Assembly: GCF_027921845.1 (NCBI RefSeq)
Contig: NZ_BSEN01000015.1
Location: forward strand, 754,636-818,635
Direction: 5' to 3'
Source of the DNA: Leifsonia poae
GTDB lineage: Bacteria > Actinomycetota > Actinomycetes > Actinomycetales > Microbacteriaceae
DNA: 64,000 nucleotides
Positions 1 through 64,000 of this stretch are shown piece by piece; within the stretch, counting starts at the first letter, position 1; each line of letters starts with the position of its first letter. The notes beneath the pieces were generated by a model. The model did no database searches. It worked only from the letters and a program-made list of their open reading frames with translations, and had not been told where the DNA came from. A program made the position numbers and the translations under genes.

Positions 1-55
1 GGCGCGACGCTCGGGCAGTCGGACCGGCCGTCGGGTGCTGCGCCGGACGCCCGTG

Positions 56-613
56 CTACCGGTTGCGGTTGCGGTCCCGCTCGCGGCCTTCGTAGCCGCT
101 GCCGTAGACGATCACGCCGACGATCGGGATGAGCAGGAACCACAGCCAGCTGTAGGCGAAACCCCAGATCCAGCTCGTCAAGAAGAACAGGATGAGCGCG
201 ATGAACGGCACGATCGAGACGATCACGTAGCCGTTGCGACCGAACGGGCGGCCGTCCGAGACGCGACCGGGACCGTAGCCGTCGCGGGTGCCGTAGCCGT
301 CGGCGGAGCCGTACGCGGCGGGTGGACCGAACGACGCGGCCGATCCGGGCTGCGCTGCTCCAGGCGGCACTGCTCCGGGCGGCGCCGCGGCCGACGGAGC
401 GGCGTCGTCGAATGCGACGAAGCGGGGCAGATCGGCGAACAGCGGCGCGAGGTCGCCGCGGGTCACGGCGGTGCGGGCGGACTGGACGCGAGCCTGGACC
501 TCATCCTCGGTCAGCCGGCCGTCTGCGGCGTGCGACTGGAGGGCGGCGACAGCACGATCGCGCTCTGCATTGCTGAGGCGGAATGCACCGGACGAGTCCG
601 AATAGTCGGTCAT
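56..613 (-). CDS. DUF1707 domain membrane protein
   Basis: 185 aa. The N-terminus (about residues 10-65) matches the DUF1707 pattern common in actinobacteria: R-L-S-N-A-E-R-D-R near residue 12, HAADGRLTEDE near residue 28, then RGDLAPLFADLP. A Gly/Pro/Ala/Tyr-rich linker (about 70-125) follows, then two hydrophobic segments (about 127-148 and 152-172) and a charged R/N tail. This suggests a small cytosolic domain tethered to the membrane by a hairpin of two helices. The molecular function of DUF1707 proteins is not established. The ATG at 613 has no clear ribosome site; a CATACT hexamer lies 6 nt upstream, which suggests a leaderless transcript. Confidence 0.8.
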   Translation of the reverse strand: MTDYSDSSGAFRLSNAERDRAVAALQSHAADGRLTEDEVQARVQSARTAVTRGDLAPLFADLPRFVAFDDAAPSAAAPPGAVPPGAAQPGSAASFGPPAAYGSADGYGTRDGYGPGRVSDGRPFGRNGYVIVSIVPFIALILFFLTSWIWGFAYSWLWFLLIPIVGVIVYGSGYEGRERDRNRNR

Positions 614-701
614 TCCGTCAGTATGGCAGCAGCCGTCACACCGCGCGAGAGGTGCGGAATGGGGCTCTTGGGACGTCTCGAGACGCTGTTGTCGCCCCTG
701 A

Positions 702-932
702 TCAGCGGTCGCCGCGCCCGACGAGCCGGCCGATCCAGTTCTGCCAGGAGATGAGGATACGCGGCGGGGTGTGGTGGCGCCGGCTGTTGTTCTGCAGGCG
801 CGGACCCCGGTTGCCCTGACCGGCCCTCACCCGATTGCGATGCGGCTGATTGGCCGCGGGTGCGTCGCTGTGCGCCGGCACTCCGGGGACGCTGTGGGTG
901 GCATCGTGCAGGGTGGATGCGAGGGTGTTCAT
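702..932 (-). CDS. Small basic hypothetical protein
   Basis: 76 aa, not recognised. The ATG at 932 is preceded by an AGGAG ribosome site 5 nt upstream and lies 17 nt after the stop of the oxidoreductase gene, so it is probably the second gene of that operon. The protein is rich in Arg, His, Asn and Pro (predicted strongly basic), has no clear membrane segment, and ends in a Trp-containing stretch (ILISWQNWIGRLVGRGDR). Support is the ribosome site and spacing only; no family was recognised. Confidence 0.5.
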   Translation of the reverse strand: MNTLASTLHDATHSVPGVPAHSDAPAANQPHRNRVRAGQGNRGPRLQNNSRRHHTPPRILISWQNWIGRLVGRGDR

Positions 933-949
933 GGGTTCTCCTGTCGGGA

Positions 950-1909
950 TCAATCGGGGACGATGACGAGGCGGGTGCCCCGGAGATCGGTGCGGGTCCA
1001 TGCCGACTCGATCTCACTGAGGGGCATGGTGGTGACGTCGATGGCGAGCTCGCCGCTGCGCAGCCAGTCGACGACCTGCTGGTAGGCGGCAGCCATACCG
1101 GAGGCCAGGTTGCGGGCGGCACCGTAGATCTCCAGGCCCGAGGTGCGCAGGGCGTCACCGGTGAGGCTGATCGCAGGGCCGGCGGACTCGCCGATCTGCA
1201 CGAGGCGGGTGCGCTCTGGCATGGCGAAGCTGCCGGGGATCAGCGCGCGGGTCAGCAGCTCGGTGGGTCGACCCCAGAGGTAATCGATGACCACGTCGTA
1301 CCCGTCGCCGGCGTGGTCCCGGAACGCCTGCACCAGTTCGGCGTCGTCGACGGCGGTGTTGATCACGGCGTCAGCGCCGAGCGCCGACAGCTGCCGGAGG
1401 GCCTCCTCGTCGCGTCCCGTGGCCACGATGCGTCCGGCGCCGAGGAGCCGCGCGATCTGAACGGCCAGTCGCCCGGCCACGCCGGTCGCGCCTTGCACCA
1501 GCACGGTCTCACCCGAGCTGAGACCGCCAGCGGTGCGCATGCTCATGGCGCTGATCGCGGAGGACAGCGCCGCCGCGATCGGCGCGCCGATCCCCTCCGG
1601 GATCGGCGCCGTGTGGGTGGCGGGCACCGCCGCATACTGCGCGAGCGTTCCGTACGGCGGCGTGACGCCGCCGAACCCGACGACGGTTCCGTCGGGCAGG
1701 CGGCCGATGCCGTCGAAGCACGGGATCGCCGGCAGCGCCGCCTGGAACGGCGCGGACGTGTAGTGGGTGCCGGCGACGATCGCGCGATCCACGTTCTCCA
1801 CCGCGACCGCCTCGACGGTCACCAGCACCTGACCTTCTCCGACCTCAGGGTCGGGAAAGTCCTGGAAGCGCGGAACGGCTCCCGCGCGGTCCACGACTGC
1901 TGCCTTCAC
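950..1909 (-). CDS. Zinc-independent quinone oxidoreductase-like MDR protein
   Basis: 319 aa, medium-chain dehydrogenase/reductase superfamily. An N-terminal GroES-like domain (MKAAVVDRAG, then EVGEGQVLVTVEAVAVENVDR) is followed by a nucleotide-binding Rossmann region with VLVQGATGVAGRLAVQIA near residue 130. The Cys/His set of zinc alcohol dehydrogenases is missing, so a quinone-reductase type NADPH oxidoreductase is likely; the substrate cannot be read from the sequence. The gene is divergent from a TetR-family regulator, and a pair of inverted operators lies between them. The likely arrangement is repression by that regulator with relief by a small molecule. Confidence 0.8.
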   Translation of the reverse strand: MKAAVVDRAGAVPRFQDFPDPEVGEGQVLVTVEAVAVENVDRAIVAGTHYTSAPFQAALPAIPCFDGIGRLPDGTVVGFGGVTPPYGTLAQYAAVPATHTAPIPEGIGAPIAAALSSAISAMSMRTAGGLSSGETVLVQGATGVAGRLAVQIARLLGAGRIVATGRDEEALRQLSALGADAVINTAVDDAELVQAFRDHAGDGYDVVIDYLWGRPTELLTRALIPGSFAMPERTRLVQIGESAGPAISLTGDALRTSGLEIYGAARNLASGMAAAYQQVVDWLRSGELAIDVTTMPLSEIESAWTRTDLRGTRLVIVPD

Positions 1910-1924
1910 GGTCTTTCGCCTTCT

Positions 1925-1969
1925 CTCTTACAGTGTTAGAGCGCTAGGGTATTTCTAACACTGTAAGAG
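1925..1969. promoter_or_regulatory. Two inverted TetR-type operators
   Basis: A perfect 16-bp inverted repeat, CTCTTACAGTGTTAGA at 1925-1940 and its reverse complement at 1954-1969, fills the 80-bp gap between the divergent oxidoreductase and TetR genes. Each arm, extended by one base (1925-1941 and 1953-1969), is itself an imperfect 17-bp palindrome with ACA-n-TGT at its centre, so these look like two operator sites with centres 28 bp apart. A TAGGGT hexamer lies between them at 1945-1950. The likely ligand is the adjacent repressor, controlling both genes. Binding is inferred. Confidence 0.75.
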
Positions 1970-1989
1970 CGATCGTGCAAGGAGGACTC

Positions 1990-2601
1990 ATGGCGTTGGA
2001 CCGGCAGCAGGTCGTCGACGAGGCCCTGAGTCTGCTCGACGACAAGGGTCTCGAATCCCTCAGTCTCCGCACCCTCGCCGGCCGCCTCGGCGTGCAGGCG
2101 CCCACGCTCTACTGGCATATCGGCAGCAAGGCCGAACTCCTCGACGCCCTGGCCGACGCCATCATGGACGACGCCATCGCGGCGATCCCCGCACCCGGAC
2201 CCGACGGCGAGTGGTCGGAATGGCTGCTGACCGCCCTGACCGAGCTGCGGAGGGCGATGCTCCGCCGCCGCGACGGCGCCCGGATCGTCTCCGGTGCCCG
2301 CCTTTCGTTGCGTCGCGCCGACTTCTCGGAGTCGGCCATGTCCACCCTCGTCGACCACGGGATCGAGCTGCAGAGGGCGCGGCTCCTCGTGCTCGCCGGT
2401 GAGCGCCTCACGGTCGGCTACGTGCTCGAAGAGCAGGCGCCGACGGACGAATCGCAGCAGCCCCCCGATCTCGAGGAACTCCTCGGGCGATTCCCCGTCA
2501 TGACCCGTGCCATCGGCGAGTACTTCCACGACGGTCGCACCTCGGACGACCTCTACCAGGACACCGCACGGCTCCTGCTGGGCCTTCCACCGCACGCCTG
2601 A
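1990..2601 (+). CDS. TetR-family repressor with TetR class C-terminal domain
   Basis: 203 aa from the ATG at 1990, which has AAGGAGG 5 nt upstream; a TTG- or GTG-type start further upstream is less likely. Residues 1-50 form a helix-turn-helix: LSLRTLAGRLGVQAPTLYWH is the typical recognition segment of tetracycline-repressor-like proteins. The remainder resembles the TetR ligand-binding and dimer domain (GARIVSGARLSLRR, and VGYVLEEQAP near residue 135). It is divergent from the oxidoreductase gene across paired operators, so it probably represses both. The ligand is unknown; no tetracycline pump is nearby. Confidence 0.88.
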   Translation: MALDRQQVVDEALSLLDDKGLESLSLRTLAGRLGVQAPTLYWHIGSKAELLDALADAIMDDAIAAIPAPGPDGEWSEWLLTALTELRRAMLRRRDGARIVSGARLSLRRADFSESAMSTLVDHGIELQRARLLVLAGERLTVGYVLEEQAPTDESQQPPDLEELLGRFPVMTRAIGEYFHDGRTSDDLYQDTARLLLGLPPHA

Positions 2602-2683
2602 GTCACCGGCATCTCGACGCTGCCTCGACCTTCGCGACGCCGGATCGCTATGCGCGCGACAGTGGTTGGATCTACACTCGGAT

Positions 2684-2699
2684 TCGAACATACGTTCGA
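2684..2699. promoter_or_regulatory. LexA SOS box upstream of small ORF
   Basis: TCGAACATACGTTCGA is an exact match to the actinobacterial LexA consensus TCGAAC-N4-GTTCGA. It lies 18 bp upstream of the ATG at 2718, and a TACGTT hexamer inside it can serve as a -10 element, so LexA bound here would block transcription of the 96-aa gene. Confidence 0.88.
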
Positions 2700-2717
2700 G
2701 TCGACGAGGTGAGGACA

Positions 2718-3008
2718 ATGGCGGAGATCGACGAGACCGTCGCGGTGTGGACGACGGAGGACGGCATCCCGACCCGATTGGTGTGGCGTGCGACCCGGTA
2801 CCGCGTGAGCGACACCCCCACCGTCTGGGCCGACGTCTGCCGGTGGTGGCGCCCGTTCGGCGAGAACCGCTACGGCATCGGCGCACTCCCCCGCGAGATC
2901 GGCGGCTGGCGCTTCCAGGCCACCGACGACGAGGGGCGTGCCCATGTCTTCGACGTAAAGCACGACGACGACCGGCGAACCTGGCGACTGGTGCGCATCT
3001 TCGACTGA
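2718..3008 (+). CDS. SOS-controlled small protein, DUF6504-like
   Basis: 96 aa. The ATG at 2718 (GAGGTGAGG upstream) is preferred over an in-frame GTG 9 nt earlier. The protein is rich in Trp and charged residues, without membrane segments or Cys. It looks like the DUF6504 family found beside actinobacterial dnaE2/imuB genes. Its end (RWW near residue 46, WRFQATDDEGRAHVF near residue 70, last residues W-R-L-V-R-I-F-D) resembles the last 60 residues of ImuB in this window (RERWWD, RFQVVDADGTAW, W-R-A-E-A-R-Y-D). The perfect SOS box in front, 2.3 kb from the imuA'-imuB-dnaE2 operon, suggests a role with the mutasome. That role is inference. Confidence 0.75.
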   Translation: MAEIDETVAVWTTEDGIPTRLVWRATRYRVSDTPTVWADVCRWWRPFGENRYGIGALPREIGGWRFQATDDEGRAHVFDVKHDDDRRTWRLVRIFD

Positions 3009-3147
3009 GCGCGCGTTCCGGATGCCCGTCCCGTGTGTGCTGGATGCGATTCCGCGCCCCGGACGCCGTTCTGCTCCGGATGCACAGCGGCCGCCGTCCG
3101 CCGCGTGCCTCCCCCGCCCGATCTGCGCGGCGGACTACTCTCACGGG

Positions 3148-3984
3148 GTGACGTACGACCGCTATGGATCCGATGTGCTGGCGACCGATTGGAAGAATGC
3201 CGGCCGAAAGCCCGTGCCCTCCGTCGAAGCCGTCCGCGACCTCGTGGTCGAGGACGCCGCCAGCGGCTTCTGCGGCGCAGTGACCCGCATCGAGACCCAG
3301 ACCGTCGAACTCGAAGACTACTTCGGCAAGAAGCGCGTCTTCCCGCTCAGCGGCAGCTTCCTCATCGACGGCGAGCCGGTGACGCTGGTCGTCCCCAAGC
3401 AGAGCGGCGGCGCCAGGGCGCGCACCGCATCCGGATCGTTCGCGGTCGACGACCAGCGTGCGCGGACCGCGCGCGCGAGCCGCATCTTCGTGGAGGGCAA
3501 GCACGACGCCGAGCTCGTCGAGCGCGTGTGGGGCGACGACCTGCGCGTCGAAGGCGTCGTCGTCGAATACCTCGAGGGCGTCGACGACCTCGACGCGATC
3601 GTCCGCGAGTTCGCACCCGATCGCAGCCGCAGGATCGGCGTTCTGGTCGATCATCTCGTCCCGGGTTCGAAAGAGAGCAGAATCGCAGCAACCGTGGCGC
3701 GCGGGCCGTTCGGTGCCCATGTCATGGTGGTCGGGCATCCGTACATCGACATCTGGCAGGCGGTCAAACCGGAGCGCGTCGGGCTCCGGTCGTGGCCGGC
3801 CATCCCCCGCTCGATCCCCTGGAAACACGGGATCTGCGAGGCGCTCGGTCTCCCCCATGAGACGCAGGCCGACGTCGCCAGAGCCTGGAAGCGCATCCTC
3901 GGAACGGTACGCAGTTACGCCGATCTCGAGCCGGAGCTGCTGGGCCGGGTCGAGCAGCTGATCGACTTCGTGACAGAGCCGTAA
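3148..3984 (+). CDS. DUF3097 family protein
   Basis: 278 aa from GTG 3148; longer starts are possible, but TACTCT lies exactly 6 nt upstream, fitting a leaderless start. It matches the actinobacterial DUF3097 family. The central part contains IFVEGKHDAELVERVWGDDL (about residues 112-131) followed by GVLVDHLVPGSKES (about 169-182). This E-G-K-x-D ... D-H arrangement resembles a TOPRIM-type metal-binding fold, which would suggest nucleic-acid work, but that is my reading and not an established function. It is a single gene with its own promoter. Confidence 0.8.
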   Translation: MTYDRYGSDVLATDWKNAGRKPVPSVEAVRDLVVEDAASGFCGAVTRIETQTVELEDYFGKKRVFPLSGSFLIDGEPVTLVVPKQSGGARARTASGSFAVDDQRARTARASRIFVEGKHDAELVERVWGDDLRVEGVVVEYLEGVDDLDAIVREFAPDRSRRIGVLVDHLVPGSKESRIAATVARGPFGAHVMVVGHPYIDIWQAVKPERVGLRSWPAIPRSIPWKHGICEALGLPHETQADVARAWKRILGTVRSYADLEPELLGRVEQLIDFVTEP

Positions 3985-4164
3985 CAACTCGAACGGGTGC
4001 CTTTTTGGCGTTTCTGCCACTAGGCTGGGGCATACGCCGTGTGTTTTGCATGTGTTGGAGCGGTACGATCCGGAACCGGAGCGTGGCCACCTTTTCAGGA
4101 GCAGGCTTACAACACTCGGCGAGGCCCCGACGTTCGGGGTCGAGAATTCGCTCCTGGAGGAGAC
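3985..4164 (+). promoter_or_regulatory. Long leader region of the cold-shock gene
   Basis: 180 bp without an ORF between the DUF3097 stop and the cold-shock gene. It holds a T-rich tract near 4003 and a short hairpin at 4125-4139 (CCCCG, loop ACGTT, CGGGG) just before the ribosome site. Long structured leaders are usual for cspA-type mRNAs, where they control translation at low temperature. The transcription start was not identified. Confidence 0.4.
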
Positions 4165-4368
4165 ATGGCAACAGGTACGGTCAAATGGTTCAACGCCGAA
4201 AAGGGCTTCGGCTTCATCGCTCCCGATGATGGTGGCGCTGACGTTTTCGCCCACTACTCGGCGATCACTTCGAGCGGCTACCGCTCGCTGGAAGAGAACC
4301 AGAAGGTCGAGTTCGAGGTAACCCAGGGCCCCAAGGGCCTGCAGGCGGAGAACATCCGCCCGCTCTAA
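4165..4368 (+). CDS. cspA: Cold-shock protein, CspA family
   Basis: 67 aa, a single cold-shock OB-fold domain. RNP1 is present as KGFGFIAP (about residues 13-20) and RNP2 as DVFAHYSAI (about 26-34), preceded by [11 protein letters not shown]. The length is that of the family. It binds single-stranded nucleic acid and acts as an RNA chaperone. The ATG at 4165 has GGAGGAG 5 nt upstream. A strong hairpin terminator follows directly, so it is probably transcribed alone. Which paralogue of the family this is cannot be said. Confidence 0.95.
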
Positions 4369-4382
4369 TCGTTGAGCTCGTG

Positions 4383-4420
4383 AGAAGGGGTCGGACCGTT
4401 CGCGGTCCGGCCCCTTCTTC
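4383..4420. terminator. Bidirectional terminator between cspA and NUDIX gene
   Basis: Hairpin with a 14-bp stem (GAAGGGGTCGGACC at 4384-4397 pairing with 4404-4417, one G:T wobble), a 6-nt loop, and a T-rich tail on the plus strand and A-rich flank on the other. It sits between two convergent genes and can end both transcripts. Confidence 0.85.
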
Positions 4421-4432
4421 TGTGCCCGGGGG

Positions 4433-4864
4433 CTACTGCCAGCCGAACTCCGTGTAGGTCTCGCCCCGCCCGATCGCCTCGATCGCGTGTCGGACGGCCG
4501 GCACCACGTCGTCGGGCAGCCGATCGACCCGGGCCCAGAGCAGCTCGGAGCATTTGTCCGGCTCGCCGATGGCCGGCCGGGCGTCACCGCGCTCGGCGGT
4601 GAAGAAGAAGTCGATGTAGGTCTCGCCGTCGGCGCGGCCGTGCTGCACGAGCGCCATGCGCACGTCGTCCGGAGCGAGCTCGACCAGGATCTCCTCGCGG
4701 GTCTCCCGCAGCAGCGCCTGGGTCGCCGACTCCCCCACCTCGATGTGGCCGGCCGGAACGGCGAGCTCCCCGTCGCGGTACCCGGTGCCCGCGCGGCGGA
4801 GCAGCAGGATGTCGTCGCCGTCGCGCAGGCAGAGATAGACGGCGGCCGGGTAGGTGGAGCGCAT
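4433..4864 (-). CDS. NUDIX hydrolase
   Basis: 143 aa. A full NUDIX box G-x5-E-x7-R-E-x2-E-E is present at about residues 39-59 (GHIEVGESATQALLRETREE), which binds Mg2+ and cleaves nucleoside-diphosphate-linked compounds. N-terminal strands AAVYLCLRDGDDILLLRRAG are typical of the fold. The substrate cannot be told; MutT-like nucleotide clean-up is one option. It is convergent with cspA and divergent from the SOS-controlled mutasome operon. Confidence 0.88.
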   Translation of the reverse strand: MRSTYPAAVYLCLRDGDDILLLRRAGTGYRDGELAVPAGHIEVGESATQALLRETREEILVELAPDDVRMALVQHGRADGETYIDFFFTAERGDARPAIGEPDKCSELLWARVDRLPDDVVPAVRHAIEAIGRGETYTEFGWQ

Positions 4865-4996
4865 AGTCGATTGTCACACCGGGGGCGTATCGTTCGTCGT
4901 GTCCGCCTGGGTCCGTCGCCGGGCGGACGGGGTTCGGACCCGTTCAGGCGCGACACGCGCGGGGCGCTCTTTCGCAGCAGATTCCATTTGCGATCT

Positions 4997-5012
4997 TCGA
5001 ACATATGTTCGA
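4997..5012. promoter_or_regulatory. LexA SOS box of the mutasome operon
   Basis: TCGAACATATGTTCGA is a perfect palindrome and exact match to the LexA consensus. It lies 10 bp before the GTG start of imuA'. A GAAAAT hexamer at 5011-5016, 6 nt before the GTG, overlaps the right end of the box; LexA would therefore cover the promoter. Confidence 0.92.
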
Positions 5013-5022
5013 AAATTGATGT

Positions 5023-5751
5023 GTGTTCTCCACAGCAGCCGCCCTCGCCTCGCCGGTCTCCGACCGGTCGCAGGTGCATGAGCTGCAGTCGCGCATCCGG
5101 CAGATGCAGGCCACCAAGCTCGACGACCGGCGGCAGGAGACGCATCCGGCCCTCGCCTCGCTGCTGCCCGGCGGAGCGCTCAAATCGGGGGCGGCCTATT
5201 CGGTGCGCGGCTCCACCACGCTGGTGATGGCGCTGCTCGCCGGCCCGAGCGCGGCCGGTGCCTGGTGCGGAGTCGTCGGCATGCCCGACTTCGGCGCCGA
5301 GGCCGCCCGCCGGTTCGGCATCGATCTGGAGCGGCTCGTGCTGGTTCCGCATCCCGGCGAGAACTGGCTCACCGTGACGGCCGCGGTGGTCGACGTGCTG
5401 AGCGTCGTGGTGATCGTGCCGCCGGCACGGGCGAGAGACGGCGATGTCGCACGGCTCACCGCCCGGCTGCGGCAGCGCGAGTCCACCCTCATCGTGGTCG
5501 GCGACTGGCCCCAGGTCGAGGCGACCCTCACGGTGTCGCGCAGCGGGTGGGACGGCCTCGGCGACGGAACGGGCTATCTCGCGGCGCACCGGGTCACCGT
5601 GGAATCGGCGACCCGCGGCGGCCCAGGATCGCTCCGACGGGCCGACCTGTGGCTGCCCGATCCGAGCGAGAGTTTCCGGGCCGTCTCGCCCGCGGCCGTC
5701 ACCGGACTCTCCGCGATGGATGACGTCCCGCATCTGGAGGCGGTGATCTGA
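5023..5751 (+). CDS. imuA': Mutasome accessory protein ImuA'
   Basis: 242 aa, RecA/SulA-like accessory protein of the actinobacterial translesion mutasome. HPALASLLPGGALKSGAAYSV near residue 40 is the family hallmark and aligns with the start of the RecA-like core, but no intact Walker A (GxxxxGKS/T) is present, as is usual in ImuA'. The GTG at 5023 is 10 bp after the SOS box; either it is read from a leaderless mRNA, or translation begins at an in-frame GTG at 5074. It is followed without a gap by imuB. In mycobacteria the ImuA'-ImuB pair recruits DnaE2 to the sliding clamp. Confidence 0.88.
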   Translation: MFSTAAALASPVSDRSQVHELQSRIRQMQATKLDDRRQETHPALASLLPGGALKSGAAYSVRGSTTLVMALLAGPSAAGAWCGVVGMPDFGAEAARRFGIDLERLVLVPHPGENWLTVTAAVVDVLSVVVIVPPARARDGDVARLTARLRQRESTLIVVGDWPQVEATLTVSRSGWDGLGDGTGYLAAHRVTVESATRGGPGSLRRADLWLPDPSESFRAVSPAAVTGLSAMDDVPHLEAVI

Positions 5752-7320
5752 GTGCCGGCCGTGACCAGAGCGATCGTGCTGTGGTGTCCGGACTGGCCGG
5801 TCACCGCGACCGTGCAGACCCTCGAGCTCCCCGCCACCGCCCCGCTCGCGCTCGTCGACCGCAACCTCGTGTTCGCCTGCTCGGCGGCGGCGCGCGCCGA
5901 CGGGGTCAAGCGCGGCCTGCGCATCCGGGAAGCCCAGGCCCGCTGCACCCAGCTGCTGGTGCATCCGTACGATCCGGTGCTGGATACGCGTGCCTTCGAG
6001 CCGGTGCTGGCCGCCATCGAAGAGATCACCCCCGGCGTGCAGGCGGTGCGTCCCGGTACCTGCGTGCTGCGTGCCCGCGGGCCGGCGCGGTATTACGGAG
6101 GCGAGCAGCAGGCGGCCGCCGAGCTGCTGCGCTGCCTCGAAGGACTCGGCATCCCCGACGCGCGCATCGGCATCGCCGACGGCCCGTTCGCAGCGGAGCA
6201 GGCGGCACGCAGCACCGGCCTCGATCGCGTACGGATCATCCCGCCCGGCGCCTCCCCCGACTTCCTGGCGCCGCTGCCGGTGTCGATGCTGGGCCAGGAT
6301 GCGCTCACCCCGCTCCTGCACCGTCTCGGCATCCACCGGCTCGGTGACCTCGCCGCGCTCGATCCCACCGACGTGCGTGAGCGGTTCGGGGAACTGGGCG
6401 CACGCTGCCACACTCTGGCCAGCGGCCTCGACGGGGCGGCCGTCGTGCCCCGCACCCCGCCCAAGCAGCTCGACCGGGTCATCGAGTTCGAGCCGCCGCT
6501 CGACCGGGTCGATCAGGTGACCTTCGCCTTCCGCGGCACCGCCGAGACCTTCATCGCCGGCCTCACCAAGGCCGGACTGGTGTGCACGGCGCTCCGCATC
6601 GAGGTGACCGACGAGTCGGGCCGGGCGAGCGAACGCACGTGGCTGCATCCACGGCTCTTCTCCGCCGCCGACGTCGTCGACCGGGTGCGCTGGCAGCTGC
6701 AGGGCAGCGGGGCGGTCGACAGCGGACTCGGCTCCCCCATCATGCGCGTGCTCGTCGCCCCCGAGAGCGTCGACGACATCGGCCACCACGAAGACGGTCT
6801 GTGGGGCGGAGGCGCCGACGAGCGCATCCACCACGGGTTGTCCCGGGTGCAGAGCATGCTCGGTCACGACGCCGTGCTCACCGCGACGATCGGCGGCGGT
6901 CGAGCCCTGGCCGAGCGGCAGATCCTGGTGCCGTGGGGCGACCGCGCGGTCGGCGCGGCCCGCGCCGAGCAGCCCTGGCCGGGGAGCCTGCCGGCGCCCG
7001 CCCCGGCGACGGTGTTCGAGGTGGCGCGTCCGGTGGGCGTCTACTCCGCCGGCGGAGACCCGGTGACGGTGGATGAGCGGGGAACGGTCAGCGCGCCCAT
7101 CCACCGCTTCTCGGCCGCCGGGTCGGCCCTGGATGCCCGCGAGGCGCGCAACGCCCGCGAGGTGACGGCGTGGGCGGGTCCGTGGCCGGTGCGCGAACGC
7201 TGGTGGGACCCGGAGCACGCGCGCACGGTGCAGCGCTTCCAGGTGGTCGATGCCGACGGCACGGCTTGGCTGCTGGTGCTCGGTGACGAGGGCTGGCGGG
7301 CGGAGGCGCGGTATGACTAG
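5752..7320 (+). CDS. imuB: Mutasome adaptor ImuB (inactive Y-family polymerase)
   Basis: 522 aa, Y-family polymerase fold without catalysis. The position of the usual D-M-D-x-F motif reads CPDWPV (residues 10-15), and the S-x-D-E motif is replaced by ARGPARYYGG (about residues 106-115), so the acidic triad is incomplete, as in other ImuB proteins. QILVPWG at about 390-396 resembles the actinobacterial sliding-clamp motif. The last 60 residues (AGPWPVRERWWD, RFQVVDADGTAW) form the DUF6504-like tail. The GTG start adjoins the imuA' stop. It acts as the adaptor between the beta clamp, ImuA' and DnaE2 during SOS mutagenesis. Confidence 0.92.
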   Translation: MPAVTRAIVLWCPDWPVTATVQTLELPATAPLALVDRNLVFACSAAARADGVKRGLRIREAQARCTQLLVHPYDPVLDTRAFEPVLAAIEEITPGVQAVRPGTCVLRARGPARYYGGEQQAAAELLRCLEGLGIPDARIGIADGPFAAEQAARSTGLDRVRIIPPGASPDFLAPLPVSMLGQDALTPLLHRLGIHRLGDLAALDPTDVRERFGELGARCHTLASGLDGAAVVPRTPPKQLDRVIEFEPPLDRVDQVTFAFRGTAETFIAGLTKAGLVCTALRIEVTDESGRASERTWLHPRLFSAADVVDRVRWQLQGSGAVDSGLGSPIMRVLVAPESVDDIGHHEDGLWGGGADERIHHGLSRVQSMLGHDAVLTATIGGGRALAERQILVPWGDRAVGAARAEQPWPGSLPAPAPATVFEVARPVGVYSAGGDPVTVDERGTVSAPIHRFSAAGSALDAREARNAREVTAWAGPWPVRERWWDPEHARTVQRFQVVDADGTAWLLVLGDEGWRAEARYD

Positions 7321-7331
7321 GGAGCGCAGCG

Positions 7332-10300
7332 ATGGGCTGGAATAACCCCCCGATCCCGTGGGCCGAGTTCGAGAGGCGGCTGTCGGGCACCCGGCGAACC
7401 GGCGAACAGGTCGATGAGCGGCCGTCGTCGCGCAAGCGTGCCCCGTACATCCCGCCGCCCGTCGTGCCCGACGAGCCCGACGACGGCCACGTGCCATACG
7501 CCGAGCTGCACGCGCACTCCAACTTCAGCTTCCTCGACGGCGCCAGTTCGCCGGAGGAGCTGCTCGAGGAGGCCACCCGGCTGCGCCTGCACGGTCTCGC
7601 CATGACCGACCACGACGGGCTCTACGGGGTCGTGCACCTCGCCGAGGCCGCCGAGGCCTACGACCGGGTGAAGACGGTGTTCGGCGCCGAGCTCTCGCTC
7701 GAGCTCAGCAAGCCGCAGAACGGTGAGGCCGATCCCGAGGGCAGCCATCTGGTCGTGCTCGCCCGGCAGCAGGCCGGCTACCACGCGCTCGCCGCCGCCC
7801 TCACCGCCGCCCAGCTCGCCGGCCAGGAAAAGGGCCGACCGCTCTACGACCTGGCCGACCTCTCCGACCGTTCCGGCGGGGACTGGGCCGTGCTCACCGG
7901 CTGCCGCAAAGGCGATGTGCGACGGGCGCTGGCCTCCGACGGCGAACGGGCGGCCGAGCGCGAGGTGGCGCGCCTGGCCGAACTGTTCGGGCGCGACAGC
8001 GTGCTCGTCGAACTCATCGACCAGGGCAATCCGCGCGACACCACCGACAACGACGCACTCGCCCGCATCGCCGAGCGGCTCCGCATGCCCGTGATCGCCA
8101 CCAACAACGTGCACTACGCCTCGCCGGCCCAGCATCCGCTCGCGTCCGCGCTGGCGGCCGTGCGGTCCCGGCGCAGCCTCGACGAGCTCGACGGCTGGCT
8201 CCCCGCGGCGAACACCGCCCACCTGCGCAGCGGCCGCGAGATGGCGGCCCGGTTCGCCCGCTACCCGGGCGCGGTGGAACGCACCGTCGAGATCGCCGAC
8301 GACCTCGCGTTCCGGCTGCGCAGTGCCCGGCCCAACCTCCCCGCCCAGGAGGTGCCGGAGGGGCACACCCCGATGAGCTGGCTGCGGGAGCTCACCTGGC
8401 AGGGCGCCGCCGAGCGGTACCGGCACATCGACGAGGCCAAGCGGGAGCGCATCCAGCGGGAGCTCGACGTGATCGAGGCCAAGAACTTCCCTGGCTACTT
8501 CCTGATCGTGTACGACATCGTCCGATTCGCGCGCAGCCAGGGCATCCTCTGCCAGGGGCGCGGGTCGGCGGCCAACTCGGCGGTCTGCTATCTGCTGGGC
8601 ATCACGGCGGTCGACTCCATCAAGTACGACCTGCCGTTCGAGCGGTTCCTCTCCAGCATGCGCGAGGAGGAGCCCGACATCGACGTCGATTTCGACTCCG
8701 ACCGGCGCGAGGAGGTCATCCAGTACGTCTACCGTCGCTACGGCCGCCTCAACGCCGCCCAGGTGGCCAACGTCATCACCTACCGCCCCAAGAACGCGGT
8801 GCGCGACATGGCGAAGGCCCTCGGCTACAGCCCCGGCCAGCAAGACGGCTGGTCGAAGCAGATCGACTCCTGGGGATCGATCCAGCCGACGGCCGACCAC
8901 GACATCCCGGATGAAGTGGTCGACCTGGCACAGCAGGTGCTCAAGTTCCCGAGACACCTCGGCATCCACTCCGGCGGCATGGTGCTCACCGACCGCCCGG
9001 TCGGCGAGGTGTGCCCGATCGAGCACGCCCGCATGGAGAACCGCACCGTGCTGCAGTGGGACAAAGACGACTGCGCCTGGATGGGGCTGGTCAAGTTCGA
9101 CCTGCTCGGGCTCGGGATGCTCAGCGCGCTCGACTACTCGATGAAGACGATCGCGTCGGCGCTCGGCGAGGAGTGGACGCTCGACAGCATCCCGAAAGAA
9201 GAGCAGGGCGTGTACGACATGCTCTGCCGAGCCGACTCGATCGGCGTGTTCCAGGTGGAGAGCCGGGCGCAGATCGGCACGCTGCCGCGCCTGCAGCCGC
9301 GATCGTTCTACGACCTGGTGATCGAGATCGCGCTCATCCGGCCCGGTCCCATCCAGGGTGGCGCGGTGCATCCGTACATCCGGCGCAAGCTCGGGCAGGA
9401 GAAGGTGACCTACCTGCATCCGAAGCTGGAGCCCGTGCTGGAGCGCACGATGGGTGTCCCGCTGTTCCAGGAGCAGCTGATGCAGATGGCGGTCGCGGTC
9501 GGCGACTGCACCGCAGAAGACGCGGACCTGCTGCGCCGGGCGATGGGATCCAAGCGTGGGCAGGAGAAGATCGGCACCCTGCGCGAAAAGCTCTACACCG
9601 GCATGGCGAACAACGGGATCACCGGCGACGACGCCGACGCGATCTACGCCAAGATCGAGGCGTTCGCCAACTTCGGGTTCGCCGAGAGCCACGCCATCAG
9701 TTTCGCCCTGCTCGTCTACGTGAGCTCCTGGATGAAACTGCACTACCCCGGCGCCTTCCTCGCCGCGCTGCTGCGGGCGCAGCCGATGGGGTTCTACTCG
9801 CCGCGCACGCTGACGGCCGACGCCCGACGGCACGGTGTGGTGGTGCATCGTCCCGACATCCAGCTCTCCGAGGTGTTCCCGGTGCTCGAACCGCTCGACG
9901 AGGCGCACCACGAGCCCACCGGCGACGACCCGTGCCTGCAGACCGACCAGCCCGAGATCGGGCCCTTCCGGCGCGCGATCCCGCTCGACTACGCCCGGCA
10001 TCGCCGTGACGCCGGCCATGCCGTGCGCCTCGGGCTCGCCGGTGTCACGTCGATCGGCGAGAAGCTGGCGGCCCGCATCGTGGCCGAGCGGGCATCCGGT
10101 GGTCCGTACACCGACCTCGGCGACCTGTCCCGCCGCGTCGGGCTGAACGTCGCCCAGCTGGAGGCTCTGGCCGCCGCCGGCGCCTTCGAGAGCATGGACC
10201 TCAGCCGGCGTCAGGCCATCTGGGGCGCCGGCAATGCAGCGCAGGAGAAGCCGGAGTACCTCAGCGGCACCAGCATCACGGTGCAGCCGCCGCTGCTGCC

Positions 10301-10721
10301 GATGCTCACGCCGGCCGAGCAGCTCGCGAGCGACCTGTGGGCGACCGGCATCTCGACCGACGACCACCCGATCGGCTTCCTGCGCTCGGAGCTGGCCGGT
10401 CGCGGAGTGCTGAGCGCCGAGCAGCTGCCGTTCGCCGAATCCGGCCGGCGCGTCGAGGTCGGCGGTGTGGTCACGCACCGCCAGCGTCCGGCGACCGCCG
10501 CCGGCGTGACCTTCCTCAACCTCGAAGACGAGACCGGCCTGGTCAACGTGATCTGCCCGGTGGGGGTCTGGAACCGCTACCGACGCGTCGCCAGGGAGGC
10601 GCCGGCCATGGTCATCCGGGGCATGCTGGAGCGCTCGGAGGAGGGCGTGATCAACGTGATCGCCGATCGCCTCGAGACGCTCGGGGTCGGGATGCGCACC
10701 ACCTCCCGGGACTTCCGCTGA
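7332..10721 (+). CDS. dnaE2: Error-prone DNA polymerase DnaE2
   Basis: 1129 aa, C-family polymerase. The order is: PHP domain (AELHAHSNFSFLDGAS at about 57-72, MTDHDGLYG), polymerase core with catalytic PDIDVDF at about 448-454 and KFDLLGLG at about 588-595, HhH region (GVTSIGEKLAARI near 905), and OB fold near the end (RVEVGGVVTHRQRP). The C-terminus S-R-D-F-R is typical of DnaE2 rather than DnaE1. Third gene of the SOS operon, 11 bp after imuB with a GGAG site. It carries out translesion synthesis and induced mutagenesis with ImuA' and ImuB. Confidence 0.96.
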   Translation: MGWNNPPIPWAEFERRLSGTRRTGEQVDERPSSRKRAPYIPPPVVPDEPDDGHVPYAELHAHSNFSFLDGASSPEELLEEATRLRLHGLAMTDHDGLYGVVHLAEAAEAYDRVKTVFGAELSLELSKPQNGEADPEGSHLVVLARQQAGYHALAAALTAAQLAGQEKGRPLYDLADLSDRSGGDWAVLTGCRKGDVRRALASDGERAAEREVARLAELFGRDSVLVELIDQGNPRDTTDNDALARIAERLRMPVIATNNVHYASPAQHPLASALAAVRSRRSLDELDGWLPAANTAHLRSGREMAARFARYPGAVERTVEIADDLAFRLRSARPNLPAQEVPEGHTPMSWLRELTWQGAAERYRHIDEAKRERIQRELDVIEAKNFPGYFLIVYDIVRFARSQGILCQGRGSAANSAVCYLLGITAVDSIKYDLPFERFLSSMREEEPDIDVDFDSDRREEVIQYVYRRYGRLNAAQVANVITYRPKNAVRDMAKALGYSPGQQDGWSKQIDSWGSIQPTADHDIPDEVVDLAQQVLKFPRHLGIHSGGMVLTDRPVGEVCPIEHARMENRTVLQWDKDDCAWMGLVKFDLLGLGMLSALDYSMKTIASALGEEWTLDSIPKEEQGVYDMLCRADSIGVFQVESRAQIGTLPRLQPRSFYDLVIEIALIRPGPIQGGAVHPYIRRKLGQEKVTYLHPKLEPVLERTMGVPLFQEQLMQMAVAVGDCTAEDADLLRRAMGSKRGQEKIGTLREKLYTGMANNGITGDDADAIYAKIEAFANFGFAESHAISFALLVYVSSWMKLHYPGAFLAALLRAQPMGFYSPRTLTADARRHGVVVHRPDIQLSEVFPVLEPLDEAHHEPTGDDPCLQTDQPEIGPFRRAIPLDYARHRRDAGHAVRLGLAGVTSIGEKLAARIVAERASGGPYTDLGDLSRRVGLNVAQLEALAAAGAFESMDLSRRQAIWGAGNAAQEKPEYLSGTSITVQPPLLPMLTPAEQLASDLWATGISTDDHPIGFLRSELAGRGVLSAEQLPFAESGRRVEVGGVVTHRQRPATAAGVTFLNLEDETGLVNVICPVGVWNRYRRVAREAPAMVIRGMLERSEEGVINVIADRLETLGVGMRTTSRDFR

Positions 10722-10730
10722 CGAACGCGG

Positions 10731-11528
10731 CTACACGTTGCCCGACTTCTCCTCGTCCTCGAAGCGGAGGTGGCGCACGCTGCGGCCGTTGCGGCGCACG
10801 AGCTTCAGCGCCTCGACCCCGATCCGGATGTGCCGGTCCACGAACTCCGCGGTGACGCTGCGGTCGCTCGCCTCCGTCTTCACGCCTTCCGGCACCATCG
10901 GCTGATCGGACACCAGGAGCAGGGCACCGCACGGGATCCGGTTGGCGAAGCCGGCGGCGAAGATCGTCGCGGTCTCCATGTCGACGGCCATGCACCGAGT
11001 GCGCCGCAGGTAGGTCTTGAACGCGTCGTCATGCTCCCAGACACGGCGGTTGGTCGTGTAGACCGTGCCCGTCCAGTAGTCGAAGCCGAGATCGCGGATC
11101 GTCGTCGAGACACCGCGCTGCAGCTGGAACGCCGGCAGCGCCGGCACCTCGGGCGGCAGGTAGTCGTTCGATGTCCCCTCGCCCCGGATAGCGGCGATCG
11201 GCAGCACCAGGTCGCCGATCGCATTCTTCTTCTTGACGCCGCCGCACTTGCCGAGGAACAGCGCCGCTTTGGGCGAGATCGCGCTCAGCAGGTCCATGAC
11301 CGTCGCAGCGTTGGGGCTGCCCATCCCGAAGTTGATCATCGTGATGCCGTCCGCGGTCGCATTGGGCATCGCGCGGTCGGATCCGCGCACCTCGACACCG
11401 CTCCAACTGGCGAAGCGTTCGACGTAGTCCCCGAAGTTGGTGAGCAGGATGTGCTCGCCGAAGTCGGCCAGCGGCGTCCCGGTGTACCGGGGCAGCCAGT
11501 TGGAGACGATCTCCTGTTTCTCTTTCAT
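10731..11528 (-). CDS. amn: AMP nucleosidase (short form)
   Basis: 265 aa from the ATG at 11528, chosen because family members begin M-K-x-K-Q-E-I-V-x-N-W-L-P-R-Y-T; an ATG 15 nt upstream adds 5 residues. It has the nucleoside-phosphorylase fold: ILLTNFGDYV, GSPNAATVMDLL near residue 70, LGKCGGVKKKN, and AVDMETATIFAAGFAN near 180, where the DMET-type motif binds the ribose. It lacks the extra N-terminal domain of the E. coli enzyme, so it is the shorter type known best from Bacteroidetes. It splits AMP to adenine and ribose 5-phosphate and so lowers AMP. It is convergent with dnaE2, 9 bp apart. Confidence 0.88.
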   Translation of the reverse strand: MKEKQEIVSNWLPRYTGTPLADFGEHILLTNFGDYVERFASWSGVEVRGSDRAMPNATADGITMINFGMGSPNAATVMDLLSAISPKAALFLGKCGGVKKKNAIGDLVLPIAAIRGEGTSNDYLPPEVPALPAFQLQRGVSTTIRDLGFDYWTGTVYTTNRRVWEHDDAFKTYLRRTRCMAVDMETATIFAAGFANRIPCGALLLVSDQPMVPEGVKTEASDRSVTAEFVDRHIRIGVEALKLVRRNGRSVRHLRFEDEEKSGNV

Positions 11529-11562
11529 GATCACACCATCCACCGTCCGCGCCGGCTCGCGC

Positions 11563-12303
11563 TCAGACCACGCCGGTCGTCCCCAGCAGCGCTCCGATCA
11601 GGAAGGTCGCCGCGAGGGCGAGCGCTCCCCCGATCACGACGCGGAGGGTCGCCCTCACCCGTTGGCTTCCACCGATGAACGCGGCGACCCAGCCGGTGAC
11701 GGCCAGCGCGACGAGCACGGCGACGAACGTGACCGGGATCCGGATGTCCGCCGGTAGCAGCAGGATGGGCACGAGCGGGAGGATGCCTCCGATCGTGAAT
11801 GCGACGGCCGACGCCAGCGCGGCGTGCCACGGGCTCACCACATCGTTCTGGTCGATGCCGAGCTCGGCCGACAGGTGCGCGGAGAGCGCGTCGTGCTCGG
11901 TCAGTTCCACCGCCACCTGGCGCGCCGTCGTCCGGCTGAGGCCCTTCGCTTCATAAAGGCCCGTGAGCTCCTCGAGCTCCGCCTCCGGCATCTCCGCCAG
12001 CTCGCGACTCTCCTTCGCGATCAGCGCGTGCTCGCTGTCACGCTGGCTGCTCACGGACACGTACTCGCCGAGCGCCATTGAGATCGCACCGCCGACCAGC
12101 GCGGCGAGGCCGGCGGTGATGAGCGGGGCGAGCTGCGGCGTCGCGCTCGCGACGCCAACGGCGACGGCGGCGACCGACACGATGCCGTCGTTCGCCCCCA
12201 GCACGCCGGCGCGCAGCCAGTTCAGCCGTTTGGCCAGCCCCTCCCGGTGCGGCTCCTCGGGATGCTGCCCGGGGACCGCTGCCCTGTTCGCGCCGTCAGT
12301 CAT
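11563..12303 (-). CDS. VIT1/CCC1-family membrane transporter
   Basis: 246 aa from the ATG at 12303; the open frame runs further upstream only into the repeat region. After a short hydrophilic N-terminus, NWLRAGVLGANDGIVSVAAV (about residues 29-48) is the conserved first helix of the VIT family. AISMALGEYVSVSSQ (about 76-90) is the second signature, followed by a charged cytoplasmic segment rich in Glu (about 95-160, the metal-binding domain) and three more helices. The family moves Fe2+/Mn2+ across membranes; the direction in bacteria is unsure. It is 34 bp upstream of amn on the same strand. Confidence 0.88.
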   Translation of the reverse strand: MTDGANRAAVPGQHPEEPHREGLAKRLNWLRAGVLGANDGIVSVAAVAVGVASATPQLAPLITAGLAALVGGAISMALGEYVSVSSQRDSEHALIAKESRELAEMPEAELEELTGLYEAKGLSRTTARQVAVELTEHDALSAHLSAELGIDQNDVVSPWHAALASAVAFTIGGILPLVPILLLPADIRIPVTFVAVLVALAVTGWVAAFIGGSQRVRATLRVVIGGALALAATFLIGALLGTTGVV

Positions 12304-12366
12304 ACGCCAAGCACAGCACGTCCGCGCCGCGCGCGCCAGGCAATCGCGCGCTCGCTCGCCAGCGAC

Positions 12367-12416
12367 TTGCGGCGAATGTGCGGTCCCGCGCACCCCCGAC
12401 CGCACATTCGCCGCAA
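12367..12416. repeat. Palindromic unit A, copy 1
   Basis: Arms of 18 bp (TTGCGGCGAATGTGCGGT at 12367-12384, reverse complement at 12399-12416) are perfect and enclose a 14-nt loop. The copy at 12656-12705 has the same arms and loop length. Confidence 0.85.
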
Positions 12417-12453
12417 CTCGACCGTCGCGCAGGCGCCGGCGCCAGGCCGCCTC

Positions 12454-12514
12454 CGCGAACGGTGTCAAATGTCGCTCATTCCACGCGAATGCGCGACATT
12501 TCGCACCTCTCGCG
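12454..12514. repeat. Palindromic unit B, copy 1
   Basis: 61 bp; outer arms CGCGA/TCGCG, then GGTG/CACC, then a long imperfect stem around AAATGTCGC and GCGACATTT. Confidence 0.8.
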
Positions 12515-12546
12515 AGAAGCGACCTGCGCTGACACCATAACGCGCT

Positions 12547-12607
12547 CGCGAACGGTGCCGAACGTCGCTCATTCGGGCGAAATGCGCGACATTTCGCGCC
12601 TCTCGCG
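12547..12607. repeat. Palindromic unit B, copy 2
   Basis: 61 bp, same layout. The left inner stem reads GAACGTCGC while the right reads GCGACATTT, so this copy looks like a hybrid of the two other copies. Confidence 0.8.
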
Positions 12608-12650
12608 CGAACGCCTCACCACGGAGACTCACGCGAGCCACCACGCGGCA

Positions 12651-12710
12651 TCGAGTTGCGGCGAATGTGCGGTCACGCGCACCTCCAACCGCACATTCGC
12701 CGCAACTCGA
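12651..12710. repeat. Palindromic unit A, copy 2
   Basis: Arms of 23 bp are perfect (12651-12673 with 12688-12710), loop 14 nt. It is the longest perfect inverted repeat noted in the window. Confidence 0.88.
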
Positions 12711-12796
12711 CCACCGCGCCGGCGCCGGCACCGGCGCCGCACCGGCGCGGGTGCGCCTCTCGCGCGAAGCGAGCCGCGCTGGCACCATGACGCACT

Positions 12797-12857
12797 CGCG
12801 AACGGTGCCGAACGTCGCTCATTCCGCTCGGATGCGCGACGTTCGGCGCCTCTCGCG
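12797..12857. repeat. Palindromic unit B, copy 3
   Basis: 61 bp; here the inner stem is GAACGTCGC with GCGACGTTC. Relative to copy 1 both sides have changed and pairing is kept. Confidence 0.8.
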
Positions 12858-12881
12858 AGGGCCGCCCGCGCGCGCCGCCGC

Positions 12882-14705
12882 TCAGACGAGCGGGCGGCCG
12901 AGGCGCTTGCGCAGAAAGTCGATGCGCGACTGCAGCTGCGTCACGCTCGCCTGCGCCACCGCCGGCCCGCCGCAGACGCGGCGCAGCTCCGCGTGGATGA
13001 GGCCGTGCGGCTCGCCCGTGTTCTTCGAGTAGAGGCCGACGAGGCTGTTGAGCAGCGAGCGCTGCTCCTTGAGGTTGCGGTACAGCGGCGCCGGCGGGTG
13101 CCCCTCCGCCGAGGCCGGCCGCGACGACGTGCGGCGCGCCTGCCGCTGCTGTCGCTGGGTGAGCAGCTCGTGCACCTGATCCGGCTCCAGGATGCCCGGC
13201 AGTCCGATGAAGTCGAGCTCCTCGTCGCTTCCCGGCACCGCGTAGCTGCCGAACTCCTTGCCGTCGTACAGCACACGGTCGAAGTTCGCCTCGGAACCGA
13301 GCGCCTCGAACGCGAACTGCTCGGTCAGCGCCTCCGACGCCTTCTCGTCGCGGTTGGCCTCGGCCATCATCGCGTCTTCGGGGTTGTAGAAGTCGCCTTC
13401 GGCGAGCTCCTCCGACGCACGGTCGAGCGCGTGGTCCCGCTCGAGTTCGAGCGCATTCGCCAGCGACATCAAGGCGGGCACGTTCGGCAGGAACACCGAG
13501 GCCGTCTCACCGCGGCGACGCGCACGCACGAAGCGTCCGATCGCCTGCGCGAAGAACAGCGGCGTCGAAGCGCTGGTCGCATACACCCCGACGGCGAGCC
13601 GCGGCACGTCCACGCCCTCGGACACCATGCGCACGGCGACCATCCACCGCGACGTTCCGGCGGAGAAGTCGGCGATCCGGTCGCTCGCCTCCTTCTCGTC
13701 GGAGAGCACGACCGTGACCGGCTCCCCCGAGATCTGCTGAAGCAGGTCGGCGTAGGCGCGCGCCGCGTAGTGGTCGGTCGCGATGACCAGGCCGCCGGCA
13801 TCCGGGATGGCGTTGCGCACCTCGGTGAGGCGCCGGTCGGCCGCGTTGAGCACCGCCGGGATCCACTCCCCTCGTGGATCGAGCGCAGTGCGCCACGCCT
13901 GCGACGTGATGTCTTTGGTGTTGCCCTCGCCGAGACGGGCCTCCATCTCGTCGCCGGTCTTGGTGCGCCAGCGCATGTGCCCCGCGTAGACCATGAAGAT
14001 CACCGGACGGACGACACCGTCTTCGAGCGCGCGCCCGTAGCCGTAGTTGTAGTCGGTGAGCGAGGTGCGGATGCCGTGCTCGTCGGGCAGGTACGTCACG
14101 AACGGGATGGGCGCCGTGTCCGAACGGAACGGCGTTCCCGTCAGCGAGAGGCGGCGGGTCGCCCGCTCGAACGCGTCACGGATGCCGTCGCCCCAGCTGA
14201 GCGCGTCGCCGCCGTGGTGGACCTCGTCGAGGATGACCAGCGTGCGGTAGCTCTCGGTGATGTCTTTGTGCAGGCTCGGCCGCATCGCGACCTGCGCGTA
14301 CGTGACCGCGACACCCTTGTAGTGGCGCGCGTACCGGCCGTCGGAGTTCTTGAACTCGGGGTCGAGGTGCAGCCCGACGCGCTCCGCCGCCTCGGCCCAC
14401 TGCCGCTTGAGGTGCTCGGTGGGAGCCACAACGGTGACGCGCTCGATGATGCGGCGCGACAGCAGCTCCGTCGCGAGACGCAGCGCAAAGGTCGTCTTGC
14501 CGGCGCCGGGCGTCGCGGCCGCGAGGAAGTCGCGTGGTTCGCTCTGGAAGTAGACGTCGAGCGCCTCGGCCTGCCACGCGCGAAGCTTGTTCGCCGTTCC
14601 CCAGGCCGCACGCTCGGGGAAGGAGGGAGAGAGATGTTCCGCCGCGAAGGTACCCGCGTGCGCGCCCGGACGATCGGGTTCGGAGGGTGAGGTCGGCGTT
14701 TCCAC
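12882..14705 (-). CDS. DEAD/DEAH-box helicase, SSL2/UvsW type
   Basis: 607 aa from the GTG at 14705, the first plausible start before the conserved region; the frame is open further upstream into the SGNH promoter. Superfamily 2 motifs: LRAWQAEAL (about 41-49), Walker A AATPGAGKTT (about 63-72), Walker B/motif II ILDEVHH (about 158-164), motif III SLTGTPFRSD, and motif VI QAIGRFVRARRRG. A C-terminal extension without a known domain ends in a coiled basic stretch. The role is unknown; such single helicases are common in this family of bacteria. Divergent from the SGNH gene. Confidence 0.88.
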   Translation of the reverse strand: METPTSPSEPDRPGAHAGTFAAEHLSPSFPERAAWGTANKLRAWQAEALDVYFQSEPRDFLAAATPGAGKTTFALRLATELLSRRIIERVTVVAPTEHLKRQWAEAAERVGLHLDPEFKNSDGRYARHYKGVAVTYAQVAMRPSLHKDITESYRTLVILDEVHHGGDALSWGDGIRDAFERATRRLSLTGTPFRSDTAPIPFVTYLPDEHGIRTSLTDYNYGYGRALEDGVVRPVIFMVYAGHMRWRTKTGDEMEARLGEGNTKDITSQAWRTALDPRGEWIPAVLNAADRRLTEVRNAIPDAGGLVIATDHYAARAYADLLQQISGEPVTVVLSDEKEASDRIADFSAGTSRWMVAVRMVSEGVDVPRLAVGVYATSASTPLFFAQAIGRFVRARRRGETASVFLPNVPALMSLANALELERDHALDRASEELAEGDFYNPEDAMMAEANRDEKASEALTEQFAFEALGSEANFDRVLYDGKEFGSYAVPGSDEELDFIGLPGILEPDQVHELLTQRQQRQARRTSSRPASAEGHPPAPLYRNLKEQRSLLNSLVGLYSKNTGEPHGLIHAELRRVCGGPAVAQASVTQLQSRIDFLRKRLGRPLV

Positions 14706-14820
14706 GTGTATCGAATTTACCGCCTGCCGCCGACATCCGCCGACCCGTCGTGCGGCCCGGGCGCGCCGAACCCGGCCCCGTCGCGACGACCGCGCATCGC
14801 GAGAAGTGCAGAATGGAAGC

Positions 14821-15612
14821 ATGGCCGAAGCACAGCATCCCTGGTCCCGTTACGTCGCTCTGGGCGACTCGTTCACCGAAGGGATCGGCGATCCTGAGCC
14901 TCGGAGCCCCGGTGGCCACCGCGGCTGGGCCGACCGCGTCGCCGAGGTCCTGAGCCGGCAGACCGACGACTTCGCCTACGCCAACCTCGCCGTGCGCGGC
15001 AAGCTGATCCGCCAGATCCTCGACGAGCAGGTCGAGCCGGCGGTCGCGCTTCGCCCCGACTTGATCACGATCTCAGCCGGCGGCAACGACGTGATCCGCC
15101 CTGGCACGGACCCCGACCAGATCGCCGCGCTCTTCGACCAGGCCGTGCAACGGCTGAGCGCGGAGGGCGCGACCATCGTCGTCTTCACCGGCGTGGATGT
15201 CGGCTTCTCCCCCGTGTTCCGCGGCATCCGCGGCAAGGTCGCGATCTACAACGAGAACGTGCGTGCCATCGCCGCCCGCTACGACTGCATCGTCGCCGAC
15301 CAGTGGTCGCTCACCGAGATCCAGGACGCGCGGATGTGGGCCCCCGATCGCCTGCACCTCGCCCCGCTCGGCCACCACACCGTGGCCCGCATGGTGCTCT
15401 CCGCCCTCAACGTCGAGAACGACCTGCAGCCGCTCGAACCCGAGCCGCTGCCGGAGCGCACCTGGCGTCGGGCCCGCTCGGAAGACCTCTCGTGGGCGCG
15501 CGAGTACCTCGTCCCGTGGGTGATCCGGCGCATCCGGCACCAGTCATCGGGCGACCTGGTCAAGCCGAAGCGTCCGGATGCCGGCCCGTTCGTGATCCAC
15601 ACGGAGGACTGA
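14821..15612 (+). CDS. SGNH/GDSL-family hydrolase
   Basis: 263 aa. Block I VALGDSFTEGIGD (Ser nucleophile, about residue 16), block III SAGGND (about 83-88), and block V DRLHLAPLGH carrying the Asp and His of the triad. There is no signal peptide or membrane segment, so it acts in the cytosol. It is an esterase or lipase of unknown substrate. CAGAAT lies 6 nt before the ATG, pointing to a leaderless message; the gene stands alone. Confidence 0.88.
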   Translation: MAEAQHPWSRYVALGDSFTEGIGDPEPRSPGGHRGWADRVAEVLSRQTDDFAYANLAVRGKLIRQILDEQVEPAVALRPDLITISAGGNDVIRPGTDPDQIAALFDQAVQRLSAEGATIVVFTGVDVGFSPVFRGIRGKVAIYNENVRAIAARYDCIVADQWSLTEIQDARMWAPDRLHLAPLGHHTVARMVLSALNVENDLQPLEPEPLPERTWRRARSEDLSWAREYLVPWVIRRIRHQSSGDLVKPKRPDAGPFVIHTED

Positions 15613-15667
15613 TCGCAAGCGCCTCTCGGCCCCGAGACGGTCGGGCCCCAAGCGCCCCCAGCGCCCC

Positions 15668-16912
15668 TCAGGCCCCGAGACCGCCCGGATGCGCGAGGCG
15701 CCACCACGGCCCCGGATCCGGCAGCGCGTCCTTCAGCGCCAGCTGAGCCGTCTGCGTCTTCCCGTTCAGCGTGAAGGTCACCTGGCCGACGACGTCGCCC
15801 GCCTTGCCCGACTGCACCGTGCGGGTCTGCAGCGCCACCTGGATCGGCGTGTCCGACCAGACCAGGAACATCTTCGTCGACGTCGAGACCAGGGTCGTCT
15901 TCGCACCCCACGGCGTCGTGTACGTGCCGTACGACTGCCCGACATGCGCCGCATCCACCTCGGCGAAGCCGTTCTTCATGCTGGTCAAGAGCTTCTGCAC
16001 TCCCGCCCAGAGATCGTTGTGGGTCGGAGCCCCCAGCACGACGCCGATGACGCGCACCGTGCTCTGGCCGACGGTCACCTTCGCCGAGAACAGCAGGCAG
16101 TTGCCGGCTTCGTCGGTGTTGCCGGTCTTGATGCCGTCGATGCCGCCGACACCGAGCAGGGTGTTCGTGTTGTCCTGCTTGCCTGCGCCCGGCAGGGTGA
16201 CGTTCTTCTGCGACACGATCGCCGAGAGCACCGGGTCGGCGAGCACGAGCTTGCCGATGCCGATCAGGTCCTTCGTCGTGCTGACGCTGCCGGGGGTCAG
16301 GCCGTCGGGGCTGTCCAGGTGCGTGCCGGTGAACTTCTTCGCCTTCAGCCACGAGTTGGCCGCTGACACGAAGGAGCCGGTCGAGCCGTACGCCCAGTTC
16401 GCCAGGGAGATCGCGTAGTTGTTGGCCGACGGCAGCAGCATCGCTTCCAGCGCCTGCCGCTCGGTCATCCTCGTCCCGGCCACCACCGGGGCCCACGAGC
16501 CGCCCTCAGCGATCACCTGATTCCAGATGTCGACGTCCTTCTGCGTGAAGGAGATCGTCGGGCCGTCTTTACCCGACGCGATCGGCTTCTTGTCCAGGAT
16601 CACGAGCGCGGTGATGGTCTTGGTCACGCTGGCGATCGGAACGCTCGCCGATGATCCGTGGAGCTCGCTCGCCCCCGGATAGTCCGGCGCGGTGATCGCG
16701 CTCGAGCCCCAGGTCGGCCAGACCAGATCGGCGGCCGGCTGCGCGATGCTCGCCTGATGCTGGGTGACGGCCGCGGTCGCCGGCATGGGTGCGAAGAGCG
16801 ACCCCGTGATGTACAGGATGCTGACCAGCACGATCCCGAGGAATCCGAAGACGACGATGCGACGACGACGGTAGACCTGTTGTCGGGTGTAACGGCGGGG
16901 CTGATCGTGCAC
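15668..16912 (-). CDS. D-alanyl-D-alanine carboxypeptidase (PBP5-like)
   Basis: 414 aa. An N-terminal membrane anchor (about residues 19-41, after an Arg-rich start) is followed by a serine-type penicillin-binding domain: S-V-T-K at 95-98, S-A-N at 162-164, and K-T-G at 262-264. The C-terminal 110 residues are beta-rich, like the second domain of PBP5-type enzymes. It trims the terminal D-Ala from peptidoglycan side chains outside the membrane. The GTG start has TAGAAT 6 nt upstream and no ribosome site, a clear leaderless candidate. Confidence 0.9.
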   Translation of the reverse strand: MHDQPRRYTRQQVYRRRRIVVFGFLGIVLVSILYITGSLFAPMPATAAVTQHQASIAQPAADLVWPTWGSSAITAPDYPGASELHGSSASVPIASVTKTITALVILDKKPIASGKDGPTISFTQKDVDIWNQVIAEGGSWAPVVAGTRMTERQALEAMLLPSANNYAISLANWAYGSTGSFVSAANSWLKAKKFTGTHLDSPDGLTPGSVSTTKDLIGIGKLVLADPVLSAIVSQKNVTLPGAGKQDNTNTLLGVGGIDGIKTGNTDEAGNCLLFSAKVTVGQSTVRVIGVVLGAPTHNDLWAGVQKLLTSMKNGFAEVDAAHVGQSYGTYTTPWGAKTTLVSTSTKMFLVWSDTPIQVALQTRTVQSGKAGDVVGQVTFTLNGKTQTAQLALKDALPDPGPWWRLAHPGGLGA

Positions 16913-16931
16913 CCGGAGATTCTACGGTGGG

Positions 16932-17756
16932 CTAGTCAGCAGATCCCTGAGAACGCGCCCGCAACGCCCAGAGTGCCACGGCGCTCGCGGCGGCGACGTT
17001 GAGGGAGTCGACTCCGTGCAGCATCGGGATGGTCACCACCGTGTCTGCGGCGGCGAGGGCCCGCCTGCTCAACCCGTCGCCCTCCGACCCGAGCACCATC
17101 GCCACCCGCTCCGGTGGATCGGCGGCGTACTCGTCCAGTCCGACCGCGTCGTCGGAGAGCGCGAGGGCCGCGATCTCGAACCCCGCGTTGTGCAGGATCG
17201 GCGCTGCCTCGTTCCACTCCGGGATGCGCGTCCACGGCACCTGCAGCACCGTCCCCATGCTCACGCGCACGCTGCGCCGGTAGAGCGGATCGGCGCAGCG
17301 CGGGCTGACCAGCACGGCATCGGCGCCAAGCCCGGCCACCGCTCGGAAGATCGCCCCGACATTGGTGTGATCGACGATGTCTTCGAGCACGACGACGCGG
17401 CGGGCATCCGCGAGGAGGTCGGCGAGCGGCGGAAGCTCGGGCCGGTGCATCGCCGCGAGCGCGCCGCGGTGCAGGTGGTAGCCGGTCAGCTCCTCGAGCA
17501 CGCCGCTGTCGCCGACGTACACGGGAACGTCCGGGTACGCGCCGAGCAGCGGTTCGATGTCGGGGAGCCATTGCTCCTGCAGCAGCACCGAGCGCGGCCG
17601 ATGTCCCGCGGCCAGTGCCCGCGTGATCACCTTCGACGACTCGGCGATGTAGAGGCCGCCCGCCGGCTCGCTGACGCGCCGCAGGGCGACGTCGGTGAGC
17701 CGTGAGTAGTCGGCGAGGCCCTCGTCGCCGAGGTCGGTGATGCGGTGGATGCGCAC
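16932..17756 (-). CDS. SpoU/TrmH-family RNA 2'-O-methyltransferase
   Basis: 274 aa from GTG 17756. The N-terminal substrate domain (about 1-115) includes GGLYIAESSKVI. The C-terminal SPOUT knot has motif 1 NVGAIFRAVAGLGADAVL, motif 2 MVLGSEGDGLS and motif 3 IPMLHGVDSLNVAAASAV. It transfers a methyl group from S-adenosylmethionine to a ribose in rRNA or tRNA; the target base is unknown. Alternative starts up to 57 nt upstream exist in a region that also holds the sirtuin promoter. Confidence 0.88.
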   Translation of the reverse strand: MRIHRITDLGDEGLADYSRLTDVALRRVSEPAGGLYIAESSKVITRALAAGHRPRSVLLQEQWLPDIEPLLGAYPDVPVYVGDSGVLEELTGYHLHRGALAAMHRPELPPLADLLADARRVVVLEDIVDHTNVGAIFRAVAGLGADAVLVSPRCADPLYRRSVRVSMGTVLQVPWTRIPEWNEAAPILHNAGFEIAALALSDDAVGLDEYAADPPERVAMVLGSEGDGLSRRALAAADTVVTIPMLHGVDSLNVAAASAVALWALRARSQGSAD

Positions 17757-17865
17757 AGGAGGCCGCCTTTCGTGGTCGGGTGCAGCATCCAGATTGCCAG
17801 TAGCCGGAAACAATTCGGAAAACTCCGGTGTTTAGACTTAGGGCAGGCTGTATCAGGAGGTGTCG

Positions 17866-18711
17866 ATGGCTGCGTTCACGACCGAGGTCCCGCCCGAGCT
17901 GGCGAGCGATCTCGACCGCGCTGTCGACATCCTGTCGGGGCGGCGGTTCGCAATGCTCACCGGCGCGGGCGTGAGCACCGATTCGGGCATCCCGGATTAT
18001 CGGGGCGAGGGCGCGCCCAAGCGCACTCCGATGACCTTCCAGCAGTTCCTCGCCGACGAGGAGTACGCCAAGCGGTACTGGGCCGGCAGCCATCTCGGCT
18101 ACCGGCGATTCGCCGCCGCCTCGCCGAACGCGGGCCACCGGGCGATCGCCGACCTGGAGCTCTCCGGCGCTGCGAACGGCGTCATCACCCAGAACGTCGA
18201 CGGGCTGCACAAGCAGGCCGGCTCGCGCAAGGTCGTGGACCTGCACGGGGCCATGGACCGCGTGCTCTGCCTCACCTGCGGTCAGATGTTCGCCCGTGAG
18301 AGCGTCTCCGCGCGCATCGACGACGCCAACCCGTGGCTCGACACCGAGGGCGCCGTGGAGATCGCGCCCGACGGCGACGCGATCGTCACCGACATCGACT
18401 CGTTCGTGGTTCCGACCTGCACGGTGTGCGGCGGCCGTCTCAAGCCCGACGTCGTCTTCTTCGGCGAGTTCATCCCCGCCGAGAAGTACCGCGAGGCGAG
18501 CGCCCTGGTGCGTTCGTCGGACGCGCTCGTGATCGCCGGCTCGTCCCTGGTGGTCAACTCCGGCATCCGGCTGCTCGAAGAGGCACGGCGCAAGCGCCTG
18601 CCCATCGTCATCGTCAACAGGGGCGTGACCAAGGGCGACACCCGGGCGACCGTTAAGCTGGACGCCGGGACCACGGAGACTCTGGTCGAACTGGCCAGGC
18701 GCCTCGCCTGA
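17866..18711 (+). CDS. Sir2-family NAD-dependent deacylase
   Basis: 281 aa from the ATG at 17866, 5 nt after AGGAGG; a GTG 6 nt earlier overlaps the ribosome site. NAD-binding GAGVSTDSGIPDYRG at 33-47, Q-N-V-D-G-L-H at 109-115, catalytic His in D-L-H-G (about 127), and zinc-binding C-L-T-C (135-138) with C-T-V-C (185-188). It removes acyl groups from protein lysines using NAD. A TAGACT -10 element at 17835-17840 fits a short 5' leader. Followed by the histidine phosphatase after 31 bp, probably one operon. Confidence 0.92.
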   Translation: MAAFTTEVPPELASDLDRAVDILSGRRFAMLTGAGVSTDSGIPDYRGEGAPKRTPMTFQQFLADEEYAKRYWAGSHLGYRRFAAASPNAGHRAIADLELSGAANGVITQNVDGLHKQAGSRKVVDLHGAMDRVLCLTCGQMFARESVSARIDDANPWLDTEGAVEIAPDGDAIVTDIDSFVVPTCTVCGGRLKPDVVFFGEFIPAEKYREASALVRSSDALVIAGSSLVVNSGIRLLEEARRKRLPIVIVNRGVTKGDTRATVKLDAGTTETLVELARRLA

Positions 18712-18742
18712 CCGCCGCGCGTCCTGCGACGAAAGGACGCGC

Positions 18743-19342
18743 GTGACCCGGATCTCCCTCGTACGCCACGGTCAGACCGACTGGAACCTCGCCAAACGCA
18801 TCCAGGGCTCCAGCGACATCCCGCTCAACGCCACGGGACGGGCGCAGGCCGAGGCGACGGGTCGCGCCCTGGCCGGCGGCACGTACGACGCGATCTACAC
18901 GAGTCCGCTCGGGCGGGCATCCGAGACGGCGGCGATCATCGCGGAGCACACCGGGCTGGATGCTCCCCTGCCGTTGCCCGCCGTGGCCGAGCGACGCTAC
19001 GGCGAGGCGGAGGGGCTGACCGGCTCTGAGATCCTCGCGCGCTGGCCGGAGGGCACGCCCGTCCCCGGTCGCGAGTCGCGGGACGCCGTCGTCGAGCGGG
19101 CGCTGCCCGCGCTGCTCGAGCTCGGCGAACGCCACCCGGGGGAATCGATCATCGTCGTCAGCCACGGCGGCGTCATCGGATCCCTGGCGCGGCACGTCAC
19201 CGACCACGCGCGGCCGGGCCCCAACGAGGTCATCCCCAACGGCTCGGTGCACGAGTTCGTCTACGACGACGGCGCCCTCACCCTCGACCGCTTCAACCTC
19301 ACGCCGGAAGAGCGCGACCTCTACACGGCCTCCGTTCTCTGA
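18743..19342 (+). CDS. Histidine phosphatase family protein
   Basis: 199 aa. The phosphoglycerate-mutase-like R-H-G-Q motif is at residues 8-11 (SLVRHGQTDWNLAKRIQG), with the second catalytic His in VVSHGGVIGSL near residue 140 and Glu in ERRYGEAEG. This is the cofactor-dependent mutase/phosphatase superfamily; the substrate cannot be told and a true glycolytic mutase is less likely at this length. GTG start with AAAGGAC upstream. Confidence 0.87.
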   Translation: MTRISLVRHGQTDWNLAKRIQGSSDIPLNATGRAQAEATGRALAGGTYDAIYTSPLGRASETAAIIAEHTGLDAPLPLPAVAERRYGEAEGLTGSEILARWPEGTPVPGRESRDAVVERALPALLELGERHPGESIIVVSHGGVIGSLARHVTDHARPGPNEVIPNGSVHEFVYDDGALTLDRFNLTPEERDLYTASVL

Positions 19343-19360
19343 GGCCGTAAGGGAAGTCCG

Positions 19361-20452
19361 CTACCTCAGGCGCCGGTCGGCACGCCCCACGACCGCCGTG
19401 AGCACCGTCAGCAGGTGCTCCGCCGACGCCTCCCAGGTGAACCGGGCCGCCTCGGTGCGCGCGGCCGCCGACCGCGCCGCCCAGACCCCCGATTCCTCCA
19501 GGTGCCGGATGCGCGCCGCCAGGTCTCCGGCGCTCGTCGCCTCGAAGTAGAGCGCGGCGTCTCCCCCGATCTCGCGGAAGATCGGGATATCGCTCACCAC
19601 CACCGGCGTCCCGAGCGTCATCGACTCCACCAACGGGATGCCGAAGCCCTCGTCGAGCGAGGCCGTCACGAGCGCCGTCGCCGAGGCGAGCGTCTCCGCG
19701 TACTCCTCGTCGCTCGCGCCGTTGTGGAACACGATCCGGGCATCCGGTGCGATGGCGCCGAGGCGCTCCCGCTCCGCATCGCTCACCCTGCTCATGAGGT
19801 GCAGCTCGTAGTCCGGCAGCAGCGCCGCCGCCTTCACGAGCGTCTCCACGTTCTTGTACGGCATGAAGGAGCCCATGTAGACCAGGCTCTTCGTCTCGGG
19901 CAGGCTGCGGGCCGCGCGCTCGGGGGCGATGGGCGGCATGTCCGCCGCGTTCGTCACGACATGCACCGGCCGGCGCGTGAGGCGATGGTCGGCGATGAGT
20001 TGCTTGGTGGTCTTCGAGACGGTGACCACTGCATCCGACCGGTTGAGCAGCATCCGCTGCGGCCACCAGGCCAGGTGGTACAGCCGCCAGAGCAACCGGA
20101 TGGGCGCGGGGAGGTCGCGCGGAGGCGTGCGGTTGCGGTAGTAGATGAGGTCGTGCACGGTCAGCACGAGGCGGTACCGGCGGCCCCAGCCTCCCATCGT
20201 CTGCATCGGAGTGAAGACGACATCGGGGGCAAGCCTGTTGACCTGACGGGCCACCCACGGCTCCCCCGCACTCGTCGGCGAGCTCACGAGCTCCCAGGGC
20301 ACGTCGGGAAGCATCTCCAGCTGTCGGTGGTCGCTGATCAGCATCGTGACCGCGTGACGCTTCGCCAGCGCCGAGACGAGTCCGGCCGTGTAGCGGCTGA
20401 TCCCGTCGTGCCTCCCGATCCGCGTGTAGCGGCAGTCGAAGACGATCTTCAC
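19361..20452 (-). CDS. GT4-family glycosyltransferase
   Basis: 363 aa, GT-B fold. Early DCRYTRIGRHDGISRYTAGL is the acceptor-domain start seen in WbpY/MtfB-like mannosyltransferases. The C-terminal half has VYMGSFMPYKNVETLVKAA and the E-x7-E region SLDEGFGIPLVESMTLGTPVV (about 270-290), which bind the nucleotide sugar. It transfers a hexose to an unknown acceptor. Its ATG overlaps the stop of the upstream hydrolase by ATGA, so the two are made together. Confidence 0.88.
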   Translation of the reverse strand: MKIVFDCRYTRIGRHDGISRYTAGLVSALAKRHAVTMLISDHRQLEMLPDVPWELVSSPTSAGEPWVARQVNRLAPDVVFTPMQTMGGWGRRYRLVLTVHDLIYYRNRTPPRDLPAPIRLLWRLYHLAWWPQRMLLNRSDAVVTVSKTTKQLIADHRLTRRPVHVVTNAADMPPIAPERAARSLPETKSLVYMGSFMPYKNVETLVKAAALLPDYELHLMSRVSDAERERLGAIAPDARIVFHNGASDEEYAETLASATALVTASLDEGFGIPLVESMTLGTPVVVSDIPIFREIGGDAALYFEATSAGDLAARIRHLEESGVWAARSAAARTEAARFTWEASAEHLLTVLTAVVGRADRRLR

Positions 20453-21360
20453 CGGACGTCCTCTGCCAGGAACGCGTCGATCGCCTGCGCGGCCTCACCG
20501 GGCGTCTCGTAGTGGATGAGGTGGCCGACACCGTCGATCACGACGAGCCGGGCATCCGGGAACAGGGTCTGCAGGTGGTATTCGGCCGCGATCGGAGTGA
20601 TGTCGTCCTTCTCGGCGGCGATCAGCAGCGTCCGCTCCGGGATGCGCGCCGCGTACTCGCTCACGTCGTGCGAGACCGACGCACGGAACGCCTCCAGCAC
20701 GACACCGCGGTCGCTGAAGGCGCTGAAGTAGCGGTCGTGCTGGTCGTGGATCCAGCGCCGCAGCCCCTTCTTCCTGGTCTTGGCCATTGTCATGCTCATG
20801 ACACGCACGATGACGCCGTTGCGCAGCAGCCAGAAGCCGAGCCGCTCGGGCAGCACCGCCGCGAGCCAGTAGTAGAAGATCGCGAGGCGCGTGAACACCC
20901 CACGCGGACCTTCGAGCGCCGGCTGGCCGATCGGGTTCACCAGGATGACCGCGTCGGGCTCGAGCGCGTTGGGCACCGCGTGGTCGGCCAGCGTCGCCGC
21001 CACCACGATCGAGCCGAACGAGTGCCCCAGGATGACCAGGCGCCCCTGGATGCCGAGGGCGGCAACGAACTCGCGGAGCCAGCGGGCGTAGCCGTCGATG
21101 TCGTGCGCGGTCTCGCGCAGCGGATCGGACTCCCCGAAGCCGGGTAGGTCCGGCGAGACGATCCGGACGCCCCGCAGGTTCGCGACCACCGGCTCGAGCC
21201 CGTGGTGGTCACCGCGGAAGCCGTGCACGAGCACGATCGTCGTCGTGGCGTGCGGGTCGCCGTAGTCCCAGTAGCGCGTGACGCCGCCCAGGATCGAGGC
21301 CTGATCTGCGCGCACGGGTATGCGTCCGAGCGCGTCGGCGTATGGTGAGGAAACGGTCAT
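20449..21360 (-). CDS. Alpha/beta-fold hydrolase
   Basis: 303 aa. An oxyanion-hole segment LVHGFRGDHHGLEP (about 45-58), nucleophile elbow G-H-S-F-G near residue 114, acid residue region AAEKDDITPI near 255, and the His in GVGHLIHYE near 285 form a full catalytic set. Substrate unknown. First gene of a two-gene operon with the GT4 glycosyltransferase. TAGACT lies 8 nt before the ATG, so the leader is at most a few bases. Confidence 0.85.
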   Translation of the reverse strand: MTVSSPYADALGRIPVRADQASILGGVTRYWDYGDPHATTTIVLVHGFRGDHHGLEPVVANLRGVRIVSPDLPGFGESDPLRETAHDIDGYARWLREFVAALGIQGRLVILGHSFGSIVVAATLADHAVPNALEPDAVILVNPIGQPALEGPRGVFTRLAIFYYWLAAVLPERLGFWLLRNGVIVRVMSMTMAKTRKKGLRRWIHDQHDRYFSAFSDRGVVLEAFRASVSHDVSEYAARIPERTLLIAAEKDDITPIAAEYHLQTLFPDARLVVIDGVGHLIHYETPGEAAQAIDAFLAEDVR

Positions 21361-21454
21361 CGCAGACCAGTCTAGGCAGCAGGGCTGGACGCTCCCGGCA
21401 ATACGCCGCTGGGACTGGACAGGCCACCCTCGCGTGCACCTAGACTCGTGTGGT

Positions 21455-21468
21455 TGTAATCGCTTGCA
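21455..21468. promoter_or_regulatory. Candidate LacI-family operator before treS
   Basis: TGTAATCGCTTGCA matches the LacI-family consensus (TGnAAnCGnTTGCA) with one mismatch from a perfect palindrome. It lies 27 bp before the treS GTG and 9 bp after a TAGACT hexamer (21441-21446), so it would cover the transcription start. No LacI-type gene is in the window. Confidence 0.5.
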
Positions 21469-21495
21469 GTCGGCCGCCGCGCCAGAAGGAGAACC

Positions 21496-23205
21496 GTGAG
21501 TTTCACTGCGCCCATCACGCTCCCCGGGCTGACGCTCGACCCCCAGTGGTATCGGCGGTCCGTGTTCTACGAGGTGATGGTGCGGTCGTTCGTCGACAGC
21601 AACGGCGACGGCTCCGGTGACATCGCCGGCCTCACCTCCAAGCTGGACTACCTGCAGTGGCTCGGCATCGACGCGCTGTGGCTCCCCCCATTCTTCCAGT
21701 CGCCGCTTCGCGACGGCGGCTACGACGTGTCGGACTTCCGCGCGATCCTGCCGGAGTTCGGCACCATCGACGAGTTCAAAGACCTCGTCACGAAGGCGCA
21801 CGAGCGCAACATGCGCATCATCATCGACCTGCCGATGAACCACACCTCCGACCAGCACGAGTGGTTCCAGCAGTCGCGCTCCGATCCCGAGGGCCCGTAC
21901 GGCGATTTCTACGTCTGGGAGGACACCGACGAGAAGTGGCCGGACATCCGGATCATCTTCGTCGACACCGAGGACTCCAACTGGGCGTTCGACGAGGCCC
22001 GCCGCCAGTTCTACTTCCACCGCTTCTTCTCCCACCAGCCCGACCTCAACTTCGAGAACCCGGCCGTGCACGAGGCGATGTTCGACATCGTGCGGTTCTG
22101 GCTCGACCTCGGCGTCGACGGATTCCGGCTCGACGCCATCCCGTATCTCTACGAGTCCGACGAGGGCAACGGCGAGGGCGAGCCGAAGACCCACGAGTTC
22201 ATCAAGCAGCTGCGCTCGATGGTCGACCGCGAGTACCCCGGACGCATGATGGTCGCCGAGGCGAACCAGTGGCCGCGCGAAGTCGCGGCCTTCTTCGGAA
22301 CCGAGGACGAGCCGGAGTGCCACATGGCCTTCGACTTCCCGGTGATGCCGCGCATCTTCTACGCGCTTCGCTCGCAGCAGGCCGCCGAGCTCATCCGAGT
22401 GCTCTCCGAGACCACCGACATCCCGGATGGCGCAGGCTGGGGCGTCTTCCTCCGCAACCACGACGAGCTCACCCTCGAGATGGTCAGCGAGGAGTACCGC
22501 CAGGCGATGTACGGCTGGTACGCCTACGACCCGCGGATGCGCGCCAACATCGGTATCCGCCGCCGCCTCGCTCCCCTGCTCGACAACTCGCGGGCCGAGC
22601 TCGAGCTCGCCCACGCACTGCTGTTCTCCCTGCCCGGCAGCCCGTTCCTCTACTACGGCGACGAGATCGGGATGGGCGACAACATCTGGCTGCCCGACCG
22701 CGACAGCTCGCGCACGCCGATGCAGTGGACGCCCGACCGCAACGCCGGGTTCTCGACGGCCGACCCAGGCAAGCTCTTCCTGCCGGTGGTGCAGTCGCTG
22801 GTGTTCCACTACAACCAGGTGAACGTCGAGGCCCAGCTCGCCCAGTCGCGGTCCCTGCTGCACTGGATCCGCAACGTGATCCACGTGCGCAAGGCGCATC
22901 CGGTGTTCGGGCTCGGCGAGATCCGGGTGCTGCAGACCAACCACGAGTCGGTACTGGCCTTCGTGCGGTCGTATGCCGGAAGCGGCACGCACTTCGGCGA
23001 CCAGCCGGAGGACGTGCTCTGCGTGTTCTCGTTCGCGCACAATCCGGTGTCGGTGTCGCTGGAGGCGTCCGAGTTCGCCGGCAGCACGCTCTACGACATG
23101 TTCGGCGGAGCCGAGTTCCCGACCGTCGCAGAAGACGGCCGGTTCACGCTGACGCTGGGCACGCAGAGCTTCTACTGGCTGCACATCGAGCAGCGCCACA
23201 ACTGA
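21496..23205 (+). CDS. treS: Trehalose synthase (maltose alpha-D-glucosyltransferase)
   Basis: 569 aa, GH13 family, isomerising maltose and trehalose. Early VFYEVMVRSFVDSNGDGSGD and the conserved GH13 regions DLPMNHTSD (111-119), GFRLDAIPY (nucleophile D213), VAEANQ (acid/base E255) and LRNHDE (D323) are present. The length fits the catalytic part alone; the maltokinase domain fused in some actinobacteria is missing, and no mak/pep2 or glgE gene is adjacent. GTG start with AAGGAG 5 nt upstream. A LacI-type operator is proposed in the promoter. Confidence 0.93.
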   Translation: MSFTAPITLPGLTLDPQWYRRSVFYEVMVRSFVDSNGDGSGDIAGLTSKLDYLQWLGIDALWLPPFFQSPLRDGGYDVSDFRAILPEFGTIDEFKDLVTKAHERNMRIIIDLPMNHTSDQHEWFQQSRSDPEGPYGDFYVWEDTDEKWPDIRIIFVDTEDSNWAFDEARRQFYFHRFFSHQPDLNFENPAVHEAMFDIVRFWLDLGVDGFRLDAIPYLYESDEGNGEGEPKTHEFIKQLRSMVDREYPGRMMVAEANQWPREVAAFFGTEDEPECHMAFDFPVMPRIFYALRSQQAAELIRVLSETTDIPDGAGWGVFLRNHDELTLEMVSEEYRQAMYGWYAYDPRMRANIGIRRRLAPLLDNSRAELELAHALLFSLPGSPFLYYGDEIGMGDNIWLPDRDSSRTPMQWTPDRNAGFSTADPGKLFLPVVQSLVFHYNQVNVEAQLAQSRSLLHWIRNVIHVRKAHPVFGLGEIRVLQTNHESVLAFVRSYAGSGTHFGDQPEDVLCVFSFAHNPVSVSLEASEFAGSTLYDMFGGAEFPTVAEDGRFTLTLGTQSFYWLHIEQRHN

Positions 23206-23257
23206 CGCGCCGACCGGCCACCACGGCGGTGACGGTGGTCCCGCTTACCCTGGTGCC

Positions 23258-23944
23258 ATGAGCAACTGGCACGATCAACTGGGCGTCTTCGATCTCGAGA
23301 CCACGGGGATCGACGTCGAGTCGTCCAGGGTCGTCTCAGCGCATGTCGGACTGCTCGACGACACCGGGCGCGTCGTCGAGCGACACGACTGGCTCGTCGA
23401 CCCCGGCGTCGAGATCCCGGCCGGTGCGACCGCCGTGCACGGCATCAGCACGGCGCACGCCGCCGAGTTCGGCATGCCCGCAGCACAGGCGGTCGCCGAG
23501 ATCGTCGCCGCCCTCCGTGAGCTGTTCAACCGGGGAACGCCCGTCGTCGCCTACAACGCGCCGTACGATTTCACGCTCCTCGACCGCGAGGCGCACCGCC
23601 ACGGCATCTCGCCGCTCGTCGCGCCCGGCCCGATCATCGATCCGCTCGTCATCGACAAGGCGGTCGACAAGTACCGGCGGGGCAAGCGCACGCTCGAGGT
23701 CACCGCACTGCACTACGGCGTCGACCTGACCGACGCCCACGACGCGGGGGCCGATGCCATCGCCGCCGGTCGTGTCGCCCAGGCACTCGCCCGGGTGCAC
23801 ACCGAAGCGCTCGCCCTGGAGGCCGCGGAGCTCCACCGCCTGCAGATCAACTGGTGCCAGCAGCAGGCCGAAGACTTCCAGGCCTACATGCGGCGCGAAC
23901 GCGACCCGTTGTTCACAACCTCGGGCGCGTGGCCCGTCCGCTAG
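23258..23944 (+). CDS. DnaQ-like 3'-5' exonuclease
   Basis: 228 aa, DEDDh exonuclease. Exo I is F-D-L-E-T-T-G with D12 and E14, Exo II is in AYNAPYDFTLLDRE (about 101-114), and Exo III is H-D-A-G-A-D-A (about 162-168), giving the D-E-D-D plus His set. A short helical tail (about 185-228) follows. It lacks a polymerase-binding domain that would mark it as the epsilon subunit, so it is a stand-alone exonuclease of unknown substrate. TACCCT lies exactly 6 nt before the ATG (leaderless). Confidence 0.87.
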   Translation: MSNWHDQLGVFDLETTGIDVESSRVVSAHVGLLDDTGRVVERHDWLVDPGVEIPAGATAVHGISTAHAAEFGMPAAQAVAEIVAALRELFNRGTPVVAYNAPYDFTLLDREAHRHGISPLVAPGPIIDPLVIDKAVDKYRRGKRTLEVTALHYGVDLTDAHDAGADAIAAGRVAQALARVHTEALALEAAELHRLQINWCQQQAEDFQAYMRRERDPLFTTSGAWPVR

Positions 23945-23985
23945 GGTCCTTCCCCCGGCACCGTGCGCCGCACTAGAGTCGGCGC

Positions 23986-24372
23986 ATGAGCACACCAGAG
24001 CAGCCTCCGCAACAGCCTGAGCAGCAGCCCCCGTCTCAGGAGCCGCAGTCTCAGCAGCCGCAGTACGCACAGCAGCCCGCCTACCCGCCGGCGCCGCAGT
24101 ACGGGGAGCAGACGTACCAGGGCGGCGCTCCGCAGCGCGGCTACAACACGATGGCGATCGTCGGCTTCATCCTGTCGTTCTTCATCTCTCTCGTCGGCAT
24201 CATCCTCGGCTTCATCGCGCTCTCGCAGATCAAGAAGAGCGGCGAGCAGGGTCGTGGCTTCGCGATCGCCGCCATCATCATCGGCTTCGCCGAGATCGTG
24301 CTCGGCATCATCTTCGCGATCATCTTCGTCGCCATCGCTGCGAACGTCGGCTACCAGTACAGCACCACCTGA
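23986..24372 (+). CDS. DUF4190 membrane protein
   Basis: 128 aa. Residues 1-50 are a Gln/Pro/Tyr-rich disordered cytosolic segment. Two membrane helices with the DUF4190 pattern follow: YNTMAIVGFILSFF ... GIILGFIALSQIKKSGEQGRGFA and AIIIGFAEIVLGIIFAIIF. Such proteins are widespread in actinobacteria, function unknown. TAGAGT lies 6 nt before the ATG and no ribosome site is visible. Confidence 0.85.
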   Translation: MSTPEQPPQQPEQQPPSQEPQSQQPQYAQQPAYPPAPQYGEQTYQGGAPQRGYNTMAIVGFILSFFISLVGIILGFIALSQIKKSGEQGRGFAIAAIIIGFAEIVLGIIFAIIFVAIAANVGYQYSTT

Positions 24373-24398
24373 TCGGCTGCGCGGCGGCCCGTCAGCTC

Positions 24399-24483
24399 AA
24401 CTCCGGAACCTCGAAGCGACACGCCGCCACGTGCCGCTGAACTCCGGAACGTCGGGGCGGCGCCGGTTCGAACATCCGGAGTT
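24399..24483 (+). repeat. Short repeat family C, copy 1
   Basis: 85 bp holding AACTCCGGAAC twice, 41 bp apart (24399 and 24440), and an inverted half (TCCGGAGTT) ending at 24483. The second copy at 25029-25113 has exactly the same spacings. Confidence 0.75.
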
Positions 24484-24530
24484 GTGGTGCGGCCGCGTCG
24501 GCCACCGCAATCAGCCGCCGTCAGCCGCCG

Positions 24531-24938
24531 TCAGCCACCGACAATCGGCGTCGGCGCGTGCAGCGTTGCCAGGAAGAGTGCGCACAGCACGACGCTCGCG
24601 CCCATCGCCATGACGACCGGCACCCATGCGCGAGGGCGGCGGGCACTCAGGATGACCGCGAACGCCGCCGTGGCGCCGATCGGAATCGGGATGAGCGCAC
24701 CGGCGGCGGCACTGCGCGGGCCCGAGCCCAGCCGGTACAAGTCGTCCTTGCCGGAGATCTCTCCACCTCCGACCGCGGACGAGACCTGCAGCACGACGAC
24801 CAGCAACAGCACCGCGAGCAGCACATGCGCTCCGATGAGGGCGAGCGCCACCAGTATCGGCTTCCACCGCTCGAACCCGGTCGGCTCCGACGGGAACAGC
24901 ACGTCCGCGGTCGACGGACCGCTCTCCTCATCCGGCAT
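24531..24938 (-). CDS. Small membrane protein, unknown function
   Basis: 135 aa, no family recognised. An acidic N-terminus (MPDEESGPSTADVLFPSEP) is followed by three hydrophobic segments at about 27-52, 79-98 and 104-126. The ORF is flanked on both sides by copies of the same 85-bp repeat, 47 bp from its stop and 90 bp from its start. It could be a normal small gene or cargo moved with the repeats. It is convergent with the DUF4190 gene. Confidence 0.6.
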   Translation of the reverse strand: MPDEESGPSTADVLFPSEPTGFERWKPILVALALIGAHVLLAVLLLVVVLQVSSAVGGGEISGKDDLYRLGSGPRSAAAGALIPIPIGATAAFAVILSARRPRAWVPVVMAMGASVVLCALFLATLHAPTPIVGG

Positions 24939-25028
24939 GTCCGCCTCTCCCCCGACACCGTTCCCCGACTGCTCCGCGCCAGTCTAGGTCGGCCGTTCCG
25001 GGCTCCGGATCCGTCTGCAGAACGATCT

Positions 25029-25113
25029 AACTCCGGAACTCTGGCCCGACACGCGGGTCGCTCCCGTATAACTCCGGAACTTTCGCCGGAATCGCCGCCG
25101 AACTTCCGGAGTT
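25029..25113 (+). repeat. Short repeat family C, copy 2
   Basis: AACTCCGGAAC at 25029 and 25070 (again 41 bp apart) and inverted CTTCCGGAGTT ending at 25113. Same orientation as copy 1. Confidence 0.75.
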
Positions 25114-25154
25114 GCGCCCCGAGGCACGCCCCCGGGCCCGCAGCGCACACGCAG

Positions 25155-25184
25155 AACGGCCCCCGCCGGAAGGCGAGGGCCGTT
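25155..25184 (-). terminator. Terminator of rpmE2
   Basis: Stem of 13 bp with one mismatch (AACGGCCCCCGCC at 25155-25167 against 25172-25184) and a 4-nt loop, 20 bp beyond the rpmE2 stop. Confidence 0.75.
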
Positions 25185-25204
25185 GAACGGAAGAAGCGGT
25201 GAGC

Positions 25205-25456
25205 TTACTTGCCGAAGTTCTTGTAGCGCGAGTTGAACTTCTCGACGCGGCCGGCCGAGTCGAGGATGCGCTGCTTGCCCGTGTAGAACGGGTGCGACTC
25301 CGAGGAGATCTCGACGTCGATCACCGGGTAGGTGTTGCCGTCTTCCCACTCGATCGTCTTGTCGCTCGACACGGTCGAGCGGGTAAGGAACGTCGCACCC
25401 GAGGCCAGGTCGCGGAAAACGACGGGAGCGTAGTCGGGGTGGATGCCAGTCTTCAT
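25205..25456 (-). CDS. rpmE2: Ribosomal protein L31 type B
   Basis: 83 aa. Starts [16 protein letters not shown], contains [23 protein letters not shown], and ends YKNFG-K. It lacks the C-x2-C zinc motif of ordinary L31, so it is the zinc-free type B (C-minus) form, 50S subunit. In other actinobacteria this form is made when zinc is scarce under Zur, but I see no Zur-like palindrome in the 130 bp upstream, so it may be the standard copy here. AAGGA precedes the ATG. Confidence 0.95.
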
Positions 25457-25588
25457 CAGGACTTCCTTGTTGCGTAGTTGTGTGTGGTCGTGTCCAGGGC
25501 TCTGCCGGGACGGGAAGCTAGTGGCGCGAGTCAACAACCTCGTCGGCCAGCTATCGAGTTTAGCAGATGATGCGGCGTGCTTCGGCCT

Positions 25589-26386
25589 TCACTCCGCCGC
25601 GGCCTGTCGGGCACGTGCCGAGTAACGACCGTCCTGCTCCGTGAGCTCGATCTGCAGGCCGAAGGTGTCGCTCAGACGCTCCGACGTGATGACGTCGGCC
25701 ACGGTGCCCTGCGCCGCGACGCGGCCGTCGGTCAGCAGCAGCGCATTGCCGAACCCGAGCGGGATCTCCTCAACGTGGTGCGTGACCATGATGATGGCCG
25801 GCGAGCGGGGGTCGCTGGCGTACCCGCCGAGCAGCTGGAGCAGCTCTTCACGTCCACCGAGGTCGAGGCTGGCCGCCGGCTCGTCGAGCAGCAGGATCTC
25901 GGGGTCGGTCATGACCGCACGGGCGATCTGCACCCGCTTCTGCTCGCCGTCGCTGAGGTTGCCGAACGTGCGCTCGGCGAGGTGGTCGAGGTTCCACTCG
26001 GAGAGCACGCGGTGCGCGCGGCGCTCGTCGATCTCCTCGTACTCCTCGTTCCATCGGCCGGTGACCGCGTATGCGGCCGTCATGACGACGTCGAGCACCG
26101 TCTCGTTGCGCGGGATGCGGCGCGCGAGCGCGCTCGACGCGAAGCCGAGCCGCGGACGCAGCTCGGCGAGGTCGCTGTGGCCGAGGGGCTCTCCGAGCAC
26201 CGTCGCCACGCCGGACGTGGGGTGCATGGCGGCCGCCGCGATCTGCAGGAGGGTCGTCTTGCCCGCACCGTTCGGGCCGAGGACGACCCAGCGTTCGTCC
26301 GGCTCGACGGTCCAGTTAACCGAGTCGAGAATCGAATTCTCATCACGGACGACGGACACATCTTCGAGCTTGAGAACGCTGGCCAT
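25589..26386 (-). CDS. ABC transporter ATP-binding protein
   Basis: 265 aa. Walker A GPNGAGKTT (about 37-45), signature as L-S-D-G-E-Q-K-R (about 144-151), Walker B ILLLDEPAASLDLGG (about 164-178) and the switch His in VTHHVEEIP. A single ATPase without a permease gene beside it. The sequence resembles the cytosolic YlmA/ModF-like group, for which a transport role is uncertain. ATG with AGAGG upstream. It lies 22 bp after the glgA stop on the same strand, so read-through from glgA is possible. Confidence 0.85.
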   Translation of the reverse strand: MASVLKLEDVSVVRDENSILDSVNWTVEPDERWVVLGPNGAGKTTLLQIAAAAMHPTSGVATVLGEPLGHSDLAELRPRLGFASSALARRIPRNETVLDVVMTAAYAVTGRWNEEYEEIDERRAHRVLSEWNLDHLAERTFGNLSDGEQKRVQIARAVMTDPEILLLDEPAASLDLGGREELLQLLGGYASDPRSPAIIMVTHHVEEIPLGFGNALLLTDGRVAAQGTVADVITSERLSDTFGLQIELTEQDGRYSARARQAAAE

Positions 26387-26408
26387 GACCTCTAGCCTAG
26401 CGGCGTCG

Positions 26409-27593
26409 TCAGCCGACGAGTGACCGGTAGATCGCTCGTGTCTGCTCCCCGATGGACGTCCAGCTGAACGCCGTCTCGGCCCGGAGGCGCCCTGCGGCGC
26501 CCATCAGCGCGGCACGCTCCGGATCACTGACCACGTCGATCAGGGCGGCCGCGAGTTCGGCTACGAACGCATCCGGGTTCGTCGGCGTGCCGGTGCCGTC
26601 GTCCGCCTGTTGGATCGGCACCAGCCGGCCCGTGACGCCGTCGACGATCACCTCGGGGATGCCGCCCGTCGCTGTTCCGACGACCGGGAGACCACACGCC
26701 ATCGCCTCCAGGTTCACGATGCCGAGCGGCTCGTAGACGGAGGGGCAGACGAACACCGTCGAGGCCGTCAGCGCCACCCGCAGCTCCTCCTGCGACAGCA
26801 GCCGGTCGATCCACACGACGCCGTCGCGCTCGGCCTGCAGCGCCTCCACGCCGCGCGTGACCTCCGCCATGATCTCGGGGGTGTCCGGCGCCCCGGCGCA
26901 CAGGATGACCTGCACCTCCTTGGGCAGCAGCCGCGCCGCCCGGAGCAGATAGGGCAGACCCTTCTGGCGGGTAATCCTGCCCACGAAGACCACGGCCGGG
27001 CGCTCGGGATCGATCCCCAGCGCGCGTGCCCTCTCGTCGTCCTTGAGCGGCTTCCAGCGGTCGAGATCGATGCCGTTGTACACGACCGTGACCTTCTCGG
27101 GATCGAGGGACGGATACGCGTGCAGGATGTCGCGGCGCATCCCCTCGCTCACCGCGATGACGCGATCGGCGCCCTCGAACGCCGTCTTCTCGATCCAGCT
27201 CGACACACGGTAGCCGCCGCCGAGCTGCTCGGCCTTCCACGGGCGCAACGGCTCGAGGCTGTGCGCCGTCACCACATGCGGGATGCCGTGCAGCAGCTTC
27301 GCGAGATGGCCTGCGGCGTTCGCGTACCAGGTGTGCGAGTGCACCAGATCGGCGCCCCCAGCATCCTGTGCCATCTGGAGGTCCACGCCGAGTGTGCTGA
27401 TCGATCCGTTGGCTCCGGCGAGCTCCTCGGGAACGCCGTACCCGAATGTGTCGGGCTCGTCAACGGGGTCTCCGAAGGCCCGGACGATCACGTCGGTGTC
27501 CGTGCGCAGTGCACGGACCAGTTCGGCCACGTGAACTCCGGCCCCGCCGTAGATGTTGGGCGGATACTCCCTGGTCAAAAGATCGACGCGCAT
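26409..27593 (-). CDS. glgA: Glycogen synthase, actinobacterial GT4 type (GlgA/GlgM)
   Basis: 394 aa. Begins MRVDLLTREYPPNIYGGAGV, the acceptor loop of actinobacterial GlgA. VVFVGRITRQKGLPYLLRAA (about 209-228) and the Glu-rich donor site VYEPLGIVNLEAMACGLPVVG (about 291-311) follow. This GT4 enzyme differs from the GT5 synthase of E. coli; in mycobacteria the relative GlgM makes maltose 1-phosphate from ADP-glucose and glucose 1-phosphate. Divergent from glgC, which supplies ADP-glucose, across only 46 bp. TAGCGT at 27601-27606 is 7 nt before the ATG. Confidence 0.92.
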   Translation of the reverse strand: MRVDLLTREYPPNIYGGAGVHVAELVRALRTDTDVIVRAFGDPVDEPDTFGYGVPEELAGANGSISTLGVDLQMAQDAGGADLVHSHTWYANAAGHLAKLLHGIPHVVTAHSLEPLRPWKAEQLGGGYRVSSWIEKTAFEGADRVIAVSEGMRRDILHAYPSLDPEKVTVVYNGIDLDRWKPLKDDERARALGIDPERPAVVFVGRITRQKGLPYLLRAARLLPKEVQVILCAGAPDTPEIMAEVTRGVEALQAERDGVVWIDRLLSQEELRVALTASTVFVCPSVYEPLGIVNLEAMACGLPVVGTATGGIPEVIVDGVTGRLVPIQQADDGTGTPTNPDAFVAELAAALIDVVSDPERAALMGAAGRLRAETAFSWTSIGEQTRAIYRSLVG

Positions 27594-27639
27594 GAGGTGA
27601 ACGCTAGTACACCACCTCGGTTGCCTCTACTGTGGTGGC
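27594..27639. promoter_or_regulatory. Divergent glgA/glgC promoter region
   Basis: 46 bp separate the two start codons. For glgC, TACTGT at 27628-27633 stands 6 nt before the ATG; for glgA, TAGCGT (minus strand, 27606-27601) stands 7 nt before its ATG. Neither start has a ribosome site. The two promoters must overlap, and an inverted CACCAC/GTGGTG pair lies between. Confidence 0.5.
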
Positions 27640-28881
27640 ATGGCAGGCAAGAAGATCTTCGGCATTGTTCTCGCGGGTGGCGAAGGGAAGCGCTTGATGC
27701 CCCTCACCGCCGACAGAGCGAAGCCGGCCGTCCCCTTCGGTGGGCAGTACCGACTCATCGATTTCGCCCTCTCGAACCTGATCAACTCGCAGTTGCGACA
27801 GGTCGTCGTGCTCACCCAGTACAAGTCGCACAGCCTCGACCGTCACGTCTCGCAGACCTGGCGCCTCGACGGGATGCTCAACTCGTACATCGCGTCGGTT
27901 CCGGCGCAGCAGCGCCTCGGCAAGCGCTGGTTCAGCGGCTCGGCCGACGCGATCCTGCAGAGCCTCAACCTGCTGCGCGACGAGAAGCCCGACATCGTCG
28001 CCGTGGTCGGCGCCGACCACGTGTACCGCATGGACTTCGGCCAGATGATCGACGCGCACATCGCGTCGGGCGCGCCGGCGACGGTCGCGGCCATCCGGCA
28101 GCCGATCTCCCTCGCCGACCAGTTCGGTGTCATCGAGGTCGACCCGGCGCATCCGGATCGCATCGGCGCGTTCCGTGAGAAGCCGTCGGACCCGATCGGG
28201 CTGCCCGACTCCCCCGACGAGGTGCTCGCCTCGATGGGCAACTACGTCTTCGACGCCGACGCCCTGATCGATGCCGTGGTCCGCGACGGTGACCGCCCCG
28301 ACTCCAACCACGACATGGGCGGCGACATCATCCCGGACTTCGTCGCACGCGGCGAGGCGGGCGTCTACGACTTCAATCGCAACGACGTGCCCGGCTCCAC
28401 CGACCGGGACCGCTACTACTGGCGCGACGTGGGAACGATCGACTCGTTCTTCGAAGCGCATCAGGACCTGATCTCTGCGCTGCCGGTCTTCAACCTCTAC
28501 AACCGCGAGTGGCCGATCTTCAGCCAGGTGCTCAACTCGCCGCCCGCGAAGATCGTGCGCGACGGCCGCGGAGCGCTCGGCACGACCATCGACTCGATCG
28601 TCTCCCTCGGCTCCGTGATCTCGGGCGCCCACCTCGAGCGCAGCGTGCTCGGCCCGTGGGCGAAGGTCGACTCCGGCGCGAAGGTGGTCGACTCCGTCGT
28701 GTTCGAGCGGGCTGTGATCGAGCCCAACGCGTTCGTCGGCCGCGCCATCCTCGACAAGGACGTCGTCGTCGCCGAGGGCGCCAGCATCGGCGTCGACCCC
28801 GAGCGGGACCGCGCGCGCGGCTTCACCGTCACCGACTCCGGTCTCACCGTCGTCGGCAAGGGAGTGCACGTCGTTCCATGA
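27640..28881 (+). CDS. glgC: Glucose-1-phosphate adenylyltransferase
   Basis: 413 aa. Pyrophosphorylase signature [20 protein letters not shown] (about 11-30), then [35 protein letters not shown] and [10 protein letters not shown]-type region [13 protein letters not shown]. The C-terminal left-handed beta-helix has repeated I/V hexads. It makes ADP-glucose from glucose 1-phosphate and ATP for glycogen synthesis. Divergent from glgA; its stop overlaps the serB start by ATGA. Confidence 0.96.
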
Positions 28882-29546
28882 CGCTCAGCAGTCCCCCGAA
28901 CCGAACATCCCCGCGTTTCCTCGTCGTGCTCGACGCCGACTCGACCCTGATCCACGATGAGGTGATCGAGCTCCTCGCCGAGGAGGCAGGAGCCCGCACC
29001 GAGGTCGCCGAGATCACCGAGCGCGCCATGCGCGGCGAACTCGACTTCGCGCAGAGCCTGCGTGAACGGGTGAAGACCCTGGCCGGACTGCCGGCCGAGG
29101 TCTTCTCTCGCGTCGGAGAGCGCATCCGGGTCACCGACGGCGTGCCCGAGCTGATCGCCGGCGTGCACGCCGCCGGGGGTCTGGTGGGCGTCGTCTCCGG
29201 CGGCTTCCACGAGACGCTCGATCCCCTGGCCGAGCGTCTCGGCCTCGACCACTGGCGGGCGAATCGCCTCGAGGTCGTCGACGGCGCACTCACCGGCGCG
29301 ACCGTCGGCCACGTCGTCGACGCGCAGGCGAAGGCGGATGCGCTCACCGAGTGGGCGCAGGCCGCCGGCATCCCGCACGCGCGCACCGTGGCGATCGGCG
29401 ACGGCGCCAACGACCTCCGGATGATGGAGATCGCCGGCCTCGCCGTCGCCTTCAACGCCAAACCGAGGGTGCGGGCCGAGGCCGACGTCGTGATCGATCG
29501 CCAGGACCTCTCGCAGATCCTCCCCCTGCTCGGCCTGCGCGGCTGA
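28878..29546 (+). CDS. serB: Phosphoserine phosphatase
   Basis: 222 aa from the ATG at 28878, overlapping the glgC stop. HAD motifs: I D-A-D-S-T-L-I (about 19-25, the usual D-x-D-S-T), II V-S-G-G-F near residue 111, III the Lys in [21 protein letters not shown] near 174. Length fits SerB without the N-terminal ACT domain. It performs the last step of serine synthesis. Coupling to glgC is by position only; no metabolic link is evident. Confidence 0.9.
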
Positions 29547-29550
29547 CCGG

Positions 29551-30261
29551 CTAGTGGCCCATGCCGAGGCCGCCGTCGACCGGGATGACCGCGCCGGAGA
29601 TGTAGCCGGCATCGTCGCCGGCCACCCACGCCACGACCTTCGCGACCTCGGAGGCCGTGGCGAAGCGCCCGGCCGGGATGTTCTTCTTGTACTCGGCCTG
29701 CTGGGTGTCCGGCAGCGCCGCCGTCATGTCGGTCTCGATGAAGCCGGGTGCGACGACGTTCGCCGTGATGCCGCGGGCGCCGAGCTCGCGCGTGATCGAC
29801 CGCGCCATGCCGACGAGTCCCGCCTTCGACGCCGCATAGTTCACCTGTCCGGCCGAACCGTAGAGCCCCACGACGCTCGAGATCAGCACGATACGGCCGA
29901 ACCGCGCCTTGAGCATGCCCTTCGAGGCACGCTTGACGACGCGGAACGATCCACCGAGGTTGGTGTCGACGACCGTGTCGAAATCCTCGGCCGACATCCG
30001 CATCAGCAGCGTGTCGCGGGTGATGCCGGCGTTCGCGACCACGACCTCGACCGGGCCGAGCTTCTCTTCGATCTCGGTGAACGCCGCGTCGATCGCGTCG
30101 ATGTCGGTGACATCGGCGCGTACGGTGAGAGAACCTTCAGGACCTTCGCCGGAGCGAGCGGTGACGGCCACCCGGTGACCCTGGGCCAGGAACTCCTCGG
30201 CGATCGCGTAGCCGATCCCGCGGTTTCCTCCGGTGACGAGCACGGTGCGTTGGGTGGTCAT
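29551..30261 (-). CDS. fabG: 3-oxoacyl-[ACP] reductase-like SDR
   Basis: 236 aa short-chain dehydrogenase. Cofactor loop TGGNRGIG (about 10-17), N-A-G-I near residue 77, catalytic Ser in ISSVVGLYG and Y-x3-K in NYAASKAG (about 140-147), end PVDGGLGMGH. The closest match is FabG/FabG-like reductases of mycolata and relatives (MabA group), which reduce 3-oxoacyl-ACP with NADPH; a different ketone substrate is possible because no fatty-acid genes are adjacent. Convergent with serB, 4 bp apart. Ribosome site GAGAGGA. Confidence 0.85.
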   Translation of the reverse strand: MTTQRTVLVTGGNRGIGYAIAEEFLAQGHRVAVTARSGEGPEGSLTVRADVTDIDAIDAAFTEIEEKLGPVEVVVANAGITRDTLLMRMSAEDFDTVVDTNLGGSFRVVKRASKGMLKARFGRIVLISSVVGLYGSAGQVNYAASKAGLVGMARSITRELGARGITANVVAPGFIETDMTAALPDTQQAEYKKNIPAGRFATASEVAKVVAWVAGDDAGYISGAVIPVDGGLGMGH

Positions 30262-30322
30262 TCAATATCCTCTCGAAACGGAACGGGTACCAGTTTATGG
30301 ACGTAGGCTTGACCCAACGGAC

Positions 30323-30637
30323 ATGAAGCATCAGCAGCAGCAGTCGATAACGAGTCTTCCGCTCTCCCCCGACGACGAGCGACGACACCGGATGATCAAG
30401 TATTCGGTCGCCATGGGCGTTCGTGTGCTCTGCATCATCGCCATCCCGTTCTGCCCGGGTCTGTGGTGGATCATCCCGGCGATCGGAGCGGTGTTCCTTC
30501 CGTACTTCGCCGTGGTCGTCGCGAACGTCGCGAGCGACCCGCGTAAAGAGGACGTTCAGCGTCCAGGCAATATCCTTCCCATGACGCCTCCGCCGCCGGC
30601 GGGAGGCCGCGAAGACACGAAAGGCCACGACGCGTGA
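30323..30637 (+). CDS. DUF3099 membrane protein
   Basis: 104 aa. ITSLPLSPDDERRHRMIKYS and two membrane helices (about 32-48 and 50-67, with WWIIPAIGAVFLPYFAVVVAN) fit DUF3099, a family limited to actinobacteria and of unknown function. Its TGA overlaps the GTG of the next gene. First gene of a three-gene operon ending in the SURF1 gene. Confidence 0.83.
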   Translation: MKHQQQQSITSLPLSPDDERRHRMIKYSVAMGVRVLCIIAIPFCPGLWWIIPAIGAVFLPYFAVVVANVASDPRKEDVQRPGNILPMTPPPPAGGREDTKGHDA

Positions 30638-30858
30638 TCGGGTTCGGAGAGCCGGAGCGATTGACCTGCTCCCGGGCGGGATGCTCGGAGACCGCAACGT
30701 CGCGCATCGAGTGGCGCAATCCGAAGATCCACACCGCCGACCGCGTCAAGGTGTGGCTCGCCTGCGACGAGCACGTCGACTTCCTGCGCGAGTTCCTCGC
30801 CGCCCGTGACTTCCCGGTGGCGGTCGTCGCCATCGACGACGAGCGGACCACCGCGTGA
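30634..30858 (+). CDS. Small actinobacterial protein with Cys pair
   Basis: 74 aa, GTG start overlapping the previous stop. Pattern LTCSRAGCSETATSRIEW (Cys 12 and 17), then WLACDEHVDFLREFL with C-D-E-H. Cys and His are placed like a small zinc site (C-x4-C ... C-x2-H). Conserved in actinobacteria next to SURF1; sometimes labelled acetone carboxylase in databases without support. Function unknown. Confidence 0.75.
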   Translation: MIGFGEPERLTCSRAGCSETATSRIEWRNPKIHTADRVKVWLACDEHVDFLREFLAARDFPVAVVAIDDERTTA

Positions 30859-31706
30859 AGGCCAGCTGGGGCTTCGCCTTCTCGCGGCGCTGGCTCGGGT
30901 ATCTGGCGTTCGCCATCGTCTTCGCCATCGCCTGCGGCTGCCTGTCGGCCTGGCAGCTCGCCCGCAGCAAGGAGGCCGCCGCGGCCAACGCGCTGATCTC
31001 CGCGAACTTCGACTCCCGCCCCGTCCCGCTCACCGACGAACTCACCAGCCTCGACGCCTTCAGCGCCGACCAGCAGTGGAAGCGGGTCAGCGTCACCGGC
31101 ACGTACGTGCGCGATCAGGAGCTCCTGGTGCGCAACCGGCCGTTCAACGGCGGCCCCGGATTCGAGGTGCTGACACCGCTGCGCACCGCCAGCGGGGCGC
31201 TCTTCATCATCGACCGCGGCTGGCTGCCCACCGGCAACTCCGATGACAAGCCGGACTCGGTGCCCCCTGCCCCGGCGGGGACTGTCTCCGTCGTCGCGCG
31301 CCTCAAGCCCAGCGAGCCCGGCATCCCGGGGCGCACCGCCTCCGGCGATCAGGTCGGCACGATCCAGCTCTCGGTCGTCAAGCAGAAGCTCGGCGGCGCC
31401 GATGTGTACACGGGCGCGTACGGGCTGCTCGACTCGCAGAAGCCGAGCCCGGCGACGGCACCGACGCCGACCGTCACCGATCCCCCGACGCAAGACGAAG
31501 GCCTGCACTGGTCGTACATGATCCAGTGGATCATCTTCGCGGTGATCGGCTTCTTCGGTCTCGGCTACGCGCTGCGCACCGAGTACCGCAAACGCAATGA
31601 GGACGACCCGGAGGAGCGCGTGCGCGCCGCCGAACGCGAGCGCAAACGGGCGCTGAAGCGCACCGACGCCGACGTGGAGGACGACCTGCTCGACGCCGCC
31701 CGCTGA
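30855..31706 (+). CDS. SURF1-family protein (cytochrome oxidase assembly)
   Basis: 283 aa, GTG start overlapping the previous gene by GTGA. N-terminal helix (about 13-33) and a C-terminal helix (about 220-240, MIQWIIFAVIGFFGLGYAL) enclose the SURF1 domain: GCLSAWQLARSKE, RVSVTGTYVRDQELLVRNRP, FIIDRGWLPTG. SURF1 helps place heme a in cytochrome c oxidase, consistent with ctaA and ctaB in this window. The tail after the last helix is long and charged. Confidence 0.88.
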   Translation: MKASWGFAFSRRWLGYLAFAIVFAIACGCLSAWQLARSKEAAAANALISANFDSRPVPLTDELTSLDAFSADQQWKRVSVTGTYVRDQELLVRNRPFNGGPGFEVLTPLRTASGALFIIDRGWLPTGNSDDKPDSVPPAPAGTVSVVARLKPSEPGIPGRTASGDQVGTIQLSVVKQKLGGADVYTGAYGLLDSQKPSPATAPTPTVTDPPTQDEGLHWSYMIQWIIFAVIGFFGLGYALRTEYRKRNEDDPEERVRAAERERKRALKRTDADVEDDLLDAAR

Positions 31707-31710
31707 GCCC

Positions 31711-31775
31711 GATCAGGCCGGCGAGGCCGGGCCGATCAGGCCGGCGAACTCAGGCAGCCGAGATCAGGCCAGCGA
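31711..31775. repeat. Degenerate 14-bp repeats at the ABC-F 3' end
   Basis: GATCAGGCCGGCGA at 31711-31724 and 31734-31747, and GATCAGGCCAGCGA at 31762-31775. The last copy contains the stop of the ABC-F gene (31764), so the spacer looks like repeated copies of the gene's last codons. Confidence 0.6.
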
Positions 31776-33371
31776 GATCAGGTCGAGGTAGTCCTTGTTC
31801 CAGTGGTCTTCCTGACCCTCCGGCATGATGAGCACCCGCTCCGGATTGAGCGCCTCGACGGCGCCCTCGTCGTGGCTGACCAGAACGACAGCGCCCTCGT
31901 AGTGGGCGAGCGCATCCAGGATCTCTTCGCGGCTCGCCGGGTCGAGGTTGTTGGTCGGCTCGTCGAGCAGCAGCACGTTGGCGCCGGACACCACGATCAT
32001 CGCCAGGGCGAGGCGCGTCTTCTCGCCACCGGACAGCACGCCGGCCGGCTTGTGCGAGTCGTCGCCCGTGAACAGGAACGATCCGAGTACGCGGCGCGCC
32101 TCGGTCTCCGTAAGGTTCGGGGACGACGAGACCATGTTCTCGAGGACGGAACGATCGACGTCGATGGTCTCGTGCTCCTGTGCGTAGTAGCCGATCCGCA
32201 GACCGTGGCCGGGCTCGATGGCACCTGTGTCCGGCTTGTCGACGCCCGCGAGCATCCGCAGCAGGGTCGTCTTGCCCGCGCCGTTCAGGCCGAGCACGAC
32301 CACCTTGGAGCCGCGGTCGATCGCGAGGTCGACGGCGGTGAAGATCTCGAGCGAGCCGTAGCTCTTCGACAGGTCCTTGGCCTGCAGCGGCGTGCGGCCG
32401 CACGGAGCGGGAGTCGGGAACCGCAGCTTGGCGACGCGGTCGACAGCACGCACGTCCTCGAGGCCGGAGAGCAGCTTCTCGGCGCGCGCCACCATCTGGT
32501 GCGCAGCGGCGGCCTTCGACGCCTTCGCACCGAACTTCGCGGCCTGCAGCTGCAGAGCGCCGGCCTTCTTCTCGGCGTTGACGCGCTCCTTCTTGCGTCG
32601 CTCCTCGTCGGCCGCTCGCTGCTGCTGATAGTGGCGCCAGCCCATGTTGTAGATGTCGATCTGCTGACGGTTCGCGTCGAGGTAGAACACGCGGTTGACG
32701 GTCTCGCCGACCAGTTCGACATCGTGCGAGATCACGATGAAGCCGCCGCTGTAGCTCTTGAGGAACTCGCGCAGCCACACGACGGAGTCCGCGTCGAGGT
32801 GGTTGGTCGGCTCGTCGAGGATCATCGTCTGGGCATCCGAGAACAGGATGCGCGCCAGTTCGATGCGTCGCCGCTGACCACCCGAAAGCGTCTTCAGCGG
32901 CTGGTCGAGGATGCGGTCGGGCAGATTGAGGTTGCTGGCGATCGACGCGGCCTCCGCCTCGGCTGCGTAGCCGCCGAGCATGTGGAAGCGCTCTTCGAGG
33001 CGCCCGTACGTCTTCATGGCGGCTTCGGAGACGGCGGACTCGGTGCTGGCCATGTCGAGCGTGGCCTGCTGCATCCCGAGCACGATCGACCCGAGGCCGC
33101 GAGCATCCAGGATGCGCGTGCGGGCGAGGTCGTCGAGGTTGCCGGAGCGCGGGTCCTGCGGCAGATAGCCGAGGTTGTCGCTGCGCTCGACCTTGCCGCC
33201 GTTGGGCAGGAGGTCGCCGGCGAGCACCTTGGTGAGGGTGGTCTTGCCGGCGCCGTTGCGGCCGACGAGCCCGATCTTGTCGCCGGCGGCGACGCGGAAG
33301 CTCACGTTCTCCATCAGGAGGCGGGCTCCGACTCTGAGCTCAAGGTTCTGCACGTTGAGCACAGGCGTCAT
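31764..33371 (-). CDS. ABC-F family ATP-binding protein
   Basis: 535 aa with two ABC domains and no membrane segment. Walker A GRNGAGKTT (about 37-45) and GLNGAGKTT (about 363-371); signatures L-S-G-G-Q-R-R-R and L-S-G-G-E-K-T-R; Walker B ILDEPTNHLD and LLDEPTNNLD. The linker between the domains (about 245-300) is a Lys/Ala-rich helix pair typical of ribosome-acting ABC-F proteins. A housekeeping translation factor is more likely than an antibiotic-resistance one, but the sequence does not decide. Confidence 0.9.
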   Translation of the reverse strand: MTPVLNVQNLELRVGARLLMENVSFRVAAGDKIGLVGRNGAGKTTLTKVLAGDLLPNGGKVERSDNLGYLPQDPRSGNLDDLARTRILDARGLGSIVLGMQQATLDMASTESAVSEAAMKTYGRLEERFHMLGGYAAEAEAASIASNLNLPDRILDQPLKTLSGGQRRRIELARILFSDAQTMILDEPTNHLDADSVVWLREFLKSYSGGFIVISHDVELVGETVNRVFYLDANRQQIDIYNMGWRHYQQQRAADEERRKKERVNAEKKAGALQLQAAKFGAKASKAAAAHQMVARAEKLLSGLEDVRAVDRVAKLRFPTPAPCGRTPLQAKDLSKSYGSLEIFTAVDLAIDRGSKVVVLGLNGAGKTTLLRMLAGVDKPDTGAIEPGHGLRIGYYAQEHETIDVDRSVLENMVSSSPNLTETEARRVLGSFLFTGDDSHKPAGVLSGGEKTRLALAMIVVSGANVLLLDEPTNNLDPASREEILDALAHYEGAVVLVSHDEGAVEALNPERVLIMPEGQEDHWNKDYLDLISLA

Positions 33372-33427
33372 CCACTTTCATTCGTCGGGGGGAAGCTAAC
33401 AGTATATTGCGGGCATTACACGCGTGA

Positions 33428-33449
33428 GGCCCCGGCAGCAGCCGGGGCC
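33428..33449 (-). terminator. Terminator of the suf operon
   Basis: Perfect 9-bp stem GGCCCCGGC (33428-33436) with 33441-33449 and a 4-nt loop, 40 bp beyond the last suf gene. No T-rich tail is visible. Confidence 0.6.
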
Positions 33450-33489
33450 CACGTCGTCATGGTCGGATCAGTCGGAGCGGTCGCAGCGC

Positions 33490-33819
33490 CTAGATCGCGA
33501 AGCCGAGCGCGCGCATCATGTCGCGCCCGTCGTCCGTGATGCGCTCCGGGCCCCACGGCGGCATCCACACCCAATTGATGCGGAACGCCTCCACGATGCC
33601 GTCGAGCGACTCGGCGGTCTGCTCCTCCAGCACGTCGGTGAGCGGGCAGCCCGCCGAGGTGAGCGTCATCGAGATGATGAGCGCGTTGTTCTCGTCGTCC
33701 CACGCCAGGTCGTAGATCAGGCCCAGGTCGACCACGTTGATCCCGAGTTCGGGGTCCATCACGTTCTTCAGCGCCTCTTCGACCTGATCGAAGAGCGCCG
33801 GGCTCAGTGTGGCGGGCAT
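33490..33819 (-). CDS. Fe-S assembly factor SufT-like (DUF59/MIP18)
   Basis: 109 aa. MDPELGINVVDLGLIYDL (about 21-38) and MTLTSAGCPLTDVLEEQ (about 51-67) with the conserved Cys are the DUF59 hallmarks. Such proteins aid maturation or transfer of iron-sulfur clusters. Last gene of the suf operon, 9 bp after sufC. Confidence 0.9.
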   Translation of the reverse strand: MPATLSPALFDQVEEALKNVMDPELGINVVDLGLIYDLAWDDENNALIISMTLTSAGCPLTDVLEEQTAESLDGIVEAFRINWVWMPPWGPERITDDGRDMMRALGFAI

Positions 33820-33828
33820 GCGTCCAGC

Positions 33829-34638
<810 letters not shown>

Positions 34639-34642
34639 GAAT

Positions 34643-34966
34643 CTAAATCTCTTTCGTTGCGTTCGGGTCGATGAAGACGTCTCCGTCGATCAGCTCGACC
34701 TGGTAGACGGGTACCGGCTCGTACGCCGGGAGGTTGAGGGGTTTGCCGCTGATGAGCGAGAACTGCGAGCCGTGGGCCCAGCACTCGAGGGTCTCGCCCT
34801 CGACGAAGCCCTCGGAGAGCGAGATCTCGCCGTGAGTGCAGGTGTCGCCGATCGCGTGCACATCACCGGCGGAGTCTTTGACGACCGCCATGGGCACGCC
34901 GTCGATGACGACGCGCGTCGCCTGGTCGACCACGAGCTCGTCGAGCGAGCACACTCGCGTCCCCAT
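34643..34966 (-). CDS. Rieske-type 2Fe-2S ferredoxin
   Basis: 107 aa from ATG 34966. Cluster motif C-T-H-G (about 43-46) and C-W-A-H-G-S (about 62-67) give two Cys and two His. It is the non-heme, oxygenase-ferredoxin type without a membrane anchor. Its ATG overlaps the sufD stop, so it is translated with the scaffold proteins. Role unproven; a client or an electron donor in cluster assembly is possible. Confidence 0.9.
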   Translation of the reverse strand: MGTRVCSLDELVVDQATRVVIDGVPMAVVKDSAGDVHAIGDTCTHGEISLSEGFVEGETLECWAHGSQFSLISGKPLNLPAYEPVPVYQVELIDGDVFIDPNATKEI

Positions 34967-36162
34967 CAGCGGGTCGCTACCGTGACGGCTTCCAGCTCCG
35001 CCTCGATGGCGGCCTGAAGCCGCTCCTGCAGCGCGGGCGAGCCGATCTGCTGGACGATCTCGGAGAGGAATCCACGGACGACGAGCCGGCGCGCCTCGTC
35101 TTCGGTGATGCCGCGCGACTGCAGGTAGAAGAGCTGCTCGTCGTCGAACCGGCCGGTCGCGCTGGCGTGGCCGGCGCCGACGATGTCGCCGGTCTCGATC
35201 TCGAGGTTGGGTACCGAGTCGGCGCGGGCGCCGTCGGTGAGCACCAGGTTGCGGTTCTGCTCGTAGGTGTCGGTGCCGACCGCCTTCGGGCCGATCAGCA
35301 CGTCGCCGATCCACACCGTGCGGGCGTTCTCCCCCTGCAGCGCACCCTTGTAGGTGACGCGGCTGCGGGTGTTGGCGGCGTCGTGGAAGACGTACACCTG
35401 CTGTTCGAGGTGCTGTCCGGCGTCGGCGAAGTAGGCGCCGAAGAGCTCGGCGTCGGAGCCGGCGCCGGCGAGGTGGGCCGCCGGGTTGAGGCGCACGACA
35501 CCGCCCCCGAGCGTGACGGCGATGTGCTTCAGCTTCGCGTCGCGGCCGATCGTGGCGAAATGCGTCGCGACGTGCAGAGCGTCGTCGTCCCACTCCTGCA
35601 CCGTGACCAGCGTGAGCTGCGAGCTTTCGCCGAGCACCAGCTCGACGTTCTCGGCGAGGTGCGCCTGACCGGTGTTCTGCAGGATGAGCGTGGCGCGGCT
35701 GAACGGCGCGGTCTCGATGATCGTGTGGGCGGCCCGGGGAGCGTCGCCGAGCGAGGACCGCGTGAGCGTGACCTCCTTGGCGTCCTCGCCGCTGATCGAG
35801 ACGACGAGCGCCTGCTCGAACGCGCTCCAGGCATTGGCGGACGCGCGGTCCTCCGGCTTGCCGGCAGCTCCGATGCGCGCGTCGTCGCGGCCGACCCAGC
35901 CGGTGGTGACACCGGGTGCGGTCGTGACGTCGTACACGTACGGCGCGCCGTCGAGCACGCCCGAGATGAGTTCGGCGAGCCGGGCGACCGGCGTGTACTT
36001 CCAGCCGGCCTCGCGGCCCGTGACGGCCGGGAAGTCGGCGACGTCGGTCGAGTGGAAGCGGTCGTTGCGCGTCTGAACGGGCACAGCACTGCGCATGTGC
36101 TTGGGTGCGGCCTCGTGTGCGGCGTCGGTGGTCTTCGTCGGTGTAGTGGCGGAGGTCATCAT
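34966..36162 (-). CDS. sufD: Fe-S cluster scaffold subunit SufD
   Basis: 398 aa. N-terminal variable part, then the beta-helix core: VNHVEQ-like positions, AGHASATGRFDDEQLFYLQSRGITEDEARRL near residues 345-374, and a helical end. Start at one of two adjacent ATG codons directly after the sufB stop. Pairs with SufB in the scaffold complex. Confidence 0.94.
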   Translation of the reverse strand: MMTSATTPTKTTDAAHEAAPKHMRSAVPVQTRNDRFHSTDVADFPAVTGREAGWKYTPVARLAELISGVLDGAPYVYDVTTAPGVTTGWVGRDDARIGAAGKPEDRASANAWSAFEQALVVSISGEDAKEVTLTRSSLGDAPRAAHTIIETAPFSRATLILQNTGQAHLAENVELVLGESSQLTLVTVQEWDDDALHVATHFATIGRDAKLKHIAVTLGGGVVRLNPAAHLAGAGSDAELFGAYFADAGQHLEQQVYVFHDAANTRSRVTYKGALQGENARTVWIGDVLIGPKAVGTDTYEQNRNLVLTDGARADSVPNLEIETGDIVGAGHASATGRFDDEQLFYLQSRGITEDEARRLVVRGFLSEIVQQIGSPALQERLQAAIEAELEAVTVATR

Positions 36163-37581
36163 TTAGCCGACAGAGCCTTCCATGCCCATCTCGATGAGCT
36201 TGTTGAGTTCGAGTGCGTATTCCATGGGGAGCTCGCGTGCGATCGGCTCGATGAAGCCGCGCACGATCATGGCCATGGCTTCGTCCTCGGGGAGGCCGCG
36301 GGACATCAGGTAGAAGAGCTGCTCCTCGCTGACCCGCGAGACGGTGGCCTCGTGGCCGAGCTGCACGTCGTCGACCCGGATGTCGATGGCCGGGTAGGTG
36401 TCGGAGCGCGAGATCGAGTCGACCAGCAGCGCGTCGCAGCGCACGGTGTTGGCCGCGTGATGCGCGTTGGCGTCCACCCTCACCTCGCCGCGGTATCCGG
36501 CACGTCCGCCGCCGCGCGCGATCGACTTGGAGACGATCGACGACTGGGTGTACGGAGCCATGTGGATCATCTTGGCGCCGGCGTCCTGGTGCTGACCCGG
36601 ACCCGCGAAGGCGACGGAGAGCGTCTCGCCCTTGGCGTGCTCGCCCATCAGGTAGATCGACGGGTACTTCATCGTGACCTTGGAGCCGATGTTGCCGTCG
36701 ATCCACTCCATGGTGGCGCCCTCGCCGGCGGTGGCCCGCTTGGTGACGAGGTTGTAGACGTTGTTCGACCAGTTCTGGATCGTCGTGTAGCGCACGCGGG
36801 CGTTCTTCTTCACGATGATCTCGACGACGGCCGAGTGCAGCGAGTCCGACTTGTAGATCGGCGCCGTGCAGCCCTCGATGTAGTGCACGTAGCTGCCCTC
36901 GTCGGCGATGATCAGCGTGCGCTCGAACTGGCCCATGTTCTCGGTGTTGATGCGGAAGTAGGCCTGCAGCGGGATCTCGACCTTGACGCCCTTCGGGACA
37001 TACACGAACGAGCCGCCCGACCACACAGCGGTGTTCAGCGCGGCGAACTTGTTGTCGCCGGCCGGGATGACCGTGCCGAAGTACTCCTCGAAGATCTCGG
37101 GGTACTGCTTGAGAGCGGTGTCGGTGTCGAGGAAGATGACGCCCTGCTGCTCCAGGTCCTCACGGATCTGGTGGTAGACGACCTCGGACTCGTACTGAGC
37201 GGCGACGCCGGCGACGAGGCGCTGGCGCTCCGCCTCGGGGATGCCCAGCTTCTCGTAGGTGTTGCGGATGTCCTCGGGCAGGTCTTCCCAGGTCTGGGCC
37301 TGCTTCTCCGTCGAACGCACGAAGTACTTGATGTTGTCGAAGTCGATGTCCGACAGGTCGGCACCCCAGGTGGGCATCGGCTTGCGCTCGAAGAGCTGCA
37401 GGGCCTTGAGGCGGCGCTGCAGCATCCAGTCGGGTTCGTTCTTGAGGGCGGAGATGTCGGTCACCACCTGCGGTGAGATGCCGCGGCGTGCTGAGGCACC
37501 CGCTGCGTCGGAATCCGCCCAGCCGAACTCGTATTGCCCAAGGCTTTCGAGTTCGGGGCGGTCGATCAGGATGTCTGACAT
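36163..37581 (-). CDS. sufB: Fe-S cluster scaffold subunit SufB
   Basis: 472 aa from the ATG at 37581 (GAGG upstream); the in-frame extension upstream lacks a ribosome site. Conserved SufB stretches: [25 protein letters not shown] (near 185-210), [20 protein letters not shown] (cluster Cys), and [17 protein letters not shown] near the end. First gene of sufB-sufD-Rieske-sufC-sufT. The sufR, sufS and sufU genes that accompany suf operons in many actinobacteria are not here. Confidence 0.96.
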
Positions 37582-37876
37582 ATCTACCTCGTTTCCTTCC
37601 ACTCGTAACCGGCTATCAATCCGGCTCATTCCCTACTGCGGCCGACAGCGTCGATCGAAGCGGTTGGTGATTGTGCGGGTGGCTGGTGTGCGTACCTAAA
37701 CTGTTCAAGAACACGGGCGACGGTGCCCCGGCCGCACTGCGCAATAGCAGGGCGGGCACGCGCAGGACTGCGCGTTTCTCGAACCCACCAATTCTACAGG
37801 TGCAAAGCGGTAATAGTAGAGGCGCGCCTGCACGTTGGCCGAGTATCCGATCCAGAAGCAAGGAAACATCCCGAGA
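37582..37876. promoter_or_regulatory. Divergent sufB/ctaA control region
   Basis: 295 bp without a gene. It holds an interrupted palindrome TGTTC-AA-GAACA (37702-37713) with a TAAACT hexamer just before it, a possible regulator site. No mycobacterial SufR-type ACACT-N5-TGTGA repeat was seen. Transcription starts were not assigned. Confidence 0.35.
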
Positions 37877-38824
37877 ATGAAGCGCATCATCCAGTGGCTG
37901 CCCGACCGTGTCGACGTGCGGCTGCGCGTGATCGCCTGGGTCTACCTCGTCGCTCAGATCATCCTGGTCGGCACGGGCGGCCTCGTCCGTCTCACCAGCA
38001 GCGGGCTCGGCTGCCCCACCTGGCCGTCGTGCACCGGCAGCTCGCTGGTGAACACGCCGGAGATGGGCGTCCACGGCGTCATCGAGTTCGGCAACCGGCT
38101 GCTCGGCGTCGTGCTCGGCCTCGTCGCGATCGTCGCCTTCCTCGCGGTCCTCCGGCTGCGCAAGACGCGCCCCGAGCTCTTCTGGCTCACCCTCCTCGCC
38201 GGCCTCGGCATCCCGATGCAGGCGGTCATCGGCGGACTGAGCGTGCTCTCCGACCTGAACCCCTACGTCGTCGGCCTGCATTTCGTCGTCTCGATGGTGC
38301 TCGTCGCACTGTGCACCGCGTTCCTGCTCCGGGTCTACGCCGTCCCCGGCCCCCGCGCACGCGCCGTGCCCCGGTGGTTCGCCATCCTCACGCACATCAC
38401 GAGTTTCGTCGTCGCGGTGACCATCCTGGTGGGCATCCTGACGACCGGGTCCGGACCGCACGCCGGCGACGCCAAGGCGCCCCGCAACGGCCTCGACCCC
38501 GAGATCCTGCAGCACGTCCACGCGATCCCGGCCTACGTCACGTTCGCGCTGACGCTCGTCCTCGTGGTCGCGTCGCTGCGCATCCGTACGACGCCGGTGC
38601 ACCGCTACACGATGTATCTGCTCGCCGTCGAGGTGCTTCAGATCGCGGTCGGGCTGATCCAGGCGAACACGGGACTGCCCCCCATCCTGGTCGGCATCCA
38701 CATGACGCTGGCCGCGCTCCTCGCAGCGGCGATGACGGCGGTCGTGCTGTCGCTCAAGGCGCCGGTCGCCGATGCCGCAGACCCCGCGGTGGCGTCAGCC
38801 GCGCCCAGCGCCGTCGCCCGCTGA
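37877..38824 (+). CDS. ctaA: Heme A synthase CtaA
   Basis: 315 aa from ATG 37877; an upstream in-frame start adds 14 residues. Eight membrane helices in two repeats. LVGTGGLVRLTSSGLGCPTWP (about 29-49) carries the Cys found in the family loop, and His residues in GVIEFGNRL-, GLHFVVS-, ILQHVHAIP- and GIHMTLA-type helices bind heme. It oxidises heme O to heme A. Divergent from suf and convergent with the GNAT gene, overlapping its 3' end by 30 bp. Confidence 0.92.
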   Translation: MKRIIQWLPDRVDVRLRVIAWVYLVAQIILVGTGGLVRLTSSGLGCPTWPSCTGSSLVNTPEMGVHGVIEFGNRLLGVVLGLVAIVAFLAVLRLRKTRPELFWLTLLAGLGIPMQAVIGGLSVLSDLNPYVVGLHFVVSMVLVALCTAFLLRVYAVPGPRARAVPRWFAILTHITSFVVAVTILVGILTTGSGPHAGDAKAPRNGLDPEILQHVHAIPAYVTFALTLVLVVASLRIRTTPVHRYTMYLLAVEVLQIAVGLIQANTGLPPILVGIHMTLAALLAAAMTAVVLSLKAPVADAADPAVASAAPSAVAR

Positions 38825-39418
38825 GCGGGTACGACGCGTAGCACGCGCGGAGTCGGCCGCGCGCACGCGGGCTTCGGCTGCGCGCACGTCATTGGCCGGC
38901 GCACGCAGATATCCGATCCGCGCCGGCCGCGCGTCGCCGAACGCGCGGGTCGATCCCGGCTCCTCGTCGAACACGAAGCCGACGCTCTCCGCCAGCCGCC
39001 TGCTCGCCGAATTGCCGTCGAGGTGCTCCCAGCGCAGCCGGGTGAACGCCATCCCGTTCGCGTCGAGCGCGAACGCGACCACTCTGGCCAGCCCCTCCCG
39101 CATGTAGCCGTTGCCCCGTGCATCCGCTGCGAGCCAGCAGCCGACCGACGCCGATCCGGCCGTGCGATCGCGCCGCACTTCGACGACCCCCAGCAGCGGC
39201 GCATCGTCGATCCGGAGCGCCCACACCGTGAATGCGCCACTCGCCTCGCCGTGCGGGACATAGCTGCGCACGAAGAACTCGGCGCTCTCGACCGTGTACG
39301 GATTCGGCAGCGGGATCCAGCGCAGGATGTCCGCGTCCTGGCAGGCGCGGTAGACCGCGTCGATGTCCGACTCGCGTGGCGCATCGAGGCAGAGCCTCTC
39401 CGTGCGCAACGCGATCAT
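38795..39418 (-). CDS. GNAT-family N-acetyltransferase
   Basis: 207 aa from ATG 39418. RimJ/RimL-like: LRTERLCLDAPRESDIDAVY at the start, acetyl-CoA loop as AADARGNGYMREGLARVVAF (about 95-115), and WEHLDGNSASRRLAESVGF near 128. The last 30 residues are Arg/Ala-rich and lie in the overlap with ctaA. Starts 3 bp after the ctaB stop. Substrate unknown (protein N-terminus, amino acid or antibiotic). Confidence 0.83.
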   Translation of the reverse strand: MIALRTERLCLDAPRESDIDAVYRACQDADILRWIPLPNPYTVESAEFFVRSYVPHGEASGAFTVWALRIDDAPLLGVVEVRRDRTAGSASVGCWLAADARGNGYMREGLARVVAFALDANGMAFTRLRWEHLDGNSASRRLAESVGFVFDEEPGSTRAFGDARPARIGYLRAPANDVRAAEARVRAADSARATRRTRSAGDGAGRG

Positions 39419-39420
39419 CG

Positions 39421-40341
39421 TCAGAACGGCAGCAGAGGATCGATGGCGACCGCGAGGAAGATCAGCGTCAGGTAGGCGATCGAACCGTGGAACACGCGCA
39501 TCGGAGACACCGTCTCGTGGCGGATCGAGAGGTTGTAGAGCCGGTGCGACTCGTAGATGAACCAGCCTCCGGCCACGAGCGAGACCGCCGTGTAGAGCAG
39601 GCCCATGTGGCCGACCGGGATGAGCAGCAGCGAGCACGCCACCATCGCCCACGCGTACAGGATGACCTGCAGCCCGACGACCGCGCGACCGCGGACCACC
39701 GCGAGCATCGGGACGCCCGCCTCCTTGTAGTCGTTGCGGTACTTCATCGACAGCGGCCAGTAGTGCGGGGGCGTCCAGAGGAAGATGACCCCGAACAGGA
39801 TGAACGGCGCCCAGTCGAGCGAGCCGGTGACGGCCGCCCAGCCGATCAGCACGGGCATGCAGCCGGCGACTCCGCCCCAGACGATGTTCTGCGCGGTGCG
39901 CCGCTTGAGGATGAGCGTGTAGAAGACGACGTAGAGCAGGATCGCGACGAGCGAGAGCCCTGCTGCGAGCCAGTTCGCGAAGAACCCGAGCACCAGGATC
40001 GACGCGATGCCGAGCCCCCAGGCGAACACCAGGGCCTCGCGATCGGTCAACTCCCCGGTGACCAGGGGCCGGTTGCGCGTGCGCTTCATGACCCGGTCGA
40101 TGTCGCGGTCGATGTAGCAGTTGAAGGCCCCGGCCGATCCGGCGCTCATGTACCCGCCGATGACGGTGGCCAGCACCAGCCAGAGGTTCGGGATGCCGCC
40201 CTCCGCGAGGATCATCGTCGGCACCGTCGTGACGAGCAGCAGCTCGACGACCCTGGGCTTGGTGAGAGCGACGTACGCCTTCAGCTTGCGACCGAAACCG
40301 ATACGGTTCGACTCGACACGGCTCTCTACAGCGACGTCCAT
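39421..40341 (-). CDS. ctaB: Protoheme IX farnesyltransferase CtaB
   Basis: 306 aa, UbiA superfamily with about eight helices. [19 protein letters not shown], then the first Asp motif [12 protein letters not shown]-x-R-T (about 75-90) and second motif Y-R-N-D-Y. It farnesylates heme b to heme O, the substrate of CtaA in this window. Ribosome site GAGGAG. Divergent from tkt across 282 bp. Confidence 0.95.
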
Positions 40342-40623
40342 TGCTCCTCTAACGACTCGGTGACCCCGAACGAGTCTACGATATCGTTCCCCGGCTACCC
40401 CGCTCGGAGGATATGCACAACCGGCAGGGGGAACACTCCACGTTTCGTGCGTGTTACCTATACTTGGAGGTGCTCGCCAGCCGAAGCCGCCACAATCCGC
40501 CCGTCCTTTGTAAGACGTGGACGGGATGCGGCCCCGGTGCCGATGACGTCCACGGCGCGCACTACCTCAATCGGTGCGGGACCATGACGGCCCTCACCAT
40601 CTCTACGAAGGGTCAGTTTTCAC
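40342..40623. promoter_or_regulatory. Divergent ctaB/tkt control region
   Basis: 282 bp with no ORF of note. TATACT at 40459-40464 (GTTACC just before it) is a likely -10 element for tkt, giving a leader of about 150 nt. The -35 is weak. Nothing else was recognised. Confidence 0.4.
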
Positions 40624-42717
40624 GTGGCAGCTCTGCAATGGGATCCCATTGACAACAAGGCAGTAGACACCGCTCGCGTTCTCGCGGCGGACGCGGTCGA
40701 GAAGGTGGGCAACGGTCATCCCGGCACCGCGATGAGCCTCGCCCCCGCCGCGTACCTCCTGTTCCAGAAGGTGATGCGCCGCGATCCCCACGACCAGCAC
40801 TGGCTGGGACGCGACCGGTTCATCCTGTCGGCGGGTCACAGCTCGCTCACCCAGTACATCCAGCTCTACTTCGGCGGCTACGGCCTCGAGCTCGACGACC
40901 TCGAGAAGCTCCGCACGTGGGGCTCCCTCACCCCGGGTCACCCCGAGTACGGCCACACCGACGGCGTCGAGATCACGACCGGACCTCTCGGTCAGGGCAT
41001 CTCCTCCGCCGTCGGTTTCGCATATGCGAGCCGTTTCGAGCGAGGACTGTTCGACCCCGAGGCCGACCAGGGCACCAGCCCGTTCGACCACTTCGTCTAC
41101 GTGATCGCCGGCGACGGCGACCTGCAGGAGGGCGTGAGCAGCGAGGCCTCCTCGCTCGCCGGCCACCAGCAGCTCGGCAACCTGATCGCGATCTACGACA
41201 GCAACCAGATCTCGATCGAGGACGACACCAACATCGCCTTCACCGAAGACGTCAAGGCGCGCTACGAGGCGTACCACTGGCACGTGCAGGTCGTCGACTG
41301 GAAGAAGACGGGCGTCTACACCGAAGACGTTCGCGAGCTGAACGACGCGATCGTCGCAGCCCAGGGCGTCACCGACAAGCCCTCGCTGATCATCCTGAAG
41401 ACGATCATCGGCTGGCCGGCCCCCAAGAAGCAGAACACCGGCAAGATCCACGGCTCCGCCCTCGGCGCCGACGAGCTCCGCGCCGTCAAGGAGGTGCTCG
41501 GGTTCGACCCCGAGAAGACCTTCCAGGTCGACCCCGAGGTCATCGAGCACACCCGCAAGGCAATCGAGCGCGGCGCAGAGCAGCGCGCCGAGTGGACCGT
41601 CGCATTCGACGCATGGGCCGCCGCCAACCCGGAGCGCAAGCTGCTCCTCGACCGTCTCCTCACCGGCGAGCTCCCGGAGGGCGTCGAAGCGGCGCTCCCC
41701 GTGTTCGAAGCGGGCAAGGACGTCTCGACCCGCGCCGCCAGCGGCAAGGTGCTGAACGCGCTCGGCCCGGTCATCCCGGAGCTGTGGGGCGGTTCGGCCG
41801 ACCTCGCCGAGTCGAACAACACCACCATCGAGGGCGCGGCATCGTTCGTGCCGACCGAGCACTCGACGCACGAGTGGACGGGCAACCCGTACGGCCGCGT
41901 GCTGCACTTCGGCATCCGCGAGCACGCGATGGCGGCCATCCTGAACGGCATCGTCCTGCACGGCCCGACGCGCGCGTTCGGCGGCACCTTCCTGATCTTC
42001 AGCGACTACATGCGCCCCGCGGTGCGTCTGGCCGCGCTGATGAAGGCTCCGTCGATCTTCGTCTGGACCCACGACTCGGTGGCGCTCGGCGAAGACGGTC
42101 CGACCCACCAGCCGATCGAGCAGCTCTCGGCGCTCCGCGCCATCCCGCAGCTCGACGTCGTGCGTCCCGGTGACGCCAACGAGGTCGCGTACGCCTGGAA
42201 GACCATCCTCGAGCGCCGCAAGGGACCGGCCGGCATCGCGCTGACCCGCCAGAACATCCCGGTGTTCGAGCGCGGCGACGGCGACGCCACGGGCGACACC
42301 TTCGCCTCTGCCAAGAACGTCGTCAAGGGTGCGTACGTGCTCGCCGAGGCACCGGGCGGAACGCCCGACGTGCTGCTGATCGCGACCGGCTCCGAACTGC
42401 AGATCGCCGTCGATGCGCGCGAGGTGCTGAAGGGCGAGGGCATCAACGCCCGCGTCGTCTCGGCCCCGAGCCTCGAATGGTTCGAGGAGCAGAGCGACGA
42501 GTACAAGGAGTCGGTACTGCCGTCCGCCGTCAAGGCGCGCGTCTCGATCGAGGCCGGCCTGGCTCTGAGCTGGCGCAAGTACGTGGGCGACCACGGCCGC
42601 AGCGTCTCCATCGAGCACTTCGGTGCCTCGGCGGACTACAAGACGCTGTTCCGCGAGTTCGGCATGACCACCGAGCACGCCGTCGCCGCCGTCAAGGAAT
42701 CGCTCGCGTCGCTTTGA
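40624..42717 (+). CDS. tkt: Transketolase
   Basis: 697 aa. Thiamine diphosphate motif [20 protein letters not shown] (about 159-178) and [15 protein letters not shown]; early [14 protein letters not shown]-terminal domains include [31 protein letters not shown], and [15 protein letters not shown]. It moves two-carbon units in the pentose-phosphate path. GTG start with GAAGGG upstream. Heads the six-gene operon tkt-tal-pgi-zwf-opcA-pgl. Confidence 0.97.
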
Positions 42718-42746
42718 GCGCGGGCATACGAGGAGAAACAGAAGAA

Positions 42747-43859
42747 ATGACCGACACCACTCCCACCGCACAGCTCTCCGCCGCCGGCGTCAGCATCTGG
42801 CTCGACGACCTCTCGCGTGAGCGCATCAAGACGGGCGGCCTCCAGAAGCTCATCGCCGAGAAGAACGTGGTCGGCGTGACCACCAACCCGACGATCTTCG
42901 CCACGGCCCTCTCCAAGGGCGAGGCGTACGACGAGCAGGTCCGCCAGCTCGCCGCCGCCGGGCTCGATGTCACCGACGCGGTCTTCGAGATCACGACCGA
43001 TGACGTCGCCGAGGCCAGCGACATCTTCGCCGAGGTGTTCGAGAGCTCGAACGGCGTCGACGGACGCGTTTCGATCGAGGTCGAGCCCGGCCTCGCCCAC
43101 GACGCAGCCGGCACGATCACCGAGGCCAAGAAGCTCGCCGCCAAGGTCGACAAGCCGAACGTGCTCATCAAGATCCCCGCGACGGTCGAGGGCCTCGAGG
43201 CCATCACTGAGACCATCGCCGCCGGCATCAGCGTCAACGTGACCCTGATCTTCAGCCTGCAGCGCTACCGCGAGGTCATCAACGCCTACCTCACCGGCCT
43301 CGAGAAGGCCAAGGCCGCCGGCATCGATCTGGCGGGCATCCAGTCGGTCGCATCGTTCTTCGTGTCGCGCGTCGACACCGAGATCGACAAGCGCCTGACC
43401 GCGATCGGCACCGACGAGGCCCTCGCGCTCAAGAGCAAGGCCGGCATCGCCAACGCACGTCTCGCCTACCAGGTGTACGAGGAGACTTTCGCCAGCGAGC
43501 GCGCCAAGGCGCTCGTCGCGGCCGGCGCCAACGAGCAGCGTCCGCTCTGGGCATCCACCGGTGTCAAGGACCCGAGCCTGCCCGACACGCTCTACGTGAC
43601 CGAGCTCGTCGCTCCGAACACCGTGAACACCATGCCCGAGAAGACGCTGGACGCGACCTTCGACCACGGCGTCATCACCGGCGACACCGTCACCGGCAAC
43701 TACGACGACGCCAACGCCGTGCTGAACGCGATCGACGCGCTCGGCATCTCGTACGACGAGGTCACCGAGCTGCTCGAGAAGGAGGGCGTCGACAAGTTCA
43801 TCGTCTCCTGGAACGAGTTGCTCGACACCGTCACCAAGGCGCTGGAGGCCGCGAAATGA
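42747..43859 (+). CDS. tal: Transaldolase
   Basis: 370 aa. Schiff-base Lys region [18 protein letters not shown] (about 134-151); [16 protein letters not shown] near residue 40; [16 protein letters not shown] near 205. It is the long actinobacterial form. It transfers dihydroxyacetone units between sugar phosphates. ATG with AGGAG upstream, and its stop overlaps the pgi ATG. Confidence 0.96.
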
Positions 43860-45466
43860 GCTTCAAGATCCACGTGACCGGCGCCGCTGAGGAGGCCGTC
43901 AAGACGGTCGTCCCTCAGCTGGTCGCCGATCTGGTCGCGTCGGGCATCACCGCTCAGGACCCGGCACTCTGGGGCCCGGATGCGGAGGCCGAGGCCTCCA
44001 AGCGTCTCGGCTGGACCGAGGCCGTCGCCATCTCGCGTCCGCTGGTCCCGGAGATCGTCGCCCTGCGCGACGAGCTGCGCAGCAAGGGCGTCGACCACAT
44101 CGTGCTCGGCGGGATGGGCGGCTCCTCGCTCGCCCCCGAGGTCATCACGCGCACCGCCGGATACGAGCTCACGGTGCTCGACTCGACCGAGCCCGGCCAG
44201 GTCCTCTCCGCCCTGCGCGACCGCCTGGAGACCACGGCCCTCGTGATCTCCAGCAAGTCGGGTTCGACGCTGGAGACCGACAGCCAGCGCCGCGTCTACG
44301 AGAAGTGGTTCACCGACGCCGGCATCGACCCGCGCGAGCGCATCGTCGTCGTCACCGACCCGGGCTCGCCGCTCGACGCGTCGGCCCGCGAGGCCGGTTA
44401 CCGCGTCTTCAACGCCGACCCGAACGTCGGTGGCCGGTACTCCGCGCTCACCGCATTCGGTCTCGTCCCCTCCGGCCTCGCCGGTGTCGACCTCGAAGAG
44501 CTTCTCGAGGAAGCGGAGACGATCTCGCTCGAGCTCGCCATCGACGACCCGACCAACCCCGGGCTCATCCTGGCCGCCGCGATCGCCGGCACCAACCCGC
44601 TCAAGGACAAGCTCGGCCTGATCGCCGACGGCACGCACATCGTCGGCTTCCCCGACTGGGCGGAGCAGTTGATCGCCGAGTCCACCGGCAAGCAGGGAAC
44701 CGGCCTCCTCCCGGTCGTGCTCGACCCGCTGGCGCCTGAGCTCAGCGAGAACCTGAGCGATCTCCAGATCGTCCGCCTGGTCGACAACGCCGAAGCCCAC
44801 CACCTGTTCCCGAGCAACCGTCACGAGGGCGAGATCCTCGTCTCGGGCAGCCTCGGCGCCCAGATCCTGGTGTGGGAGTTCGCGACGGCCGTCGCCGGAC
44901 GCCTGCTCGGCATCAACCCGTTCGACCAGCCCGACGTCGAGGCCGCCAAGGTCGCCGCACGCTCGCTGCTCGACAACCGTCCCGAACCCGCCACCCCGGC
45001 CTTCGTCGCCGACGGTGTCGAGGTCCGCACGGTCGGCGACTTCCTCGGCGACGCATCCGCGCTCGATGCCGCCGTCGACGCGCTGCTCGCGCAGCTCGGT
45101 CCGGACGGCTATGTGTCGATCCAGGCATACGTCGACCGCGTGGCACTCCCCCAGCTCGCCGGTCTCCGCGACCTCCTCGCTGCCAAGGCGAAGCGTCCGG
45201 TCACCTTCGGATGGGGTCCCCGCTTCCTGCACTCCACGGGTCAGTTCCACAAGGGCGGTCCCGCGGTCGGAGTGTTCCTGCAGATCACCGCTCAGGCCAC
45301 CGAGGATCTCGAGATCCCCGGCCGTCCGTTCACGTTCGGTCAGCTCATCCAGGCGCAGGCCGCCGGCGACGCGAGCGTGCTCGGCGAGCACGGACGCCCG
45401 GTCCTGACTCTCAACCTCACCGACCCAGAAGCGAACCTGGTGCCGCTGTTCGAGGCCCTCAACTAG
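43856..45466 (+). CDS. pgi: Glucose-6-phosphate isomerase
   Basis: 536 aa. SIS-type sugar binding: [15 protein letters not shown] (about 83-97) and [21 protein letters not shown] (about 129-149); [18 protein letters not shown] near residue 455. The gene order and shape agree with the actinobacterial Pgi found in pentose-phosphate operons, which differs from E. coli Pgi; the match to glucose-6-phosphate rather than another sugar phosphate rests on context. Confidence 0.9.
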
Positions 45467-45495
45467 CTACGCACTCCCCGCATCCAAGGAGCTTC

Positions 45496-47040
45496 ATGTC
45501 CCCGGTGGAAATCACCCCGGAGTTCAACCCGCTGAGGTTGCCCTCCGATCGCCGCCTCAACCGCATCGCTGGTCCGAGCAGTCTCATCATCTTCGGCGTG
45601 ACAGGCGACCTGTCCCGCAAGAAGCTGATGCCGGCCGTCTACGACCTCGCCAACCGCGGCCTGCTCCCTCCCGGCTTCTCGCTGGTGGGGTTCGCGCGCC
45701 GCGACTGGGAGGATCAGGACTTCGAGAAGGTCGTCTACGAGGCGGTCAAGCAGTACGCCCGCACCCCCTTCCAGGAGGAGGTGTGGCAGCAGCTCGCGCA
45801 GGGCATCCGGTTCGTCCCGGGTGAGTTCGACGACGACGCGGCGTTCGAGCGTCTCAAGGAGACGGTCGACGCGCTCGACAAAGAGCGCGGAACGATGGGC
45901 AACCACGCGTTCTACCTGTCGATCCCGCCGAAGGCGTTCCCGCTCGTCACCGAGCAGCTGCGCAAGTCCGGTCTCGCCGACCAGCGCGAAGGCGGCGGCT
46001 GGCGCCGTGTCGTCATCGAGAAGCCGTTCGGCAGCGACCTGAAGTCGGCACGTGAGCTGAACGCCGTCGTCGAGACGGTCTTCCCGCCCGACTCGGTCTT
46101 CCGCATCGACCACTACCTCGGCAAGGAGACGGTCCAGAACATCCTGGCCCTGCGCTTCGCCAACGAGCTGTACGAGCCGATCTGGAACGCCAACTACGTC
46201 GACCACGTGCAGATCACGATGGCGGAGGACATCGGAGTGGGCGGCCGTGCCGGCTACTACGACGGGATCGGCGCCGCGCGCGACGTTATCCAGAACCACC
46301 TCCTCCAGCTCCTCGCCCTCACGGCGATGGAGGAGCCGATCTCGTTCGACGCCGCAGACCTGCGTGCCGAGAAGGAGAAGGTCCTTGGCGCCGTGCGCCT
46401 GCCGAAGGACCTTGCCACCTCGACCGCCCGCGGGCAGTACTCCAGCGGCTGGCAGGGCGGCGAGAAGGTCGTCGGCTTCCTCGAGGAGGACGGGATGAAC
46501 CCCGCCTCCACCACCGAGACGTACGCCGCGATCAAGCTCCTGATCGGCACGCGCCGGTGGGCGGGGGTTCCGTTCTACCTCCGTGCGGGCAAGCGCCTCG
46601 GCCGTCGCGTCACCGAGATCGCCGTCGTCTTCAAGCGCGCTCCGCAGCAGTTGTTCGCGGAGAGCCAGACGTCGGCCCTCGGCCAGAACGCGCTCGTCAT
46701 CCGCGTGCAGCCCGACGAGGGTGTGACCATCCGCTTCGGCTCGAAGGTCCCCGGCGCCGGCATGCAGGTGCGCGACGTGAGCATGGACTTCGGATACGGC
46801 CACGCCTTCACCGAGGCGAGCCCCGAGGCCTACGAGCGCCTCATCCTGGATGTCCTCCTCGGCGACCCGCCCCTCTTCCCCCGTCACGAAGAGGTCGAGC
46901 TGTCGTGGAAGATCCTCGACCCCATCGAAGAATTCTGGGCGACCCAGGGCCAGCCGGAGCAGTACCGTCCCGGAACCTGGGGGCCCAGCTCCGCGGACGA
47001 ACTGCTCGCCCGCGACGGCCGCGTTTGGAGGCGTCCATGA
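45496..47040 (+). CDS. zwf: Glucose-6-phosphate 1-dehydrogenase
   Basis: 514 aa. Cofactor motif IIFGVTGDLSRKKLMPAVYDL (about 31-51), active-site R-I-D-H-Y-L-G-K-E (about 202-210), and VVIEKPFGSDLKSARELN. It oxidises glucose 6-phosphate with NADP, opening the oxidative branch. AAGGAG before the ATG; overlaps opcA by ATGA. Confidence 0.97.
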   Translation: MSPVEITPEFNPLRLPSDRRLNRIAGPSSLIIFGVTGDLSRKKLMPAVYDLANRGLLPPGFSLVGFARRDWEDQDFEKVVYEAVKQYARTPFQEEVWQQLAQGIRFVPGEFDDDAAFERLKETVDALDKERGTMGNHAFYLSIPPKAFPLVTEQLRKSGLADQREGGGWRRVVIEKPFGSDLKSARELNAVVETVFPPDSVFRIDHYLGKETVQNILALRFANELYEPIWNANYVDHVQITMAEDIGVGGRAGYYDGIGAARDVIQNHLLQLLALTAMEEPISFDAADLRAEKEKVLGAVRLPKDLATSTARGQYSSGWQGGEKVVGFLEEDGMNPASTTETYAAIKLLIGTRRWAGVPFYLRAGKRLGRRVTEIAVVFKRAPQQLFAESQTSALGQNALVIRVQPDEGVTIRFGSKVPGAGMQVRDVSMDFGYGHAFTEASPEAYERLILDVLLGDPPLFPRHEEVELSWKILDPIEEFWATQGQPEQYRPGTWGPSSADELLARDGRVWRRP

Positions 47041-47999
47041 TCGTCGATCTGCCCGACACCACGACGAGCAAGGTCTCGAAGGCCCTCGTCAAGATTCGCG
47101 AGGAGGGCGGCGCCGTCGCCCTCGGCCGCGTGCTGACGCTCGTCATCGCGACCCACCTCGGCGAGGAGGAGGAGGCCATCGAGGCCGCCAACGACGCCTC
47201 CCGTGAGCACCCGATGCGCGTCATCGTCGTGTCCACCGAAGAGGAGCGCACGTCCACCGGCGATGGCCGCGTGGATGCGCAGATCCGGGTGGGCGGCGAC
47301 GCCGGCGCGAGCGAGGTCATCGTGCTCCGCGCCTACGGCGAGACCGCCAGCGACGAGGAGGGACTGGTCACCGGCCTGCTCCTGCCCGACGCGCCCGTCG
47401 TCGTCTGGTGGCCGGGGCTCGCCCCCGAGGTCGTCTCGAAGTCGCCGCTCGGCCGCATCGCGACGCGCCGCATCACGGATGCGTCGGCGCAGCCCGACCC
47501 GCAGGCCGCGCTCCGTCACCTCTCGCGCACCTATGCGCCCGGCGACACGGACTTCTCGTGGACGCGGTTGACCCTGTGGCGGGCGCAGCTCGCCGCGGTA
47601 CTCGACCAGCCGCCCTTCGAGCCGATCGAGAACGTCGAGGTCGCCGGCGCCGCCGACTCCCCCTCGACGCTGCTCCTCGCGGCCTGGCTCTCCCTGCAGC
47701 TCCAGGTTCCCGTGCAGCACGACCTGACGTCGCGCGCCAACGGCTCCAGCGGCATCCACGGGGTGCGTATGGGACGCGCATCCGGTGTCATCGAGCTCGA
47801 GCGGGAGATCCCGAACGTGGCACGGCTCTCGCAGCCCAACCAGCCGACACACGACCTGTCGCTTCCGCGCCGGAGCCTGCGTGATTGCCTGGCCGAGGAA
47901 TTGCGTAGGCTGGACCCCGATGATCTGTACGGTGAGGTGATCACCAAAGGCCTCGATCAGCTCGAGGCCAACGACACGGGAGTGGGCGTCACGGCATGA
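47037..47999 (+). CDS. opcA: Glucose-6-phosphate dehydrogenase assembly protein OpcA
   Basis: 320 aa from ATG 47037 (GGAGG upstream). MIVDLPDTTTSKVSKALVKI, VLTLVIAT, VVVWWPG near residue 122, and TDFSWTRLTLWRAQLAAVLD near 178 are typical. In actinobacteria and cyanobacteria it activates or assembles Zwf, which fits its place right after zwf. Confidence 0.95.
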   Translation: MIVDLPDTTTSKVSKALVKIREEGGAVALGRVLTLVIATHLGEEEEAIEAANDASREHPMRVIVVSTEEERTSTGDGRVDAQIRVGGDAGASEVIVLRAYGETASDEEGLVTGLLLPDAPVVVWWPGLAPEVVSKSPLGRIATRRITDASAQPDPQAALRHLSRTYAPGDTDFSWTRLTLWRAQLAAVLDQPPFEPIENVEVAGAADSPSTLLLAAWLSLQLQVPVQHDLTSRANGSSGIHGVRMGRASGVIELEREIPNVARLSQPNQPTHDLSLPRRSLRDCLAEELRRLDPDDLYGEVITKGLDQLEANDTGVGVTA

Positions 48000-48766
48000 C
48001 GAACGAACGGCGGGTACTTGTACACCCCGATAAACAAGCGCTCACCGGCTCGGTGGCGGCGCGTTTCCTGACCAAGACCGTCGACATCCTCGACGACCTG
48101 GGTGAGGCCAACGTCGCCCTGACCGGCGGAACCGTCGGCATCGCCGTGCTCGAGGCGGTGAACAGCTCCCCCGCGCGCGACAGCGTCGACTGGAGCAAGG
48201 TGCACTTCTGGTGGGGCGACGAGCGCTTCGTCGCAAAGGACAGCGAGGAGCGCAACGAGCGCCAGGCGCGCGAGGCCCTGCTCGACCACATCGCCGTTCC
48301 GCCGGAGAACATCCACCCGTTCCCCGCGTCGGACGAGATCGCGGACATCGACGAGGCGGCCGCGGTGTACGCCGCCGAGCTCGAAGCCTTCGCCTCGGAT
48401 GGCGCGCGTCACCCGCGGTTCGACATCACGTTCCTCGGTGTCGGGCCCGACGGGCATATCGCCTCACTGTTCCCCGACCGTGCCGGCATCCGTGAGACGG
48501 AGGCGACGGTCATCGCCGAGCGTGACGCGCCGAAGCCCCCGCCGCAGCGCCTCAGTCTCACGCGACCGGTGCTCAACGCGTCCGACCGCATCTGGCTCGT
48601 CCTCGCCGGCGCCGACAAGGCCTCGGCCCTCGGCCTCGCACTCGCGGGCGCGAGCTACACCGAGGTCCCGGTCGCCGGTGCCAAGGGACGCAAGCGCACG
48701 GTGTTCTTCGTCGACAAGGACGCCGCAGTCGACGTTCCGGAAAACCTCATCGCGCCGAGCTACTGA
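47996..48766 (+). CDS. pgl: 6-phosphogluconolactonase
   Basis: 256 aa. VHFWWGDERFVAKDSEERNERQA near 68-90 and FLGVGPDGHIASLFPD (about 145-160) are the catalytic signatures. It hydrolyses the lactone made by Zwf. Last gene of the operon; its ATG overlaps the opcA stop, and a strong terminator follows. Confidence 0.95.
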   Translation: MTNERRVLVHPDKQALTGSVAARFLTKTVDILDDLGEANVALTGGTVGIAVLEAVNSSPARDSVDWSKVHFWWGDERFVAKDSEERNERQAREALLDHIAVPPENIHPFPASDEIADIDEAAAVYAAELEAFASDGARHPRFDITFLGVGPDGHIASLFPDRAGIRETEATVIAERDAPKPPPQRLSLTRPVLNASDRIWLVLAGADKASALGLALAGASYTEVPVAGAKGRKRTVFFVDKDAAVDVPENLIAPSY

Positions 48767-48783
48767 CCTCGCGCACAACGCAT

Positions 48784-48819
48784 GAAGCCCCGCTGCCGCA
48801 TGGACGGCAGCGGGGCTTC
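48784..48819 (+). terminator. Terminator of the pentose-phosphate operon
   Basis: Perfect 15-bp stem (GAAGCCCCGCTGCCG at 48784-48798 with 48805-48819) and a 6-nt loop, 17 bp after the pgl stop. Confidence 0.88.
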
Positions 48820-48861
48820 GTCGTCGGTGACATGCCTCCCGATCGTCGGGCGGGCACGCGA

Positions 48862-48890
48862 AAGGCCCCGCGGGCGAACCGCGGGGCCTT
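48862..48890 (-). terminator. Terminator of rbpA
   Basis: Perfect 12-bp stem (AAGGCCCCGCGG at 48862-48873 with 48879-48890), 5-nt loop, 14 bp beyond the rbpA stop on the minus strand. Confidence 0.82.
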
Positions 48891-48904
48891 CTGCGTGGTG
48901 CCGG

Positions 48905-49273
48905 CTAGTTGGTGGCGCTCAGCTTGCCGCGCCGGGCGCGAAGCTGGTTGAGTGCGTCCTCGAGAAGCTGCTCAGCCTCTTCTTCGGTGCGACGCTCTTT
49001 GACGTACGCCAGGTGGGTCTTGTAAGGCTCGAGCTTCGCCACCGACGGCGGGTTCGCCTTGTCGCGACCGGCCGGCAGGCCGGACGACGGCGAGTCGATG
49101 ACGTCGGGGATCTCTTCGTCTGGCAGGTTCGCCGCGAAATGACGGACTGTCTCGTTGCCGAGGGCGTCCCAGTACGAGACCGAGATGCGTTCCGCGTGGA
49201 AACCGCGGTCCTGCTCCCCCATCGGGCCCGCGCCGACGCGCGAACCTCGAATTGCGCTTCCTCCGGATGCCAT
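48905..49273 (-). CDS. rbpA: RNA polymerase-binding protein RbpA
   Basis: 122 aa. Begins MASGGSAIRGSRVGAGPMGE, the sigma-interacting N-terminal region, then the core (ISVSYWDALGNETVRHFAAN) and the C-terminal sigma-binding helices (THLAYVKERRTEEEAEQLLEDALNQLR). It has no cysteines, so the zinc site of the Streptomyces protein is absent, as in mycobacteria. It stabilises the open complex with the principal sigma factor. GAGGAG precedes the ATG. Confidence 0.95.
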   Translation of the reverse strand: MASGGSAIRGSRVGAGPMGEQDRGFHAERISVSYWDALGNETVRHFAANLPDEEIPDVIDSPSSGLPAGRDKANPPSVAKLEPYKTHLAYVKERRTEEEAEQLLEDALNQLRARRGKLSATN

Positions 49274-49303
49274 GCTGCTCCTCGCTGTGTGTACTTTGGG
49301 CGC

Positions 49304-49555
49304 CTACGCGCCGGAATCGAACTTCGTGATGAGGCCCAGAACGACGATGCAGGTGATCCAGATCAGTCCGAGGATCACCGTGATGCGGTTGAGGTTGCGC
49401 TCCGCCACCCCGGATGCGCCGAGGTTCGAGGTCACGCCGCCGCCGAACATATCGGAGAGGCCGCCACCACGTCCCTTGTGCAGGAGGATGAGCAACGTCA
49501 GCAGGAGGCTGGTGATGCCCAGCAGCACCTGCAGGACGACCTGGAGAATTTGCAC
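49304..49555 (-). CDS. secG: Protein translocase subunit SecG
   Basis: 83 aa, two membrane helices (about 5-26 and 58-78) joined by the conserved HKGRGGGLSDMFGGG loop (about 26-40). A TATACT -10 element (minus strand, 49613-49608) precedes it. GTG start with GAAAGG upstream. Part of the SecYEG channel. Confidence 0.95.
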   Translation of the reverse strand: MQILQVVLQVLLGITSLLLTLLILLHKGRGGGLSDMFGGGVTSNLGASGVAERNLNRITVILGLIWITCIVVLGLITKFDSGA

Positions 49556-49612
49556 GAGAAACCTTTCGCAGTGCGACCGGGTCGGATGCCCGGGAAGACC
49601 AACGACCAGTAT

Positions 49613-49645
49613 AACTGCAGGCGGCTCCGTGAGCCGCCTGCAGTT
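49613..49645 (-). terminator. Terminator of the gap-pgk-tpiA operon
   Basis: Perfect 15-bp stem (AACTGCAGGCGGCTC at 49613-49627 with 49631-49645) and a 3-nt loop, 19 bp after the tpiA stop and next to the secG promoter. Confidence 0.85.
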
Positions 49646-49663
49646 GTGTCGGACCTGGAAGAC

Positions 49664-50467
49664 CTAGAGTCCGACGTGCTTCTGGTAGCGCACGATGCTC
49701 GCGAATTCCGCGACATCGAGGCTCGCGCCTCCGACGAGAGCGCCGTCGACGTTCGGCTCCCGCATGAAGCTGGCGATGTTGCTCGACTTCACCGAGCCGC
49801 CGTACAGGATGCGCGTCTTGGCGGCGACATCCTCACCGAGCACCTCGACGAGGACCGCACGCAGCGCCGCCGCGACCTGCTCGGCCTGCTCCGGCGTCGC
49901 CGCCTGACCCGAGCCGATGGCCCACACCGGCTCGTACGCGACCACGATGTCAGCCGCGGAGGTGACGTTCGCCAGTGCGGCGCGCAGCTGCGCGACCGGC
50001 ACGGCGCTCGCGCCGTGCACTTCGAGGTCTTCCGCCGTCTCGCCGACGCAGATGATCGGGGACAGATTGTGCGCCAGCGCAGCAGCGACCTTGCCGGCCA
50101 CCTGCTCGTCCGTCTCGCCGTGCAGCGTGCGGCGCTCCGAGTGACCGATGATCACGTAGCGGCACTCGAGCTGGGCGAGGAACGTCGCCGAGATCTCACC
50201 GGTGTAGGCGCCGGACTCGTGCTCGGAGACATCCTGACCGCCGAAAGCGAGCGGCAGCTTGTCCGCCGATACCAGGGTCTGCACACTGCGCAGGTCGGTG
50301 AACGGTGGGAAGACCGACACCTCGACCGCCGTGAAATCATGCCCGGCGTCCTTCAGGCTCCACGCGAGCTTCTGCACGAACGCGATCGCCTGCAGGTGAT
50401 CGAGGTTCATCTTCCAGTTGCCGGCGATGAGCGGCGTACGCCGCACCGACGAGCTCACTGCTGCCAT
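49664..50467 (-). CDS. tpiA: Triosephosphate isomerase
   Basis: 267 aa. [13 protein letters not shown] (about 11-23) with the catalytic Lys, IIGHSERR (about 105-112) with the His, and [11 protein letters not shown] (about 176-186) with the Glu. Its start lies 13 bp inside the pgk 3' end, so the pair is co-translated. Third gene of the gap-pgk-tpiA operon. Confidence 0.97.
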
Positions 50468-51672
50468 CCGAGGACCTCCAGTCCCGGCAGGTGCTTGCCC
50501 TCGAGGAACTCGAGGCTCGCACCGCCACCCGTTGAAATGTGACCGAACTGGTCGTCGGAGAATCCGAGTGCGCGCACCGCGGCCGCGGAGTCGCCGCCGC
50601 CGACGACACCGAGGCCGTCGATTTCGGTCAGCGCCTGAGCGATGGCCTTGGTTCCGGCCGCGAAGGGGGCGAGCTCGAACACGCCCATGGGCCCGTTCCA
50701 GAAGACCGTGCGCGCGGCGCGGATGTACTCCGAGAACAGTTCGGCGGTCTCCGGGCCGATGTCGAGCCCGAGTCCGCTCGAGCCCCAGTCGGTGTCTTCG
50801 ATGCCGTCGATCGGACGAACGACGTGCTCAGCGTCCGCCCCGAACTTCGAGGCGACGACGACGTCACGCGGCAGCACGATCTCGACACCGAGCTCCTCGG
50901 CCTTCGCCAGGTAGCCCTTGACGGTCTCGATCTGATCGGCCTCGAGCAGGCTCGAACCGACCTTGTGCCCGAGGGCGGCGAGGAAGGTGAAGAGCATGCC
51001 GCCGCCGATCAGCAGCGAGTTCACGCGCGGCAGCAGATGCCCGATGACCCCGAGCTTGTCCGACACCTTCGAGCCGCCGAGCACGACCGCGTACGGCCGC
51101 TCGGGGTTCTCGGTGAGGCGGTCGAGCACGTCGAGCTCCGTGGCGATGAGGAGCCCTGCAGCGCTCGGAAGCGCCTTCGCGAGCTCGTACACGCTGGCCT
51201 GCTTGCGGTGCACGACGCCGAAGCCGTCGGAGACGAACGCATCGCCGAAGGCGGCGAGCTTGGCGGCGAACGCCTCCCGCTCGGCATCGTCTTTGCTGGT
51301 CTCCCCCGGGTTGAACCGCAGGTTCTCCAGCAGGGCGACGTCGCCGTCCGTCAGGCCGGCGACCGCGTCCTGCGCTCCGGAGCCGACCGTGTCACGGGCG
51401 AAGGTCACCGGCTTGCCCAGCAGCTCCGAGAGCCGCTGGGCGACCGGCGCCAGGCTGTACTTCGCGTCGGGCGCGCCCTCCGGGCGCCCCAGATGGGAGA
51501 TGACGACCACCTTCGCACCCTGATTGATCAGGGCGTTCAGGGTGGGAATCGACGCTCGCACGCGGCCATCGTCCGTGATCTGTCCGTCTTTCAGAGGGAC
51601 GTTCAGATCACAGCGGACGATGACCGCCTTGCCGGCGAGCGAACCGAGTGAATCAAGTGTGCGTAGCGTCAC
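50455..51672 (-). CDS. pgk: Phosphoglycerate kinase
   Basis: 405 aa. [21 protein letters not shown] (about 19-39), [10 protein letters not shown] (about 56-65), and the nucleotide site ending [18 protein letters not shown] and [14 protein letters not shown]. It makes ATP from 1,3-bisphosphoglycerate. GTG start, 16 bp after gap. Confidence 0.97.
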
Positions 51673-51688
51673 GTCGGTTCCCTTGGTG

Positions 51689-52708
<1,020 letters not shown>

Positions 52709-52757
52709 TTACTGAGAGGCGCCGACGGCGCACTTGTATGGGATGAAAACGGACGGC

Positions 52758-52789
52758 GGTGTCCCGGGAGGCAACCCTTCCGGGACACC
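52758..52789 (-). terminator. Terminator of sodA
   Basis: Perfect 10-bp stem GGTGTCCCGG (52758-52767) with 52780-52789 and a 12-nt loop, 9 bp beyond the sodA stop. Confidence 0.75.
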
Positions 52790-52797
52790 TCTCCCCG

Positions 52798-53424
52798 CTA
52801 CGACAGTAGCAGCAGGCCCGATGTCTTTTCGCGCGCCCGGGTGAAGCGCTCGTTAACGTCGCCCCAGTTCGTAATGTTCCAGAACGCCTTTACGTAGTCC
52901 GCCTTGACGTTCACGTAGTCGAGGTAGAACGCGTGCTCCCACATGTCGAGCAGCAGCAGCGGGATCGTGGCCGCGGCGAGGTTTCCCTGGTGGTCGTAGA
53001 GCTGCTCGATGATCAGCTTCTGACCGAGCGAGTCCCACGCCAGGATCGACCAGCCCGAGCCCTGGATGCCCAGGGCCGACGCGGTGAAGTGCGCACGGAA
53101 CTTGTCGAAGGACCCGAAGAACTCGTCGATCGCCGCGGCCAGTTCGCCGGTGGGCTTGTCTCCGCCGTCGGGCGACAGGTTGTTCCAGAACACGGTGTGG
53201 TTGACGTGGCCGGCGAGGTTGAAGGCCAGGTCTTTCTGCAGCTTGTTCACGTACGTGAGGTCGTCGGCGTCGCGAGCCTCGGCGAGCTTGGCGATCGCGG
53301 TGTTCGCACCGTCGACATAGGCCTTGTGATGCTTGTCGTGGTGCAGCTCCATGATCCGACCGCTGATGTTCGGCTCAAGCGCCGAATAATCGTACGGAAG
53401 GTCTGCGAGCGTGTAGTCAGCCAT
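52798..53424 (-). CDS. sodA: Superoxide dismutase, Fe/Mn type
   Basis: 208 aa. Metal ligands are His in [15 protein letters not shown] (about 26-40), His in [15 protein letters not shown] (about 71-85), and Asp/His in [14 protein letters not shown]. The G-G-D-K-P motif after NNLSPD is common to MnSOD. Fe or Mn preference cannot be fixed by eye. GAGGAG precedes the ATG; it is a single gene. Confidence 0.96.
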
Positions 53425-53533
53425 TACTCATCTCCTCATATGGTTCCCGGCCCGAGCGGTTCGGAGCGGGCTTCGAGCGACATTTTCAGTCTAGTAAGGG
53501 CAACCGATTCGACCAGGGGTTGCTTCCCGGACG

Positions 53534-54514
53534 TTACACCTCGTCGAGGTCGGCCGGGAGGTTCGCGTCCGTCCCGGGGATTCCTTCGTCTGCCGCGCGC
53601 TTGTCCGCCATCGCGAGCAGCCGGCGGATGCGCCCGGCGACCGCGTCCTTCGTCATCGGCGGGTCGGCGTGGTGGCCCAGCTCGTCGAGGCTCGAGTCGC
53701 GGAAGTTGAGGCGCAGTTCGCCGGCGTAGCGCAGGTGCTCCGGCACCTCGTCGCCGAGGATCTCGAGGGCGCGCTCGACGCGGGCACAGGCGGCGACGGC
53801 GGCCTGGGCGGACCGACGGAGGTTGGCGTCGTCGAAGTTGACGAGGCGGTTCGCGGTCGCGCGGACCTCGCGGCGCTGACGCAGCTGCTCCCAGTTCTCG
53901 ACGGTCTTCGTCGCTCCCATGTGCACGAGCATCGCGCTGATCGCGTCGCCGTCGCGGATGACGACCCGGTGCACACCGCGCACCTCGCGCGCCTTCGCGG
54001 CGACACCGAGACGGCCGGCGGCGCCGACGAGGGCCATCGCCGACTCGTTGCCGGGGCAGGTGACCTCGAGAGCGGCCGAACGGCCGGGATCGGTCAGCGA
54101 GCCGTGGGCGAGGAAGGCGCCCCGCCAGACGGCGGCCAGTTCGTCGCGGGAGCCGGTGGTGAGGCGATTCGGCAGGCCACGGATCGGCCGGCGACGGGCA
54201 TCCAGCAGGCCGGTCTGGCGGGCGAGCGTCTCGCCGCCGTCGAGCACGCGTACCAGGTACTGGCTCGTGCGCCGAAGACCTGACGCGGAGATCACGGACA
54301 CCTCGCTGCGCACTCCGTAGAGTTCTGCGAGGTCTTTGCGCACCCGACGGGCGAGCTCAGGGGTGTCGAGTTCGCTCTCCACCGCGATCCGGCCGCTGAT
54401 CAGGTGCAGCCCGCCGGAGAAGCGCAGGATCGTTGCGAGCTCCGCCGCGCGGACCGTGGTCTTGCTGATCTCGACCTTGGTGAGTTCGTCTTTGACGTCG
54501 GCGGTGAGAGCCAA
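53534..54514 (-). CDS. whiA: Sporulation/division regulator WhiA
   Basis: 326 aa from the TTG at 54514 (AGGAA 6 nt upstream), chosen because family members begin M-A-L-T-A-D/E-V-K-D-E-L. N-terminal LAGLIDADG-like homing-nuclease fold ([32 protein letters not shown]), then a helix-turn-helix WhiA domain with [22 protein letters not shown] and [27 protein letters not shown]-binding regulator of cell division; this is not a sporulating genus by the rest of the gene set. Last gene of uvrA-uvrC-rapZ-whiA. Confidence 0.94.
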
Positions 54515-54569
54515 TCGGGTTCCTATCTGTCGTGTCGGCCGTTGTGCGGCCGTAAGTCGGTGGCCGGCG

Positions 54570-55445
54570 TCATTCACGGCCGAGATCGCGGTGTTTCGTG
54601 TTCACCGCGACCCCCGGGAGTTCCTGCAATCGAGTGGCGAGCTCTTCCGCAATCGCCACCGAACGGTGCTTTCCCCCCGTGCAGCCTACAGCGATCATCG
54701 CGTGCCGTTTGTTCTCACGCTGGTAGCCGGCCAGGATCGGGCGCAGCGCGGCGACGTACGCCTCGACGAACTCCATCGCGCCCTCCTGCTCGAGCACGTA
54801 GTCGCGCACCACCTCGTCGAGCCCGGTGAACGGGCGCAGTTCCGGGTTCCAGAACGGGTTCGGAAGGAAGCGCGCATCCGAGACGATGTCGGCATCCGGC
54901 GGCAGTCCGTACTTGAAGCCGAAGCTCATCACCGTGACCTGCACGCCGGCCGTGTTCTCGGCCGCGAACGTCTCGGTGATGTTGGTGGCGAGCTGGTGGA
55001 TGTTGAGGTCGGAGGTGTCGACGATGATGTCGCTGGCCTCGCGGATCTCGCGCAGCCGGGAACGCTCGGCGGAGATGCCGTCGAGGATCGTGCCGTCGCC
55101 CTGCAGCGGGTGAGGGCGCCTGACCTGCTCGAAGCGCCGCACGAGAACCGAATCGGTGGCCTCCAGGAACAGCACGCGCACCTTGGTGCCCTCGCGCAGG
55201 CTCTGGATCATGTCGCGCAGATCGGTGAAGAAGTTGCGGCCGCGCACATCGACCACCGCGGCGATACGGGGCAGCGTCGATCCGGCCCGATTCGCGAGTT
55301 CGATGAGGGGGCGCAGCATCTGCGGAGGCAGATTGTCGACCACGTACCAGTCGAGGTCTTCGAGCGCATTCGCAACCGTCGACCGCCCTGCCCCCGACAT
55401 TCCAGTGACGATCAGCACTTCTTGCTGCTCGTTGTCGGTGCTCAT
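54570..55445 (-). CDS. rapZ: RNase adapter/nucleotide-binding protein RapZ
   Basis: 291 aa. N-terminal P-loop G-M-S-G-A-G-R-S-T (about 15-23; Arg takes the usual Lys place, as in related actinobacterial proteins), DVRGRNFF, and a C-terminal domain with [18 protein letters not shown] and [21 protein letters not shown]. In E. coli RapZ controls glmS mRNA; in Gram-positives its target is unclear. 36 bp after uvrC. The yvcK gene, usually between rapZ and whiA, is missing. Confidence 0.92.
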
Positions 55446-55481
55446 CAGGCGCGCTCCTCGTGCTCGGTGGTGCCACCCAGC

Positions 55482-57527
55482 CTATCGACTGGCGAGTCGT
55501 TCATGGATGGCCCCAGCAAGGGTGGGGCCGACACCGCGCACCTCGGCGATCTCGTCGACGCTCGCCTTCCTCAGCTGGGCGACGGAGCCGAAGTGCTTGA
55601 GCAGCTCCTTCACCCGGGACGGCCCGAGACCGGGGATCTCGCCGAGCACCGACCCGATGTCGCGCTTGCGCCGTGCGCGCTGGTACGTGATGGCGAAGCG
55701 GTGCGCCTCGTCTCGGATGCGCTGGATCAGGAAGAGCGCATCGCTGTTGCGCGGCAGGATGACCGGGAAGTCGGAGTCGGGGAGCCAGAGCTCCTCGAGT
55801 CGCTTCGCGATGCCCACGAGCTGGATGCCCTGCACCCCTGACTCCTCGAGCGCGCGCCGCGCCGCCGCGACCTGCGGCTGGCCGCCGTCGACGATCAGCA
55901 GATTGGGCGGGTAGGAGAACTTCTTGCGCCGCTTCTCGGCCGCCTCCTGGAGCTCGGCGTCGATGTCGATCGTCGGGTCGTCGCCCGCGTCGTCGTCGCC
56001 CGCGCCGTCCGCGCCGGCGTCGATCGCCGACGCACCGTTCGCCGACGCACCGTTCGCCGACGCACCGTTCGCCGACGCACCGATCGCCTCCTGGGCCTCC
56101 AGCGCCGGGTCTTTGAGGTAGGCGAGCCGGCGCGTGATCACCTGGTGGATCGACTCGGTGTCGTCCGTCGACTCCGGGATGCTGAAGCGCCGGTACTGGT
56201 CTTTGCGCGGGAGGCCGTCTTCGAACACGACCATCGAGGCGACGATGTTGGTGCCGCTGAGGTGCGAGACGTCGTAGCACTCCATCCGCAGGGGCGCGTC
56301 GGGCATGCCCAGCGCATCCTGGATGTCGTTGAGCGCCTTCGAGCGCGCGACGAAGTCAGAGCTGCGGCGGGTCTTGTAGAGGATGAGCGCGTTCTTCGCG
56401 TTCATCTCCACGGTCTGCACGAGCGCGGCCTTGTCACCGCGCTGGGCCACCCGCAGCGCGACCTTGCCGCTGAGGGCACCGCGCGGCGAGGCGGGATCGC
56501 CGATCTCGTGCCGACGCGCGGTGAGCCACTGCTCCAGTTCGGCGGCGTCCTCGGGGAGCTCGGGAACGAGGATCTCGCGGGGCGGGGCGTCCGAGCCCTC
56601 GTAGGCGTTCTGCACGACGGTCTCGACCAGGTCGCCGAGCTCGACGTCGAGTTCCTTGTCGACCACCCAGCTGCGCACACCGCGGATCCGGCCGCCGCGC
56701 ACGATGAACTGCTGCACGGCGGCGGCCAGCTCGTCGTGGGCGATGCCGAAGACATCCGCGTCGACGTTGTCGGGCAGCACGACCGCGCTCTTGCCCATCG
56801 CGGCCTCCAGGGCCTGGATGGCGTCGCGATGGCGGGCGGCGGCCTCGTAGTCCTGCGTGCTCGCGGCTTCGCGCATCCGCTCGTTGAGGGCGCGGATGTA
56901 TTTGGTGTCGTTGCCCGCCATGAACGAGACGAAGTCCTCGGCGAGTTCGCGGTGCTCCTCCGGGCTGACCCGGCCGACGCAGGGTGCGGCGCACTTGCCG
57001 ATGTCGCCGAGCAGGCAGGGCCGGCCGGTGAGCTCGGCGCGACGGTAGACGCCGTCGGAGCAGCTCCGCACGGGGAACGCCTTCAGCATCAGGTCGACAG
57101 TGTCGCGGATCGCCCAGACCTTCGTGTACGGGCCGAAGTACCGCGCGTCCTTGATGCCGCGATTGCGGGTCACCATGACGCGCGGGATGCGGTCCCCCAA
57201 CGTCACCGCCAGGTACGGATACGACTTGTCGTCGCGGAACTGCACGTTGAACGGCGGGTTGAACTCTTTGATCCAGGTGTACTCGAGCTGCAGGGCCTCG
57301 AACTCGCTCGCGACGACCGTCCACTCAACCGAGGCAGCGGTGGTGACCATGCGCCTGGTGCGGTCGTGCAGGCTCCGCAGCGGCTGGAAGTAGTTGCTCA
57401 GCCGCGCACGCAGGTTCTTGGCCTTGCCGACGTAGAGCACACGCCGATTCGGATCACGGAAGCGATAGACGCCGGGCTGTGTGGGGATCTCCCCGGCCTT
57501 CGGCCGGTAACTGACGGTGTCTGCCAC
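55482..57527 (-). CDS. uvrC: Excinuclease ABC subunit UvrC
   Basis: 681 aa. GIY-YIG nuclease domain at the start ([20 protein letters not shown]), UVR domain near 205-240, RNase H-like nuclease ([30 protein letters not shown]), and C-terminal HhH ([19 protein letters not shown]). An Ala/Gly/Ser/Asn repeat near residues 482-501 is inserted inside the nuclease domain. It cuts DNA on both sides of a lesion. GTG start 9 bp after uvrA. Confidence 0.97.
56026..56085 (-). repeat. 15-bp tandem repeat inside uvrC
   Basis: Four 15-bp units GCCGACGCACCGTTC (the last with one change), each coding five residues G-A-S-A-N. In frame, so UvrC stays whole. Confidence 0.85.
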
Positions 57528-57536
57528 GCGGGTATC

Positions 57537-60422
57537 CTACGCAGCGCCCCGGGCGCTCTCCGCCCCCTGCAGGATCTCCTTGAGGAAGTAGCCCGTGTGG
57601 CTGCCCTTGGCGTCCGCGACCTGCTCCGGCGTGCCCGTCGCGATCACCTGGCCGCCGCCGGCGCCGCCTTCCGGACCCATGTCGATGATCCAGTCGGCCG
57701 ACTTGATCACATCGAGGTTGTGCTCGATGCAGATCACCGTGTTGCCCTTGTCGAGCAGCCCGTTGAGCACGAGGAGCAGCTTGCGCACGTCTTCGAAGTG
57801 GAGACCGGTGGTGGGCTCGTCGAGCACGTAGACGCTGCGTCCGTTCGATCGACGCTGCAGCTCCGTGGCCAGCTTCACACGCTGCGCCTCGCCGCCGGAG
57901 AGCGTCGTGGCGCTCTGGCCGAGCCGCACGTAGCCGAGGCCGACGTCGACCAGCGTCTGCAGATACCGGTGGATCGCCGAGATCGGCTTGAAGAACTCCG
58001 CCGCCTCGCTGATCGGCATGTCGAGCACCTCTGCGATGTTCTTGCCCTTGTAGTGCACGGCCAGCGTGTCGCGGTTGTAGCGCGCTCCCCCGCAGACCTC
58101 GCACGCGACGTACACGTCGGGGAGGAAGTTCATCTCGATCTTGATCGTGCCGTCACCCGAGCACGCCTCGCAGCGCCCGCCCTTGACGTTGAAGCTGAAC
58201 CGACCGGGCAGATAGCCGCGGGTCTTGGCCTCGATCGTCTCCGAGAACAGGGTGCGGATGCGGTCGAACACACCGGTGTAGGTCGCCGGGTTCGAGCGCG
58301 GGGTGCGGCCGATCGGCGCCTGGTCGACGTGCACGACCTTGTCGAGGTTGTCGAGACCGGTGACGGTCTTGTGCTTGCCCGGCAGCTTGCGGGCGCCGTT
58401 GAGCTTGTTCGCGAGCACGCGGTAGAGGATGTCGTTGACGAGCGACGACTTGCCCGAACCGCTCACGCCGGTGACGGCGACGAAGGTGCCGAGCGGGAAG
58501 TCGACCGTCACCTTCTTGAGATTGTTGGCCTCGGCGCCGACCACCGAGATCATGCGCTTCTTGTCGATCTTGCGCCGCTTCGAGGGGATGTCGATCTCTT
58601 TGCGACCCGCCAGGTAGTCGCCCGTGAGCGACTTGGTGTTCGCGAGCAGGTCGTCGTACGAACCGGAGTGGACCACATGGCCGCCGTTGACTCCCGCGCC
58701 GGGGCCGATGTCGACGATCCAGTCCGCCGTGCGGATGGTGTCTTCATCGTGCTCGACCACGATGAGCGTGTTGCCCAGGTCACGCAATGCGACCAGCGTG
58801 TCGATGAGCCGGCGGTTGTCGCGCTGGTGCAGGCCGATGCTGGGCTCGTCGAGCACGTAGAGCACGCCGGTGAGGCCCGACCCGATCTGGGTCGCGAGCC
58901 GGATGCGCTGCGCCTCGCCTCCGGAGAGGGTCGCCGCGGCGCGCGACAGGTTGAGGTAGTTGAGCCCGACCTGGATCAGGAAGTCGAGACGCACCTTGAT
59001 CTCGCGCAGCACCTGCGCGGCGATCTTCTCCTCGCGCTCGGTGAGGTGCAGCTTGTCCATGAAGCCACGGGCGTCGCTGAGGCTCAGCTCCGCCGCGTCG
59101 GCGATGCTCGCGCCGTGCACGAGAACCGCGAGGACCTCCGGCTTGAGCCGCTTGCCGCCGCACACCGGGCACGGCACCTCACGAAGGTACTCGGCCCAGC
59201 GGGCGCGCTGCGTGTCGGTCTCGGCCTGCAGGTACTGGCGCTCGATGTAGGGGACGACGCCTTCGAACCCCGAGGTGTAGCTCATCTCGCGGCCGTAGCG
59301 GTTCTTCCACTTGACCTTGACCTCGAAGTTGTCGCCGCGCATCACGGCTTCGCGCACCTGCGGGCTGAGCTTGCGCCACGGGGTCTTGAGCGAGAACTTG
59401 AGGTCGCGGGCGAGGCCGTCGAGCAGCTTCTCGTAGTAGTTGAAGAGCCCCTTGCCCTGGGTGGTCCAGGGGATGATGACGCCTTCGGCGATGCTCAGGT
59501 CGTCGTCGCCGAGCAGCAGATCCTCGTCGACCGACATGCGCGTGCCGAGGCCGGAGCACTCGGGGCACGCACCGAACGGCGCGTTGAACGAGAAGGTGCG
59601 CGGCTCGATCTCGGTGAGCTGGATGGGGTGGTTATTGGGGCACGACAGCTTCTCGCTGAACGTGCGCCACGCGTCCGGGCCCTCTTCGTCGACGAAGTTG
59701 ATCTGGACCAGGCCGTCGGTGAGACGGAGTGCCGTCTCGAGCGAGTCCGTGAGACGGGTCAGCAGCTCGGGCCCGGCGACCAGGCGGTCGACCACGACGG
59801 AGATGTCGTGCTTGTACTGCTTCTTCAGCACGGGCGGATCGCTGAGCTGGATCTGCTCGCCGTCGACGATCGCACGCGAGTATCCGCTCGCCGCGAGTTC
59901 CTTGAAGAGGTCGACGAACTCGCCCTTCTTCTGCGAGACGACCGGGCTGAGCACCTGATAACGGGTGCCGGGCTCGAGCTCCATGAGCTGGTCGGCGATC
60001 TGCTGCACGGTCTGCCGCTGGATGGGCTCGCCGCAGATCGGGCAGTGCGGAACACCGATGCGCGCCCAGAGCAGACGCATGTAGTCGTAGATCTCGGTGA
60101 TGGTGCCGACGGTCGACCGCGGGTTGCGGTTGGTGGACTTCTGGTCGATCGACACCGCCGGGCTGAGGCCCTCGATGAAGTCGACGTCGGGCCGGTCGAC
60201 CTGGCCCAGGAACTGACGCGCATATGCGGACAGCGACTCGACGTAGCGGCGCTGCCCCTCCGCGAAGATCGTGTCGAAGGCGAGGGACGACTTGCCCGAG
60301 CCCGACAGGCCCGTGAAGACGACCAGCGAATCGCGCGGGATCTCGAGGTCGACATTGTGCAGATTGTGCACGCGTGCGCCCCGGACGCTGAGGTGGGATC
60401 CGGTCACCTTACTGATACTCAC
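57537..60422 (-). CDS. uvrA: Excinuclease ABC subunit UvrA
   Basis: 961 aa. Two ABC domains (Walker [12 protein letters not shown] at about 36-46 and [15 protein letters not shown] near residue 640), zinc sites at CPICGEP and [14 protein letters not shown] / C-E-V-C-G-G, and signatures L-S-G-G-E-A-Q-R. It recognises damaged DNA and loads UvrB. GTG start with GGAG upstream; SOS box 57 bp upstream. First gene of uvrA-uvrC-rapZ-whiA. Confidence 0.97.
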
Positions 60423-60478
60423 TCGATCAATTCTCCGCTAGTTGTGGGTGGTGCCTGGCCGTGTTCGCCGAGCGCGCA

Positions 60479-60494
60479 TCGAAGATATGTTCGA
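60479..60494. promoter_or_regulatory. LexA SOS box of uvrA
   Basis: TCGAACATATCTTCGA on the minus strand matches the LexA consensus with one change in the right half. A TAGAAT -10 element (minus strand 60500-60495) adjoins it. Confidence 0.8.
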
Positions 60495-60566
60495 TTCTAA
60501 CCGATGGGGCGCACACGGGACCCCGGGCACGCGGCGAGTCTATGCCGCACCACCGACATTGCAAGG

Positions 60567-61163
60567 TCAGTCCCGGGGCCTCCGGAGGAGCGGACCCGCG
60601 AGCGCGATCACCAGGACCACGAGAGCCGCCGCCGAGACCGCCGCCAGCCAGAGCACGGATGCCCGCGAGAACGCCGTCGTCAGCGCCAGCGCACCGGCAG
60701 CGACGAGCTGCACCGGCGCCTGGATCAGCAGGAAGCGCCGCGCACTCGGCCACAGTGACGCCGGATGGACGAGGGCGCGCGGGCTCACCACGAGCATCCA
60801 CGACGCGAGCACGTGAAGCGCGTGCGCGCCCGCGATCAGCACGTAGGGTCGCCAGTCACCCACGGACTGATCGCGGAGGAGCACCGTGAACGCCAGGAGC
60901 CCGATGAGGAACCACGCGGTCAGCCAGCGCGGCATCGCGATCGCGAGCGCCGCGAGCACGAGGGCGACAGCCACCCACTGGGTCTCGGCCTCCGCCAGGC
61001 AGAGCGCGACGGCGACGGCACCGAAGGCCACGCGCAACCACCAGCCGGGGAAGACGCGTCCGATCCCGAGCGCGGATTCCACCGCGACCGCGTCGCCGGC
61101 CCGCGGCGCAGCCGGCGCATCCAGCGTGCCCGGAACGACAGGGCCGTCCGTCGCGCGGGTCAT
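60567..61163 (-). CDS. Membrane protein in the MoxR operon
   Basis: 198 aa from ATG 61163, which overlaps the DUF58 stop by ATGA. About five hydrophobic segments between residues 35 and 190 (for example WLRVAFGAVAVALCLAEA and LAAVSAAALVVLVIALAG). Family not recognised. Translational coupling suggests it works with MoxR and DUF58. Confidence 0.65.
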   Translation of the reverse strand: MTRATDGPVVPGTLDAPAAPRAGDAVAVESALGIGRVFPGWWLRVAFGAVAVALCLAEAETQWVAVALVLAALAIAMPRWLTAWFLIGLLAFTVLLRDQSVGDWRPYVLIAGAHALHVLASWMLVVSPRALVHPASLWPSARRFLLIQAPVQLVAAGALALTTAFSRASVLWLAAVSAAALVVLVIALAGPLLRRPRD

Positions 61164-62497
61164 CGCGGCCGCCTGGGCATGCTCAGCTCGCGGAGCCGCG
61201 CACCACGGGTGTCGCCCGCCTCGTCCTGCCATCGCATCACGTCGATGCCGCCGGCCGCGAGCCTCCGGAACCGCAGTGTGCGCTCCAGCTCGACCACCCG
61301 GAGCGCCACGCGGTCGCGCGGAGTGAGATCCGAGGTGAGCCGGTCCGGAAGCGTGTCGACGGCGATCACCCGATGCCCTGCCGCGCGCCAGACGAGGGCG
61401 AGGCCGAGGGCCTGCTCGTCGAGGAACGTCGACAGCACGAAGACGAGCGCGCCCGGTGCGAGCACGGGTGCGCGGACGCGCTCCGTGGCGATTCCGCGCG
61501 GCCCGGTCTGGGCGACGGCGCGGAGCACGCGCTGAAGATGCCGGGAACCCGAGCGCGGGGGGATCCCCCGGCGGGCGTCCGCCAGGTCGTCGAACCCGAC
61601 CCGGTCGCCGGCCGCCGCGTACGCGCTCGCCAGGCTGGCCGCCGCCTCGCGGGCGAGATCCTGCGAGCCGATGCCGGGGCGGGGGTACGCCGCCGCCCAG
61701 TCCGCGACCCGGCCCGTGAGGTCGTCGCGGCTGTCGATGACGAACTGGATCGCCGCATCCGACGTCGCCATCGTGCGCCTGACGTAGAGCTCCCCCGGCG
61801 TCTGCGCCCGCCGCGCTGTCGCCTTCCAGTCGATGCGTCGCAGGCGATCCCCGGCCGCGAACAGCCCGACGTCGCGGAACTCGCCGCCGTCCCCGGGGCG
61901 TGCCGAATCGTGTGGTCCGGTGAGCCCGATCAGGCGCGACGGGAGCGGCAGGCTGCGTACGGCCCGCACGCGCGGCGCCACGACGCGTTCCGCCGTGACG
62001 GGTGGTGTCGGCTCCGTGACGATCGCGGCATCGGCGCCGATCATCCTGGTCTCGACGGAGACCAGGCGCTGAGGGCCGGAATGCCCCGCTGTCAGGGTTC
62101 CCGTGAGGCGCTCGGCACGGCGACGGGACACCACCGCGTCGATCGGCGGCTGCCCCCTCAGCGAGATCCGAAGCTCCACCGCGTCGGCTCCGGCATCCGA
62201 CGTCGCCTCGACCGTCGAGGTCAGCCGAGCCCCGCCGGCCGCGTCCACCCTCGCCGAGACACCGACCCGCGCCTGCTCCCCTGGACGTCGATCCCAGGCG
62301 ATCGCGGCGGACACGAGCAGCGGGATGCCGACGAGCGCCAGATCGACGCGCGACGCGAAGAACCCGGCGGCGGCGCAGACGACGCCGACCACGACCGCCG
62401 CGGCGACGGCCGGGCTGAGGTTCCAGCGCGCTGTGAACCAGGTCAGCCGGCGCGCTCGCGCGGCGTCCGCCTGCTCCTCCGCCTGCTCTCCGGTCAC
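61160..62497 (-). CDS. DUF58 domain protein
   Basis: 445 aa. Two N-terminal hydrophobic segments (about 28-47 and 49-66), and the DUF58 hallmark RPGDGGEFRDVGLFAAGDRLRRIDWKATARR (about 208-238). The rest is von Willebrand A-like (FVIDSRDDLTG). DUF58 proteins are typical partners of MoxR ATPases in assembling protein complexes. Start overlaps the moxR stop by ATGA. Confidence 0.92.
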   Translation of the reverse strand: MTGEQAEEQADAARARRLTWFTARWNLSPAVAAAVVVGVVCAAAGFFASRVDLALVGIPLLVSAAIAWDRRPGEQARVGVSARVDAAGGARLTSTVEATSDAGADAVELRISLRGQPPIDAVVSRRRAERLTGTLTAGHSGPQRLVSVETRMIGADAAIVTEPTPPVTAERVVAPRVRAVRSLPLPSRLIGLTGPHDSARPGDGGEFRDVGLFAAGDRLRRIDWKATARRAQTPGELYVRRTMATSDAAIQFVIDSRDDLTGRVADWAAAYPRPGIGSQDLAREAAASLASAYAAAGDRVGFDDLADARRGIPPRSGSRHLQRVLRAVAQTGPRGIATERVRAPVLAPGALVFVLSTFLDEQALGLALVWRAAGHRVIAVDTLPDRLTSDLTPRDRVALRVVELERTLRFRRLAAGGIDVMRWQDEAGDTRGARLRELSMPRRPR

Positions 62498-63531
62498 ACC
62501 GTCGGTCCGTCCTGGCCGCTCGCCGTCACATGCGCTCGGGTTCCGACGACGGGCGGCCCGGCCACCGAGTTCACGACCTCGTCGACCACCTGCACGGCCT
62601 GCACACCGCTCGTCCAGGCCTGAACGGTGAGGGTGAGTCGATGGGCGAGCACGGCCCCGGCGACCGCCTTGACGTCGTCCGGGATCACGAAGTCGCGACC
62701 GGCCATGACGGCCCGCGCCCGCGCCACCAGCAGCAGTCCTTGCGAGCCGCGCGGCGACGCCCCGACCTCCACCGCCCGGTGCCGCCGCGTCGCCGTGGCG
62801 AGGGACACGCAGTACGCCGCGATGTCCGGGTCCACGTCGACCAGCTCGACGCCGGCCTGCATCGAGCGCAGGGTCGCCGCATCGATGACGGCGTCGACCG
62901 AGGCGCGCTCCTTCCGCCTGCCGACCCGCGCGAGCAGCACCCGGCGCTCCCCCTCCGGATCCGGGTAGCCCACGGCGAGGCGCACCATGAAGCGGTCGAG
63001 CTGCGCTTCAGGCAGAGCGTAGGTGCCCTCGTACTCGATCGGGTTCGACGTGGCCACGACGTGGAACGGCCGGGGCAGCGGGAAGCTGCGCCCTTCGACG
63101 GTCACCTGGCCCTCGGCCATCGCCTCGAGCAGCGCCGACTGCGTCTTGGGTGACGTGCGGTTGATCTCATCCGCCAGGAAGAGCCCCGTGAAGACAGGAC
63201 CGGGCCGGAACTCGAACGTGCCCGACGACGGCACATAAACGTACGAGCCGGTGATGTCGGCCGGGAGCAGGTCGGGCGTGCACTGCAGCCGGCGGAACTC
63301 GAGCCCGATCGCCGACGCGATGCTGCGGGCGGCCAGCGTCTTGCCGAGCCCTGGCACGTCTTCGAACAGCACGTGACCGCCGGCCAGGATGGTCGCCAGG
63401 GCCAGCTCCAGCGCGGGCCTCATGCCGACCACTACGGTCGACACGCGCTCGAGCACCTCTTCGCTGAGCCGGGCGATGTCCGCGACCGCCAGCGGCGTCG
63501 CGTCGTCGATCATCGTGTCGTCATCGGTCAT
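62494..63531 (-). CDS. moxR: MoxR-family AAA+ ATPase
   Basis: 345 aa. Walker A EDVPGLGKTLAAR (about 56-68), Walker B FLADEINRTSPKTQSALLEAM (about 117-137), sensor region VATSNPIEYEGTYALPEAQLDRF. MoxR ATPases act as chaperones with DUF58 partners. Start overlaps the preceding gene by ATGA. Confidence 0.95.
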   Translation of the reverse strand: MTDDDTMIDDATPLAVADIARLSEEVLERVSTVVVGMRPALELALATILAGGHVLFEDVPGLGKTLAARSIASAIGLEFRRLQCTPDLLPADITGSYVYVPSSGTFEFRPGPVFTGLFLADEINRTSPKTQSALLEAMAEGQVTVEGRSFPLPRPFHVVATSNPIEYEGTYALPEAQLDRFMVRLAVGYPDPEGERRVLLARVGRRKERASVDAVIDAATLRSMQAGVELVDVDPDIAAYCVSLATATRRHRAVEVGASPRGSQGLLLVARARAVMAGRDFVIPDDVKAVAGAVLAHRLTLTVQAWTSGVQAVQVVDEVVNSVAGPPVVGTRAHVTASGQDGPTV

Positions 63532-64000
63532 CGGGGTTCTCCTCGGGATGGGCTCGGGGTGGAGGGCGCGCCAGCGGCGGTCGGGACAGGGCCGGTCGGG
63601 ACAGGGCCGGTCGGGACAGGGCCGGTCGGATCGGGGCCGGTCGGATCGGGGCCGGTCGGGTCGGGGCCGGTCACGCCAGGGCCGACCGCGGCCACGCCCG
63701 CGTCAGCGGTGAGCGGGCCGGGACGAGCGGCGGCCAGCCGGTCGAGGCGATCGAGCACCGACGCGTAGGTGGCGCGACGGGGCAGCTCCGACGACCCGCG
63801 CCGGATGATGCGCAGCACGTCCGCACCGAGCACGCGCTCGATCTCGGCGCGGTCGCCCGGCGCATCGAGTTCGAGACCGTGCAGCTCGAGGGCCTGCGCG
63901 GTGAGGGTGCGCAGCCGTCGCACCGCCTCCGGCGCGACGGTGCCCCGGCGGGTGTGCAGCGCCCAGCCGAGCTGCACCACATCACGCCGCGATCCGTCCC
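63528..64000 (-). CDS. C-terminal part of a DUF4350-like protein (cut by window edge)
   Basis: The frame is open to the right edge, so the N-terminus is outside. Visible: DVVQLGWALHTRRG, then a helical segment AIERVLGADVLRIIRRG-like (EIERVLGADVLRIIRRGSSEL), and a tail of P-T-G-P repeats. Place at the head of a moxR-DUF58 operon and the shape of the helical segment fit the C-terminus of DUF4350 proteins; this is tentative. Confidence 0.45.
   Translation of the reverse strand, partial: DGSRRDVVQLGWALHTRRGTVAPEAVRRLRTLTAQALELHGLELDAPGDRAEIERVLGADVLRIIRRGSSELPRRATYASVLDRLDRLAAARPGPLTADAGVAAVGPGVTGPDPTGPDPTGPDPTGPVPTGPVPTGPVPTAAGAPSTPSPSRGEPR
63579..63668 (-). repeat. 15-bp tandem repeat in the DUF4350-like tail
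   Basis: Six 15-bp units (three GGTCGGGACAGGGCC, then three variants with GGATCGG or GGGTCGG) coding repeats of P-T-G-P-V and P-T-G-P-D. In frame. Confidence 0.85.

Follow-up and report, generated by a model that had tools for sequence, protein, structure and literature searches.

A BIME-like array of two palindrome families in Leifsonia poae and its dispersed relatives at gene ends

Introduction

Among described systems, those closest to the locus reported here are the REP, BIME and REPIN elements. REPINs, which are REP doublets that form hairpins, are described from Pseudomonas fluorescens SBW25. According to the parts of that account used here, their conserved ends are inverted, the length of the middle and the formation of a hairpin both matter, and compensatory changes are common (PMC3116915). 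BIMEs are stated, in the part of the source drawn on, to bind gyrase (PMC2817692). REPINs and BIMEs are explained by RAYT transposases, and here a similar architecture occurs in an actinobacterial genus in whose 28 searched genomes no Y1 enzyme was found. The term "actinobacteria" occurs nowhere in the text of PMC2817692 or PMC3733652, and among the open-access papers that a search listed, titles and the openings of abstracts gave no description of such repeats in Leifsonia or its family.

The array lies in the window, by which we mean the whole stretch of 64,000 nucleotides of Leifsonia poae that was analysed. We lean towards reading it as a BIME-like cluster of two families of short palindromes of fixed geometry, whose dispersed members would act as boundaries at gene ends and would have spread without a Y1 transposase.

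Results

Anatomy of the array

The array occupies window positions 12362-12857, with the unit order A-B-B-A-half B-B. Its parts and the two genes on either side are as follows.

11563..12303, minus strand: VIT-family (PF01988) gene, with its start towards the array at 58 bp from A1
12362..12421, plus strand: A unit 1 (A1); core 56 bp (19+18+19); MFE -41.0, z -8.5
12454..12514, plus strand: B unit 1 (B1), 61 bp; core 55 bp (19+17+19) at 12457-12511; RNA MFE -34.2 kcal/mol, z -7.3
12515..12546, plus strand: linker copy 1, 32 bp
12547..12607, plus strand: B unit 2 (B2), a chimera; RNA MFE -27.6 kcal/mol, z -2.0
12651..12710, plus strand: A unit 2 (A2); perfect 23-bp arms and a 14-nt loop; MFE -44.3, z -9.9
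12753..12764, plus strand: solo right end of a B unit, GCGCCTCTCGCG
12765..12796, plus strand: linker copy 2, 32 bp
12797..12857, plus strand: B unit 3 (B3), 61 bp; RNA MFE -44.7 kcal/mol, z -7.7
12882..14822, minus strand: DEAD/ResIII-type helicase gene, with a stop codon 24 bp away from B3, the array lying behind the 3' end of the gene

Most of what the earlier note had described from the letters of this locus was borne out by the coordinates. Each of the three B units is 61 bp long; the inner stem has changed on both sides between B1 (AAATGTCGC/GCGACATTT) and B3 (GAACGTCGC/GCGACGTTC), with B2 a hybrid of the two; a 32-bp linker precedes both B2 and B3 (12515-12546 and 12765-12796, identical at 26 of 32 positions); and a B end that lacks its left half (12753-12764) stands before the second linker. 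The A units had been given perfect arms of 18-23 bp and a 14-nt loop; A2 has perfect 23-bp arms and such a loop, and in A1 a single C.C mismatch lies close to the foot.

The left arm of B2 is B3-like and its right arm B1-like, and its fold is weaker than those of its neighbours, so that B2 is best read as a recombinant rather than as an intermediate of compensatory change. The module 12503-12607 is repeated at 12753-12857 with 85% identity, and arrays as well as chimeras like B2 may arise by recombination between copies. The A core pattern was matched five times in the window against a shuffle mean of 0.39, four of the matches being A arms and the fifth a three-mismatch match at 9372. The B core pattern was also matched five times, against 0.00 in 100 shuffles, the matches representing three units, two of them on both strands. 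Rfam gave no match at gathering score in the window. A hairpin with 19-bp arms at 1922-1972 is unrelated to A and B.

Neighbouring genes and the slot in relatives

The array sits in a tandem gap, behind the helicase stop codon and also before the start of the VIT gene. No transposase is nearby, as had been claimed, among the nine proteins scanned (window 5755-18708). An impB/mucB-type polymerase gene, followed by a DNA polymerase III alpha gene, lies at 5752-10721; we take this pair to be like an imuB-dnaE2 mutagenesis cassette.

The slot was compared in 27 other Leifsonia genomes and was readable in 12, being unreadable in the other 15. The helicase and VIT genes lie close together with a short gap in ten (G008, G009, G010, G015, G018, G019, G021, G022, G023 and G024) and with a longer gap in two (G014 and G025). 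None of these 12 has a hairpin of score 11 or more in the gap, and the array is thus lineage-specific among the genomes that could be checked. In relatives the VIT gene is preceded by a conserved motif, AAGGTTCGGCGACCCTAA with variants (L228, L235, L236, L240-L242 and L244), which is similar to the IdeR/DtxR iron box. Inspection of the own genome by eye did not reveal the motif at window positions 12304-12360, where the array sits.

Dispersal in the genome, the genus and the family

Covariance models were made from 17 B and 10 A copies. A search of the own genome at E<=0.01 found at least 24 B-type and at least 15 A-type places, the weakest of which could be chance matches, so that the units are not peculiar to the window. 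Copies were also found at many places by DNA search, and most of them are single. A second array, with the order B-A-B-A-B, lies at G000:C1:309946-310440. The total of at least 39 is below the more than 100 copies that the consulted part of PMC2817692 calls usual for REPs. In the own assembly, two contigs stop some 60 bp past A units (G000:C1:675588-675720 and G000:C10:131715-131774), as if larger arrays had broken the assembly.

Within the genus, R1 was matched in 25 and R2 in 22 of the 28 Leifsonia genomes at E<=0.001, the own genome included, mostly by elements of the same shape with different sequences; L103-L105, which match R2 weakly, are unlike members in appearance. In the small-genome Leifsonia G003 (2.7 Mb) and G027 (2.6 Mb) R1 was not matched, and R2 either not at all or twice and weakly; this near-lack suggests that reduced genomes may lack the elements. 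Across 199 genomes of the family, under stricter filters, R1 was found in at least eight genomes (the own and one other Leifsonia included) and in 6 of 85 genera, a lower bound because the Leifsonia genomes G014 and G022, matched in the genus search, were missed there. In one member of another genus of the family (G133, 2.5-Mb genome), a GAGCGGTGCGAAACGTG-type element that is equal in length stands in arrays of three copies (L120, L127 and L128). The A/C core pattern occurs in 13 stretches of named genomes; two Leifsonia supply 12 of these and a Mycobacterium MAG the last (L107).

Arrays of two further families, C and D, are found in relatives (L184, L188 and L168; L176 has C only). Those at L188 and L184 (G019) and at L168 (G021) adjoin FMN-dependent dehydrogenase-like paralogues, and in G019 the dehydrogenase-like gene and the C/D array look as if they had been duplicated as one. 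DNA similarity searches of phages and plasmids gave no match for the whole array or for a family C copy, and a search of phages alone gave none for a copy of family F.

The Y1 HUH transposase family (PF01797) was matched in none of the 28 Leifsonia genomes at E<=0.001, the own included, and in 5 of 14 control genomes. A REP system with a recognisable extant RAYT is ruled out on this ground. In a scan of the feet of 57 C/D hairpins, no single tag among GTAG, CGTC and their complements was present on a given side in more than 3 hairpins. As the enzyme that defines REPs was not found in these genomes and the C/D feet lack the tags, the elements are REPIN/BIME-like in form and not members of a RAYT-REP system.

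Geometry of the elements

B, C and D elements are 55 bp long, with two 19-bp arms around 17 bp, and A elements are 56 bp long with a middle of 18. Counted in copies with both exact 10-mer cores, the spacing between core arms is 25 in 60 of 60 B/C copies and in 20 of 21 D copies, 42 in 14 of 15 copies of family F, and 31 in seven and 32 in two of nine copies of family E. Outside the arms, conservation stops at the stem ends. C and D arms hold a small palindrome of their own (ATTCG-TGC-CGAAT or ATTTG-CGC-CAAAT), which the arms of A and B lack. A mismatch, C.C or G.G, stands at pair 5-56 in 8 of 10 A copies, and in B copies pair 7-55 fails to match in 10 of 17; such a recurrent mismatched pair gives the element a direction. 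At L157:9944-10002 an element stands at the very end of a predicted coding region, where its right arm seems to provide the first base of the stop codon.

Six families at gene ends

Eighty stretches from two relatives (G019 and G021), 1.56 Mb in all, were scanned for strong hairpins. Six families account for 125 of the 131 found (40 C, 26 D, 25 F, 19 E, 8 G and 7 H); two of the remainder form one orthologous pair and four are singletons. Markov-resampled G021 sequence (391 kb) contained no hairpin of score 15 or more. Among gaps of at least 60 bp, a strong hairpin is held by 66 of 127 convergent, 42 of 393 tandem and 7 of 213 divergent gaps, shares that are no genome-wide estimate since the stretches were mostly chosen around C/D matches and some in G019 around F. 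Convergent gaps of the first 40 stretches hold more hairpins than their portion of the intergenic bases would give (p = 6e-12, or 6e-7 for the C/D places alone). The hairpins of tandem gaps lie close to the upstream gene: the median distance of 25 of them is 24 nt behind the stop codon and 113 nt before the next start.

The single loci of relatives point the same way. Of 62 such loci, which include the weak L103-L105 and some that are orthologous to each other, 59 were scored, with 29 convergent, 28 tandem, none divergent, one inside a gene and one at an edge. In the own genome 30 of 39 units were scored: 17 in tandem gaps, 10 of which belong to the two arrays, 8 in convergent gaps, 2 in divergent gaps and 3 at a contig edge. 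None of 158 hairpin feet has five or more T in the next 10 nt, where the background is 2.1%, and this absence of U tracts counts against ordinary intrinsic termination.

Paired changes between and within families

The earlier note had taken the paired changes of the three local B units as a sign of selection for hairpin shape, and with more copies aligned these changes persist between families and within B, and are not in excess within C or D. In a set of 110 distinct rows, 24 of 25 stem pairs have changed on both sides, and the covariation is 0.508 against 0.158 in shuffles, none of 60 shuffles scoring as high. The set holds all 17 B, 36 C and 28 D copies together with 31 loci of relatives with 61-bp matches, whose percentage paired leans upward because they were drawn by a model that rewards pairing; L073, L081-L083, L124 and L134 (other match lengths) and L075 (off-centre) were left out. 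In a hand-picked set of 49 rows (A3), again 24 of 25 pairs have changed on both sides, with covariation of 0.561 against 0.173 shuffled and 0.171 for the best slid alignment. These rows comprise 16 of 36 C, 10 of 28 D and 9 of 17 B copies and 14 others; the eight B copies dropped include less perfect ones, and A, being one base longer, is out.

Within single families the picture differs. Covariation is 0.072 within C against 0.067 shuffled and 0.052 within D against 0.061, which is no excess in either, and 0.161 within B against 0.110; in a mixed set of relatives it is 0.714 against 0.195. The own-genome B copies give a moderate signal, with a score reached in 1 of 500 shuffles, and the own-genome A copies a weak one, with a score reached in 20 of 500 and a count of both-sided pairs reached in 303 of 500. 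When 23 of 29 orthologous hairpins of several families that were comparable between G019 and G021 were examined, 33 stem changes were one-sided and one was both-sided, so that recent evolution in place has not been compensatory. Paired change thus sets one palindromic family apart from another, and inside C or D no such process can be seen. It is weaker evidence for shape selection than it looks, because the local B trio includes a recombinant and because C and D show no excess.

Mispairs of the G.U and A.C kinds are about equally frequent (26 and 24; in the transcript sense in tandem gaps 6 and 9, a weak comparison). The constant spacing around a drifting middle, the lack of paired change within C and D and this near-equality suggest weakly that DNA is recognised rather than one RNA strand. 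The selection had been likened to that on REP/BIME elements or on a structured RNA. The REP/BIME-like organisation stands, as does a constraint on the arms; the elements are not REPs as these are defined, and RNA is not singled out.

Shared slots and the exchange of families

C and D elements present in both G019 and G021 were compared at 15 sites in one direction and 17 in the other. The arms differ at 12 of 570 (2.1%) and 11 of 646 (1.7%) positions, the inner 17 bp at 24 of 255 (9.4%) and 25 of 289 (8.7%) with no gapped position, and the 30-bp flanks at 98 of 841 (11.7%) and 117 of 932 (12.6%) with 59 and 88 gapped positions. Arms and flanks thus differ in divergence roughly sixfold, with an arm figure that is biased low, both because the elements were chosen as intact in one genome, which could halve the arm divergence, and because a site had to match at 24 or more of the 38 arm positions to be counted, a threshold that removed none of the 15 located in the first direction and 5 of the 22 located in the second.

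Forty-two of 58 G021 hairpins have their slot in the fetched G019 DNA. Thirty-eight of these slots hold the same hairpin (meaning that an arm was found in the slot, or up to 120 bp to either side, at a match of 80% or better), three hold another family and one (L295) is empty. The exchanged slots are L172 (F/E), L285 (F/E) and L297 (E/H); the E hairpin of L172, whose 23-base loop exceeds the detector's limit of 22, was missed by the detector and is counted as an exchange. At L285 the first bases of F remain beside E in G019, and F therefore came first there. From G019 to G021, 67 hairpins gave 39 slots with the same hairpin, three with another, one without a hairpin and 24 without a slot in the fetched DNA. 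Two of the three are array copies (L184 and L188), and the remaining one is the exchange at L297, already counted above in the opposite direction; the slot without a hairpin is that of the C copy L185:9829, which is absent from G021.

One convergent slot followed in 24 genomes holds F, E, K, M, N, P-type and other hairpins, and a tree needs 12 label changes to account for them. The hairpin was found by the detector in 18 genomes, by eye in G019, from partly masked sequence in the own genome and, in G027, as a decayed copy recognised by its likeness to G003; G002, G017 and G026 have no hairpin there, and G006, G007, G016 and G020, in which the flanks are not adjacent, were left out. E is paired with F in G019/G021 (support 0.41) and again in G015/G024 (support 1.00), a pattern that suggests two separate exchanges and gives no direction. 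Older examples are L069/L138/L082, with C, D and C at one slot, and L073/L074. The neighbours of the perfect B copy at G000:C1:318002 are not together in other genomes.

Discussion

Position, conserved arms and exchange carry more of the case for a BIME-like cluster of dispersed boundary elements than paired change does. Several results speak against it: the absence of U tracts, the lack of covariation within C and D, the mostly one-sided stem changes between G019 and G021, the failure to find a mobilising enzyme in the searches made or, by eye, a target-site duplication at two empty sites, and the place of the array itself in a tandem gap that also precedes a gene start. The elements may serve as two-way boundaries at gene ends, where transcripts would be ended or capped, or convergent transcription and its supercoils absorbed, a role that would explain why slots keep a hairpin while its family changes. 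That retention, together with the scarcity of hairpins in divergent gaps, suggests that the hairpin or a factor bound to it is useful there. New copies could spread by a process that reads the two-arm geometry without a Y1 transposase, much as RAYTs are thought to read REPINs. A broader proposition, which we put forward tentatively and as something well short of probable, is that Leifsonia and some relatives possess a genome-wide, exchangeable system of gene-end boundaries, in which two-arm DNA sites would be read by a putative trans-acting factor and would insulate convergent genes, and in which families would compete for slots and replace each other without a Y1 transposase.

It is also possible, if rather unlikely, that these are DNA-level sites at gene ends of a putative dimeric protein, or gyrase sites, and that hairpins and RNA folding are by-products. 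This reading overlaps with the proposed boundary role, and the two are not exclusive. It would account for arms that are conserved in sequence beyond what pairing alone needs, for the constant spacing around a variable middle, and for the lack both of covariation inside C and D and of tolerance for G.U. The small palindromes within C and D arms fit it too, as does the binding of gyrase by BIMEs in the cited part of PMC2817692. The arms of A and B, however, are not themselves palindromic, and arm-to-arm complementarity is found in every family, which two separate sites need only if the same protein reads both. We know of no protein for such sites.

The array could instead consist of classical REP/BIME elements moved by a RAYT, that is a Y1 HUH transposase, encoded away from the window, which we regard as improbable. 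Dispersed palindromes, mosaic arrays and location at gene ends fit the published descriptions, as far as the parts used here go (PMC3733652, PMC2817692 and PMC3116915), and the enzyme may have disappeared once the elements had spread, or may have diverged too far for the model. The results for PF01797 (0 of 28 genomes) and for the tags (at most 3 of 57 C/D hairpins) speak against it.

Little credence is likewise due to the view that each hairpin is an ordinary intrinsic terminator and that the similarity of copies is incidental. Terminators of the I-shaped kind are an actinobacterial type. Position at gene ends would be expected of terminators, as would slots that keep a hairpin while its sequence changes, and one hairpin in G018 (L199) has an A-run/T-run core like that of a bidirectional terminator. 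However, terminators have no need of constant arm spacing, nearly all strong hairpins (125 of 131) belong to six repeated families, and U tracts are lacking.

Miniature inverted-repeat elements of a conventional DDE transposon would explain why conservation ends at the stem ends, why empty sites exist and why the array is absent from the relatives that could be checked, but by eye no target-site duplication was seen at two empty sites, and no transposase stood among the 25 listed of 111 Pfam families for 66 neighbour proteins in G021, so that such an origin is quite improbable. That matching arms came about without selection for shape, through template switching that copied one arm onto the other at the birth of a family, is very improbable: every family is palindromic and C and D copies show no paired change beyond shuffles, as it would predict, yet 33 one-sided changes against one both-sided change between G019 and G021 oppose frequent correction, and gene-end position and conserved arms would be left unexplained.

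With an architecture much like that of REPINs and BIMEs and no Y1 enzyme found in the genus, the elements allow the role of palindromes at gene ends to be considered apart from their spread. What is distinctive here is the strong bias to convergent gene ends together with direct cases of family replacement at one slot, and these natural replacements in near-identical neighbourhoods offer a testbed for models of termination, supercoils and roadblocks.

Compared with known systems, the elements resemble intrinsic or I-shaped terminators in placing a stable hairpin directly past stop codons, and differ from them in forming repeated families of fixed geometry and in having no U tract. With the CGTC-tagged REPs, as described in the part of PMC3733652 consulted, they share palindrome families without a dedicated transposase, which there lie mostly between convergent or unidirectional genes, whereas C and D feet lack the CGTC tag. 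Unlike REPINs, as far as the cited parts of PMC3116915 describe them, they occur without a found RAYT in the 28 Leifsonia genomes, show no paired change within C or D, are strongly biased to convergent gene ends and occupy slots that exchange families. Like REPINs in the same account, they have inverted conserved arms and a less conserved middle of fixed length, and occur mostly as singles with some tandem clusters; the REPIN trait of arms that are small palindromes is true of C and D and not of A and B. Against the BIMEs and REPs with RAYTs in the consulted part of PMC2817692, finally, the differences are that no Y1 transposase was found in Leifsonia and no GTAG tag on C or D, while the likeness lies in mosaic arrays of two palindrome types, recurring linkers and species-specific families.
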